Shown here: one piece after another, positions 1 to 35,474 of the stretch | How the letters are laid out: each line of letters begins with the position of its first letter | How positions within the stretch are numbered: position 1 is the first letter of the stretch | IMG/VR virus record: IMGVR_UViG_3300022673_000085 | Span: 1-35,474 of that record | DNA from: a virus | Strand: one strand, 5' to 3' | Length of the DNA: 35,474 bases | Made by a program: the position numbers and the translations under genes | The notes under the pieces: generated by a model | Told to the model about the DNA's origin: nothing | Databases searched by the model: none | What the model saw: the letters and a program-made list of their open reading frames with translations, nothing else

Positions 1-99
1 GCGGGCATCGACTGCAACCAAGCGATATCGTCGTCGCCGTCTACGGTTTCACTCTGCACGCCCAATTTAATCTCAACTGAGCTCGAGGATTCATCGTGA
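1..99. repeat. 99-bp terminal direct repeat, left copy (circular-contig overlap)
   Basis: Bases 1-99 are identical to bases 35376-35474, read directly. The repeat lies inside one open reading frame that continues without interruption when the two ends are joined. An exact overlap of this size is what a k-mer assembler leaves when it closes a circle; a genuine short terminal repeat in the virion is the less likely alternative. The unique genome is therefore about 35,375 bp. Confidence 0.95.
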
Positions 100-998
100 C
101 CCCCCGGCGGCAGCGGCAACACGCCAAGATCGAGAATGGCCGTGCCGGTCGGGCTGCCGGTGTCCGCCAACACTTCGTCACCGGTCGCCAGCCGCGTCAG
201 GTCGAAATACATGGCCAACCGATAATAGGCGTCATGCGTCGCGCCGCCGCTGCCCTCGAAAATGGCCAGCCATCGAAACGCGTCGCCCTTTGCTTGGGCC
301 AATTTCCCATCGCTGGGCGTCCACTCCGCCAACGCGGTGTCGGGATCCTGTGGCGCCGTCCACGAAAAAGATTTGTTGGTCCATGTCCAATCCTGCACGC
401 TGGGCGCGTTGTGGCTGTTGACGCCAAGCCACACATGGCGAACCAAATCGGTTGTGCCCGATGTGTTCTCTAATTCGATATGCGCCGGTGTGGGCAATGC
501 GCCCTCGATCAAGGTCGATTCGTAATAGTATGCCGTGCCGTCGGCGTTGACCAGCGTCTCGCCGTCGACAAGTTGCGCCAACGCGCCTTCCCAATACGCG
601 CGGCGCGTCCAGGTCACAAACACGCGCACCGCGTCGCCGCCATCGAAAATCCTGCCGGCCGGATCCGGGTCGAGATTGACGGCGCCATCGATAAACTCGC
701 TGCGCCCGGTCACGCCGCCCGAGTGGGACTGATAATTGATGTAGACGCGCGGCCCCGTCTGCAACTCCTGCCGGCGCCGGGCGCGGATGATCATCCGGTC
801 GATGGCGGCTATGGAATCCGTGTAAACGTCCGGATCGGAGCTCCTCAAAATCACCTGCGCTTCCTCGGTGATCGTCGCTCCCGGCTCCATCGCCTCGGCC
901 ACCGAAACCGTATTGGGCGCATACGTGCACCCATGATACGCGCCCGCGCCGCCCGACAACGTGACCGTCGTGATCCCATCACTGATCGTTAGCAGCAT
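1..998 (-). CDS. Tail-tip protein (distal-tail position), 419 aa, 5' part up to the contig junction
   Basis: The gene starts at ATG 998, preceded by the strong ribosome site GGGAGGGTAG, and reads 332 codons plus two bases to base 1. It continues at 35375 and stops at 35114, giving 419 residues. It is the first gene after the tape measure, where siphophages encode the distal tail protein or a tail-tip subunit. I see no diagnostic motif. The sequence is rich in Trp, Thr, Gly and Asp and looks like beta-structure, for instance WTNKSFSWTAP near the middle. The stop overlaps the start of the 663-aa tail protein by one base (TGATG), so the two are translationally coupled. Function is assigned by position only; a Dit-like hub or a receptor-binding subunit are both possible. 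Confidence 0.7.
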   Translation of the reverse strand, partial: MLLTISDGITTVTLSGGAGAYHGCTYAPNTVSVAEAMEPGATITEEAQVILRSSDPDVYTDSIAAIDRMIIRARRRQELQTGPRVYINYQSHSGGVTGRSEFIDGAVNLDPDPAGRIFDGGDAVRVFVTWTRRAYWEGALAQLVDGETLVNADGTAYYYESTLIEGALPTPAHIELENTSGTTDLVRHVWLGVNSHNAPSVQDWTWTNKSFSWTAPQDPDTALAEWTPSDGKLAQAKGDAFRWLAIFEGSGGATHDAYYRLAMYFDLTRLATGDEVLADTGSPTGTAILDLGVLPLPPGGHDESSSSVEIKLGVQSETVDGDDDIAWLQSMP

Positions 999-1125
999 CT
1001 ACCCTCCCATTCGTCACTATGCACAACTTTATCGTCGAGGCCCCGGCGCCGGCGCCGCAGATCTGCGTTCTGCAGCGCATGTTGATGGCCATCCGGAGCG
1101 CGCTTGGTTGGTGCAACCTGCACAA
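989..1125 (-). other. Gap between tape measure and tail-tip gene, no convincing gene
   Basis: This gap of about 130 bases follows the tape-measure stop. It contains a 44-codon frame starting with GTG at 1123 and ending at 989, but its product is Arg-rich without the look of a protein and it has no separate ribosome site. The last bases hold the ribosome site of the next gene. I see no terminator hairpin. Confidence 0.4.
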
Positions 1126-3240
1126 CTAGAGGTCCCGGCGAATAATATCGGCCACCCGGCGCGCCATCTGATACACGTCGATCTCCGTGTTGATCGTGTT
1201 GTACTGATTGATCGTCACCGTCGCGCCGCCAATGCCCGCGCCATAGATCCCAGATGCCGCCACCGCCGCCGATCGCTGTGGTTGCTCATCGCCGCCACCG
1301 CCGCCCAGGAATCCAGGCAACTGCGGAAAGCTGGGCCAACTGAAATCCAACAGATTATCGATCCAATTGGGCTGGCTCAGCGACGGCCAGCGCCAGCGCA
1401 CCAGATCCACCACCCACTGCGGGCGCGATAGGTCGGGCCAATCCCACGAGGTAAGATCCACCACCCATTGCGCAACGTCCAACTCCGGCCAACTCCAATC
1501 CGTTAGCACCACCGCCCAATCGATCTCCTCCAGAATGGGCCAGGTCCAATCCACCAACTTGACCGCCCAGCCCACCGGCCCCAGCAGCGGCCACGCCCAA
1601 TCCAATAGGTTGTCGGCCCAGGACGGCAACTCAAAGGAGGGCCACTCGAAACTGGTCAATCTATCCAGCCAGGCCGGCGGAATGATGTCGCCGAACGATA
1701 TCTCCCCCGTCACCAGGCCCGCCAGCGTCGTGGCAACTCCCTGGGCGGCCGTCTGGACCCGGCCCAGGCCCTCGGCCACGCCCTCGAATCCCCAATTCTC
1801 TAATGCCTGGCGCGCCTTATCGCCGGCGCCGCCCACGTTGAAGAGCACCGCCGCCAGGCCCACAGCCGCGCCAACGACTAAGCCAATCGGCGACACCAGC
1901 AGCCCGGCCGCCGTCGCCAGCGCGCCCAGCACAGGCGCCGCAGCCGAAGCAACCGTCACCACACCGCCGATCACAGTCGCCACCGGCCCCAGCGCCGCCA
2001 CCAGCCCCGCGCCGATCGCAATCATGCGCCGCGTGCCCGCCGACATCTGCGTGAAGCCCACGATCCAGCCCGCCACCTGCTCGATGATGGGCCCCAGATT
2101 GGTGGCGAGATCCTCAAAGACCGGGATCAGGGCCATGACCGCATCCTCCAGCGCCGGCATCGCCGACTCCGCCGCCTCCATGATCGTGTCCATCAGAGGC
2201 GCAGCAGCCACCGTCAGGCGCCGCCACAGCGCCGCAAACTGGTCGCCGAACGTCGTGTATTTCTCATTCAGCGTGTCCGCAGAGCCGGCCAGGTCCTCCA
2301 TAGACGTACCCGCCAGCGACAATCCCGCCACCGCCGAGTCGCCCAGGTCCTCGAACTGCGTGCCCAGCAGACTGGCGCCGGCCTGCATCCGCACCGCCGC
2401 GTCGTCCGTCTCTGTCAGCGCAGCCGTCACCATCGCAAAGGCGTCCGCACTCGTGATCGACCCGTCCGCAATCCCCTGCGTGATCGACTCGGCCGACAGC
2501 CCGATGGCCTCCAGCGCCTCCGCTGTGCTGTCAGACCCATCCGCAATCCTCAATCTAAACTCTTTGAACGAATCTGCGGCCTTATCCGTCCCCAGCGCGC
2601 CGGCCTGCAATCCGGACTCGAGCAGGGAGAAGAACTGCCCCGCGTCCGCGCCGCCATTTGAGAACTGCGTCGAATATTCGCCCACACTGTCCAGGAAGTC
2701 GCCGCTCGAATCAAGCCCGCGCTGATACCCGGCCGCCAAGAAGTCAAACGCCTCGGTGCTGGTCAGCCCGAAATCGCGCATCAACTGTCCGGCCGCCGCC
2801 ACCGACTCCTGCACACCGACCCCAAACGAATCCTCCAGCGCCAGCGCCTGCTCCGTGATCATCTGCAAGGCAGGCTCATGCGCCGCCAGATCGAACTGCT
2901 TGGCCACCTCAGCAACCGCCTCGCCGGCCGAGGTCACAGAATCCGTGAAATTGTTGCCATACACAGCCCGCGCAACCGCGCCAAACTCCTCCGCCTTCTC
3001 GATGGGCAACCCCAAACTGGCGGCCATATTCGCCGAAGCCTGTTGCGTCTGGAGCGAAACCTGCGCAGCTCCCGCGCCCACAGCCGCAATCGGCGCCGCA
3101 AACGCGCCCGTCAGCCCCGCGCCGATCGCCAGCATCTTCTTGCCGGACGACCGCATCTTCGACTCCGCGTCGCCGAGACCCTTAGCCAGGCCGGCCGCGT
3201 CAGACGTGATCGCCACCACCAACGATCCTACTGTGGCCAT
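1126..3240 (-). CDS. Tail tape measure protein, 704 aa
   Basis: This protein sets tail length and is threaded through the tail tube. It is the longest gene of the head-to-tail block and directly follows the two tail-assembly chaperone frames, the standard siphophage order. The N-terminus (residues 1-60) is Ala/Gly-rich with a short amphipathic start. Residues 40-65 and 395-470 contain hydrophobic Ala/Val/Gly helices typical of tape measures. Residues 528-646 consist of seven consecutive 17-residue repeats with the core W-x-W-P and a second Trp near the end of each unit. A Gly run and a beta-like tail follow. ATG 3240 has the ribosome site GAGGGTAGC. At about 1.5 angstrom per residue, the family rule of thumb, 704 residues would fit a tail of roughly 100 nm (inference). 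Confidence 0.93.
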   Translation of the reverse strand: MATVGSLVVAITSDAAGLAKGLGDAESKMRSSGKKMLAIGAGLTGAFAAPIAAVGAGAAQVSLQTQQASANMAASLGLPIEKAEEFGAVARAVYGNNFTDSVTSAGEAVAEVAKQFDLAAHEPALQMITEQALALEDSFGVGVQESVAAAGQLMRDFGLTSTEAFDFLAAGYQRGLDSSGDFLDSVGEYSTQFSNGGADAGQFFSLLESGLQAGALGTDKAADSFKEFRLRIADGSDSTAEALEAIGLSAESITQGIADGSITSADAFAMVTAALTETDDAAVRMQAGASLLGTQFEDLGDSAVAGLSLAGTSMEDLAGSADTLNEKYTTFGDQFAALWRRLTVAAAPLMDTIMEAAESAMPALEDAVMALIPVFEDLATNLGPIIEQVAGWIVGFTQMSAGTRRMIAIGAGLVAALGPVATVIGGVVTVASAAAPVLGALATAAGLLVSPIGLVVGAAVGLAAVLFNVGGAGDKARQALENWGFEGVAEGLGRVQTAAQGVATTLAGLVTGEISFGDIIPPAWLDRLTSFEWPSFELPSWADNLLDWAWPLLGPVGWAVKLVDWTWPILEEIDWAVVLTDWSWPELDVAQWVVDLTSWDWPDLSRPQWVVDLVRWRWPSLSQPNWIDNLLDFSWPSFPQLPGFLGGGGGDEQPQRSAAVAASGIYGAGIGGATVTINQYNTINTEIDVYQMARRVADIIRRDL
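1303..1659 (-). repeat. Seven 51-bp repeats encoding 17-residue Trp repeats in the tape measure
   Basis: Residues 528-646 of the tape measure split exactly into seven units of 17 residues, for example LTDWSWPELDVAQWVVD and LTSWDWPDLSRPQWVVD. Conserved positions are Leu1, an aromatic at 4 (Trp or Phe), Trp6, Pro7 and usually Trp14. The units diverge in sequence, so this is an old protein repeat and not a recent DNA duplication. Confidence 0.9.
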
Positions 3241-3241
3241 G

Positions 3242-3505
3242 CTACCCTCGCTTGAAGATGTTCATGATCGCCGACTGCAAATCTGACTGGCTCGTATCTT
3301 CGCCGGACCGCCGCTGTATCATATCCGCCGGCTGCAACGCCTTAGATCCTTTAGGCCGGAACAGATTCGCCATCGTGGACGCAACGACCCCCGTGCGCAG
3401 ATCGTCCTGCTCGCTGCCGAACGGCTCCAACTCATGAAACGCCATCCATTCTGTCAGTTCCCGGCTGCTCATGCGCGCCAGCAGCTCGCCCACAGGCATG
3501 CCCAT
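3242..3505 (-). CDS. Tail assembly chaperone, frameshift extension (T-like, lambda GT analogue)
   Basis: This frame encodes the C-terminal part of the long tail-assembly chaperone. The frame is open upstream of its first ATG (3505) to the slippery site at 3550-3556, and the upstream residues FVFRLALAMGMPVGELL continue the conserved domain smoothly. It is therefore most likely read only as a -1 fusion with the preceding chaperone. The fusion would be 226 residues: 124 from the first frame and 102 from this one. The motif MSSRELTEWMAFHELEPFG is characteristic of the DUF4035-like T domain. It ends two bases before the tape-measure start. An independent start at 3505 is possible but has no good ribosome site. 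The lambda gpGT paradigm says the T part recruits tail tube protein onto the tape measure. Confidence 0.88.
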   Translation of the reverse strand: MGMPVGELLARMSSRELTEWMAFHELEPFGSEQDDLRTGVVASTMANLFRPKGSKALQPADMIQRRSGEDTSQSDLQSAIMNIFKRG

Positions 3506-3556
3506 GGCCAGAGCTAAGCGGAAGACGAACCTGCGCTCTGGCCGTTGCCGAAATTT
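3506..3556 (-). promoter_or_regulatory. Programmed -1 ribosomal frameshift site with stimulatory hairpin
   Basis: The heptamer A AAT TTC (minus strand, 3556-3550) is in the correct zero frame and fits the X XXY YYZ rule exactly. Six bases later comes a perfect 9-bp stem, GGCCAGAGC (3543-3535) pairing with GCTCTGGCC (3514-3506), with a 20-base loop. The -1 frame stays open from the heptamer through the T-like frame to 3242. The zero frame stops at 3514, in the distal arm of the stem. All elements of the classic signal are present at the expected spacing. Confidence 0.93.
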
Positions 3557-3921
3557 TCCGTCATCTCCTGGACGTCGCCGTCACTGATCCCGCTCAGCTC
3601 CTGCGCCTTGGTGAAGATTCGGTCCAGCGCGGCCGCGCTCCGTTCGCCCAGCGTCTCCACATCATTGGGACCGAACAGCCGTTTCCCGTCGGCGTCCACC
3701 ACCGTCATCGACACCAGCCGCGCCCGGATATTGGCCAGATTCATCGTCTTATCGCGCCCATTGCGCTGTACCACAGACGCCTCGAACGCATCGCGCTGCT
3801 TGCCCGTCAACCCCATTACGCGCACCGAGCCGCCCCATTCCGGCATCTCAACCACAGCGCTCTGTAGGTCATCCGCCTCCAAGATCGCGGCTCGGTCCAA
3901 CAATCCATTACTCTTTGCCAT
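3514..3921 (-). CDS. Tail assembly chaperone, short form (lambda gpG analogue), 135 aa
   Basis: This small acidic protein lies between the tail tube and tape-measure genes, the invariant position of siphophage tail assembly chaperones, which coat the tape measure during tail building. The zero-frame product is 135 residues and ends in a Gly/Ser-rich tail after codon 124 (Phe of the slippery TTC). A fraction of ribosomes is expected to shift back one base there and make the 226-residue long form. The start ATG 3921 is near the end of the tail tube gene (3931), which suggests coupling. Residues 25-90 carry the beta/alpha core with GGSVRVMGLTGKQRDAFEA, reminiscent of phage TAC families. Role is well supported by context and by the frameshift signal. 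Confidence 0.9.
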   Translation of the reverse strand: MAKSNGLLDRAAILEADDLQSAVVEMPEWGGSVRVMGLTGKQRDAFEASVVQRNGRDKTMNLANIRARLVSMTVVDADGKRLFGPNDVETLGERSAAALDRIFTKAQELSGISDGDVQEMTENFGNGQSAGSSSA

Positions 3922-3930
3922 GCTGCCCTC

Positions 3931-4356
3931 TTACGAATAGGTCCATGTCGGCGATCCTGTCGTACGCAAGGTCACCGATGCAGAAGCCTTGTCGTCGAAC
4001 GGCAACGACATCTCAAAGCCAACCACGTAGGCGTTGAACTCCACCATGATCGTCCCATCCGGGAACACGATCTGCCAATCCTCCAGCGTCCGGTTCTCCA
4101 TCGCATGCAACAGGCCGGTCGAGGCCCCATCCTGGTGCGATGCAATAGACGGATCGAAGTTGATGTCGAACGTAATCTCGCCCAGATCCACGAAGCTGGG
4201 CACAAACTCCCGGTAAGGGAAGCTCGAGCTATCATGCGCCGTCACATCGATGGTCTCCGCGCTCTGCGTCGGTCCCGAAATGCTCGTCACATTCGCAATC
4301 GTCGCCGGCGTGCTCCCCATCTTCAGCAAAGTGCCAAAAGCTGCTATACCTGCCAT
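3931..4356 (-). CDS. Major tail tube protein, 141 aa
   Basis: This is the tail tube subunit that polymerises as hexameric rings around the tape measure. It is a small beta-rich protein with the typical opening IAAFGTLLKMG and a central ETIDVTAHDSSSFPYREFVP stretch of the kind seen in tail tube families. It lies directly between the tail-completion gene and the chaperones. The length is at the short end for the family. The start ATG 4356 follows AGGGT. Only two or three bases separate it from the preceding gene. Confidence 0.87.
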   Translation of the reverse strand: MAGIAAFGTLLKMGSTPATIANVTSISGPTQSAETIDVTAHDSSSFPYREFVPSFVDLGEITFDINFDPSIASHQDGASTGLLHAMENRTLEDWQIVFPDGTIMVEFNAYVVGFEMSLPFDDKASASVTLRTTGSPTWTYS

Positions 4357-4359
4357 ACC

Positions 4360-4749
4360 CTAATCCTCCACAAATACTATCCAGTAGTCGCTCGACGTCC
4401 GGTACTGCTCCGTCGTCGGCTCATACAAGTCCAACTCATTCGCTCGCATCACAGACTGCACCACAATGCTGCCCATGGATCCCATGTAGCCGTCGATGCG
4501 CTCCCGCACCGCCTCCGCCACCGTCTTCGCCGACAACAGCGTGACGCCATAACAATCGAACTGAATTCGACAGCGCGTCAGATGGTTCGGGCCGGCCAGA
4601 TCGTAGGTGCGATTGGTGCTGATGCGCTGAAACGTCACATACGGCGCAGGCGACTCCTGCGGCGCCAGCAGCGGATAGAGCCGGTCGCTGATCAGACCCG
4701 TCAAGGTCACATCTGCACTGACATAGGTGTACAGGCCCGCTTCCAACAC
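4360..4749 (-). CDS. Tail completion / tail-to-head joining protein (DUF3168-like), 129 aa
   Basis: The protein resembles the tail terminator family (DUF3168, lambda gpU or SPP1 gp17 type) that caps the tail tube before it joins the head. Seen features are an N-terminal helix, the RLYPLLAPQESPAPYVTFQ stretch typical of the family, and a beta-rich C-terminal half. It starts with GTG at 4749, overlapping the TAG stop of the preceding gene (TAGTG), which implies translational coupling. Its place between the gp10-like protein and the tail tube fits. Confidence 0.85.
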   Translation of the reverse strand: MLEAGLYTYVSADVTLTGLISDRLYPLLAPQESPAPYVTFQRISTNRTYDLAGPNHLTRCRIQFDCYGVTLLSAKTVAEAVRERIDGYMGSMGSIVVQSVMRANELDLYEPTTEQYRTSSDYWIVFVED

Positions 4750-5195
4750 TAGCCAACGATCTCCTCGAGCTCATTGCCCATGGCCCGCTGCGCAGCGTCC
4801 TCGCTCTCATCCGCGGCCGGCCGCACAAAGGGCCGCGCCACCAGGCCCGGGTTCTTGGCCCCGGCATATACCGAATCCTCGATGCGCAGAGCCTCCTTGG
4901 TCTTGGGTTTGACCGCGTGTGGAGGCGTGCCGAACTCGATGTAACGCGCATACCAGCGCTCTTCCGACGGGCCAGCATGCACCACGACACGTTTGGCCGA
5001 CTTCTCCACCGTCTCGCGCACCACATCTTCGCCCAACGTGCCTGGCGCCCGCTGCTCGATCGCCGCCTGCACCACCTCGGCGCCCGCGTTGCAAATAGCC
5101 TCCAGCCCATCCTGCACACGCACGCCGGCCTTCTCCAGCTCACGCACCACCTGATCCACACCCTCGAGCCGAACCTGAATACCCTTGCTGGCCAT
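4749..5195 (-). CDS. HK97 gp10-like head-tail / neck protein, 148 aa
   Basis: The sequence has the hallmarks of the HK97 gp10 family of neck proteins: an early ELEKAG helix, a long amphipathic helix with AGAEVVQAAIEQRAP, and the central WYARYIEFGTPPH motif where E-F-G-T is highly conserved. The C-terminal RPFVRPA is also typical. The family acts at the head-tail junction. I chose ATG 5195 over the upstream GTG 5201 because GGGGTGAGC sits at ribosome-binding distance. A 38-base gap holding TCACG repeats separates it from the preceding gene. Confidence 0.88.
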   Translation of the reverse strand: MASKGIQVRLEGVDQVVRELEKAGVRVQDGLEAICNAGAEVVQAAIEQRAPGTLGEDVVRETVEKSAKRVVVHAGPSEERWYARYIEFGTPPHAVKPKTKEALRIEDSVYAGAKNPGLVARPFVRPAADESEDAAQRAMGNELEEIVG

Positions 5196-5204
5196 GCTCA
5201 CCCC

Positions 5205-5238
5205 TCACGTTTCACGTCTTCACGCATCACGTTTCACG
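5205..5238. repeat. TCACG-type intergenic repeat array, copy A
   Basis: Consecutive units of CACGTTTCACG and CACGCATCACG fill the gap between the gp10-like and connector genes and run a few bases into the latter. Related arrays occur at 6843, 8753 and 9434. Similar units are not seen outside these gaps. Confidence 0.8.
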
Positions 5239-5569
5239 CCGTCTCCCCAACTTCCTCACGGCACAACAACACCAGCTCACGCCCGCGCCCATCCGGATCC
5301 ACCGCACTCTCGATGTCCAGGATCTTCGAATCATGCAGTAACCGGTTCAGCGGCCCTACGTCATCCCGGTAGCGGATCTTCACCCGGTGCGTCACCTGCG
5401 CCACCTCCACATCTGCGCCCGACACCACCCGCTCCCCGGCCGGAGCCATGCGCACCTCGCCCCACACCGTGGCCAGCGTCGACCAGGACAAGATCGACGC
5501 GCCCAGGCCGTCGCGGCTCTCAGACGCCTCTTCGATCGTCACCCGATGTCGCAGCCGTCCCGCTCTCAT
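5234..5569 (-). CDS. Head-tail joining protein (head closure, SPP1 gp16 / phage H_T_join family), 111 aa
   Basis: The opening MRAGRLRHRVTIEEASE and the following stretch (dGLGASILSWSTLATVWGEV) are the classic signature of the phage head-tail joining family, which closes the connector and provides the docking surface for the tail. The rest is a beta-barrel with THRVKIRYRDDV and a C-terminal strand with RGRELVLLC. The start ATG 5569 coincides with the stop of the upstream connector gene. The length is normal for the family. Confidence 0.9.
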   Translation of the reverse strand: MRAGRLRHRVTIEEASESRDGLGASILSWSTLATVWGEVRMAPAGERVVSGADVEVAQVTHRVKIRYRDDVGPLNRLLHDSKILDIESAVDPDGRGRELVLLCREEVGETA

Positions 5570-6126
5570 CAGTACGCCCGATCTGTCATCACCAGCGAAT
5601 CAAACGCCAGCGGCACATCATAGACCGGCATATCGCTGCCCGTCTCTCGATGCTCATACCAATGCGCCGCCAGCAACAGGATCGCCTGCCGGTAGCGTTC
5701 TGGAACATCGTCCGCGGCATCGCCATAGCCCGCCACGAACGTCACCGTGATCACCGACCTGGCCAGACGGTCCGGCCACGAAGCCCCATCCGCCAGCACC
5801 AGCCGCTCCCGCGCCGTCTGCACCACATATTGATCGCTGGCCAGCGTCTGCGCATCCCCGGCCGTGTCCGTATAGCCAATCGATGACACGCTCTGCAACG
5901 GCGGCCGTGGGATGTCGATGGCGCAGCCCGGCCAACTGTCCAGCGTCAGCGCCAGCGTCTGCGTGATCAGCGCCCGCCGGCTCACCAGCTCCGTCTGCTC
6001 GCGCGCCGCCATGACCAACGCCTCGATCAGATCGTCCTCATCGGACACATCGATCCGCGCATGGGCCTTGAAGTCGCTCACCGTTACCGGTTCCGCAGCC
6101 GGCGCCGTCACAATCCGCAGGTACAT
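5569..6126 (-). CDS. Head-tail connector (HK97 gp6-like adaptor), 185 aa
   Basis: The protein matches the adaptor family that forms a 12-13-fold ring beneath the portal. The N-terminus has the family pattern, PVTVSDFKAHARID followed by D-E-D-D-L-I-E-A and a helix with AAREQTELVSRRALITQT. The centre has beta strands around DIPRPPLQSVSSIGYTD. The C-terminal helix has VPERYRQAILLLAAHWYEHR, another family hallmark. It starts at ATG 6126, four bases after the preceding gene, and its stop overlaps the next start. Confidence 0.9.
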   Translation of the reverse strand: MYLRIVTAPAAEPVTVSDFKAHARIDVSDEDDLIEALVMAAREQTELVSRRALITQTLALTLDSWPGCAIDIPRPPLQSVSSIGYTDTAGDAQTLASDQYVVQTARERLVLADGASWPDRLARSVITVTFVAGYGDAADDVPERYRQAILLLAAHWYEHRETGSDMPVYDVPLAFDSLVMTDRAY

Positions 6127-6129
6127 CGT

Positions 6130-6375
6130 TTACTTCGCCTTCGACGTGCGCCGTTTGCGCGACGTTTCCTGCGGCGGCGCATCTGCCTTCTCTTCCACAG
6201 GATCCACCGCCGCCACCTCCACAGGCTCCACGGCCGCTTTGGACGTTTGCAACTCCGCCACAGCCGCGCCCGCCTCAACCAGGCTACGGCCCAGCTCCTC
6301 GTCAACCACATGCACCGTACCCGCGATAAAGTTGCCCGCAGGCCCGGCCGCCGTCTTGATCATCTTGATCTGCAT
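6130..6375 (-). CDS. Small phage protein with Lys/Arg-rich tail, 81 aa
   Basis: ATG 6375 follows the strong ribosome site GGAGGGTAG. The first half, MQIKMIKTAAGPAGN and VHVVDEELGRSLVEAGAA, is a compact fold often found as a small gene between capsid and connector genes in siphophages. The second half is a low-complexity Ala/Val/Glu stretch followed by a very basic end, SRKRRTSKAK. It might bind DNA or the acidic capsid interior, but this is speculation. I do not recognise a named family. Confidence 0.7.
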   Translation of the reverse strand: MQIKMIKTAAGPAGNFIAGTVHVVDEELGRSLVEAGAAVAELQTSKAAVEPVEVAAVDPVEEKADAPPQETSRKRRTSKAK

Positions 6376-6441
6376 ACCTACCCTCCATATCACCAGGCGT
6401 CATCGCGGTCGCATGCCTGGCCGGGCCTGCCAGGCCGCAGC

Positions 6442-6831
6442 TTAACTACTCGCAACGATGCCAACGCCCCGCAACGCCGCCAGGATCGCGTTGGTCTGCG
6501 CCGTGAGCTCCTCGCACAGTTCCAGCAGCTCGCTCACCGTCGGCGTTGAGCCATCCGCCACCGTCACGGCGCCGTCCGGCGTGATCGACGGATCGTTGCC
6601 CGTATACGTGATCGCCAGCGTACTGATCGCGCTCGCCTGCGTCCCATCGTCCGTGATCGAGCCGCCGGCCACCACATCCAGTTCGCCCGCGGCCCCGATC
6701 GTCAGCGTCCCATCTACAGTCAACCCGGCCGCGCTGCCCAGCGTCGTCGTGCCATTCATGACCAGCGCGCCGTCACTGTCGATCGTAAGCGTGTCGCCGC
6801 CCTGGTTCTTGTAAATTGGTACGTTCGCCAT
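6442..6831 (-). CDS. Probable head fibre/decoration protein, beta-repeat, 129 aa
   Basis: ATG 6831 has a perfect GAGGAGAAGT ribosome site. Residues 8-70 are repeating short beta turns rich in Gly, Thr and Asp (TLTIDSDGALVMNG, LTVDGTLTIGAAGELDVVAGG), the pattern of a beta-helix or head fibre. The C-terminus carries a helix, VSELLELCEELTAQTNAILAAL. Together with the next upstream gene it lies just after the major capsid gene, where decoration proteins are encoded. Assignment is from composition and position. Confidence 0.65.
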   Translation of the reverse strand: MANVPIYKNQGGDTLTIDSDGALVMNGTTTLGSAAGLTVDGTLTIGAAGELDVVAGGSITDDGTQASAISTLAITYTGNDPSITPDGAVTVADGSTPTVSELLELCEELTAQTNAILAALRGVGIVASS

Positions 6832-6842
6832 ACTTCTCCTCC

Positions 6843-6882
6843 TCACGCATCACGTTTCACGTCTTCACGCTTCACGTTTCGC
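6843..6882. repeat. TCACG-type intergenic repeat array, copy B
   Basis: The gap between two head genes consists of the units CACGCATCACG, TTTCACG, TCTTCACG and CTTCACGTTTCGC. It closely matches copy A at 5205 and copies C and D at 8753 and 9434. Confidence 0.8.
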
Positions 6883-6888
6883 TCTACC

Positions 6889-7335
6889 CTACGCCTCCGC
6901 CGGCGAAGCCACCGCCGTCAACTGGCTCACCTCGGCCGCCAACTGCGTCACTGCCGGCGCATGCGCGCCATACAGGATCGCAATCGTATCGCCGAACGCA
7001 ATGTTCGCCGTGAGCGACGCCAGGTTCGCCTTCAGATAGCGCTCCTGCGGCCGGTACACATCCACGATCAACAGCGTACTGTTCAGATCGTCGTTGATCG
7101 CGCACGTCGCCGTCGCCACCGCGCCCGAAAGCGCCGCATAGGTCCCGCCGCTCGTATCGCACTGTTTCGCCGTGAGCGTCGCCACCCCCGTCGCCACCGA
7201 ATCGGTGATCGGCGTCACGAAGATGCAGCCCTCATAGCCGCTGGTGTCCACCAGCGCGCTGTCGCTGTCCGTGTCATCCGCCGCCGCAACCGCCGCCAAG
7301 GCGTAATACCACTTTAAATCGTTCCCCATATTCAT
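6889..7335 (-). CDS. Probable capsid decoration or minor head protein, 148 aa
   Basis: ATG 7335 has the ribosome site AGGAGAAG. The sequence is Ala/Thr/Val-rich and beta-predicted, beginning MNMGNDLKWYYALAAVAAAD, with a core that looks like an Ig-like or jelly-roll domain (CIFVTPITDSVATGVATLT). A similar opening (a short motif, then D-L-K-W-Y-Y-A-L) is found in small proteins after capsid genes in other siphophages. The C-terminal 25 residues are Ala/Val/Gln-rich. No catalytic motif is visible. Confidence 0.65.
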   Translation of the reverse strand: MNMGNDLKWYYALAAVAAADDTDSDSALVDTSGYEGCIFVTPITDSVATGVATLTAKQCDTSGGTYAALSGAVATATCAINDDLNSTLLIVDVYRPQERYLKANLASLTANIAFGDTIAILYGAHAPAVTQLAAEVSQLTAVASPAEA

Positions 7336-7362
7336 GGTCTGCTTCTCCTAATACCCACTGCC

Positions 7363-7405
7363 AGAAAACCGGTTCTTGGATGCCAAGCTCCAAAACTCGG
7401 TTTCT
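7363..7405 (-). other. Intergenic hairpin just after the capsid gene
   Basis: Between the capsid stop (7424) and the next gene, AGAAAACCGGTTCTTGG (7363-7379) can pair imperfectly with CCAAAACTCGGTTTCT (7390-7405), leaving a 10-base loop. It could be a transcription attenuator or a 3' stabiliser that lets capsid mRNA accumulate. The arms resemble a hairpin repeat I recall as common in some Chloroflexota genomes, which I cannot verify here. Confidence 0.6.
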
Positions 7406-7423
7406 CAGATCCCAACTGACTGC

Positions 7424-8725
7424 CTACGCCAAGGTGACCCGCGCAAACGCCTCGGCCACCACCGGCGCGCCGTCGGATTCCATGCGCCCGATGAACCCAT
7501 CCTGGTTCGTCTCCGCATACAGCTCCACCAGACGCTGCACCTGCATATCCAGCGCATCCACGATCCAGTACTGGCTGAAATCGCCCAGGATCCCAACATA
7601 CAATCCAGTCGTGAACGTGTTCGGCGCGTATTCGCTCATCGCCGTTGGGAAGCCCAGCAGCATATCTGGCTCGCCGGCCCGCATGCTCTCCTGCCACAAA
7701 TACTGGCCCTCGCCGTCTTTGAGCTTGGCCACTGCCTTGATTGCATCACGGTGGAAGAGCCACCGGGCCATCCGCCAATACTGACCCTTCAGCGAATACT
7801 TGACCTCGAACAGATTGTCGGCTCCGATCGCCGTGGTCGTATTGCCCGTCGAGACGTCCCGGCTCGTGGGAATGCCGTCGGCCGACGCCGTGAACACGCC
7901 AAGAGGCTGGTTCGACCCGTTGCCGTTCAGAAAGTTGTTCTCCATCGTCACGCCGAACTTGTACGCCAACCGGTCGCGCACCAGCGCCTCCGCGTCCACC
8001 ATGCGCAACAGCTTCTTGCTCACCTTGATCCGCTTCGCCAATGGATGCGGGTACAGGTCCCGGCGACCAAAGGACATCGTGCTGTCCTCGTCGCCCGTCC
8101 CGATCTCGCTCGTCCAGATCGGATCGGCCGGGTCCGCTGCCAGCGAAGGCGCGCCCATGCTCTGCGCAGTCGCCACCGTGAACGTGGTCGCCCACTGCCG
8201 GATGAAGGCCATGTTATCCATGTCCTTGATCAACATGTCCACGAATTGCATGGGCGGCACCAAGTACCCGCCGGAAGTCGCCACGTCCACCTGTAGTGCT
8301 CGTTCATCCCAAAGGCCGGTCCGCAGCCACGCCCCAAAGGCCCGCTGATACGCCGGCTTCAACGTGGCCACCAGGTCCGCATACGCCCGCTGTTCTTGCC
8401 AACCTGCCGGCAACTGGGCCATGCCCCGGCTCTCAAAGACCGGCGCTGCCGGCTCATCATCGCCACCGTTCTCGCCCGCGCCGCTCACATTCTCGTCATC
8501 CATGCTGGTCTGTCGCCTGGACTCGCCCAGATCCGCCTGCGCGTCCAGCAACCGTTCCCGGCGCTCGATCTCCGCCCGCTTCTCGTCGGCCGTATCCATC
8601 AAACGGTCAAACTGCTCATTCTCCTCGGCAGTCATCTCCCGCGTCTCGGCATCCGCAGCCTCATGCAGCGCCCGCGCATCGTTGATCAACCGCGCTCGTT
8701 CTCGCCGCAACTCATTCAGATTCAT
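7424..8725 (-). CDS. Major capsid protein, HK97 fold, 433 aa
   Basis: This is the shell subunit. Residues 1-75 form a charged coiled coil (delta/scaffold domain), followed by a Gly/Asp/Glu-rich linker to about residue 100 where the prohead protease probably cuts. The mature part shows the HK97-type sequence: ATSGGYLVPPMQFVDMLI (N-arm start), the FTVATAQSMGAPSL strand, KRIKVSKKLLRMVDAEALVRDRLAYKF (spine helix region), and NGNGSNQPLGVFTAS. ATG 8725 was chosen over the upstream GTG because AGAGGTG then lies at ribosome-binding distance. It directly follows the protease gene. Confidence 0.96.
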   Translation of the reverse strand: MNLNELRRERARLINDARALHEAADAETREMTAEENEQFDRLMDTADEKRAEIERRERLLDAQADLGESRRQTSMDDENVSGAGENGGDDEPAAPVFESRGMAQLPAGWQEQRAYADLVATLKPAYQRAFGAWLRTGLWDERALQVDVATSGGYLVPPMQFVDMLIKDMDNMAFIRQWATTFTVATAQSMGAPSLAADPADPIWTSEIGTGDEDSTMSFGRRDLYPHPLAKRIKVSKKLLRMVDAEALVRDRLAYKFGVTMENNFLNGNGSNQPLGVFTASADGIPTSRDVSTGNTTTAIGADNLFEVKYSLKGQYWRMARWLFHRDAIKAVAKLKDGEGQYLWQESMRAGEPDMLLGFPTAMSEYAPNTFTTGLYVGILGDFSQYWIVDALDMQVQRLVELYAETNQDGFIGRMESDGAPVVAEAFARVTLA

Positions 8726-8752
8726 CCCAATCACCTCTTCAGATATTCATGC

Positions 8753-8785
8753 TCACGCGTCACGCCTTCACGCATCACGTTTCGC
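8753..8785. repeat. TCACG-type intergenic repeat array, copy C
   Basis: The gap between protease and capsid genes holds TCACGCGTCACGCC, TTCACGCATCACG and TTTCGC units, related to copies A, B and D. The array stops just upstream of the capsid ribosome site. Confidence 0.8.
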
Positions 8786-8788
8786 ATC

Positions 8789-9415
8789 TCACACTTCCGC
8801 CAACCGCAACACACGCACCCGCCGCGCCGCCTGCGCCCGCATTTGGCCCCCAGTGCTATTCTCACCGGCCCGCCGCGCCCGCAGCTCTGCCGGAATCTCG
8901 GGGATAACCCCGTAGATATCATCATGTCTCGCATCCACAGACGTCGCCTCATACGCCGGCCACGTCACCGGCGAGATCTCGTACAGCGTCCCATTCGTCA
9001 CGCGCCGCACCAGCGTCCCATCTGTCTCCTCACTCCACGTCATCCCATTCGGGAGCACCTTGAACCCGAAGGACATGCCATCCACATCCCGGCGCCGGAT
9101 GCTCTCATACGCGTCCCGGCCCACCTGTGTATCAGGCACATCCAGCTCAAAGCGCACGCCCAGACTCTCATCGAAGAGCCGCAGCGTCCCTGAAGCCGTC
9201 CGGCCCAGCACATCGCCCGGGCCATGCTGCCACAGCGCCCGCACATCGCCGTCCGCCACCGAATCGCTGAACGCGCCCGGCTCGATCACCTCCCGGAAAT
9301 CGAAGATCGGCGCACTCATCTGCCCATAGACCACCGCATACCCCGTGATCATGGGCTGCTCACCCTCCACGGCCCGCAGCTCCGCCCGTTGGAAGTACCT
9401 CAGTTCTCTGTCCAT
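8789..9415 (-). CDS. HK97-type prohead protease (peptidase U35), 208 aa
   Basis: This serine protease matures the prohead by cutting the capsid delta domain. The family signatures are present: ITGYAVVYGQ near the start, WQHGPGDVLGR with catalytic His64, and DVDGMSFGFKV with catalytic Ser115, spaced as in the family. TLYEISPVTWPAYEAT is the conserved C-terminal strand. The start ATG 9415 follows AGGTGAACTT; the upstream in-frame Met at 9433 lacks such a site. It sits between the portal and capsid genes, the canonical order. Confidence 0.95.
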   Translation of the reverse strand: MDRELRYFQRAELRAVEGEQPMITGYAVVYGQMSAPIFDFREVIEPGAFSDSVADGDVRALWQHGPGDVLGRTASGTLRLFDESLGVRFELDVPDTQVGRDAYESIRRRDVDGMSFGFKVLPNGMTWSEETDGTLVRRVTNGTLYEISPVTWPAYEATSVDARHDDIYGVIPEIPAELRARRAGENSTGGQMRAQAARRVRVLRLAEV

Positions 9416-9433
9416 AAGTTCACCTATTACCAA

Positions 9434-9457
9434 TCACGTTTCACGCATCACGTTTCG
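9434..9457. repeat. TCACG-type intergenic repeat array, copy D
   Basis: TCACGTTTCACGCATCACGTTTCGC fills the short gap between the portal and protease genes. It is the shortest of the four arrays. Confidence 0.75.
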
Positions 9458-9460
9458 CTC

Positions 9461-11449
9461 TTAAGCCGCCGTGACCACACAATCACACCCGTCGTGAAGA
9501 GGCCCGTGCCGGCGTCGCTGGCCGGAGACAAGCGTCTCTCCCCCGGCGCCCGTCACCGTCGCCCCCTTCTCCACGAAATAGCCGCTGATGCCGATAACCT
9601 GGCCATCCAATCTTGCGCAGAATGGGCACGAATCGCCCACAGAGTTCCAGCGCAGGCTGCGCACCCCCAAGATCGTGTACGCCACCACCACCAGCGCGTT
9701 CGTCGCCTCCACAGACTCATCCGCGCTGCGCCTGGACGACTCCTTCTCCTCCCACCGGTCAAGCTGCTCTTCCAGCGCCTCTTCCAGCTCATCCTCCGGG
9801 CGTCCATCCATCACCGCGCGCAGCCGGTTCTCATGCTCCGACACATAACCCGTCGCCTGCACCCGCAAATAGCCCTCGATGAACTCCTCAAACCCCTCAT
9901 CCGGCGCATCTTCGCCCAGCTCATCCGCGGCCGAGCTCGCCGCCATCGCCGACAGCGACTCCAACACAGGGCGGAAATAGTCCGGCATCGCCTCACGCAA
10001 ATCTGCGTAAAACTCAACTAGCCACGTCATGAACCCGGACAGATCCCCGTTCGCCACATATTTATTGACCGCCCGCCGCAGATCCGCCACCTCGCGCCGC
10101 ACCACGCGCCCATACGAATCCTCGAACAGCCGGATCATGCTGCGCGCCAGCCGCTGTCGGCCTCGAGCAACGTCCAGGACCTCATCCTCATCATCGCCGG
10201 CCGCCCGTGTCTCCAGCGCCGGCGCCGCCCGCATCTGCCCGGCCTCGGCGTCCTTACTCACATCGCCCTCGCCGGCCAGCCCCATGTTCAGCGGCCGCAG
10301 GAACTCATCGCCACCCTCATACGGGTTCAGATTCTCCAGCGTCCGCACCTCGTTGGGACTCATCACCCCGATCTGCACCATCGTCGAGTAGAAAGAAGAG
10401 CGTGTCTGGCTATCGCCCCACATCAACCCGTTGACCAGATGCTCCAGGTAATAGGTGCGGCGCTCGCTGGGGGTCAGCAGGCTAAGCCCCATGCGCTGGT
10501 CGATCCGCTTCAACCACGGCGCCAGGCTAAACTTCTCGAACTCAAGGGCCTGTTGCTCGATGTTGCTAAACGTCGCCCGCTCCAGGTCGCCGACCAGATG
10601 CGGAGGAACCCGGTACCAACCCGCAATCACCGACCGCTGGAATTTTCGCGTCTCCAGGAACTGCGCCTCTTCGGGAGGGATGCCCAGCTTCTCGATATCC
10701 ATGCCCTCCTCGATAATGCGCGTCCGGTGCGCATTGGCCAGGCCCGAAGCCCCATCCTCCCAGCTCGCGGTCAAGCGGCTATGCGCCTCATCGCTCAGCC
10801 TGCCCGGATGCTTCAGGATCACGCTGGGCCGCGCCCCATTGCTGAAATAGCGGCTGCCGAACTCCTCCGTCGCCAGGTCCAGCCCGATCGAGTTCATCTG
10901 CTTGCGGATCGGACTCTCTCCCCACAACCCATTACCCATGAAGCGCACATGCAACACCTGGTCGCCTCTCAGCGTGGTCTTTCTGTTGTTGGGCAGCCAA
11001 TACTCATACACCAGCGCGCCGCGCGCCCGTCGCAACGCCATCCGGTCCGGCCGCAGCGGCCACAACCCCGTCACCATGCCCCCGTTCGACCATTCGATCT
11101 CGCTGAAATGGTTGCCCCACGTCGCACAGTGCTGGATCATCACCTCTTGCCACTCGAACGAAGTCATCTCCGGGTTCGGTGAATCGTGCAACAGCGGATA
11201 GAGCGCATGGTCGTCGGCCCGCTCCTTGCCTCCGCTCGCCATGCGCCGGTAGGTGATCAGCGGCAACATCGCGATCGACTCCGCCAACACCCGCACACAC
11301 GCATAGACCACCGCGCTGGCCAGGCTCCCCTCCACCGTCACCTCGACCCCGGCCGGCGTCGAGCTGCCCATCCCGAAGATGCGTTCCCAGCCGCTCTCGC
11401 TGCTCGGATGCTCTCGCCGCTCAAACAACCGTGTCAACAATCCGCTCAC
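9461..11449 (-). CDS. Portal protein fused to a MuF-like minor head domain, 662 aa
   Basis: Residues 1 to about 400 are an HK97-type portal, the dodecameric ring through which DNA is packaged. Signatures include VYACVRVLAESIAMLPLITYR, a WP/PL-rich wing (MVTGLWPLRPDRMAL) and NIEQQALEFEKFSLAPWLKRI. Residues 420-600 are mostly helical and charged. The C-terminal 60 residues carry CPFCARLDGQVIG, then H-G-P-L-H-D-G-C-D-C, with Cys608, Cys611, His648, His652, Cys655 and Cys657 arranged as in phage Mu gpF-type minor head proteins. The usual separate MuF gene is absent, so the two proteins are fused. It starts with GTG 11449, overlapping the preceding stop as GTGA. Confidence 0.93.
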   Translation of the reverse strand: MSGLLTRLFERREHPSSESGWERIFGMGSSTPAGVEVTVEGSLASAVVYACVRVLAESIAMLPLITYRRMASGGKERADDHALYPLLHDSPNPEMTSFEWQEVMIQHCATWGNHFSEIEWSNGGMVTGLWPLRPDRMALRRARGALVYEYWLPNNRKTTLRGDQVLHVRFMGNGLWGESPIRKQMNSIGLDLATEEFGSRYFSNGARPSVILKHPGRLSDEAHSRLTASWEDGASGLANAHRTRIIEEGMDIEKLGIPPEEAQFLETRKFQRSVIAGWYRVPPHLVGDLERATFSNIEQQALEFEKFSLAPWLKRIDQRMGLSLLTPSERRTYYLEHLVNGLMWGDSQTRSSFYSTMVQIGVMSPNEVRTLENLNPYEGGDEFLRPLNMGLAGEGDVSKDAEAGQMRAAPALETRAAGDDEDEVLDVARGRQRLARSMIRLFEDSYGRVVRREVADLRRAVNKYVANGDLSGFMTWLVEFYADLREAMPDYFRPVLESLSAMAASSAADELGEDAPDEGFEEFIEGYLRVQATGYVSEHENRLRAVMDGRPEDELEEALEEQLDRWEEKESSRRSADESVEATNALVVVAYTILGVRSLRWNSVGDSCPFCARLDGQVIGISGYFVEKGATVTGAGGETLVSGQRRRHGPLHDGCDCVVTAA

Positions 11450-11607
11450 GATCTAACCGTCCGCATCCACGTCACCACCGCCGCCAGCGCCAACAATGCA
11501 CCTCCCGCATAGCCCAGCAATCCCGGCCAGCTCCACAGGAGATACATCATCGCGCCCAACAGAACCAGGCCCGCCAACGCCATTAGATCCACCCAATCAA
11601 AATTCAT
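11446..11607 (-). CDS. Small membrane protein between terminase block and portal, 53 aa
   Basis: The 53-residue product has two hydrophobic helices (about residues 8-25 and 29-46) separated by SWPG, and ends in a basic MRTVRS. Its stop overlaps the portal GTG start (GTGA), which supports that it is translated. It starts right after a terminator (11611-11650). A two-helix protein of this size could be a holin, but no holin family is recognised and the position is unusual, so this remains a guess. An internal ATG eight codons later is an alternative start. Confidence 0.6.
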   Translation of the reverse strand: MNFDWVDLMALAGLVLLGAMMYLLWSWPGLLGYAGGALLALAAVVTWMRTVRS

Positions 11608-11610
11608 AGC

Positions 11611-11651
11611 AACAAAAAAACGCCCGCTGCCATCGCTGGCAGACAGGCGTT
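11611..11651 (-). terminator. Rho-independent terminator between the terminase and portal segments
   Basis: On the minus strand a GC-rich stem, ACGCC..TGCCA pairing with TGGCA..GGCGT (11650-11620, GCGA loop, small internal bulges), is followed by a run of seven T (11619-11613). It is oriented with the late genes. It lies four bases upstream of the 53-aa gene, so expression of portal and capsid must involve readthrough, antitermination or a second promoter. Confidence 0.85.
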
Positions 11652-11680
11652 CGAGACGCTCCATTATCGAAGTTGTTAGC

Positions 11681-11759
11681 GTGTGGATGGTCCTGTCCCC
11701 CGAAACCGGACCAGATGGAAGTGGCCCGGGTTGCGCATATGCGCCAGGACCATCCACAC
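11681..11759. repeat. 79-bp element with perfect 15-bp inverted ends and an inner palindrome
   Basis: GTGTGGATGGTCCTG (11681-11695) has its exact reverse complement at 11745-11759. The 49-base interior ends in the 12-bp palindrome GCGCATATGCGC (11733-11744). The whole lies in the only non-coding gap of the packaging block. No target-site duplication is visible, so a mobile element is not shown; a structured RNA or a protein-binding site are alternatives. Confidence 0.75.
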
Positions 11760-11794
11760 TTCACCTACAGTCTAGCACATATTATCTGCTTGGT

Positions 11795-12007
11795 CTACGA
11801 ATCTGGACATTTGCCCTCGATTTCAGGATCAACGTCCCAATCACACACCCGGATCAACACATCCCGGCCGCTGGCGCGCACAATTGCCGGCAGATCGAAC
11901 ACACACTCTTCCTGGCGCATGCGCACATGCAAGCGCAGCGTCCCCGGCTCCAAGCGGCCGATCAGCTTCTGTTCCCCATCCGTCCGCAGCTCGATCAACG
12001 TATCCAT
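11795..12007 (-). CDS. Small hypothetical protein after the large terminase, 70 aa
   Basis: The start ATG 12007 has GGGAGG nine bases upstream; longer in-frame starts lack a site. The product, MDTLIELRTDGEQKLIGRL and onward, is a compact beta-rich domain ending in VRMRQEECVFDLPAI and acidic residues. I do not recognise the family. It lies between the terminase gene and a non-coding stretch with a large inverted repeat and a terminator, so it is the last gene of the packaging segment. Confidence 0.6.
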   Translation of the reverse strand: MDTLIELRTDGEQKLIGRLEPGTLRLHVRMRQEECVFDLPAIVRASGRDVLIRVCDWDVDPEIEGKCPDS

Positions 12008-12157
12008 GCCAACCAGCCTCCCGAACGCCAACCTAAGCCCCATCATTGCACAACATGCACAATTCACTCGCTGCCGGCAGCACTGGCCAGGCTTCTGCAG
12101 GAGCAATTTTAGCGGCTCCGGCGCCTCGATCGTTAGGGCATTCTGCACAATCCACCC

Positions 12158-13855
12158 TCATAACACCAGCACCCCGCGCCCCTCATAGACCGAATCCACA
12201 TCCACCGCCAGCGTCGCCCGGTACAGCCCCATCATCAGCGCCACCATCCCGTCGATCTTCTCCGTCGACTTGCCCTTGTCCGGCTTCTTGTTCCCGGCCG
12301 GGTCCTCGGCCCACGTCAAATTACTCGCCATCCACGCCAGCACCGGGTTGCCGCCATGGTTGATCGCCCGCTTGGCCACCGCCGCCTCCAGCTTCTGCGC
12401 CGCCGGATTCATCGACACATAGCCCTGCCGGAACTGGATCAACACATCCTCCGCCACGCCCCCGGCCTGCAACTGGTTGCTCAACCACGTCGCATTCCAC
12501 GGGTCATACGCCAGCTCCTGCACATCAAATGTCTCCAGATCCCGCTCGATCTGCGCCTGGATCCACGCATCGTCGATCACATTCCCCGGCGTCAGCTCCA
12601 CAAAGCCCTGCCTATCCCACACATCAAAGGGCACCCGGTCCCGCCGCACCCGCTCCTCGATGTTATCCTCCGGAACCCAGAACCGGCACAGCACCGGCCG
12701 CACCCCATCATCATCCGGCGCAAACACATAGACCGCGGCCGTCACATCCAGCGTGCTCGACAGGTCCACCCCGACCCAGCAGCGCCGGCCGGCCAGGCTC
12801 GCCTCCTCGACGGGCCCATGATTGCACAGCGCCCACTTCTCCGGAGAGATCGCCCGCCGCTGCGCCGTCGTCCATACGTTCAACTCCTTCGTTAAGAAAG
12901 CGTTCAACAATCCCGGCTGATTTTTGGCCTTGCGCGCCTTGTCCCGCAATCCGTCCCCATACTTCGACACGCCCAGGTTCGGGTTCGCCTTGACCCATGC
13001 ATCCTCGTTGTCCCATGGCTCCAGTTCATCCGTCTCCACATCCCGGTCCAGGCTGTAGATCAGCGCAAACCACGCATCATCCACCAGCGTCCCGTCCAGA
13101 ATACGCTCGCTATAATCATGCTGCTGTTTACAAAATGACAGAGAATTGTGGCCGGCCGTCGTGATCGTGAAGATGAGCGGCTGGTCCCGGCTCCCCGTCC
13201 CCGTCTCCAGCACATGGTACAGGTCCCCATCCGGATGCGCATGCAGCTCGTCGATCAGCGCCCCATGCACATTCAACCCATCCAGCGTCTCCGAATTGCT
13301 CCCCACCGGCTCATACTTGGAGAACGTCGTCTCATTGTGGATGTTATTCTTCAGCACCCGCAGCTCGGCGCTCAGCATCGACGACTGGCGCACCATCCGG
13401 ATCGACTCCTGGTGCACAATGCGCGCCTGCTCAATCTTCGTCGCCGCCGTGTAGATCTCCGCGCCCGGCTCCCCATCCGCATGCATCAGATAGAGGCCCA
13501 CGCCCGCCGCTAAGGTGCTTTTGCCGTTCTTCCTTGCCACCTCCAGATAGGCCGTGCGGAAGCGCCGCGTCCCGTCCGCCCGCATCCACCCGAACAGCGA
13601 CCAGAGCGCAAACTGCTGCCACGGTTCCAGCGCCACCGGCGACCCGGACCAACGCCCCTTGCTATGCCGCAACACCAGCGGAAAGAACGCCAGGATGCGC
13701 TTGGCCGCCCGCTCATCGAACCGTAGCCCGCGCGCCTCGCCCGTCTCCAGGTCCCGGCGATGTCGCTCGCACGCCAGCCGCACCCACCGGTTCGCCACCT
13801 GCCGGCCGGCCAGCACATCATCGCAATAGTCCTCGGCCAAGAACTCGATCGCCAC
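12158..13855 (-). CDS. terL: Terminase large subunit, 565 aa
   Basis: This is the ATPase and nuclease motor that cuts and packages phage DNA through the portal. Walker A is ARKNGKST (residues 107-114), Walker B is ALIDE (199-203), and a C-motif-like ITTAG follows at about 231. The nuclease domain begins with the RNase H-type strand VGVDLSS (Asp364), with further acidic sites at YDPWN (about 472) and EKIDG near the C-terminus. The length is normal for the HK97-type family that pairs with P27-type small subunits. It starts with GTG 13855, six bases after a small gene of unknown function. Confidence 0.97.
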   Translation of the reverse strand: MAIEFLAEDYCDDVLAGRQVANRWVRLACERHRRDLETGEARGLRFDERAAKRILAFFPLVLRHSKGRWSGSPVALEPWQQFALWSLFGWMRADGTRRFRTAYLEVARKNGKSTLAAGVGLYLMHADGEPGAEIYTAATKIEQARIVHQESIRMVRQSSMLSAELRVLKNNIHNETTFSKYEPVGSNSETLDGLNVHGALIDELHAHPDGDLYHVLETGTGSRDQPLIFTITTAGHNSLSFCKQQHDYSERILDGTLVDDAWFALIYSLDRDVETDELEPWDNEDAWVKANPNLGVSKYGDGLRDKARKAKNQPGLLNAFLTKELNVWTTAQRRAISPEKWALCNHGPVEEASLAGRRCWVGVDLSSTLDVTAAVYVFAPDDDGVRPVLCRFWVPEDNIEERVRRDRVPFDVWDRQGFVELTPGNVIDDAWIQAQIERDLETFDVQELAYDPWNATWLSNQLQAGGVAEDVLIQFRQGYVSMNPAAQKLEAAVAKRAINHGGNPVLAWMASNLTWAEDPAGNKKPDKGKSTEKIDGMVALMMGLYRATLAVDVDSVYEGRGVLVL

Positions 13856-13860
13856 ATCGG

Positions 13861-14082
13861 CTAATCTGACGGGCCATTAGGGAATGGCGTCCACCATCTA
13901 AACGACGATATAGGCTCAGAACCAAAGTCCTCTGGATACAGCAGCACGCGATCATCATTTGGCCAATAGACACCACTCTGGACGATGTCATCATCGCGCA
14001 CAACTAAGATACTCATGCTCTTGCCTGGCTTCCTATCTTCCGTCAGATTCCAGCAAACATTTTCGTACGATACTACGGCCAT
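13861..14082 (-). CDS. Small hypothetical protein between the terminase subunits, 73 aa
   Basis: ATG 14082 has the ribosome site GGAGAA. The product, MAVVSYENVCWNLTEDRKPG and onward, is acidic and aromatic with several Trp (RWWTPFPNGPSD at the end). Its codon use is less GC-rich than its neighbours, which suggests a recent insertion between terS and terL. No family is recognised and no motif is visible. Confidence 0.6.
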   Translation of the reverse strand: MAVVSYENVCWNLTEDRKPGKSMSILVVRDDDIVQSGVYWPNDDRVLLYPEDFGSEPISSFRWWTPFPNGPSD

Positions 14083-14086
14083 CAGA

Positions 14087-14557
14087 TTATTCTCCCACCG
14101 CTGCATCCAGCAGATCCTCTACCGTCGCCGGCCGCTCATTCTCGCCCACATTCAGCCGGCTGCGGCTCCCCGGCGACATCCCGAACTCCGTCAGAAAGCT
14201 CTTCATCTGTTTCGCCGCCGTCGTCGCCACCGACCACCACGGATTCAGCACCGGATAGCCCTTCTCCGTCACCGTGATCATGCTGCCCTGCGCCAGCTCT
14301 TCATGCGCCCGCACCCAGTCCGCCCACGCCTGGCAATACGCAGCCAGCGCGGCCCGGTCCACCTGCGTCAGCAGCCCCAGCTCAAACAACTGCTTCGCCA
14401 TCCGGTTCCACTCCTTGCGCGCCTCGCCCTGCAAGTGCTTCGGGCACGGCGGCCGCTTCTTCTTCGGCCGCGGCTCGGCCCCGTTCAGCGGCCGCTTCCC
14501 CGGATTCCCGGCCAATTCCTTCATCCGGGTCGGTGTCCGCGGCCGTCCCGCCGGCAT
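14087..14557 (-). CDS. terS: Terminase small subunit, P27 family, 156 aa
   Basis: This protein recognises the packaging site on phage DNA and hands it to the large subunit. The N-terminal MPAGRPRTPTRMKELAGNPGK and LNGAEPRPKKKRP are classic P27-family openings. A helical part with EARKEWNRMAKQLFELGLLTQVDRAALAAYC follows, then NPWWSVATTAAKQMKSFLTEFGMSP, the conserved end of the domain. It has a GGGGGAGGGT ribosome site. The order HNH nuclease, small terminase, large terminase, portal is typical of HK97-like siphophages. Confidence 0.94.
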   Translation of the reverse strand: MPAGRPRTPTRMKELAGNPGKRPLNGAEPRPKKKRPPCPKHLQGEARKEWNRMAKQLFELGLLTQVDRAALAAYCQAWADWVRAHEELAQGSMITVTEKGYPVLNPWWSVATTAAKQMKSFLTEFGMSPGSRSRLNVGENERPATVEDLLDAAVGE

Positions 14558-14622
14558 ACCCTCCCCCTATCGAATTTCGCGGAAATGTGTCCGGAGCCAC
14601 CCGCTCGGTCTACGTTCTGGAG

Positions 14623-14652
14623 GCTGTAGAGATTTGATCCGCCCCCCGGCGC
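14623..14652. other. Candidate packaging-site (cos-like) sequence upstream of terS
   Basis: On the minus strand a G-run followed by CGGATCAAATCTCTACAG precedes the small terminase gene by about 65 bases. From memory, similar G-rich/ATCAAATCTCTACA sequences occur upstream of P27-type small terminase genes in other phages, and the non-coding position between Dam and terS is where a packaging site would be expected. This is an inference with no direct evidence of cutting. Confidence 0.4.
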
Positions 14653-14678
14653 ACGCCCTGCATCGAGCCACCTGCCTA

Positions 14679-15236
14679 TCACGACCATAGGATTGCGCCA
14701 AATTCTTTGAAGCTTTCACGGAACTTCGATCGATAGTTGCCGAGATAATAGATGATCTGTGATTGAGTTGGGCGCTCTTGCACGTTGCCAGCTTCATCGA
14801 TGTATTGAATGCGATGGTCAACGAGACAGATCGCGATCTCCAGCTTTGCGATTCGCTGGAACGCTGGCTGATATACGACATTCATATTCACCAGCATGAT
14901 TGCCTGGCTAACGCGCCGGACGACATACTCCTCATGCAACTTGGCTGCCCATTCGGCTGCTTGACCTGGATAGTCTGAGTATGGTGGATTGAGCCAGACA
15001 TTGCCAAACCAGGGGCGGATCAGCCCATTCGTTGCCCGTGTAAAGTAGGCGGCTGCCCCCACTACCTCATTGGCCTTGGCACAGCTTGCCGGGTCCAGAT
15101 CGATCTTCCCCATGAGGTTACGGGCTGCATCCACATAGCGTCGCGGGGTGTAATGCTCGGACGTTTTTCCAGGGCCAAAGTGCTGGGACACCCCCCTACG
15201 CTTTTTCGCCTTGCGTCTTTCGACTGTGGCACTCAT
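14679..15236 (-). CDS. Phage DNA N6-adenine methyltransferase (Dam-type), 185 aa
   Basis: The enzyme would transfer a methyl group from S-adenosylmethionine to adenine in phage DNA. Residues 28-50 read HYTPRRYVDAARN followed by IDLDPAS, a typical opening of the phage Dam family. GNVWLNPPYSDYP contains the catalytic NPPY (83-86). The remaining C-terminal half is a helical/strand mix with LVNMNVVYQPAFQRI. ATG 15236 has AAGGA eight bases upstream and overlaps the end of the HNH gene by 41 bases. It could protect phage DNA from restriction or regulate gene expression. Confidence 0.9.
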   Translation of the reverse strand: MSATVERRKAKKRRGVSQHFGPGKTSEHYTPRRYVDAARNLMGKIDLDPASCAKANEVVGAAAYFTRATNGLIRPWFGNVWLNPPYSDYPGQAAEWAAKLHEEYVVRRVSQAIMLVNMNVVYQPAFQRIAKLEIAICLVDHRIQYIDEAGNVQERPTQSQIIYYLGNYRSKFRESFKEFGAILWS

Positions 15237-15546
15237 GACATAATCCTTGCAGGTTCTCCCACGCATCAGTACCGCCTGCCCGCTTGGGTACAATGTGATC
15301 GACATCGGTGGCGGCAACGGTCCGGCCTTCGGCCTGGCACTCAACGCAGAGCGGATTGGCGGCGAGGAACATCTTGCGCAGCTTTTGCCAGCGCCGATCA
15401 TAGCCACGTGCGGATGCACTGCCGCGCTGCCGGTCATACTCGCGCTCGCTATGTCGTCGACGGGGACCGCAGGCAGAGCAGACGCCATCTCGCACCAGGC
15501 CCTTGCAGCCCGACCGGTTGCAAGCCGTCGGCGCTTTGACTGGCAT
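15196..15546 (-). CDS. HNH endonuclease, packaging-associated, 116 aa
   Basis: Residues 9-26 contain four cysteines (CNRSGC and CSAC) forming a probable N-terminal zinc knuckle. The HNH core follows: NPLCVECQAEG (Cys67, Cys70), DHIVPK (catalytic His84), ENLQGLCHECHSRKT (Asn98, Cys103, His104, Cys106). Such small HNH proteins next to terminase genes cooperate with the terminase in cutting DNA in HK97-like phages. The start ATG 15546 overlaps the stop of the upstream membrane protein gene (TGATG). Confidence 0.93.
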   Translation of the reverse strand: MPVKAPTACNRSGCKGLVRDGVCSACGPRRRHSEREYDRQRGSASARGYDRRWQKLRKMFLAANPLCVECQAEGRTVAATDVDHIVPKRAGGTDAWENLQGLCHECHSRKTQGEKA

Positions 15547-15725
15547 CAGCGCTCACGCCAACGCAACAGCAAGTCGCCCACCCCAGCATAATCAGTGCCA
15601 AGAAACGCATACGTGCCCATGACAAAGAAAACCCCAACGACCAACAGGATGATCCCGGCGCCGATCACGCTCCAACGTTGGCGCTCCGTGAGCGTACCCC
15701 ACCAATCTCGCAGCAGTTGATCCAT
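15546..15725 (-). CDS. Single-helix membrane protein, 59 aa (holin candidate)
   Basis: This short gene starts at ATG 15725 after GGGGGAGGTA and ends in a TGA that overlaps the HNH start. The product starts MDQLLRDWWGTLTERQRW, has one clear membrane helix (about residues 19-43, IGAGIILLVVGVFFVM) and a short basic end, LLLRWRER. It follows the CHAT-like membrane protein by 14 bases and belongs to the same late operon. No holin family is recognised. The ribosome site and exact overlap make it a real gene; its role is inferred only from topology and position. Confidence 0.78.
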   Translation of the reverse strand: MDQLLRDWWGTLTERQRWSVIGAGIILLVVGVFFVMGTYAFLGTDYAGVGDLLLRWRER

Positions 15726-15739
15726 TACCTCCCCCTATG

Positions 15740-16618
15740 TCATGAGTCGTCGTGCGTGTTCTGTACATCAAGCGAAAAGCCCATGCCGGTCATAAAGAAC
15801 CAGGCAGCAAGCGGGAAGGCGAACATAGATATTATCGCTGCTGCAACCGAGTTGATGCCCCAGTGCTCACCGATACCGCTGCTCAGGAGCCAGATACTCC
15901 CCACGAACAAACCATAGCCGGCCAACCACAGCAAGATATTCCTTCTGGAATGCCTTATCTGATAATTGCTGCGCACATCCAATACCAACTCGTTGTAGCG
16001 GCTGCCCAAATCAATCTCTATGTCGTCAATGCGCTCGGCAAAATGCTTCTCGATCTCATCGATGCGCTTGTTTATACGGCGATATCCCCTGCGGATCTCG
16101 AGCATGATCTCGTCATTTGGCCGCAATTTGCCGTGCGATCCACCGTTCAGATAACGGAACACGTTTTCTTTACCACCCGGCTTGGCCAGTTCATATGCCT
16201 CGTACAATGTTTTGCCCGCTGCCAGATGTCTGGCCAGCGCGGCCCCCGTGCGATAGGCTACCTTGACCTTTACTTCGGTGATCGTACAGATGATCGGCAT
16301 ACGTATTTCATCGTGTATATCGATAGCGATTCCCAAACTAGAGCAGGAATTGATAAAGAGCGCCAACCCATCAAGGCTACGCAGTTGCTGCGTCAGTTCA
16401 CTTGTTGAAAAGAATCCATCATAGAGTTTGATCCCGTCTCGCGACCCATGCGCCATGAACCACAACATATCCAACCCTGGATGAAGATTGTCGATCAGGT
16501 TGCTAGACGTGGCATCTGGCCCGAGCAAGACACGGGGCGACAATGCGTTAATCACATCCTGCACTTCGGGCCGGGCGAAATTCAGTTCAGATTCGGGCGC
16601 GACAAGCAGCACATTCAT
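15740..16618 (-). CDS. Caspase/CHAT-like protease domain with two membrane helices, 292 aa
   Basis: Residues 1-150 look like a caspase-fold (CHAT-like) peptidase: MLWFMAHGSRDG supplies the candidate catalytic His58 and LALFINSCSSLGIA the candidate Cys92, about 34 residues apart with a helix between, as in the fold. RTGAALARHLAAGKTLYEAY is the usual following helix pair. Residues 172-220 are a charged coiled-coil linker. Residues 228-248 and 256-280 are membrane helices, with a short polar C-terminus. Start ATG 16618 was chosen because the fold begins there; a TTGCTC/GATACT promoter-like pair with 18-base spacing lies just upstream and no ribosome site is seen, suggesting a leaderless message. 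It opens the late operon. A role in lysis, host killing or superinfection exclusion is inference. Confidence 0.75.
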   Translation of the reverse strand: MNVLLVAPESELNFARPEVQDVINALSPRVLLGPDATSSNLIDNLHPGLDMLWFMAHGSRDGIKLYDGFFSTSELTQQLRSLDGLALFINSCSSLGIAIDIHDEIRMPIICTITEVKVKVAYRTGAALARHLAAGKTLYEAYELAKPGGKENVFRYLNGGSHGKLRPNDEIMLEIRRGYRRINKRIDEIEKHFAERIDDIEIDLGSRYNELVLDVRSNYQIRHSRRNILLWLAGYGLFVGSIWLLSSGIGEHWGINSVAAAIISMFAFPLAAWFFMTGMGFSLDVQNTHDDS

Positions 16619-16740
16619 ACGCAGAGTATCCAAATAGAAAAAGCCACAGAGCAACCGGGCGCCGGCGCCGTGTGGCTCAGTATCAGTAATGCGCCGGCTC
16701 CCCACGATTCTCGCCTGCTGCGCATAGGATGGGAGCCAAC

Positions 16741-16780
16741 AAAAATGGGGTGGGAGTCCCAGTTTGTCGGCTCCCACCCC
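16741..16780 (-). terminator. Rho-independent terminator at the end of the early operon
   Basis: GGGGTGGGAG (16780-16771 on the minus strand) and CTCCCACCCC (16756-16747) form a perfect 10-bp stem with a 14-base loop, followed by ATTTTTGTTGG. It closes the leftward early transcript after the 141-aa gene and separates it from the CHAT-like gene. Confidence 0.92.
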
Positions 16781-16781
16781 A

Positions 16782-16798
16782 ACTATACAAAGTATAGT
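16782..16798. promoter_or_regulatory. Perfect 17-bp palindromic operator-like site
   Basis: ACTATAC AAA GTATAGT is a perfect 7-bp inverted repeat with a three-base centre, placed between the end of the 141-aa gene and the terminator stem. Its size fits a dimeric helix-turn-helix protein. No function is shown. Confidence 0.6.
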
Positions 16799-16811
16799 AC
16801 AACCGTTCTAA

Positions 16812-17237
16812 TCATTCAACTTCGATCGCCACGACGAAGGTTTTCAGCTCTGAATCCCAAGTCACACATTCAAACTCGGCATTGACCGGCGCCATATCGG
16901 TTGGAATGCTATGGTTTGCACGGACGACAGTGTACCCGTGCTTTTCCAAAAATGCTCGCACGATATCGTTGAATGTCGGCCACGCTTTGGCAAGGATCTT
17001 GCCTTCCTCCGTCCACAACTCGCCATTGGCCGTTGATGTGGAAACTTGGCGATGCAGTCTGTAGATGCGCCCATCCCGGTCAGCCGTGAGCGTGAGTTGA
17101 TAGTCACGCCAGCCGATACCGTCCCGACCGGACCTGTCCCTACTTGACGCCATCAAACAGACCAGCGAAGGAGGTGGGCAGACTTCCATGAATACAAATA
17201 GACCCGTGCAGTCAATGACAAGCGGTAGATTCTTCAT
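16812..17237 (-). CDS. Hypothetical early protein, 141 aa
   Basis: ATG 17237 has the strong ribosome site GAGGAGA and overlaps the end of the GIY-YIG gene by 26 bases. The product starts MKNLPLVIDCTGLFVFMEV, has cysteines in its first 30 residues (Cys10, Cys20, Cys27), then a mixed domain with WRDYQLTLTADRDGRIYRL and DIVRAFLEKHGY. I do not recognise a family. It is the last gene of the early operon, before the terminator at 16741. Confidence 0.65.
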   Translation of the reverse strand: MKNLPLVIDCTGLFVFMEVCPPPSLVCLMASSRDRSGRDGIGWRDYQLTLTADRDGRIYRLHRQVSTSTANGELWTEEGKILAKAWPTFNDIVRAFLEKHGYTVVRANHSIPTDMAPVNAEFECVTWDSELKTFVVAIEVE

Positions 17238-17586
17238 TAGATTTCTCCTCAATTGATAGATTCTCAGACGATGGAATGTAGGCGGGAAAACCGGGCAACA
17301 ATGGCATTTGCAGACCAGCCTGGCCGGTGCAGATGGGACAGAGTTGGGGCGACTTGTGCCAGCTCTTGAGACGACGTTCCAGATCTCGACCGGCATCCTC
17401 CCATACCCGAACAAGCGCCAATACGCAACCGGCCTCGGTGACAACTTCCGTCAGCCTGGCGCCCTTGCCCGCGACGTGCGCATTGAAGCGGGCGTCGATC
17501 TCTGGCGACCAGCCAAGATAATGCTTGGCGTGCTTATAGGCAGGTTCTATGTGGATGAGGTAGACGCCCGTGCCGTTTACATTCAT
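17212..17586 (-). CDS. GIY-YIG-like nuclease domain protein, 124 aa
   Basis: ATG 17586 has GGGAGG seven bases upstream and overlaps the stop of the preceding gene (TGATG). The sequence matches a compact GIY-YIG-like family: GVYLIHIEPAYKHAKHYLGW (GIY- and YLG-type strands), DARFNAHVAGKGARL, then RRLKSWHKSPQLCPIC near residue 85. The catalytic Arg/Glu set of true GIY-YIG nucleases is only partly visible, so activity is uncertain. It belongs to the early operon and might process DNA during replication. Confidence 0.75.
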   Translation of the reverse strand: MNVNGTGVYLIHIEPAYKHAKHYLGWSPEIDARFNAHVAGKGARLTEVVTEAGCVLALVRVWEDAGRDLERRLKSWHKSPQLCPICTGQAGLQMPLLPGFPAYIPSSENLSIEEKSNEESTACH

Positions 17587-18398
17587 CACGATGCCTCCCA
17601 TCCGTTGCCATTCTTATGGTAACCCGCTTTCTTGAGCAAGCGACCGGCCGTGGACTTGGGCACGCCTGTGATTTCGCTGATCTGCGTCAATGAGGCGTAT
17701 GGCGTTGTCTCAATCACCGCCTCGATTCGTCCCATCTTTTCGTCTTGTCCAACTGTCTCGCCAGTGGTAGACGTCCCATTGTCCCGTCTCACTGGGACGT
17801 CCTGGGACAACTTGGCCTCCAACTTGAGACGGCGTTCCTCGAGCTTGGCGTGGGCCTCGGCCTGTTTCTGCTCCAATTCGATCTCCATCTCTCGCCGGCG
17901 ACGCTCGAGATCCAAGTCCTGCTGCGCGTGCTCGAATGCATGGATCTCAGCTCGTTGGCCGGCGAAATGATCCAGGCTATCAACCAGGGCATAGACGCCG
18001 GCGCCGACCATGGTGAGCAGCGGATAGAGTGCCGGCGCAATGCTGGCAAGGAAGGTCCAGGCCGGCAGCTCTCCCGTATGCCACGCGGCCCAGGCCGGCA
18101 ACGTCTCGGCCGCTACGATGATCAATATGGTCGTTGCGAAGTAGATAGCGAACATGCCGATGGGCAGCCAGAGCGGGAACGGGCGCTCTGGTTGCTCTTT
18201 GTTGTGGCGATAGGTGCGCAGCGCGACGGCCGTGGCGCTGAATCCCAGTGACTCCACCACGATGGCGATGATGATGTTGCCGGTTGCGCTCCAGATGGCG
18301 ATGGCGCTGGGCAAGGGCGCCAGCAGCGGCGCGATATAGGCAAGCACAGCGCCAAGCCCATCGTGCGTCTGCTTGGCGACTTGCTTTATGTTGTACAT
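17586..18398 (-). CDS. Membrane-anchored coiled-coil helix-turn-helix protein, 270 aa
   Basis: ATG 18398 follows AAGGAGAG. Hydrophobic segments lie at about residues 15-35, 38-60, 76-99 and 113-140. Residues 150-198 are a long charged coiled coil rich in Glu, Arg, Gln and Lys. The C-terminus, TQISEITGVPKSTAGRLLKK (residues 238-257), is a helix-turn-helix of the kind that binds DNA. This membrane-plus-DNA-binding layout could tether phage DNA to the membrane or act as a membrane-bound regulator. No named family is certain. Its stop overlaps the start of the GIY-YIG gene. Confidence 0.72.
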   Translation of the reverse strand: MYNIKQVAKQTHDGLGAVLAYIAPLLAPLPSAIAIWSATGNIIIAIVVESLGFSATAVALRTYRHNKEQPERPFPLWLPIGMFAIYFATTILIIVAAETLPAWAAWHTGELPAWTFLASIAPALYPLLTMVGAGVYALVDSLDHFAGQRAEIHAFEHAQQDLDLERRRREMEIELEQKQAEAHAKLEERRLKLEAKLSQDVPVRRDNGTSTTGETVGQDEKMGRIEAVIETTPYASLTQISEITGVPKSTAGRLLKKAGYHKNGNGWEAS

Positions 18399-18513
18399 TG
18401 ATTACTCTCCTTTTGGGTCTGTTCCCCCATACGGGGGTGTGTCCATTTTCCGGTGCACTGGATACGGAATTTCGCAAAACCGTATCAGGAACTGTCCGGC
18501 GCCGGTTCAGCAT

Positions 18514-18972
18514 CTAGCCACTACCGTATCTAGTGCCAAGCCCCAGTTCACGCTGCCGGAATAGGGGCAGATGTCGCCTGAGCGCCTCCGGATTGTCGAT
18601 GGCCCGCTCGCGCGCATGCTTCAGTACGCGCTGGGCCGTTGCGCCGTCAAACTCGACAATGCGATATCGACTGTTGGCCACACCGGATTGCACCAGCAGG
18701 GCCCTGCACCATTCCCACCGGCGTTGGCTCCAGCCGTGCCGGTATAACATGGCGTCCCGGCCTATGTCGTGGCCGGCCAGCAGGTCGGCATGGAAGAGGA
18801 TGGCGTCTCTATAGGCACGGTTGGCGATCTTGGCAGCGTTGTTGTTCATGCGCAGTGACTTTCGCATTCTGGTGGCTTCCATGCGCGCCTGGCGCAACTC
18901 ATACTCCGATTCGTTCTGCACCTTGTGCAACTGCGTCCGAAGCGCCTCAACCTGCGCCACCAGATCAGTCAC
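18514..18972 (-). CDS. Coiled-coil protein with helix-turn-helix-like C-terminus, 152 aa
   Basis: The open frame extends upstream to 19107 but that part overlaps the preceding gene. I prefer GTG 18972, which overlaps its stop (GTGACTGA). Residues 1-45 form a coiled coil (VAQVEALRTQLHKVQNESEY). Then follow basic helices, LHAD-type turns and HGWSQRRWEWCRALLVQSG (residues 80-98), which resembles a winged-helix DNA-binding element, and the strand YRIVEF. It belongs to the early operon, in the membrane and coiled-coil cluster. Function is unknown. Confidence 0.6.
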   Translation of the reverse strand: MTDLVAQVEALRTQLHKVQNESEYELRQARMEATRMRKSLRMNNNAAKIANRAYRDAILFHADLLAGHDIGRDAMLYRHGWSQRRWEWCRALLVQSGVANSRYRIVEFDGATAQRVLKHARERAIDNPEALRRHLPLFRQRELGLGTRYGSG

Positions 18973-19594
18973 CGAGGAGGCGCCGTTGCTGCGCTTCGAA
19001 CTGCTTGTCCCATTGCTCGTGGTCGATATCCTGCTGTCGTCTAATCGTCTCGAAATGCTCACTGATTGCATGTCGCTGCGTCGCTCCATTCTCACGAATT
19101 CGTACACGGTCGGTCCGGTTATCCTCTGCCGTATGGTGTCGCTCCACGCCGGCGCTGCTGTGCGCTCGCGCAGAACGTTCGGACATCACCAACGCGCCCA
19201 GGCTGGCCAGAGCCGTACAGGAGATCCACCCCAGCCCGGCATCCTGGCCGGCGATGCCTACCTTCAGCCACATGCCGCCCCATAGCGCCAGCATGACAAC
19301 AGCGATAACCACGATGTAGGGGATGGTGCGGATGATCCACGCACGGCTCTCGTCCTGCGGCTTCCCCTGCGACGATGTGAACGATCGAGAAGCCACGGCC
19401 GGCTTGGGCGGCGCGACATCGATGATGGGCGCAGGATTGCCCTCTGTGGAGCGTGCTGGCTGTCGTGCGCGCTCCACAGGTACAATGTCGCCCGTTTTGA
19501 AGCGCAGTTCGTCCGCGCTCACGAAGTTGCGCCCGCGCGGGTCGCCGGCCGGCTGGGTCTGGTTGTAGATATTGGATGGGGGCTTTCGCTTCAT
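18965..19594 (-). CDS. Two-helix membrane protein with low-complexity N-terminus, 209 aa
   Basis: ATG 19594 is preceded by GGGGAGGGCG and overlaps the stop of the upstream gene (ATGA). Residues 1-80 are Pro/Arg/Ser-rich and probably disordered. Two membrane helices follow at about 87-107 and 117-137. The C-terminal 70 residues are charged and probably coiled-coil (AISEHFETIRRQQD). No family recognised. Together with the genes on either side it forms a block of membrane and coiled-coil proteins. Confidence 0.62.
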   Translation of the reverse strand: MKRKPPSNIYNQTQPAGDPRGRNFVSADELRFKTGDIVPVERARQPARSTEGNPAPIIDVAPPKPAVASRSFTSSQGKPQDESRAWIIRTIPYIVVIAVVMLALWGGMWLKVGIAGQDAGLGWISCTALASLGALVMSERSARAHSSAGVERHHTAEDNRTDRVRIRENGATQRHAISEHFETIRRQQDIDHEQWDKQFEAQQRRLLGD

Positions 19595-20124
19595 GACATC
19601 GCCCTCCCCTTGGACAGCACCAGGATGGCCAAGGGCAACGCAATCACCGCGAGCAGTGGCGCAACCAGGATGCCGATTGTCATAAAGCCGCCAAATAGCG
19701 CAGCGCATATGACCAACAACATGATCACGCGCCGCGCTGTCTTGGCTACGCCATGCCCCAGACGTTCATGCTTCTGTTCTGTGCCCAGCTCCACGCCAGC
19801 TTCGCCGCCATGCATCGAGCCCGGCAACGAGTCCGCAGACATGCAGCCGGCGTTCTGCAGGATGGATTCAGCCAGCGCGTTGTTGGCCGGAACCGTGATG
19901 TAGTGATCGGCCTCATCTGTCTCCAGTAGCTCCCACGGCGCACCATAGCCGTCCAGGTCCGCCACGATCGCCCATGGATTGCCCCGTAGCGGTACGCCAT
20001 ATGTTGCCGCCGGCGCATCTGCCGGCCATGGGATATCAGACACCCAAAAGCCGCCCTGTTGGTCCTCTGTGGCGTTCTTATCGGTGTCTGCGGCCAATTC
20101 ACCCTCTACAAACAAAATCGTCAT
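19591..20124 (-). CDS. Hypothetical early protein with C-terminal membrane hairpin, 177 aa
   Basis: ATG 20124 is chosen because AGGAG lies eight bases upstream; the in-frame ATG at 20148 lacks such a site. Residues 1-110 are soluble and acidic (WPADAPAATYGV, DLDGYGAPWELLETDEADH). Residues 133-170 are two membrane helices with a short turn (LLVICAALFGG, LLAVIALPLAILVL). It follows a gap with three hairpins (20154-20286), the first of them a likely terminator, so this gene may start a separate early transcript. Confidence 0.65.
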   Translation of the reverse strand: MTILFVEGELAADTDKNATEDQQGGFWVSDIPWPADAPAATYGVPLRGNPWAIVADLDGYGAPWELLETDEADHYITVPANNALAESILQNAGCMSADSLPGSMHGGEAGVELGTEQKHERLGHGVAKTARRVIMLLVICAALFGGFMTIGILVAPLLAVIALPLAILVLSKGRAMS

Positions 20125-20153
20125 CTTGGTACTCCTCATTTTGGACAAACAAA

Positions 20154-20286
20154 GAATCCGGCGTACACGGGACGCCGGATTCGGTCTTTCATTCCAAGTT
20201 GTAGTCTGGTAGAATGGAGGCCAACCAGACTACTGTCCGTCATCCAGCGGTTTGGTGTTCACCGGCAGCGTTGCAGCGCTGCCGGT
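20154..20286. terminator. Cluster of three stem-loops in a 168-bp non-coding gap
   Basis: Three stem-loops follow each other. GAATCCGGCGT and ACGCCGGATTC (20154-20164 and 20172-20182) form an 11-bp stem followed on the minus strand by TTTGTTTGT, a good rho-independent terminator for the leftward operon. GTAGTCTGGT and ACCAGACTAC (20201-20210 and 20224-20233) form a 10-bp stem. ACCGGCAGCG and CGCTGCCGGT (20261-20270 and 20277-20286) form a 10-bp stem followed on the plus strand by TTTCTCTTC. The last begins seven bases after the preceding stop. Confidence 0.85.
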
Positions 20287-20292
20287 TTCTCT

Positions 20293-20649
20293 TCATATCG
20301 GTATCCCTTTCTCGGCAAGCATTTCCTCGATTTCTCGCAACTCAATTAAATCCAACAGCCCAGTGAGAACCGGATGGTTATATGCACTGCCATCCGGCGC
20401 AAGAGCGTGCCACTGGATTAACGTCTGCGTGAAGATCCAACCGGCCCCGACAAGACGCCGCTTGTACATCTGATAAAAGGCGAGCGTTCGTTGGTCGGGC
20501 CGGTCGGGATCCATGCGGTACTTACCGGTCTCCAGATCGATGATCATGCCGCTCTCTTCGAAAGAAGCGATCAGCTCAGCGTCCATGGGCAGCGGCGTGC
20601 CGGTCATGTTCTGATGGTTGATGAGACAAGCAGTGGTTGAGTCGGTCAT
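20293..20649 (-). CDS. Hypothetical early protein, 118 aa
   Basis: ATG 20649 has the ribosome site AAAGGAAACG. The product is acidic and helical, with MDPDRPDQRTLAFYQMYKRR and a C-terminal LLDLIELREIEEMLAEKG. I do not recognise a family and see no motif. It is the last gene before the three-hairpin gap. Confidence 0.65.
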   Translation of the reverse strand: MTDSTTACLINHQNMTGTPLPMDAELIASFEESGMIIDLETGKYRMDPDRPDQRTLAFYQMYKRRLVGAGWIFTQTLIQWHALAPDGSAYNHPVLTGLLDLIELREIEEMLAEKGIPI

Positions 20650-20670
20650 GGCGTTTCCTTTCTTGAGTGA

Positions 20671-20916
20671 TTAGTTGCGATAGAGCACAGAACGATTGAA
20701 CGCAGGTAAGCGGAAGGGTGGGCGCTGTCGTAGTTGCTGATTGGCGTCCATAGCCGCGGCCAGAGACCGGCGCAACGCGACAACGCGCAGGTTGCATTGG
20801 CGCAGATCTGCTTCGCTCTGCCGGCGCCGCCGGCGCTCCAGCCAACAGGCGACACAAGCGGCGACCAGTACGCAGACCAGGGCGGCGATGATAACGGCGA
20901 CAATTGGATTGGGCAT
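20671..20916 (-). CDS. Small membrane-anchored coiled-coil protein, 81 aa
   Basis: ATG 20916 has a GAGGAGTAACTG ribosome site. Residues 1-24 are one hydrophobic helix (VAVIIAALVCVLVAACVAC), followed at once by a basic stretch (LERRRRRQSEAD) and a coiled-coil-like helix to about residue 65. The layout resembles an inner-membrane spanin, which is anchored at its N-terminus. No partner outer spanin is visible and the gene lies next to the replication initiator, so this is only a possibility. Confidence 0.6.
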   Translation of the reverse strand: MPNPIVAVIIAALVCVLVAACVACWLERRRRRQSEADLRQCNLRVVALRRSLAAAMDANQQLRQRPPFRLPAFNRSVLYRN

Positions 20917-20919
20917 CAG

Positions 20920-22065
20920 TTACTCCTCTTCTGAGACAACGAATTCTAGGTCGACGTCGTAGCCGGACGCTTTGAGCGCTCGGCGAATGGGGCGAGTGAG
21001 GCGCCCAGAGACCCAGTCTCGTGCATGGCCGTTGGGCAGTTCGATCTGCCATGTACTCTCGCTTGCGTGGAGGAGACGCGCATCGCCGACAAAGCTCGCA
21101 TAGATTGCAGACCCTAGGCTACGCTCGAGATCTGCCAGCACACTGCGCCAGACGGTCTCTTCTGGGGTACATGGCTCTGGATCTGGGGCGGCCGGCCGCG
21201 GCGACAGATAGCCTTGGGTCGGCAACGGATCGCCAAAATGGCGCAGATAAAAATTCGTGCGCCGCTCCTCGCTCGAGAGTTCAGGCGCGCCCCAGCCCTC
21301 CTTCAGCCTGTGATGCAACGCTCCCAGACCGTCCACCTTGCCGTTCTGCCGGTCGCGCCGCCAGGCGAAGATCTGGCGCGCCAGCCAATCCGGATCGCAG
21401 CCCGCGAACGGCTGCGCTTCGGCCTCGCTCATGCCGATGGCCGGATCGGTCAACAGCGCCAGCGCACGTCTGTCAGTCGGTTGATCAGTACTAAGAGAGT
21501 TACTGACTGACTGACTAACTACTATAGTGTGATCAGAATCCGCGCGTATTTGATCGGAATCCGCGCAAATACGCGCGGAATTTGAAATTTGATCAGAATC
21601 CGCGCGAATATGATCAGAATCCGCGCGCAGGTCCAACTTGACATGATCGTTATTCGCGCGTATTCGCGCGGAATTTGAAATTTGTTCAGAATCCGCGCGA
21701 ATATGATCAGAATCCGCGCGTGGATCTAACTTGACATGATCGTTATTCGCGCAAATACGCGCGGATTCCGCGCGTATTTGATCGAATTCCGCGCGCAGCC
21801 CCGGCGCAAAACGGACGGTAACCACGCTGTTGGTGTGGTATTCGAAGAGCCCGGCTTGGGCCAAATCAATCAGCAATGAGCGCACCCGCCCACCGGACAG
21901 CGGCTTTTCGCCATTGCCTAGCAGACTCCGGATGTGATCCCATTCGAAGACGGTGAAATCCTTGGAATCCATGGGAATGGCTTCGGCCAGGCGCAGCGCA
22001 GCGCGCACCGCGCTCGCGCCCAGTTCGGATCGGTTGATGTAGTGGACGATGATGCGATAGGTCAT
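20920..22065 (-). CDS. Replication initiator with internal origin iterons, 381 aa
   Basis: ATG 22065 overlaps the preceding stop (ATGA); a longer frame upstream is not needed. Residues 1-90 look like a winged-helix domain (VRAALRLAEAI, FTVFEWDHIRSLLG, RVRSLLIDLAQAGLFEY). Residues 90-182 are a repetitive, polar stretch (ADSDHIRAD, ADSDQI) encoded by iterons. Residues 205-300 contain WLARQIFAWRRD. Residues 304-376 (VWRSVLADLERSLG through WQIELPNGHARDWVSGRL) resemble DnaA domain I, the helicase-contact domain. This is the organisation of lambda O-type initiators, with the origin inside the gene. It would load the host replicative helicase at that origin. Confidence 0.85.
   Translation of the reverse strand: MTYRIIVHYINRSELGASAVRAALRLAEAIPMDSKDFTVFEWDHIRSLLGNGEKPLSGGRVRSLLIDLAQAGLFEYHTNSVVTVRFAPGLRAEFDQIRAESARICANNDHVKLDPRADSDHIRADSEQISNSARIRANNDHVKLDLRADSDHIRADSDQISNSARICADSDQIRADSDHTIVVSQSVSNSLSTDQPTDRRALALLTDPAIGMSEAEAQPFAGCDPDWLARQIFAWRRDRQNGKVDGLGALHHRLKEGWGAPELSSEERRTNFYLRHFGDPLPTQGYLSPRPAAPDPEPCTPEETVWRSVLADLERSLGSAIYASFVGDARLLHASESTWQIELPNGHARDWVSGRLTRPIRRALKASGYDVDLEFVVSEEE
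21500..21795. other. Candidate origin of replication, iteron array inside the initiator gene
   Basis: Seven copies of TGATCAGAATCCGCGCG-like sequence begin at 21530, 21551, 21590, 21611, 21683, 21704 and 21779. Pairs lie 21 bases apart and larger blocks repeat at 93 bases, 31 codons, keeping the reading frame. AT-rich and palindromic spacers (ATTTGAAATTT, CGCGCGAATA) lie between them. At 21501-21520 an ACTG/ACTA tandem run and ACTATAGT (21521-21528) flank the array and could be the unwinding element. The layout matches the lambda ori position inside the O gene. Confidence 0.85.
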
Positions 22066-22421
22066 GCCGGCACAGGCTCCTCTATCCATTCCATTTCGGC
22101 GACATGGTAGGTCACTTGATGGTGCGTCTTGCCCAGGTATTTGGGCCGCTTCACATAAGCGACGTCTGTACCCTCTGGGACAGCGAACGCGCTGAAGCAC
22201 AGCCGGATCTCATGCTGCGCAGGGTCGACACCCTCACGCGCCAGGGCGAGCCGGTGTTTGCTCCCCGTCTTTTGCAGCACGATCTCCAGGCCGCGCGGTA
22301 GCTTGCGATGAACCCAGCGACAATCACCGTGCCCGACGCCGTTCTCTAGCATTGCGGTCATTTCGTCGGCAATCTGTTGCAATTTCGTCTTGTGGCGCGC
22401 TTTGCGTACGTTTGTGGCCAT
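22062..22421 (-). CDS. Hypothetical early protein, 119 aa
   Basis: ATG 22421 has the ribosome site TTGAGGAGACGCC. The product has a basic N-terminal helix (ARHKTKLQQIADEMTAML) and a beta-rich rest with CRWVHRKLPRGLEIVL and a C-terminal EMEWIEEPVPA. Its stop overlaps the start of the replication initiator, suggesting they work together. No family is recognised. Confidence 0.7.
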   Translation of the reverse strand: MATNVRKARHKTKLQQIADEMTAMLENGVGHGDCRWVHRKLPRGLEIVLQKTGSKHRLALAREGVDPAQHEIRLCFSAFAVPEGTDVAYVKRPKYLGKTHHQVTYHVAEMEWIEEPVPA

Positions 22422-22430
22422 GGCGTCTCC

Positions 22431-22787
22431 TCAAGTAACGGCTCTCAGCTCACGGATCTCGAATACGCCATCTAACTGGGGCTCGTTGTCCATGAGTGTG
22501 CGTGCATAGTATGGAGCGTAGTTGTTGTTGAGCTTGAAGCTGCTGTCGGGATCGTCCGTCGTCATGACAAATTTCCAGCGCAACACTTCGAAGAGCATCT
22601 TCATGCCGATCTTGCGCGAGCCTCGACGTCTCCACGCCAATGACAGATCCCGTAGCGCGTTATAGACGTGCGGGTTGGCCTCATGGAAGGCGAGGAACTG
22701 GGCCTCGATGCTCTGGCCGGGAATTGCACGCCGCGGCTGGACCGTCGGCGCAATCGGTGTATCGAACAGATTGAGTTGGGCGTTCAT
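22431..22787 (-). CDS. Hypothetical early protein, 118 aa (phage family with an NNNYAPYYAR motif)
   Basis: The protein carries a recurrent phage motif set: MKMLFEVLRWKFVM, then FKLNNNYAPYYARTLMD. I have seen this type of small protein in other phages but cannot name a function. ATG 22787 overlaps the preceding stop (ATGA). The N-terminus, MNAQLNLFDTP, is typical of phage DNA-metabolism accessory proteins (inference). Confidence 0.72.
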   Translation of the reverse strand: MNAQLNLFDTPIAPTVQPRRAIPGQSIEAQFLAFHEANPHVYNALRDLSLAWRRRGSRKIGMKMLFEVLRWKFVMTTDDPDSSFKLNNNYAPYYARTLMDNEPQLDGVFEIRELRAVT

Positions 22788-23182
22788 GCATCCTCCTTGA
22801 TGAAATAGCGCATGGGATTCTTGCCCTCCACGCGCACCGCTCCCTCCCGCCGGGCAAAGAGCAAAGACGTATAAACAGTTGTCTTGTGCCGGCCGATGGC
22901 TTCTGCGATTTCGACACGGGTCGCGCCGGGATGCGCCTTCACATACTCGATGGCCAGGGCAGCGGTCTGGTTTTCCCGCAATTTGTACTTATGGAAAACG
23001 AGATTGGGCTCCGAAAATTCCGGCAGCCGGGACGCAGGCGGCCGGCGGCCAACGTCGATGAGCAGCGCGGTCCGATAGCAGTGCCGGGTCGTGTCCCAAA
23101 ATCGTTTGACCTGGGGCACACCGTGCAGCCCATCGTAGTCGCCGGCCACGCTCCGGCCGACCGCATAGCGCATGTTGGTCAT
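22784..23182 (-). CDS. Helix-turn-helix protein, 132 aa
   Basis: The C-terminal half (residues about 75-125) is a winged helix: ALAIEYVKAHPGATRVEIAE, RHKTTVYTSLLFARREGAVR, with the RVEGKNPMRYFI wing. It likely binds DNA, as a regulator or replication factor. The N-terminal half has no recognisable motif. ATG 23182 overlaps the stop of the preceding gene (ATGA), and its own stop overlaps the next start, which indicates coupled translation in the early operon. Confidence 0.78.
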   Translation of the reverse strand: MTNMRYAVGRSVAGDYDGLHGVPQVKRFWDTTRHCYRTALLIDVGRRPPASRLPEFSEPNLVFHKYKLRENQTAALAIEYVKAHPGATRVEIAEAIGRHKTTVYTSLLFARREGAVRVEGKNPMRYFIKEDA

Positions 23183-23403
23183 TGATTGCTCCCTTCCTTT
23201 TCATAGCTACTGAGATCCTCCAAAACATCGTCAATCGTGCTCGTAAGCAGAGTCACGGCTGTAAGCATTTGAAAGAGTTCCGCCTGGCTGGGCCCACGCT
23301 CGACGATGTCGGCGATGAGCTGGCGCTGCTTGCGCGTGGCGGAGCGGCCCCGCGCGATGATCTCGCGATATTTGTAGCCGCCAACCTGCGGTTGGTAGGG
23401 CAT
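23179..23403 (-). CDS. Hypothetical early protein, 74 aa
   Basis: The small protein is basic at its N-terminus (KYREIIARGRSATRKQRQLI) and has an acidic C-terminus (IDDVLEDLSSYEKEGS). The ATG 23403 overlaps the TGA of the membrane protein gene (TGATG) and its own stop overlaps the next start. No family recognised. Confidence 0.65.
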   Translation of the reverse strand: MPYQPQVGGYKYREIIARGRSATRKQRQLIADIVERGPSQAELFQMLTAVTLLTSTIDDVLEDLSSYEKEGSNQ

Positions 23404-23723
23404 CAGGACCCCTCATCATTCACGTCGCGAATGTGCTCGGCCTGGCGACGCCGGGCCAACCAATCCGTATGGGCGTCGATATATTCGGCGATCATAGGAA
23501 TGCCGGCCGCGGCGAAGAGCAGCATCATGATGGCGGCCTGCTCGATGCCGGCAACGACCGCGTAGCCAATCCCGACTACAGCCACGCCAAGCGCTACAAA
23601 CCACGCGGTTTGGCCGTGATTTGCATCCCGCCGGCGCAGATGGCGCACGATGGCGGCATAGCCCCAGCCGAAGAGATCGAGCACTAATGCGATGATGATG
23701 ATTGTCTGTAGATCAACGGTCAT
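23403..23723 (-). CDS. Small multi-helix membrane protein, 106 aa
   Basis: The start at ATG 23723 is chosen because the first membrane helix begins there; an in-frame ATG at 23774 would add 17 mostly basic residues. Three hydrophobic segments are visible (about residues 5-27, 41-60 and 63-80), ended by a charged tail ARRRQAEHIRDVNDEGS. The leader (23724-23795) holds a long palindrome. No family is recognised. It follows the recombinase gene and precedes coupled early genes. Confidence 0.62.
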   Translation of the reverse strand: MTVDLQTIIIIALVLDLFGWGYAAIVRHLRRRDANHGQTAWFVALGVAVVGIGYAVVAGIEQAAIMMLLFAAAGIPMIAEYIDAHTDWLARRRQAEHIRDVNDEGS

Positions 23724-23757
23724 TTTCACGTCGGTTTCTGGTCGTTTGGGCCTTCTA

Positions 23758-23783
23758 GTTGGAATAATAGGCATTATTCCAAC
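23758..23783. promoter_or_regulatory. 26-bp palindrome in the leader of the membrane protein gene
   Basis: GTTGGAATAAT and ATTATTCCAAC are perfect 11-bp arms with an AGGC centre. It lies between the recombinase stop (23796) and the membrane gene start. A single ATTATTCC half recurs at 24884, upstream of the recombinase. It is AT-rich without a T run after it, so an operator or a recombination site is more likely than a terminator. Confidence 0.65.
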
Positions 23784-23795
23784 AGGATTTGCGGC

Positions 23796-24809
23796 CTAGC
23801 TGGACAAAACCTGGTCAACGTCAGGCCACCCGGAATCGATGGGTTTATGTCGCTTGGAAAGATAAACTTGGGTCGTGCCGATGTGGCTGTGGCCTAGGAA
23901 TTCGGAGATCTCCAGCACATCCTGCCCCTTGCCGTCGCGGTAGCGCAGTGCGGCCGCCGTGTGGCGCAACGTGTGCACCGTGACGTCCGCCGGATCCACG
24001 CCGGCATGCACAAATCGCCGTCGGATGATCTGCAAGATGTTGGTCGACGTCATGGGCCGGTTGGCCGGCAAGTCCGCGCGCACGGTGGGCAAGTTGCGGC
24101 CCCGGTCCGGATAGATGGGCCGGAAGACGTAATGGCCGTCACGCCCAGGCCATTCCATGACCTGCGTGAAATGGCAGATGGCGTGGTAGGCCGGTGGGGG
24201 CAGCTCGTCCGTGCGCGCCTTGCCCCCTTTGCCTCGCCACGTGTAATAGTAGCGATGCCGCTCTTCGTCCACCTCGATGTCGGCCCAACGCAGCATCGCG
24301 ATCTCCTGGTTGCGCCGGCCCGTGTAGAGGTAGGTGGTGATCAGCGCATAGTCTCGGGCCCCAGCGCGCGACTCGACATTGATGCGTCGCAGCGCACGCT
24401 TCACCACCGCCACGTTCAACGGCCGGCTGTTCTGGAAGTCCTGGCGTCCGGGCCGGTCGACCGGCGAAAACGGATTGTTCCTGGGTCGCCCATTGGCGTC
24501 GTTGTAGAGACTCTCTTCGCCGGCGCCGTTGACAAACGTATACTGCTGGATGACGAACGTATAGAACGAGCTCAAAGCCGCCAGCTTGCGGCGAATCGTG
24601 GTGTTGGCCAGGCCCTGGGCGCGTAGGTGCGCCGCCCACGACTGGGCATCTGCACTGGCCACCAGCCACGGCTCCTTGGCCACGAAGGCAAAGAACTGTT
24701 CATAGTCGCGGCGATAGGCAGTGGCAGTATGGAGGCTGCCGCTGCGCCGCGTCTTGGATTGCAGCCAAGCCTCGGTGGCATTGGCCCAGGCGCTCGAGTT
24801 GTCCGTCAT
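23796..24809 (-). CDS. Tyrosine recombinase 1, 337 aa
   Basis: This site-specific recombinase has a SAM-like N-terminal domain (residues 1-90) and a complete catalytic core: Arg165 (TGRRN), Lys197 (GKGGKAR), His279 and Arg282 (HTLRH), His307 (GHSHI) and nucleophile Tyr316 (TQVYL). Length fits an integrase or XerD-like enzyme. ATG 24809 is preferred over the upstream GTG 24860. It heads the leftward early operon. Upstream, at 25031-25110, lies a T-arm-like tRNA fragment that could be its attachment site. The window has a second, unrelated recombinase at 28702. A role as integrase or as multimer resolvase cannot be separated from sequence alone. Confidence 0.92.
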   Translation of the reverse strand: MTDNSSAWANATEAWLQSKTRRSGSLHTATAYRRDYEQFFAFVAKEPWLVASADAQSWAAHLRAQGLANTTIRRKLAALSSFYTFVIQQYTFVNGAGEESLYNDANGRPRNNPFSPVDRPGRQDFQNSRPLNVAVVKRALRRINVESRAGARDYALITTYLYTGRRNQEIAMLRWADIEVDEERHRYYYTWRGKGGKARTDELPPPAYHAICHFTQVMEWPGRDGHYVFRPIYPDRGRNLPTVRADLPANRPMTSTNILQIIRRRFVHAGVDPADVTVHTLRHTAAALRYRDGKGQDVLEISEFLGHSHIGTTQVYLSKRHKPIDSGWPDVDQVLSS

Positions 24810-25030
24810 CGCTTCTTTTTCGTGAAGTCCGATTGTGAATGCCGGGGCTAGGATGATCACCCGGCTGCGGGAACTCTTTCCATATTATTCCCTTTGGGCA
24901 GTGAGAGGATGCCAGCCTGGACGGTCTACTGGATTATTTTCCGATGGGCGCCGGTCAATGCCGTGCGCTGGTCGTGCTCGTCTTTATCCGTCCCTTTAGC
25001 CATCGTGAGCACACCCCATGGCAAAGATCT

Positions 25031-25110
25031 GTGCAGCAGCCGGGATTCGAACCCGGTTTGAGCGTGCCTGACTCGAATCCGATGGTTTCAGAATGCTCGT
25101 CACGCATCCA
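25031..25110 (-). other. tRNA-like 3' end (T-arm plus acceptor), candidate attP of recombinase 1
   Basis: On the minus strand CCGGG TTCGAAT CCCGG forms a canonical T-arm, followed by CTGCTGC and A as an acceptor strand. The region before it, with GAG...CTC pairing like a variable arm, resembles a tRNA, but no normal D-arm, anticodon arm or matching 5' acceptor (GCAGCAG) is found. It is probably a partial tRNA copy used as an attachment site, or a decayed tRNA. Confidence 0.5.
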
Positions 25111-25300
25111 CCTGCATCCTCGGCTATGGTCGGTCTTTTTATGACTTTGATTCCCATCGGTCGTGCTCTTCAAGTTCTGTCTGCGTGTTCCCATCACGCC
25201 GCTGCTGCTGGATGTCTTAATGCTCTCTATCACGCTTGAATTGGCATTGGGCGGTCGCAGCGTGTTGTCAGTCATGTTGGCCACGATGAACGCTGCGGCC

Positions 25301-25372
25301 GCCCGGCGAGTGATCAAGGGGACCGGCTGCTGGCACAGTTCAAAGAACTGCGCCCTTGATCACTCGCCGGGC
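25301..25372. repeat. 20-bp perfect inverted repeat enclosing a smaller hairpin
   Basis: GCCCGGCGAGTGATCAAGGG (25301-25320) is repeated exactly inverted at 25353-25372. Inside, CAGTTC AAA GAACTG (25336-25350) makes a second hairpin. The whole folds as a long stem with a branched top. It lies in the non-coding control region. It might be a structured leader RNA, a replication or recombination site, or a protein-binding site. Confidence 0.85.
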
Positions 25373-25482
25373 AATGCCCATCTATACCGCTCCGGCCTGG
25401 CCGCCTGCGCCGGGAGTCAGGACGGCTTTCCCCGTGTCCAACCACAGCACATCATTCACTCAGAAACCTAACGAGGAAGGAG

Positions 25483-25520
25483 GACCCCGCCCGGTCTGTT
25501 ACGGGAGGCCGGAGCGGGTC
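25483..25520 (-). terminator. Imperfect GC-rich hairpin after the RHH gene
   Basis: GACCCGCTCCGG and CCGGGCGGGGTC pair with two mismatches and one G-T wobble around a 14-base loop, immediately after the RHH stop. The following CCTCCTTCCTCG is T-poor, so the termination strength is uncertain. Confidence 0.5.
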
Positions 25521-25723
25521 TAACGCACGGCGCTCCCATTTGGGTTTGCCGCTGCTGGTGATGGCTCTGGGATGATCTCGAGACGGTCCGCTTCTTCATG
25601 GATGAGGCGACGCAGCGTTGCGGACATGCTGGCGCGGCCATGGCGTTCAGCAATGGCGCGCAGCAGGTCCTTGTCAGTAGTGTTGCACTCGAAGCGGATG
25701 CTATCGTTCTGGGTATCAGACAT
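25520..25723 (-). CDS. Ribbon-helix-helix DNA-binding protein (Cro-like position), 67 aa
   Basis: ATG 25723 has the site AAGAGGATAAAA. Residues 7-52 fit a ribbon-helix-helix fold: an N-terminal strand (SIRFECNTT) followed by two helices (DKDLLRAIAERHGRA and SMSATLRRLIHEEADRL), as in Arc/MetJ-like repressors. The rest is an Ala/Pro-rich tail. It is transcribed divergently from the Xre-type repressor across a 110-bp control region, so it may play the part of Cro. Confidence 0.82.
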   Translation of the reverse strand: MSDTQNDSIRFECNTTDKDLLRAIAERHGRASMSATLRRLIHEEADRLEIIPEPSPAAANPNGSAVR

Positions 25724-25851
25724 TTTTATCCTCTTGATGTTAGATAAAATCTATCGATATCAAGAATAATACGCCTAAATCTAACACTTGTCAAGCAGTT
25801 TATCAAATTCGTGTAAGATAACAGCTAACATTCGTGCTAAAATCTGTATCT
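25724..25851. promoter_or_regulatory. Divergent lysogeny control region with operator-like repeats
   Basis: This AT-rich stretch lies between the RHH gene and the Xre-type repressor. TGTTAGAT (25738-25745) and ATCTAACA (25780-25787) form an 8-bp inverted pair; CTAACA recurs at 25825-25830, and GCTAA occurs twice at 12-base spacing (25824 and 25836). A TTGTCA (25789) and TAAGAT (25814) pair, 19 bases apart, is a possible plus-strand repressor promoter. Confidence 0.75.
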
Positions 25852-26304
25852 ATGGGAAGCATGGGGCCACGCTTGAAGAATTTGCGTTTGCGGCGCAAGC
25901 TATCAGGTAGGGCATTGGCTACCTACCTTGGAATAAGCAACGCCCATGTCTCTGACATAGAAAACGGCAAGTCAAAGCCCAGTCTTGAGTTACTTGTACA
26001 GATTGCCGAGTATTTCGATTGTTCAGCGGATTACTTGCTGGGCCTGACGGATGACCCGGCGCCGGCAGGTGAGGCGAGTGCGATACAGGGGTTGTTCAAT
26101 CGGTTGAGCGCCGGCCGGCAACAGGACCTGCTCAACATGGCCGAAAACTGGCTGGCCGACGAATCCGCAGAATACCGGCTGGAGTGGATCACCAACATGG
26201 TCCACCAGCTCGGCGACATACCAGAAGTCACCCAACACGCCCGTTCTCTCATCGATGCCTTACAAGATCAAGCGGAAGAGGAAGCTGGGGAGGGTGAGGC
26301 TTAG
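25852..26304 (+). CDS. Xre-type phage repressor, 150 aa
   Basis: Residues 8-64 are a classic Xre/Cro-type helix-turn-helix: LKNLRLRRKLSGRALATYLG, then ISNAHVSDIENGKSKPS and LLVQIAEYFDCSADYLLGL. The rest is helical and acidic. No S24-type peptidase domain is present, so it would not be cleaved like lambda CI, and induction must work another way. The ORF could begin at GTG 25834, but ATG 25852 or ATG 25861 fit better with the domain start. It is divergent to the RHH gene and is probably the lysogeny repressor. Confidence 0.85.
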   Translation: MGSMGPRLKNLRLRRKLSGRALATYLGISNAHVSDIENGKSKPSLELLVQIAEYFDCSADYLLGLTDDPAPAGEASAIQGLFNRLSAGRQQDLLNMAENWLADESAEYRLEWITNMVHQLGDIPEVTQHARSLIDALQDQAEEEAGEGEA

Positions 26305-26310
26305 TCCCCT

Positions 26311-26949
26311 ATGGCCGGCCAACGAAAAGAGGTCCCCAAGCAGGTTCGCGAGCAAATAGAGCGAGAGTATAAGAAGGTATGTGCGCTTTGTGGAGACACC
26401 TATCCGGATCTTCATCACATTGACGAAGACCCGTCGAATAATGATCCGCTTAACCTGATTCCTCTGTGCGGCAACTGCCATCGACAACAGCACATCCCGG
26501 CCAGGCAGATCGACCCTAACATATTGGCAATTTTTCGCCGATACAAACATGGCTGGCTGTTGGCGCCAAACTTCGTTCCGCTACATCGCCGAATGCAGTT
26601 TCTTAAAAAGGTCGAAGAGTATGACGATGTTGAGGAGTTGCAATCAGATGTTGATGAGCTGATCCGTTTCGTGAGAATTTTGGATAAGGGCGAATATTAT
26701 GCCGATAAGATCTCAGGAATTGCATACTCGGATCATCCAAAACACATAGTCTATGTTCTTACTGAGACCGCAGAGGAACGGGCGAGAAGACTGATAAGGC
26801 GAGAGCAGCAGCATGCTGCCTATAGGGCGAATCTAGAGGAGCGTCGAGACGAGATCATCAATTTAGTTGTTGAGCTTACCCATTTTCAGAATTGGGAAGA
26901 TCGCACGGATTATTTTCGATCAGATGCTGGTAGTCGTCGGGGACCTTAA
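26311..26949 (+). CDS. HNH nuclease-like protein, 212 aa
   Basis: The N-terminal 60 residues carry a clean HNH set: C-A-L-C (Cys24, Cys27), LHHIDEDPSNND (His35/His36), LNLIPLCGNCHRQQH (Asn48, Cys53, Cys56, His57). The remaining 150 residues are helical and charged. It starts six bases after the repressor stop, so both are probably co-transcribed in the prophage, suggesting a lysogenic role such as defence. Its last 74 bases overlap the convergent gene at 26876. Confidence 0.88.
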   Translation: MAGQRKEVPKQVREQIEREYKKVCALCGDTYPDLHHIDEDPSNNDPLNLIPLCGNCHRQQHIPARQIDPNILAIFRRYKHGWLLAPNFVPLHRRMQFLKKVEEYDDVEELQSDVDELIRFVRILDKGEYYADKISGIAYSDHPKHIVYVLTETAEERARRLIRREQQHAAYRANLEERRDEIINLVVELTHFQNWEDRTDYFRSDAGSRRGP

Positions 26950-27187
26950 CGGCAACATCTAACCCATCTGCGTATCTTGTGCGCGGAACTGGAAAGCCTG
27001 CCTTGCCCATGTTCAAGTATAGTTCAGAGCGTGCCACTATGTCTCCATAGACGGACCACAGGGCATTGTCTTCACGCCATCGATTATTGTGATCGCGAAG
27101 AGCCATCACGCGCAGGATTCGAAGTTCGTCCCGAATATCTGTGAGGATTCCAAGCAGTTGCTTTTGGATGTCTGGTTCAATGTCCAT
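26876..27187 (-). CDS. Hypothetical protein convergent with the HNH gene, 103 aa
   Basis: ATG 27187 is preceded by a possible extended -10 (TGCTACAAT) only nine bases upstream, so the message may be almost leaderless. The product has an N-terminal helix (PDIQKQLLGILTDIRDELRI) and a mixed rest. The 3' end overlaps the HNH gene on the other strand by 74 bases. No family is recognised. The codon pattern is protein-like, and a helix-rich start is unlikely by chance, but the gene is not certain. Confidence 0.5.
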   Translation of the reverse strand: MDIEPDIQKQLLGILTDIRDELRILRVMALRDHNNRWREDNALWSVYGDIVARSELYLNMGKAGFPVPRTRYADGLDVAVKVPDDYQHLIENNPCDLPNSENG

Positions 27188-27213
27188 GCTCTAATTGTAG
27201 CACAGTACCATTC

Positions 27214-27396
27214 TCAGTAGATTTGCATGATGGCATAGGCCGTCGTGATGAGCAGCAACGCATAGCCGGCGCGTTGAAGCCAGCGTCTCATTTTCTGGAG
27301 AAAAAGTCGCTGTTGTTTGGGTGGAAGGCGTTGAAAGTCGGCGATGATATCGTGTTTGTAGGTACGCTTGGGCCGAGATTTCTTACGGCGATTCAT
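27214..27396 (-). CDS. Small basic membrane protein, 60 aa
   Basis: The N-terminus is very basic (MNRRKKSRPKRTYKH), followed by a helix (DFQRLPPKQQRLFLQKMRRW) and a C-terminal membrane helix (ALLLITTAYAIMQIY). The in-frame ATG at 27447 is less likely because it adds a stretch unlike the rest. No ribosome site stands out. Such tail-anchored small proteins occur in lysogenic regions, but the function is unknown. Confidence 0.5.
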   Translation of the reverse strand: MNRRKKSRPKRTYKHDIIADFQRLPPKQQRLFLQKMRRWLQRAGYALLLITTAYAIMQIY

Positions 27397-27530
27397 TGTG
27401 AAAAACAGTATAGAACAGTTGTTCTGATAGATCAAGTGACTTTTCAAATGGGCGCTTGACCGAAATTGATTCAGGAGCGCATCGCAGCCGATGTGGAGGA
27501 TCCCCGCTCCAGCAAGAAAGGATGTGAGCG

Positions 27531-28409
27531 ATGCGTCTCCTTGGCCGAATTCTGTTGTGGCTGTTCTTCTGGCCCATCATGGTGCCGATTGCGTTGTGGC
27601 GTCGCGGATGGATAGCCAAGATCGGCGCCCTTGTCTGGGCAGTGGTCGGCGGCCTGGTTGTCCTATCCTTCATCGCCAGCGCTCCGGAGCCAGCGCCAGA
27701 CAGCGAACAGGCCGCCCGTGCCGTCGAACCGGTTCCAATCACAATCGCGCCAACAGATACACTGCTTCCAACAGATACCGCCACCGTGGAACCAACGGTC
27801 GCACCGGCTACGGAAACGCCCTTGCCGGCAGTGATCCCAACTGAAACCGAAGCACCGCTAACGACGACGCCTGTGCCAACGGCAGCCGCGCCCAACACAG
27901 CGACGCCTATCCCGGCCGGTAACCAAGCCAACCAGAACGCCAACCTGCGCGCCGGGCCAAGCACCGATTTTGATCTGATTGGCAGTGTGGCTGCCGGCGA
28001 CACGCTCGATATAGTTGGCCAGAACGCGACCGGCGAGTGGTTTCAGTTGGCCTCGGGCGCATGGATCGCAGGCTTCTTGATCGACGGGGATCTCGGTGGG
28101 TTGCCGGTCGTTGCAGCGCCGGAACTGCCGGAACGGTCGATCGTCGTGCCGGTGGAGCTTGGTGTTGCAGAGGATAGCGCCGGCGAACCCAACCCGCAAG
28201 CATTTGAATGCGAGGATGGTTGTGCCGTATCCCCAGACCCATCCTGTTCGATCAAGGGGAACGTGAACAGCCGTGGAGACCGGATCTATCACATGGAAGG
28301 CTGGCGCGACTACAATCGCACCGACGTCAAGCCAGAAGAAGGAGATCGTTGGTTCTGCACCGAACAGGAAGCCGAAGACGCCGGATTCCGCAGGCCGCTG
28401 AGGACTTGA
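27531..28409 (+). CDS. Membrane-anchored SH3b/sunset-domain protein, lysogenic conversion candidate, 292 aa
   Basis: Residues 1-22 and 29-50 are two hydrophobic helices. Residues 55-132 form a Pro/Thr-rich extracellular-type linker. Residues 134-185 match a bacterial SH3b domain (NANLRAGPSTDFDLIGSV, GDTLDIVGQ, EWFQLASGAWIAGFL). Residues 226-290 contain paired cysteines (CEDGC, CSIKGN) and a sunset-type domain, with CSIKGN, GDRIYHMEGW and GDRWFCTEQEAEDAG as hallmarks. It is the only such secreted-type gene here and lies in the lysogenic region. ATG 27531 has AAGGA about ten bases upstream. It probably modifies the host surface in lysogens. Confidence 0.82.
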   Translation: MRLLGRILLWLFFWPIMVPIALWRRGWIAKIGALVWAVVGGLVVLSFIASAPEPAPDSEQAARAVEPVPITIAPTDTLLPTDTATVEPTVAPATETPLPAVIPTETEAPLTTTPVPTAAAPNTATPIPAGNQANQNANLRAGPSTDFDLIGSVAAGDTLDIVGQNATGEWFQLASGAWIAGFLIDGDLGGLPVVAAPELPERSIVVPVELGVAEDSAGEPNPQAFECEDGCAVSPDPSCSIKGNVNSRGDRIYHMEGWRDYNRTDVKPEEGDRWFCTEQEAEDAGFRRPLRT

Positions 28410-28490
28410 GCGCATCTACGGCCGTCCCGAAGGCATGCCGCACGGATTGTCATAAACGCAAGCCATGAGGTATCTGATAGCGATTATGTG

Positions 28491-28540
<50 letters not shown>

Positions 28541-28560
28541 CACAATTTATCGCTGTCAAG

Positions 28561-28596
28561 ACGCACCTCTGGGAACAGGGTGCGTTTCGTGCTTTT
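28561..28596 (+). terminator. Rho-independent terminator downstream of attP
   Basis: ACGCACC (28561-28567) pairs with GGTGCGT (28579-28585), followed by TTCGTGCTTTTT. It would end transcription of the tRNA-Val gene after integration and insulate recombinase 2. Confidence 0.75.
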
Positions 28597-28701
28597 TGGG
28601 GCCAAAATGGTTATTCAAACAGGATAGATTCGCCCATTTGTGCGGGCTGCAAACCGCACGGATAGGTATCGCCGGAAACCTCATGGATAGGATGACGGAT
28701 T

Positions 28702-29625
28702 ATGACATTGAGTGACGCAATTGAGGGCTTCTTGCTCTACAAGGCCGCGACAACTAGCAAGAACACAGTGCGAGATTACCGGAACACGCTGCGCCAATGG
28801 AGCGAATTTTTGGAGGGCGATCCGGACGTCGAGGCGCTCGAGCTGCAGCACATTCAGAGATTCCTTTACCACCTGCGTGTGGACCGCAAACTGGCGCCGA
28901 AGACCATCAAGAACGCCCACACCGGTCTGTCTGCTTTCTTCACGTGGTTGGAACGAGACCACGGCATCCCACATCTCATTCGTGGCCACATCCCATCACC
29001 GAAGGCGAACCCACCGGAGATCATCCCACTGACCAAGCGCGATGTGCGTGATCTATTGTGGGCATGCAACCGCTCGGCGCCGAGCCGCCGGGTGCCGGCC
29101 GGGCAACACAGGCCAACTCGCTTCAGAGATCGGGCCATTGTCCTCTTCCTGGTCGATACCGGTGTGCGCGCCAGTGAACTATGTGATCTCAAGATTGGGG
29201 ACGTCGATATGGATACAGGGGCCGTCCAAGTGCGGAATGGAAAAGGGGACAAGGCCCGCACGACCTACATTGGCACGGTGGCGCGTGAAGCGCTGTGGCG
29301 CAATCTATCGGAACGCAAATTCAAAGCAGCCGACGATCCGCTGTTCGCAACCAGCAGACGCCAACCCATGGACCGCGACGCCCTACGCAAGATGCTGTTG
29401 GCTGCCGGCCGGCGAGCGGAGCTCACCGAGCCTGTGGGGCCGCACCGGCTGCGCCATACGTTTGCCATCACCTATCTACGCAATGGCGGCGATATCTTCA
29501 CGTTGCAACGCCTGCTGGGCCATAGCAGCCTCGACATGGTCCGCAGATACCTGGCAATCGCCCAAGTAGACGTGGCCGACGCCCATCGACGCGCATCGCC
29601 GGCCGACAACTGGCGCCTGGCATAG
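28702..29625 (+). CDS. int: Tyrosine recombinase 2 (integrase), 307 aa
   Basis: The protein has an N-terminal SAM-like DNA-binding domain (residues 1-95) and a full catalytic set: Arg156 (TGVRASE), Lys184 (NGKGDKAR), His248 and Arg251 (HRLRH), His274 (GHSS) and Tyr283 (RRYL). Its length is close to XerC/XerD types. The tRNA-Val attP lies directly upstream, the standard arrangement for phage integrases. AGGA lies 11 bases before ATG 28702. It converges on the tail operon, with only six bases between the two stops. It is the likely integrase; recombinase 1 could have another job. Confidence 0.94.
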   Translation: MTLSDAIEGFLLYKAATTSKNTVRDYRNTLRQWSEFLEGDPDVEALELQHIQRFLYHLRVDRKLAPKTIKNAHTGLSAFFTWLERDHGIPHLIRGHIPSPKANPPEIIPLTKRDVRDLLWACNRSAPSRRVPAGQHRPTRFRDRAIVLFLVDTGVRASELCDLKIGDVDMDTGAVQVRNGKGDKARTTYIGTVAREALWRNLSERKFKAADDPLFATSRRQPMDRDALRKMLLAAGRRAELTEPVGPHRLRHTFAITYLRNGGDIFTLQRLLGHSSLDMVRRYLAIAQVDVADAHRRASPADNWRLA

Positions 29626-29631
29626 ATCAAC

Positions 29632-29847
29632 TCACTCATCAGAGGGCGCGCTGGACTCCACTTCGTCGCCTTCTTGCAAATTGATCAACTCCCGCACAAA
29701 CGTCAACGCGCCGATCTGCTGCTGCTCTTGCTTCTCTAATTCCACCAACTTGCCGCGCAGCGCGGCCAACTCCCGGCGCATCTCGTGCAGACCCCTGGAT
29801 AACATGCCTTCCTGCTGTTTGAGATCCGTTCCATATAGTTCTCTCAT
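29632..29847 (-). CDS. Small coiled-coil protein at the end of the tail operon, 71 aa
   Basis: The product is a coiled coil over residues 8-55 (KQQEGMLSRGLHEMRRELAALR followed by LVELEKQEQQQ) and ends in an acidic tail (EGDEVESSAPSDE). It is the last gene of the late operon, after the fibre. A role as fibre-assembly or tail-tip accessory factor is plausible but not shown. No terminator is evident in the six-base gap to the convergent recombinase. Confidence 0.6.
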   Translation of the reverse strand: MRELYGTDLKQQEGMLSRGLHEMRRELAALRGKLVELEKQEQQQIGALTFVRELINLQEGDEVESSAPSDE

Positions 29848-29858
29848 TTCCCCACCCC

Positions 29859-30254
29859 CTAATCTATCGACGGTAGTTTGAACATATCCGGCGCCAGCGC
29901 TTGCAAGTTCTCACTATGCGTTATGATCGAGTTCGCCGCTTGCAATATGGGCGCCAGGTCGGACAATGCCGGCGCGATCAAGTTGGCATAATGCGGCTCG
30001 AAATCGTCGAGGTCGCCGCCATTGAGGCGCGCCGACATGGTCAAATGATAGTCGACCGCGCGCGCGCATGCTGGATACATACCCCTAGAAATGTGCTTGA
30101 TCAACACGCGCAGCGCGTCCACAAAAACACGATACTCTTTCATGTCTTGATAGTTTGCAATGATCACATCGCCGTCGACGACATCGGCAGCGGGCTGTAT
30201 GCCCTGCAACCGCTCGATGGTCTGGGCGATCTCTGCGCTTTTGTCAGTGGCCAT
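29859..30254 (-). CDS. Hypothetical tail-operon protein, 131 aa
   Basis: The start ATG 30254 overlaps the end of the fibre gene by 11 bases, implying coupled translation. The product is largely helical (EIAQTIERLQGIQP, YRVFVDALRVLIKHI, LAPILQAANSIITHS). I do not recognise it. By position it could be a fibre-assembly or late accessory protein. Confidence 0.65.
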   Translation of the reverse strand: MATDKSAEIAQTIERLQGIQPAADVVDGDVIIANYQDMKEYRVFVDALRVLIKHISRGMYPACARAVDYHLTMSARLNGGDLDDFEPHYANLIAPALSDLAPILQAANSIITHSENLQALAPDMFKLPSID

Positions 30255-33120
30255 AGGCTATTTGATCCTCCAAGTGTTCTATGCGCTCGCAAAGTGCCTT
30301 GATCGCTTGCACGGTATACCCGAACGCGGTCACCGGCGAAAAGGCGCGCCCGTCATCCATGCCGAATTCGGGCATCTCATCCGTGACAATGCCATGAAAT
30401 TCGCTGTTATTGTAGCTGCCCGACCGGTACTTGAATCGATGAATCGGCGCCCGCAACATGGACGCCAGCGCCTTGCCCGGCTCTATTCCCGGCCCAAGGA
30501 TGTCCTTGGCGGCCGCCGCGCTGGTTTGGGTGCCGACCACGGTACCGCTAGCGTCGTTGGCGTATGTGGGGTCGCCTGAATTCCAAACGCGTAGGTCGCC
30601 GCTTCCATCAACCCACGTCCGATAGCTGCCGCCGTTTCGGTTCATATATACAAGATAACCGGCTGATCCCAAGCCATCAGAATTTCGGCCAATGTCGATA
30701 TGAGGCCCACGATTGCCCGACCCATTGGCCACAGTCGCCATACGGAAAACCGGATCATTGGACGCGTCCAGGTATTCGAGTTCGGCGATCTGGTCGCCAT
30801 CATGGGTCCACTGTTGGATCGGTTCGGTCGCGCTGGCGTCTTGCTCGACGTGCAATTTCCCGTATGGGCTGTTTTCGTTGACGCCAAAATTACCGCCCTG
30901 CGCGGTCACATAGCTGTCGTCGCCGCCATCGCCCGAGAAGCGCGCCGCCGTCGCGGTAGTGTCGTTGCCCGCGTATATGTTGACTAGAAAATCTGCCGTT
31001 GTGTCTGTATTGCGTCCCAATCTAATGTGACAGTTGCCGGATCCTCCGCTAGATAACGCATTCAGGATCACAAAACTGTTGTCATCCCCGGTCTTTTCTA
31101 CCTTGCCCGATATCCCGCCATTGACGAACCCAAACGGTTGCCCGCCGGATCCGTCGTAATAATAGACGGTTGCGTTATTTGTATCGATCTCTACTGCCGC
31201 GGTGCCGTCGGATTGCTGGAACGCGAACGCGTCGACCGCATCGGATGCAGCCAAAAATATGGCGTTTCCATGAATGGTGATATCGCTCGTATCTAGAAAA
31301 ATATTATCTGACGCATCGATCTCACATCTCCATGAGTCCAAAATGATAAACGATTCGCCGCTTGTGTCGTCCGCCGAATCAATGGTGATATCGGCGCTGC
31401 TATTGCCAGCGATAGCGTCCAATGTAATTCTGCTCGAAGGATTCAAAGCTGACGGCGCCGTAACGGCGCGAATACCCACATGCGGGTTAATGTCTACTAA
31501 CGCGTCAACCGTGCCCAGATATATATAACTGTCGTCGGCGCTGGCGCCCTGGTCTACGTATGCCGCAGAGGTTCCGCCGAATTCCGCGTTGCCGTCGGTA
31601 AAACTATACGCGCGGTCAAAACTCTCTGCGCCCAGCCCGCCCACAGTGATCACAACGCCATCATCAGGCGTCACGCGTAAAAATTCATTTCCCCCGGTTT
31701 TGGCAATGTAATTAACGTCCGTTAACACGAAACCCGTGCCGCTATCTAATACCACTGTCGCGCCGTTGTCATCGTTGGCCGTGAGGCCCCAACCCGTTAG
31801 GCCGGATAATCCCGCAAGATTGCCGATTCGCATCTTCCGGACCGCGTCGGTCCCCCAATCGCTAAACTCGTCCACACCATCGATCACATCGATAAACGGC
31901 GAATCATCCTCATCCGAGGTTAGGTACATGGTACCTTGTCGATCCGCGTCGGTCGTGTTGCCGATCCTAACGAAGTCCATGCCAACCGCTGGCGGATCCG
32001 TGCTATCATCCCAAGTAAGCTCAAATTCATATAGATCGGTGACCGCGGTAACTTCACCTTCGCAGACGTAGACGCCGGATCCTGTAAATCTTTGGGCTCG
32101 GATTAGGTCATTTTCCAAAAACCCGTGCGCCATTTCCTCTTCCGCATCGCTGCCCATAAAGTACAAGGGATGGAATGGCGCGGCATCGGCTTTGACCATC
32201 TTTGCGCCGGATGATATGAAAACGCTGCCATTGGTGGCGCGGATCTGTTGGATCAGCAGCTCATAAACGGATAGCCGCCCGCGGACCACGAGATCGTCTG
32301 TTTCCATGCTTACACGATTACTTGTGCTGTCGTCCAGTATGCGCCAGCCGTTGCCCGTCCATCCCGCCGTGAACGCGCTGGATCCGGCTGATTCGGTGTC
32401 AATTGTGATACTGTCGTCTGCATGGAGGATCAAATCTGCGGTATCACGCGCGTGGATCTCCGGCACATGCAGAACCGGATCCAAATAAGCGTCATCGTCT
32501 TCTAATCTAAAAATATCGGCGCTATCGATCTCCCATAAGAAGAAATCGCCATCATGGTTATAACTGAAATTGGCGGCAAATGCTGAATCCGGATCGCTAT
32601 ATCTAATCTGTCCACTGCCGTCATTGTCCGTCAAAAACTGCATTGCAGCGATCGAATTGTCTTCCAATAGTATTTGCGCTGTGGACAACACGGAACCGCC
32701 CGTATCAGCATCCTCGATGTGGATCGACGTCAACGGCGACGTCGTGCCGAACCCAAGCCGTTCTAGCGCCAGATAACCGTCATCGTCCGATTTCAGAACC
32801 GTATCCGTATCGCTGGCGCCGTCGCTCGAAGGCGTATGCCATCCGACAATCGGCCCAGTCTCGATCCGCGGTATGTCGCCCACCGCGCCCCCGTCGGGCA
32901 CAAGCGAACTAATATCAGTTGGAGGCGCCGCGCCCACTTTGATATACCGCGCATCCCCGCGCGCCGTCGTCAGATACTGCGGATGATCGTCGCCGGCCAG
33001 GCCGTCCAGGCTGCTATGATCCGACACACCCACTGCGCCATCGTTGTCGGTCAAGTCGCCCAGCGCGCGCACAATATAGGGCAGCTCTCTCTTCGTCTGT
33101 TTGCTTACTCGTTTGACCAT
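30244..33120 (-). CDS. Tail fibre/spike with self-cleaving S74 chaperone, 958 aa
   Basis: The host-contacting fibre. Residues 25-60 carry the fibre motif GDDHPQYLTTARGDARYI. The middle 700 residues are Asp/Ser/Gly-rich beta repeats typical of a trimeric shaft, with DNA-encoded variability. The last 90 residues are an S74 intramolecular chaperone: SAAAAKDIL with candidate Ser867 and Lys872 five residues apart as in the family's cleavage dyad, then HRFKYRSG, EFHGIVTDEMPE, SPVTAFGYTVQAIKAL and a terminal coiled coil. The chaperone trimerises the shaft and cuts itself off. The start ATG 33120 is two bases after the stop of the preceding tail gene. Confidence 0.9.
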   Translation of the reverse strand: MVKRVSKQTKRELPYIVRALGDLTDNDGAVGVSDHSSLDGLAGDDHPQYLTTARGDARYIKVGAAPPTDISSLVPDGGAVGDIPRIETGPIVGWHTPSSDGASDTDTVLKSDDDGYLALERLGFGTTSPLTSIHIEDADTGGSVLSTAQILLEDNSIAAMQFLTDNDGSGQIRYSDPDSAFAANFSYNHDGDFFLWEIDSADIFRLEDDDAYLDPVLHVPEIHARDTADLILHADDSITIDTESAGSSAFTAGWTGNGWRILDDSTSNRVSMETDDLVVRGRLSVYELLIQQIRATNGSVFISSGAKMVKADAAPFHPLYFMGSDAEEEMAHGFLENDLIRAQRFTGSGVYVCEGEVTAVTDLYEFELTWDDSTDPPAVGMDFVRIGNTTDADRQGTMYLTSDEDDSPFIDVIDGVDEFSDWGTDAVRKMRIGNLAGLSGLTGWGLTANDDNGATVVLDSGTGFVLTDVNYIAKTGGNEFLRVTPDDGVVITVGGLGAESFDRAYSFTDGNAEFGGTSAAYVDQGASADDSYIYLGTVDALVDINPHVGIRAVTAPSALNPSSRITLDAIAGNSSADITIDSADDTSGESFIILDSWRCEIDASDNIFLDTSDITIHGNAIFLAASDAVDAFAFQQSDGTAAVEIDTNNATVYYYDGSGGQPFGFVNGGISGKVEKTGDDNSFVILNALSSGGSGNCHIRLGRNTDTTADFLVNIYAGNDTTATAARFSGDGGDDSYVTAQGGNFGVNENSPYGKLHVEQDASATEPIQQWTHDGDQIAELEYLDASNDPVFRMATVANGSGNRGPHIDIGRNSDGLGSAGYLVYMNRNGGSYRTWVDGSGDLRVWNSGDPTYANDASGTVVGTQTSAAAAKDILGPGIEPGKALASMLRAPIHRFKYRSGSYNNSEFHGIVTDEMPEFGMDDGRAFSPVTAFGYTVQAIKALCERIEHLEDQIAYGH

Positions 33121-33122
33121 AA

Positions 33123-35114
33123 TCAGCCCTGTCTGATGCCGCCAATCTCGAACGGATCCGGCGCCCCGGCCGGCCGGATGGCCAACCGACCCGAATTCGC
33201 ATCATATTCGCTCGACGCTACATAGATCGGCGTCAACACCACCAGACCATCGTTGCTCGGTGGATCGTCGATCTCGACCCAACGGCCCGCCACCAACCGG
33301 CCCGGCTCGATGACGCCCCCATGCCGCCATCGGAGACGGCCGTCACGGCCCAGCACCAGCTCGGGCGCCGTATCGTCCGGCCGCACGTCCACCACTACCG
33401 CACGCCCGTGCGTCACCGTTAGACCCAGGCTCTCGCCGCCATCCGTGCCCATCGCCACCAGCGTTTCGACCTCATCTCGCGCCGTGCTCAACCCGTCCCG
33501 GAACTGGTTGACCTCGATGCTGCTATCGGTTCGCACCTCGGTCAACGCCGCGAACTGGTTGCCGGCAGTGAGCATCTCCGCGATCTGCGCCGTCGTCTCC
33601 GTAGCGCCCCAGACTCTAAACGCCATGTCGGCCGCCGGCGAGCGCGTCCACCAGGATGCACCGTCGTACACCAGCAACGTACCGCTGCTGTATCCCGCAT
33701 CCTCATTGAGGCCAACCCGATACCCATCCGACGGCTCATTGGCGCCATCTCGCCGCACCACGATCCAGTAGTCCGTCCCCGTCGCAAACGAAACCGTATT
33801 CGCCATGTCAATCCAATGCCAGAGCATGGATGTCCCAATGTCGGCAGGATCCACCGTCGCCGAGTCCAGCACCGACCCGGGCGAACCTCCAGAATCCGCG
33901 CAAAACTCCACAATCACATCGTCACTGGGCGAACCGACCTTCTTTAGCTTGATCCCGATCCGGTTGACCGTATAGGCCGCGCCCGAATTGTTCTGCACCT
34001 GCTGCGCAACGCGCTCCCCATACGCGGTCACTGTGACCCCGGACGCCTCACCCGGCGCCTCGTTGGCCATGCTCTCGACGACCGTGATCGATCCCCCCTG
34101 CCGGATCGTGATGGACGGCCCCACCGTCTCGGCCACGATATTGCCCGTATACCCCCGCGTCGTCACGTGATTCGGGTCCATGCTGGAGATCAGGTGAAAA
34201 CCGCTGTTCGACGCGCTGCCCGAAATCTCGATGTACTCGCCCGACCGGATGAAGGCCAAACCCTCATTATTGTCCAGAATATCGTCCTGGATCTCAAAAT
34301 AGATCGTATTCGCCGAGTACGCGGCCTGGGTGTCGGCCGTATTGCCGCTGTCCACAGTATAGGCGCCATCATTGCTCGCCGATCCGGAGACGCGGATCAC
34401 ATAGCCGGGCTCAAAATTCGCAAACTGCCCATCATGCTCATACGCGACTTCATCCGTCGTGAATCCGATGTCATCGCTGCTGAATCCCAAGCCCAGCGGC
34501 TGCTCCGCGCTGCCGCCAATATAGTCCTCTCTGCCCACGGCGCTGGTGTAGTAGCGCCAATCAAAGGTATGCCAGAGTCCCCGGCAGTAGAGCGTGGCGA
34601 AATACTCCGAATCATCCTCAATCTCAATCGTGGCCACCGGCAGGCCCAGATCGCCCAGCAACCGGTTGCGCAGCGCCTCGGCCAGGTCCGCCGACAGGTC
34701 GCTATCGCTGTGACGCAACTCGTGATAACCGTAGCGGCCGATGCTCTCCCAGTTCGCGCCCCACGTCGTCTGGCCATCCACCAGCCCGCCATCGACGTCG
34801 GTGAAGGTGTATAACACGCTGATATAGTTGGCCACATCGTCCAGGGTCAGCCGGTAGGTGATCGGCCCAATGCGCACATCCACCGCATGAATGTACCCGT
34901 GCCACGCGTGCGGCCAGGAGTCATGGCCGATCTCGACCTCATAACGCAGCCAGCGCGTCACGAAACGCATGGCCTCCCGCGGGCCGGAGACATCGATGGT
35001 CGCCTTGTCCGGTCCGCCGATCCCCATATCCGACCACCGCCGCGGCGCCAATCGTAATCCGGCGCTATCGGCGATGCGTGCGTGGTCCCTGTCGTAGAGC
35101 GTTGTGAAGAACAT
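33123..35114 (-). CDS. Tail-tip/tail-associated protein with beta-sandwich repeats, 663 aa
   Basis: The N-terminal 120 residues resemble the hub-like part of siphophage tail proteins (RDHARIADSAGLRLAPRRW, GPDKATIDVSGPREAM, RWLRYEVEIG). The centre has two related strand repeats (VIRVSGSASNDGAYTVDSG and EYIEISGSASNSGFHLIS), and residues about 370-500 look like a carbohydrate-binding-type beta sandwich (NNSGAAYTVNRIGIKL, FATGTDYWIVVRRDG). The C-terminus is beta-rich with DGRLRWRHGG. Its start overlaps the stop of the 419-aa gene. Baseplate hub or receptor-binding function is inference from position. Confidence 0.78.
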   Translation of the reverse strand: MFFTTLYDRDHARIADSAGLRLAPRRWSDMGIGGPDKATIDVSGPREAMRFVTRWLRYEVEIGHDSWPHAWHGYIHAVDVRIGPITYRLTLDDVANYISVLYTFTDVDGGLVDGQTTWGANWESIGRYGYHELRHSDSDLSADLAEALRNRLLGDLGLPVATIEIEDDSEYFATLYCRGLWHTFDWRYYTSAVGREDYIGGSAEQPLGLGFSSDDIGFTTDEVAYEHDGQFANFEPGYVIRVSGSASNDGAYTVDSGNTADTQAAYSANTIYFEIQDDILDNNEGLAFIRSGEYIEISGSASNSGFHLISSMDPNHVTTRGYTGNIVAETVGPSITIRQGGSITVVESMANEAPGEASGVTVTAYGERVAQQVQNNSGAAYTVNRIGIKLKKVGSPSDDVIVEFCADSGGSPGSVLDSATVDPADIGTSMLWHWIDMANTVSFATGTDYWIVVRRDGANEPSDGYRVGLNEDAGYSSGTLLVYDGASWWTRSPAADMAFRVWGATETTAQIAEMLTAGNQFAALTEVRTDSSIEVNQFRDGLSTARDEVETLVAMGTDGGESLGLTVTHGRAVVVDVRPDDTAPELVLGRDGRLRWRHGGVIEPGRLVAGRWVEIDDPPSNDGLVVLTPIYVASSEYDANSGRLAIRPAGAPDPFEIGGIRQG

Positions 35115-35474
35115 CAGATCACCGTGAGAAAGCGCGGACGATACCAGACAGACATGTCAAAGGTGATGTTTTCGTCATAGCCGCCCGACGCGCTGGCGCA
35201 CATCATGAACCCGTGCGTCTGGTCCGGATAGAGCCTAAGTGGCCCAAAACGACGGTAGACGTCCGGATAATGCACGGACCCGGTGTCAACGTATGCGTGA
35301 TCCTCGATCGCATCGTCCACAATAGTGTCATTTGGCTCTAATTGATAGGTCAACCGGTAATGCCGCAGATTGTCCGCGGGCATCGACTGCAACCAAGCGA
35401 TATCGTCGTCGCCGTCTACGGTTTCACTCTGCACGCCCAATTTAATCTCAACTGAGCTCGAGGATTCATCGTGA
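35114..35474 (-). CDS. Tail-tip protein, 3' part of the 419-aa gene across the contig junction
   Basis: This segment is the C-terminal end of the tail-tip gene whose 5' part is at 1-998; the last 99 bases are the repeat of its bases 1-99. The final residues, YDENITFDMSVWYRPRFLTV, end at a TGA that overlaps the ATG of the 663-aa gene. A shorter frame beginning at an internal Met (35440) is not a separate gene. Confidence 0.85.
   Translation of the reverse strand, partial: HDESSSSVEIKLGVQSETVDGDDDIAWLQSMPADNLRHYRLTYQLEPNDTIVDDAIEDHAYVDTGSVHYPDVYRRFGPLRLYPDQTHGFMMCASASGGYDENITFDMSVWYRPRFLTVI
35376..35474. repeat. 99-bp terminal direct repeat, right copy
   Basis: This is the exact copy of bases 1-99 described for the left end. 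Joining the copies restores a 420-codon gene reading from 998 through base 1 to 35114 on the minus strand. Confidence 0.95.

Follow-up and report, generated by a model that had tools for sequence, protein, structure and literature searches.

Organization of the P0001 Locus

In the window (the whole stretch of viral DNA analyzed, 35,474 nucleotides), the late operon opens with P0001, an intact ORF of 292 aa enclosed by a 355-codon open frame. An earlier note on this DNA had reported the ORF at 15740–16618 with no strand stated; it is real and lies on the minus strand. The features of the locus, all on the minus strand, are as follows.

16791–16819, minus: promoter-like TTGAAT-17-TATACT, weak (9/12), just upstream of terminator 1
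16740–16783, minus: terminator 1 (stem GGGGTGGGAG/CTCCCACCCC, then ATTTTT), −26.6 kcal/mol
16636–16682, minus: terminator 2 (GAGCCACA...TGTGGCTTTTT), −23.8 kcal/mol, about 20 nt ahead of the start codon
15740–16618, minus: P0001, gene for a predicted membrane-anchored CHAT-like protease, 292 aa (intact ORF and CHAT profile evidence)
16154–16618, minus: predicted CHAT/caspase-fold domain, residues 1–155 (profiles, secondary structure order, and VIA-align to 8tl0 over residues 1–155)
16448–16450, minus: predicted catalytic His57 codon (invariant in alignments)
16343–16345, minus: predicted catalytic Cys92 codon (invariant in alignments)
15953–16117, minus: charged coiled-coil linker, residues 168–222 (continuous helix 168–247 in the model; weak Mu Gam-like coiled-coil match)
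15878–15940, minus: predicted membrane helix 1, about residues 227–247 (hydropathy; preceded by an Arg-rich RHSRRN flank)
15770–15859, minus: predicted membrane helix 2, about residues 254–283 (hydropathy)
15546–15725, minus: P0002, 59 aa, one membrane helix, strong Shine-Dalgarno (C-terminal 22 residues 64% identical to the start of L002)
15196–15546, minus: HNH endonuclease of the late operon (PHROG 144, 2e-32)
14087–14557, minus: terminase small subunit, TerS (PHROG 83)
12158–13855, minus: terminase large subunit, TerL (PHROG 9)

The gene order therefore runs from the two terminators, both of which sit between an upstream 136-aa ORF and P0001, through P0001, P0002, and HNH to TerS and TerL; the neighbors of P0001 are the 136-aa ORF (no family match), GIY-YIG, P0002, and HNH. 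The proposal in the earlier note that P0001 heads the late operon after a terminator holds, with two strong intrinsic terminators preceding the gene and late genes following it, as does its 59-aa membrane protein, P0002, which starts 14 bases past the P0001 stop codon. The P0002 ORF and the HNH start overlap by one base. The GC content of P0001 is lower than that of the structural genes, and its ribosome-binding site is weak (−3.1 kcal/mol versus −12.3 kcal/mol for P0002).

With terminator 2 so close to the start codon, there is little room for a promoter belonging to P0001 itself, and the regional count of promoter-like sites around the gene did not rise above that of shuffled sequences. Its position behind the terminators at the operon head implies that P0001 is probably made late. 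The lysis genes of the lambda late region come after a Q-controlled terminator, a layout that the P0001 locus resembles; like the holin genes that open the late operon of lambda, P0001 follows late terminators and, in this genome, precedes TerS.

The Phage and Its Probable Host

An exact 99-bp direct terminal repeat (positions 1–99 and 35376–35474) marks the window as complete, with a circular map of about 35,375 bp. The genome encodes terminases, HK97-type head genes, a tape measure, and a tail fiber, along with two integrase-like ORFs, a repressor-like ORF, and an HK97-type prohead protease-like ORF (8789–9433), the last four named from their sequences; read in this way, the phage is an HK97-type temperate one. 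In sequenced genomes, the terminase has relatives in Chloroflexi and Ardenticatenaceae MAGs (52–53% identity) and a more distant one in Cohaesibacter, and the host is therefore probably a member of the Chloroflexota. These two host-like Chloroflexota genomes, G001 and G002, contain 10 and 5 CHAT matches, respectively.

Evidence for a Divergent CHAT-like Domain in P0001

Sequence profiles and, less firmly, a fold comparison support the assignment of P0001 residues 1–155 to a divergent CHAT/caspase-fold (clan CD) domain with a predicted His57/Cys92 dyad, in agreement with the CHAT/caspase-like identity proposed in the earlier note. Of the His/Cys pair named there, both motifs (AHGSRDG and NSCSSLG) and Cys92 are present as described, but the histidine given as His58 is, by count, His57. 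The Pfam CHAT model matched the whole of P0001 with E 0.0019 and residues 1–167 with E 0.0006; the corresponding scores of 18.1 and 19.8 bits lie under the curated cut-off of PF12770 (24 bits), and P0001, whose N terminus coincides with the first core strand of the predicted caspase fold, has no counterpart to the first ~100 positions of the model. On its sequence, P0001 is hence assigned only to the wider superfamily, as a divergent CHAT-like protein, and not to PF12770 in the strict sense. Nothing in PHROGs, PADLOC, or NCBIfam matched P0001, and no SAVED sensor domain was matched in it by Pfam or NCBIfam; PADLOC also gave no match for P0002, and neither protein matched a holin family in PHROG or Pfam.

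The direct tests of P0001 itself are the Pfam matches and an hhalign comparison with shuffle and in-window controls, which together showed profile homology to known CHAT domains. Against the host CHAT alignment, P0001 scored 30.7, above both the best of 200 shuffles (24.0) and the next best window protein (16.6; 39 window proteins). A three-row profile, A3, matched the CHAT alignment from two Chloroflexota genomes with E 2.2e-6 and had as its top PDB match 8tl0 (E 0.028), a SAVED-CHAT structure (PMC11417357). The second-round extended profile A7 matched 8tl0 with E 7e-12 and the host CHATs with E 8.8e-13, values that owe part of their strength to the other CHATs included in this profile. A tblastn search with P0001 returned weak matches to haloarchaeal plasmid proteins (E 0.005 and 0.3), whose own CHAT scores are weak. 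When eight divergent CHAT-like sequences were aligned, H57 and C92 were among only six invariant columns, and predicted strands at 51–54 and 87–90 precede H57 and C92, respectively, giving the His-then-Cys dyad arrangement of clan CD. Protease activity is a prediction for P0001.

A template-free AlphaFold2 model of P0001, made without an alignment, is of low confidence (pLDDT 49.5). Its elements follow the order strand-helix-strand-helix-strand-(His)-helix-strand-(Cys)-strand-helix-helix, as predicted for a caspase fold, and beyond the core it has one long helix and then a second helix at the C terminus. The charged coiled coil and two C-terminal membrane helices that the earlier note described correspond to a long charged helix at about residues 168–222 and to hydrophobic stretches at about 227–247 and 254–283. 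VIA-align placed 8tl0 first among 999 chains (Z 7.8, rmsd 4.3, 148 residues; Z values under 8 can be common), and the rows also include TPR-CHAT and several caspases, mixed with flavodoxin-like chains. We regard this alignment of a low-confidence model as supporting, not decisive. The structural comparison suggested in the earlier note gave a divided outcome: the full-length model aligns best with 8tl0, but a model of the core (pLDDT 39.4), likewise built without an alignment, gave a Foldseek ranking with no caspase above unrelated rows. These Foldseek rows (flavodoxin-like and other unrelated folds) were uninformative.

By profile and fold alignment together, SAVED-CHAT of the type III CRISPR/CBASS systems (8tl0) is the solved structure closest to P0001, with Cys and His in matching places. 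In contrast to SAVED-CHAT, which has a SAVED sensor, P0001 carries a coiled coil and two membrane helices and is encoded in a phage late operon, with no CRISPR or CBASS genes seen with it. The Chloroflexota PF12770 CHAT proteins share the catalytic core and order of elements of P0001, whereas P0001 falls below the Pfam cut-off and is a small, stand-alone membrane form with no sensor or repeats.

Distribution of P0001 and Its Operon Position among Related Phages

The earlier note had suggested looking for the same domain pair in other phages; the CHAT gene was absent from all 42 related virus records searched, many of which are fragments. This distribution suggests that P0001 is an accessory gene and not a lysis effector shared by the phage group. 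The nearest relative, L002 (TerL 82%), has a P0002 homolog, and its contig begins inside that gene, so that the position at which a CHAT gene would lie falls outside it.

The order terminator, membrane protein(s), HNH, TerS was seen in L016, L018, L027, L031, and L044, with membrane helices in the slot called by hydropathy only and the terminator scan run without a shuffle control. In L018, promoter-terminator pairs precede a 99-aa three-helix protein, and the slot ORF of L031 has five helices; L036 has a five-helix ORF ahead of TerS with no clear HNH, and L011, L013, and L073 have no membrane ORF at that slot.

Back-translated peptide searches found no relative of P0001 in the viral and genome collections and, with A3, A5, or A6, none in viral contigs; tblastn of P0001 in phages gave only chance matches. 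Among 50,697 phage records, a host CHAT query found one match, an unverified 7.5-kb record with an ordinary CHAT, and another Chloroflexota CHAT core used as a tblastn query in phages found none; at the sensitivity of the host CHAT query, carriage of CHAT by phages looks rare. The phylum search with A3 returned CHAT proteins, together with L117 and L119, which look like false matches. Five weak matches from the phylum search with P0001 were judged to be chance or coiled-coil matches, and L126, considered as a P0002 relative, was a chance match.

Possible Roles of P0001

Computation supports the family of the N-terminal domain, its dyad, the two membrane helices, the order of the genes, the terminators, and the accessory status of P0001. 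The most fitting description is of a CHAT-like protease, accessory and membrane-anchored, whose gene is placed late, in a lysis-cassette-like position. Killing or permeabilization of the host, a block to superinfection, and lysis, the roles suggested in the earlier note, are candidates. Our leading guess, a tentative one with exclusion close behind, is that P0001 aids host killing or lysis late in infection. The coiled coil and two-helix C-terminal anchor would hold the protein at the cytoplasmic membrane; polymerase passing the terminators, probably by antitermination, would lead to its production late, with the terminase and capsid genes. The protease head, presumably cytosolic, would then act at the membrane on a protein of the host or of the phage, whose cleavage, perhaps with the two-helix anchor and P0002, a possible partner, would help to kill the cell or to open it as infection ends.

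Late placement argues for action on the host late in infection, and the first-gene-after-terminator position, occupied by small membrane proteins in several relatives, leans toward lysis or late killing. The accessory status of P0001 argues against an essential lysis effector: the 42 related records are without CHAT, so these phages lyse by other means. Also against a lysis role are the weak ribosome-binding site and promoter evidence, and the possibility that P0002, at 59 aa, is a holin on its own. Class II holins have two membrane helices, as does P0001, but at 292 aa P0001 is far larger than a holin, has a protease domain, and matches no holin family.

No holin or endolysin was recognized among the scanned window proteins, and a search of the complete genome with four endolysin families found none, which fits a lysis role. 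All four families are, however, missing from 26 of 28 records (this phage among the 28), so their absence says little about P0001. The argument that a phage without an endolysin must use its CHAT protein as the lysis enzyme was dropped, since the tested endolysins are missing from CHAT-less relatives as well.

Exclusion or abortive infection is possible, if somewhat less probable than late killing or lysis: anchored in the membrane and produced from the prophage or in the course of infection, the protease would lie dormant until a competing phage triggered it to kill or arrest the cell, as Lit does. CHAT domains are known in the anti-phage systems SAVED-CHAT and TPR-CHAT, and the accessory status of P0001, its GC content, and the integrase-like and repressor-like ORFs of a temperate phage all suit such a role. 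Latent phage-excluding proteases encoded by prophages exist. One is the Gol-Lit exclusion protease of prophage e14, which P0001 resembles in being encoded by a prophage and in joining a predicted protease to a link with cell death. Lit, which cuts EF-Tu, is of the zinc type with an HEXXH motif (PMC3014915); that motif is absent from the P0001 sequence. Against exclusion, P0001 has no sensor domain, no recognized sensor gene adjoining it, and no PADLOC match; the two upstream terminators and scant promoter room mean that expression in a lysogen is not expected; and the gene lies within the late operon, with 14 bases between it and its downstream neighbor.

A counter-defense protease, which during infection would cleave an immune or stress protein of the host at the membrane, for example in the CHAT-rich conflict systems of the host, is unlikely. 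Counter-defense genes are common phage accessory genes, and G001 and G002 contain CHAT matches, but counter-defense genes are usually expressed early whereas P0001 is placed late, and no CHAT domain is known to us as an anti-defense protein.

A more specific form of late killing or lysis, which we consider improbable, is that P0001 is a protease-gated lysis protein made from the holin position: a single chain would combine a caspase-like domain with a two-helix pore or anchor and, once triggered, e.g. by cleavage of itself or of P0002, would open the host membrane as infection ends. Bacterial gasdermin systems link a caspase-like protease to the membrane; P0001 differs in carrying protease and membrane helices in a single chain, and no gasdermin gene was recognized beside it, the neighboring 136-aa ORF having no family match.

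That P0001 processes virion or host proteins with no killing role, for example by trimming a phage membrane or head protein, is very unlikely: it shares an operon with head genes and looks like a protease, but a prohead protease-like ORF is already present, two membrane helices are ill-suited to head assembly, and relatives manage without P0001. Least probable is a decaying, functionless captured host gene, for which the failure of any search to find a close relative and the weak Shine-Dalgarno can be cited, and against which stand the intact 292-codon frame, the retained predicted catalytic residues, and the tight operon spacing.

Elsewhere, CHAT proteins have been described chiefly in bacterial immunity and cell death, where CHAT proteases act as sensor-switched execution proteases. 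The presence of a sensor-less, membrane-anchored CHAT protein in a phage late operon would imply viral capture of a cell-death protease, put to use in the life cycle of the virus or against its rivals, and P0001 would offer a way into the study of lysis in Chloroflexota phages, in which the tested endolysin families are so often missing. Protease gating, if true, would show a virus applying the logic of programmed cell death, from caspase to membrane pore.

Other Features of the Phage and Its Relatives

A tail gene spans the join of the circular map, and two tyrosine-recombinase-like ORFs (named from sequence) on opposite strands, 23796–24860 (minus) and 28702–29625 (plus), flank the repressor region. 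At 27531–28409 (plus), a membrane or secreted SH3 protein with a Thr/Pro-rich stretch (Pfam SH3_3; PHROG moron membrane protein) is a possible lysogenic conversion gene. Among the relatives, L027 has a response-regulator-like ORF (5460–6002) in the late operon between terminator and HNH, and in L031 (6461–9984) and L036 (6452–9963) two small-terminase-like ORFs flank two long ParB-like ORFs before TerL. In L044, an 87-aa ORF (6800–7063) just ahead of HNH encodes a coiled coil and a C-terminal membrane helix, a shape like that of XhlA-type holins. In the window, an 81-aa ORF at 20671–20916 (minus) has an N-terminal membrane helix and a weak Rz-like spanin match (E 0.001), and the 17.5–21 kb stretch that holds it is rich in membrane-protein ORFs.
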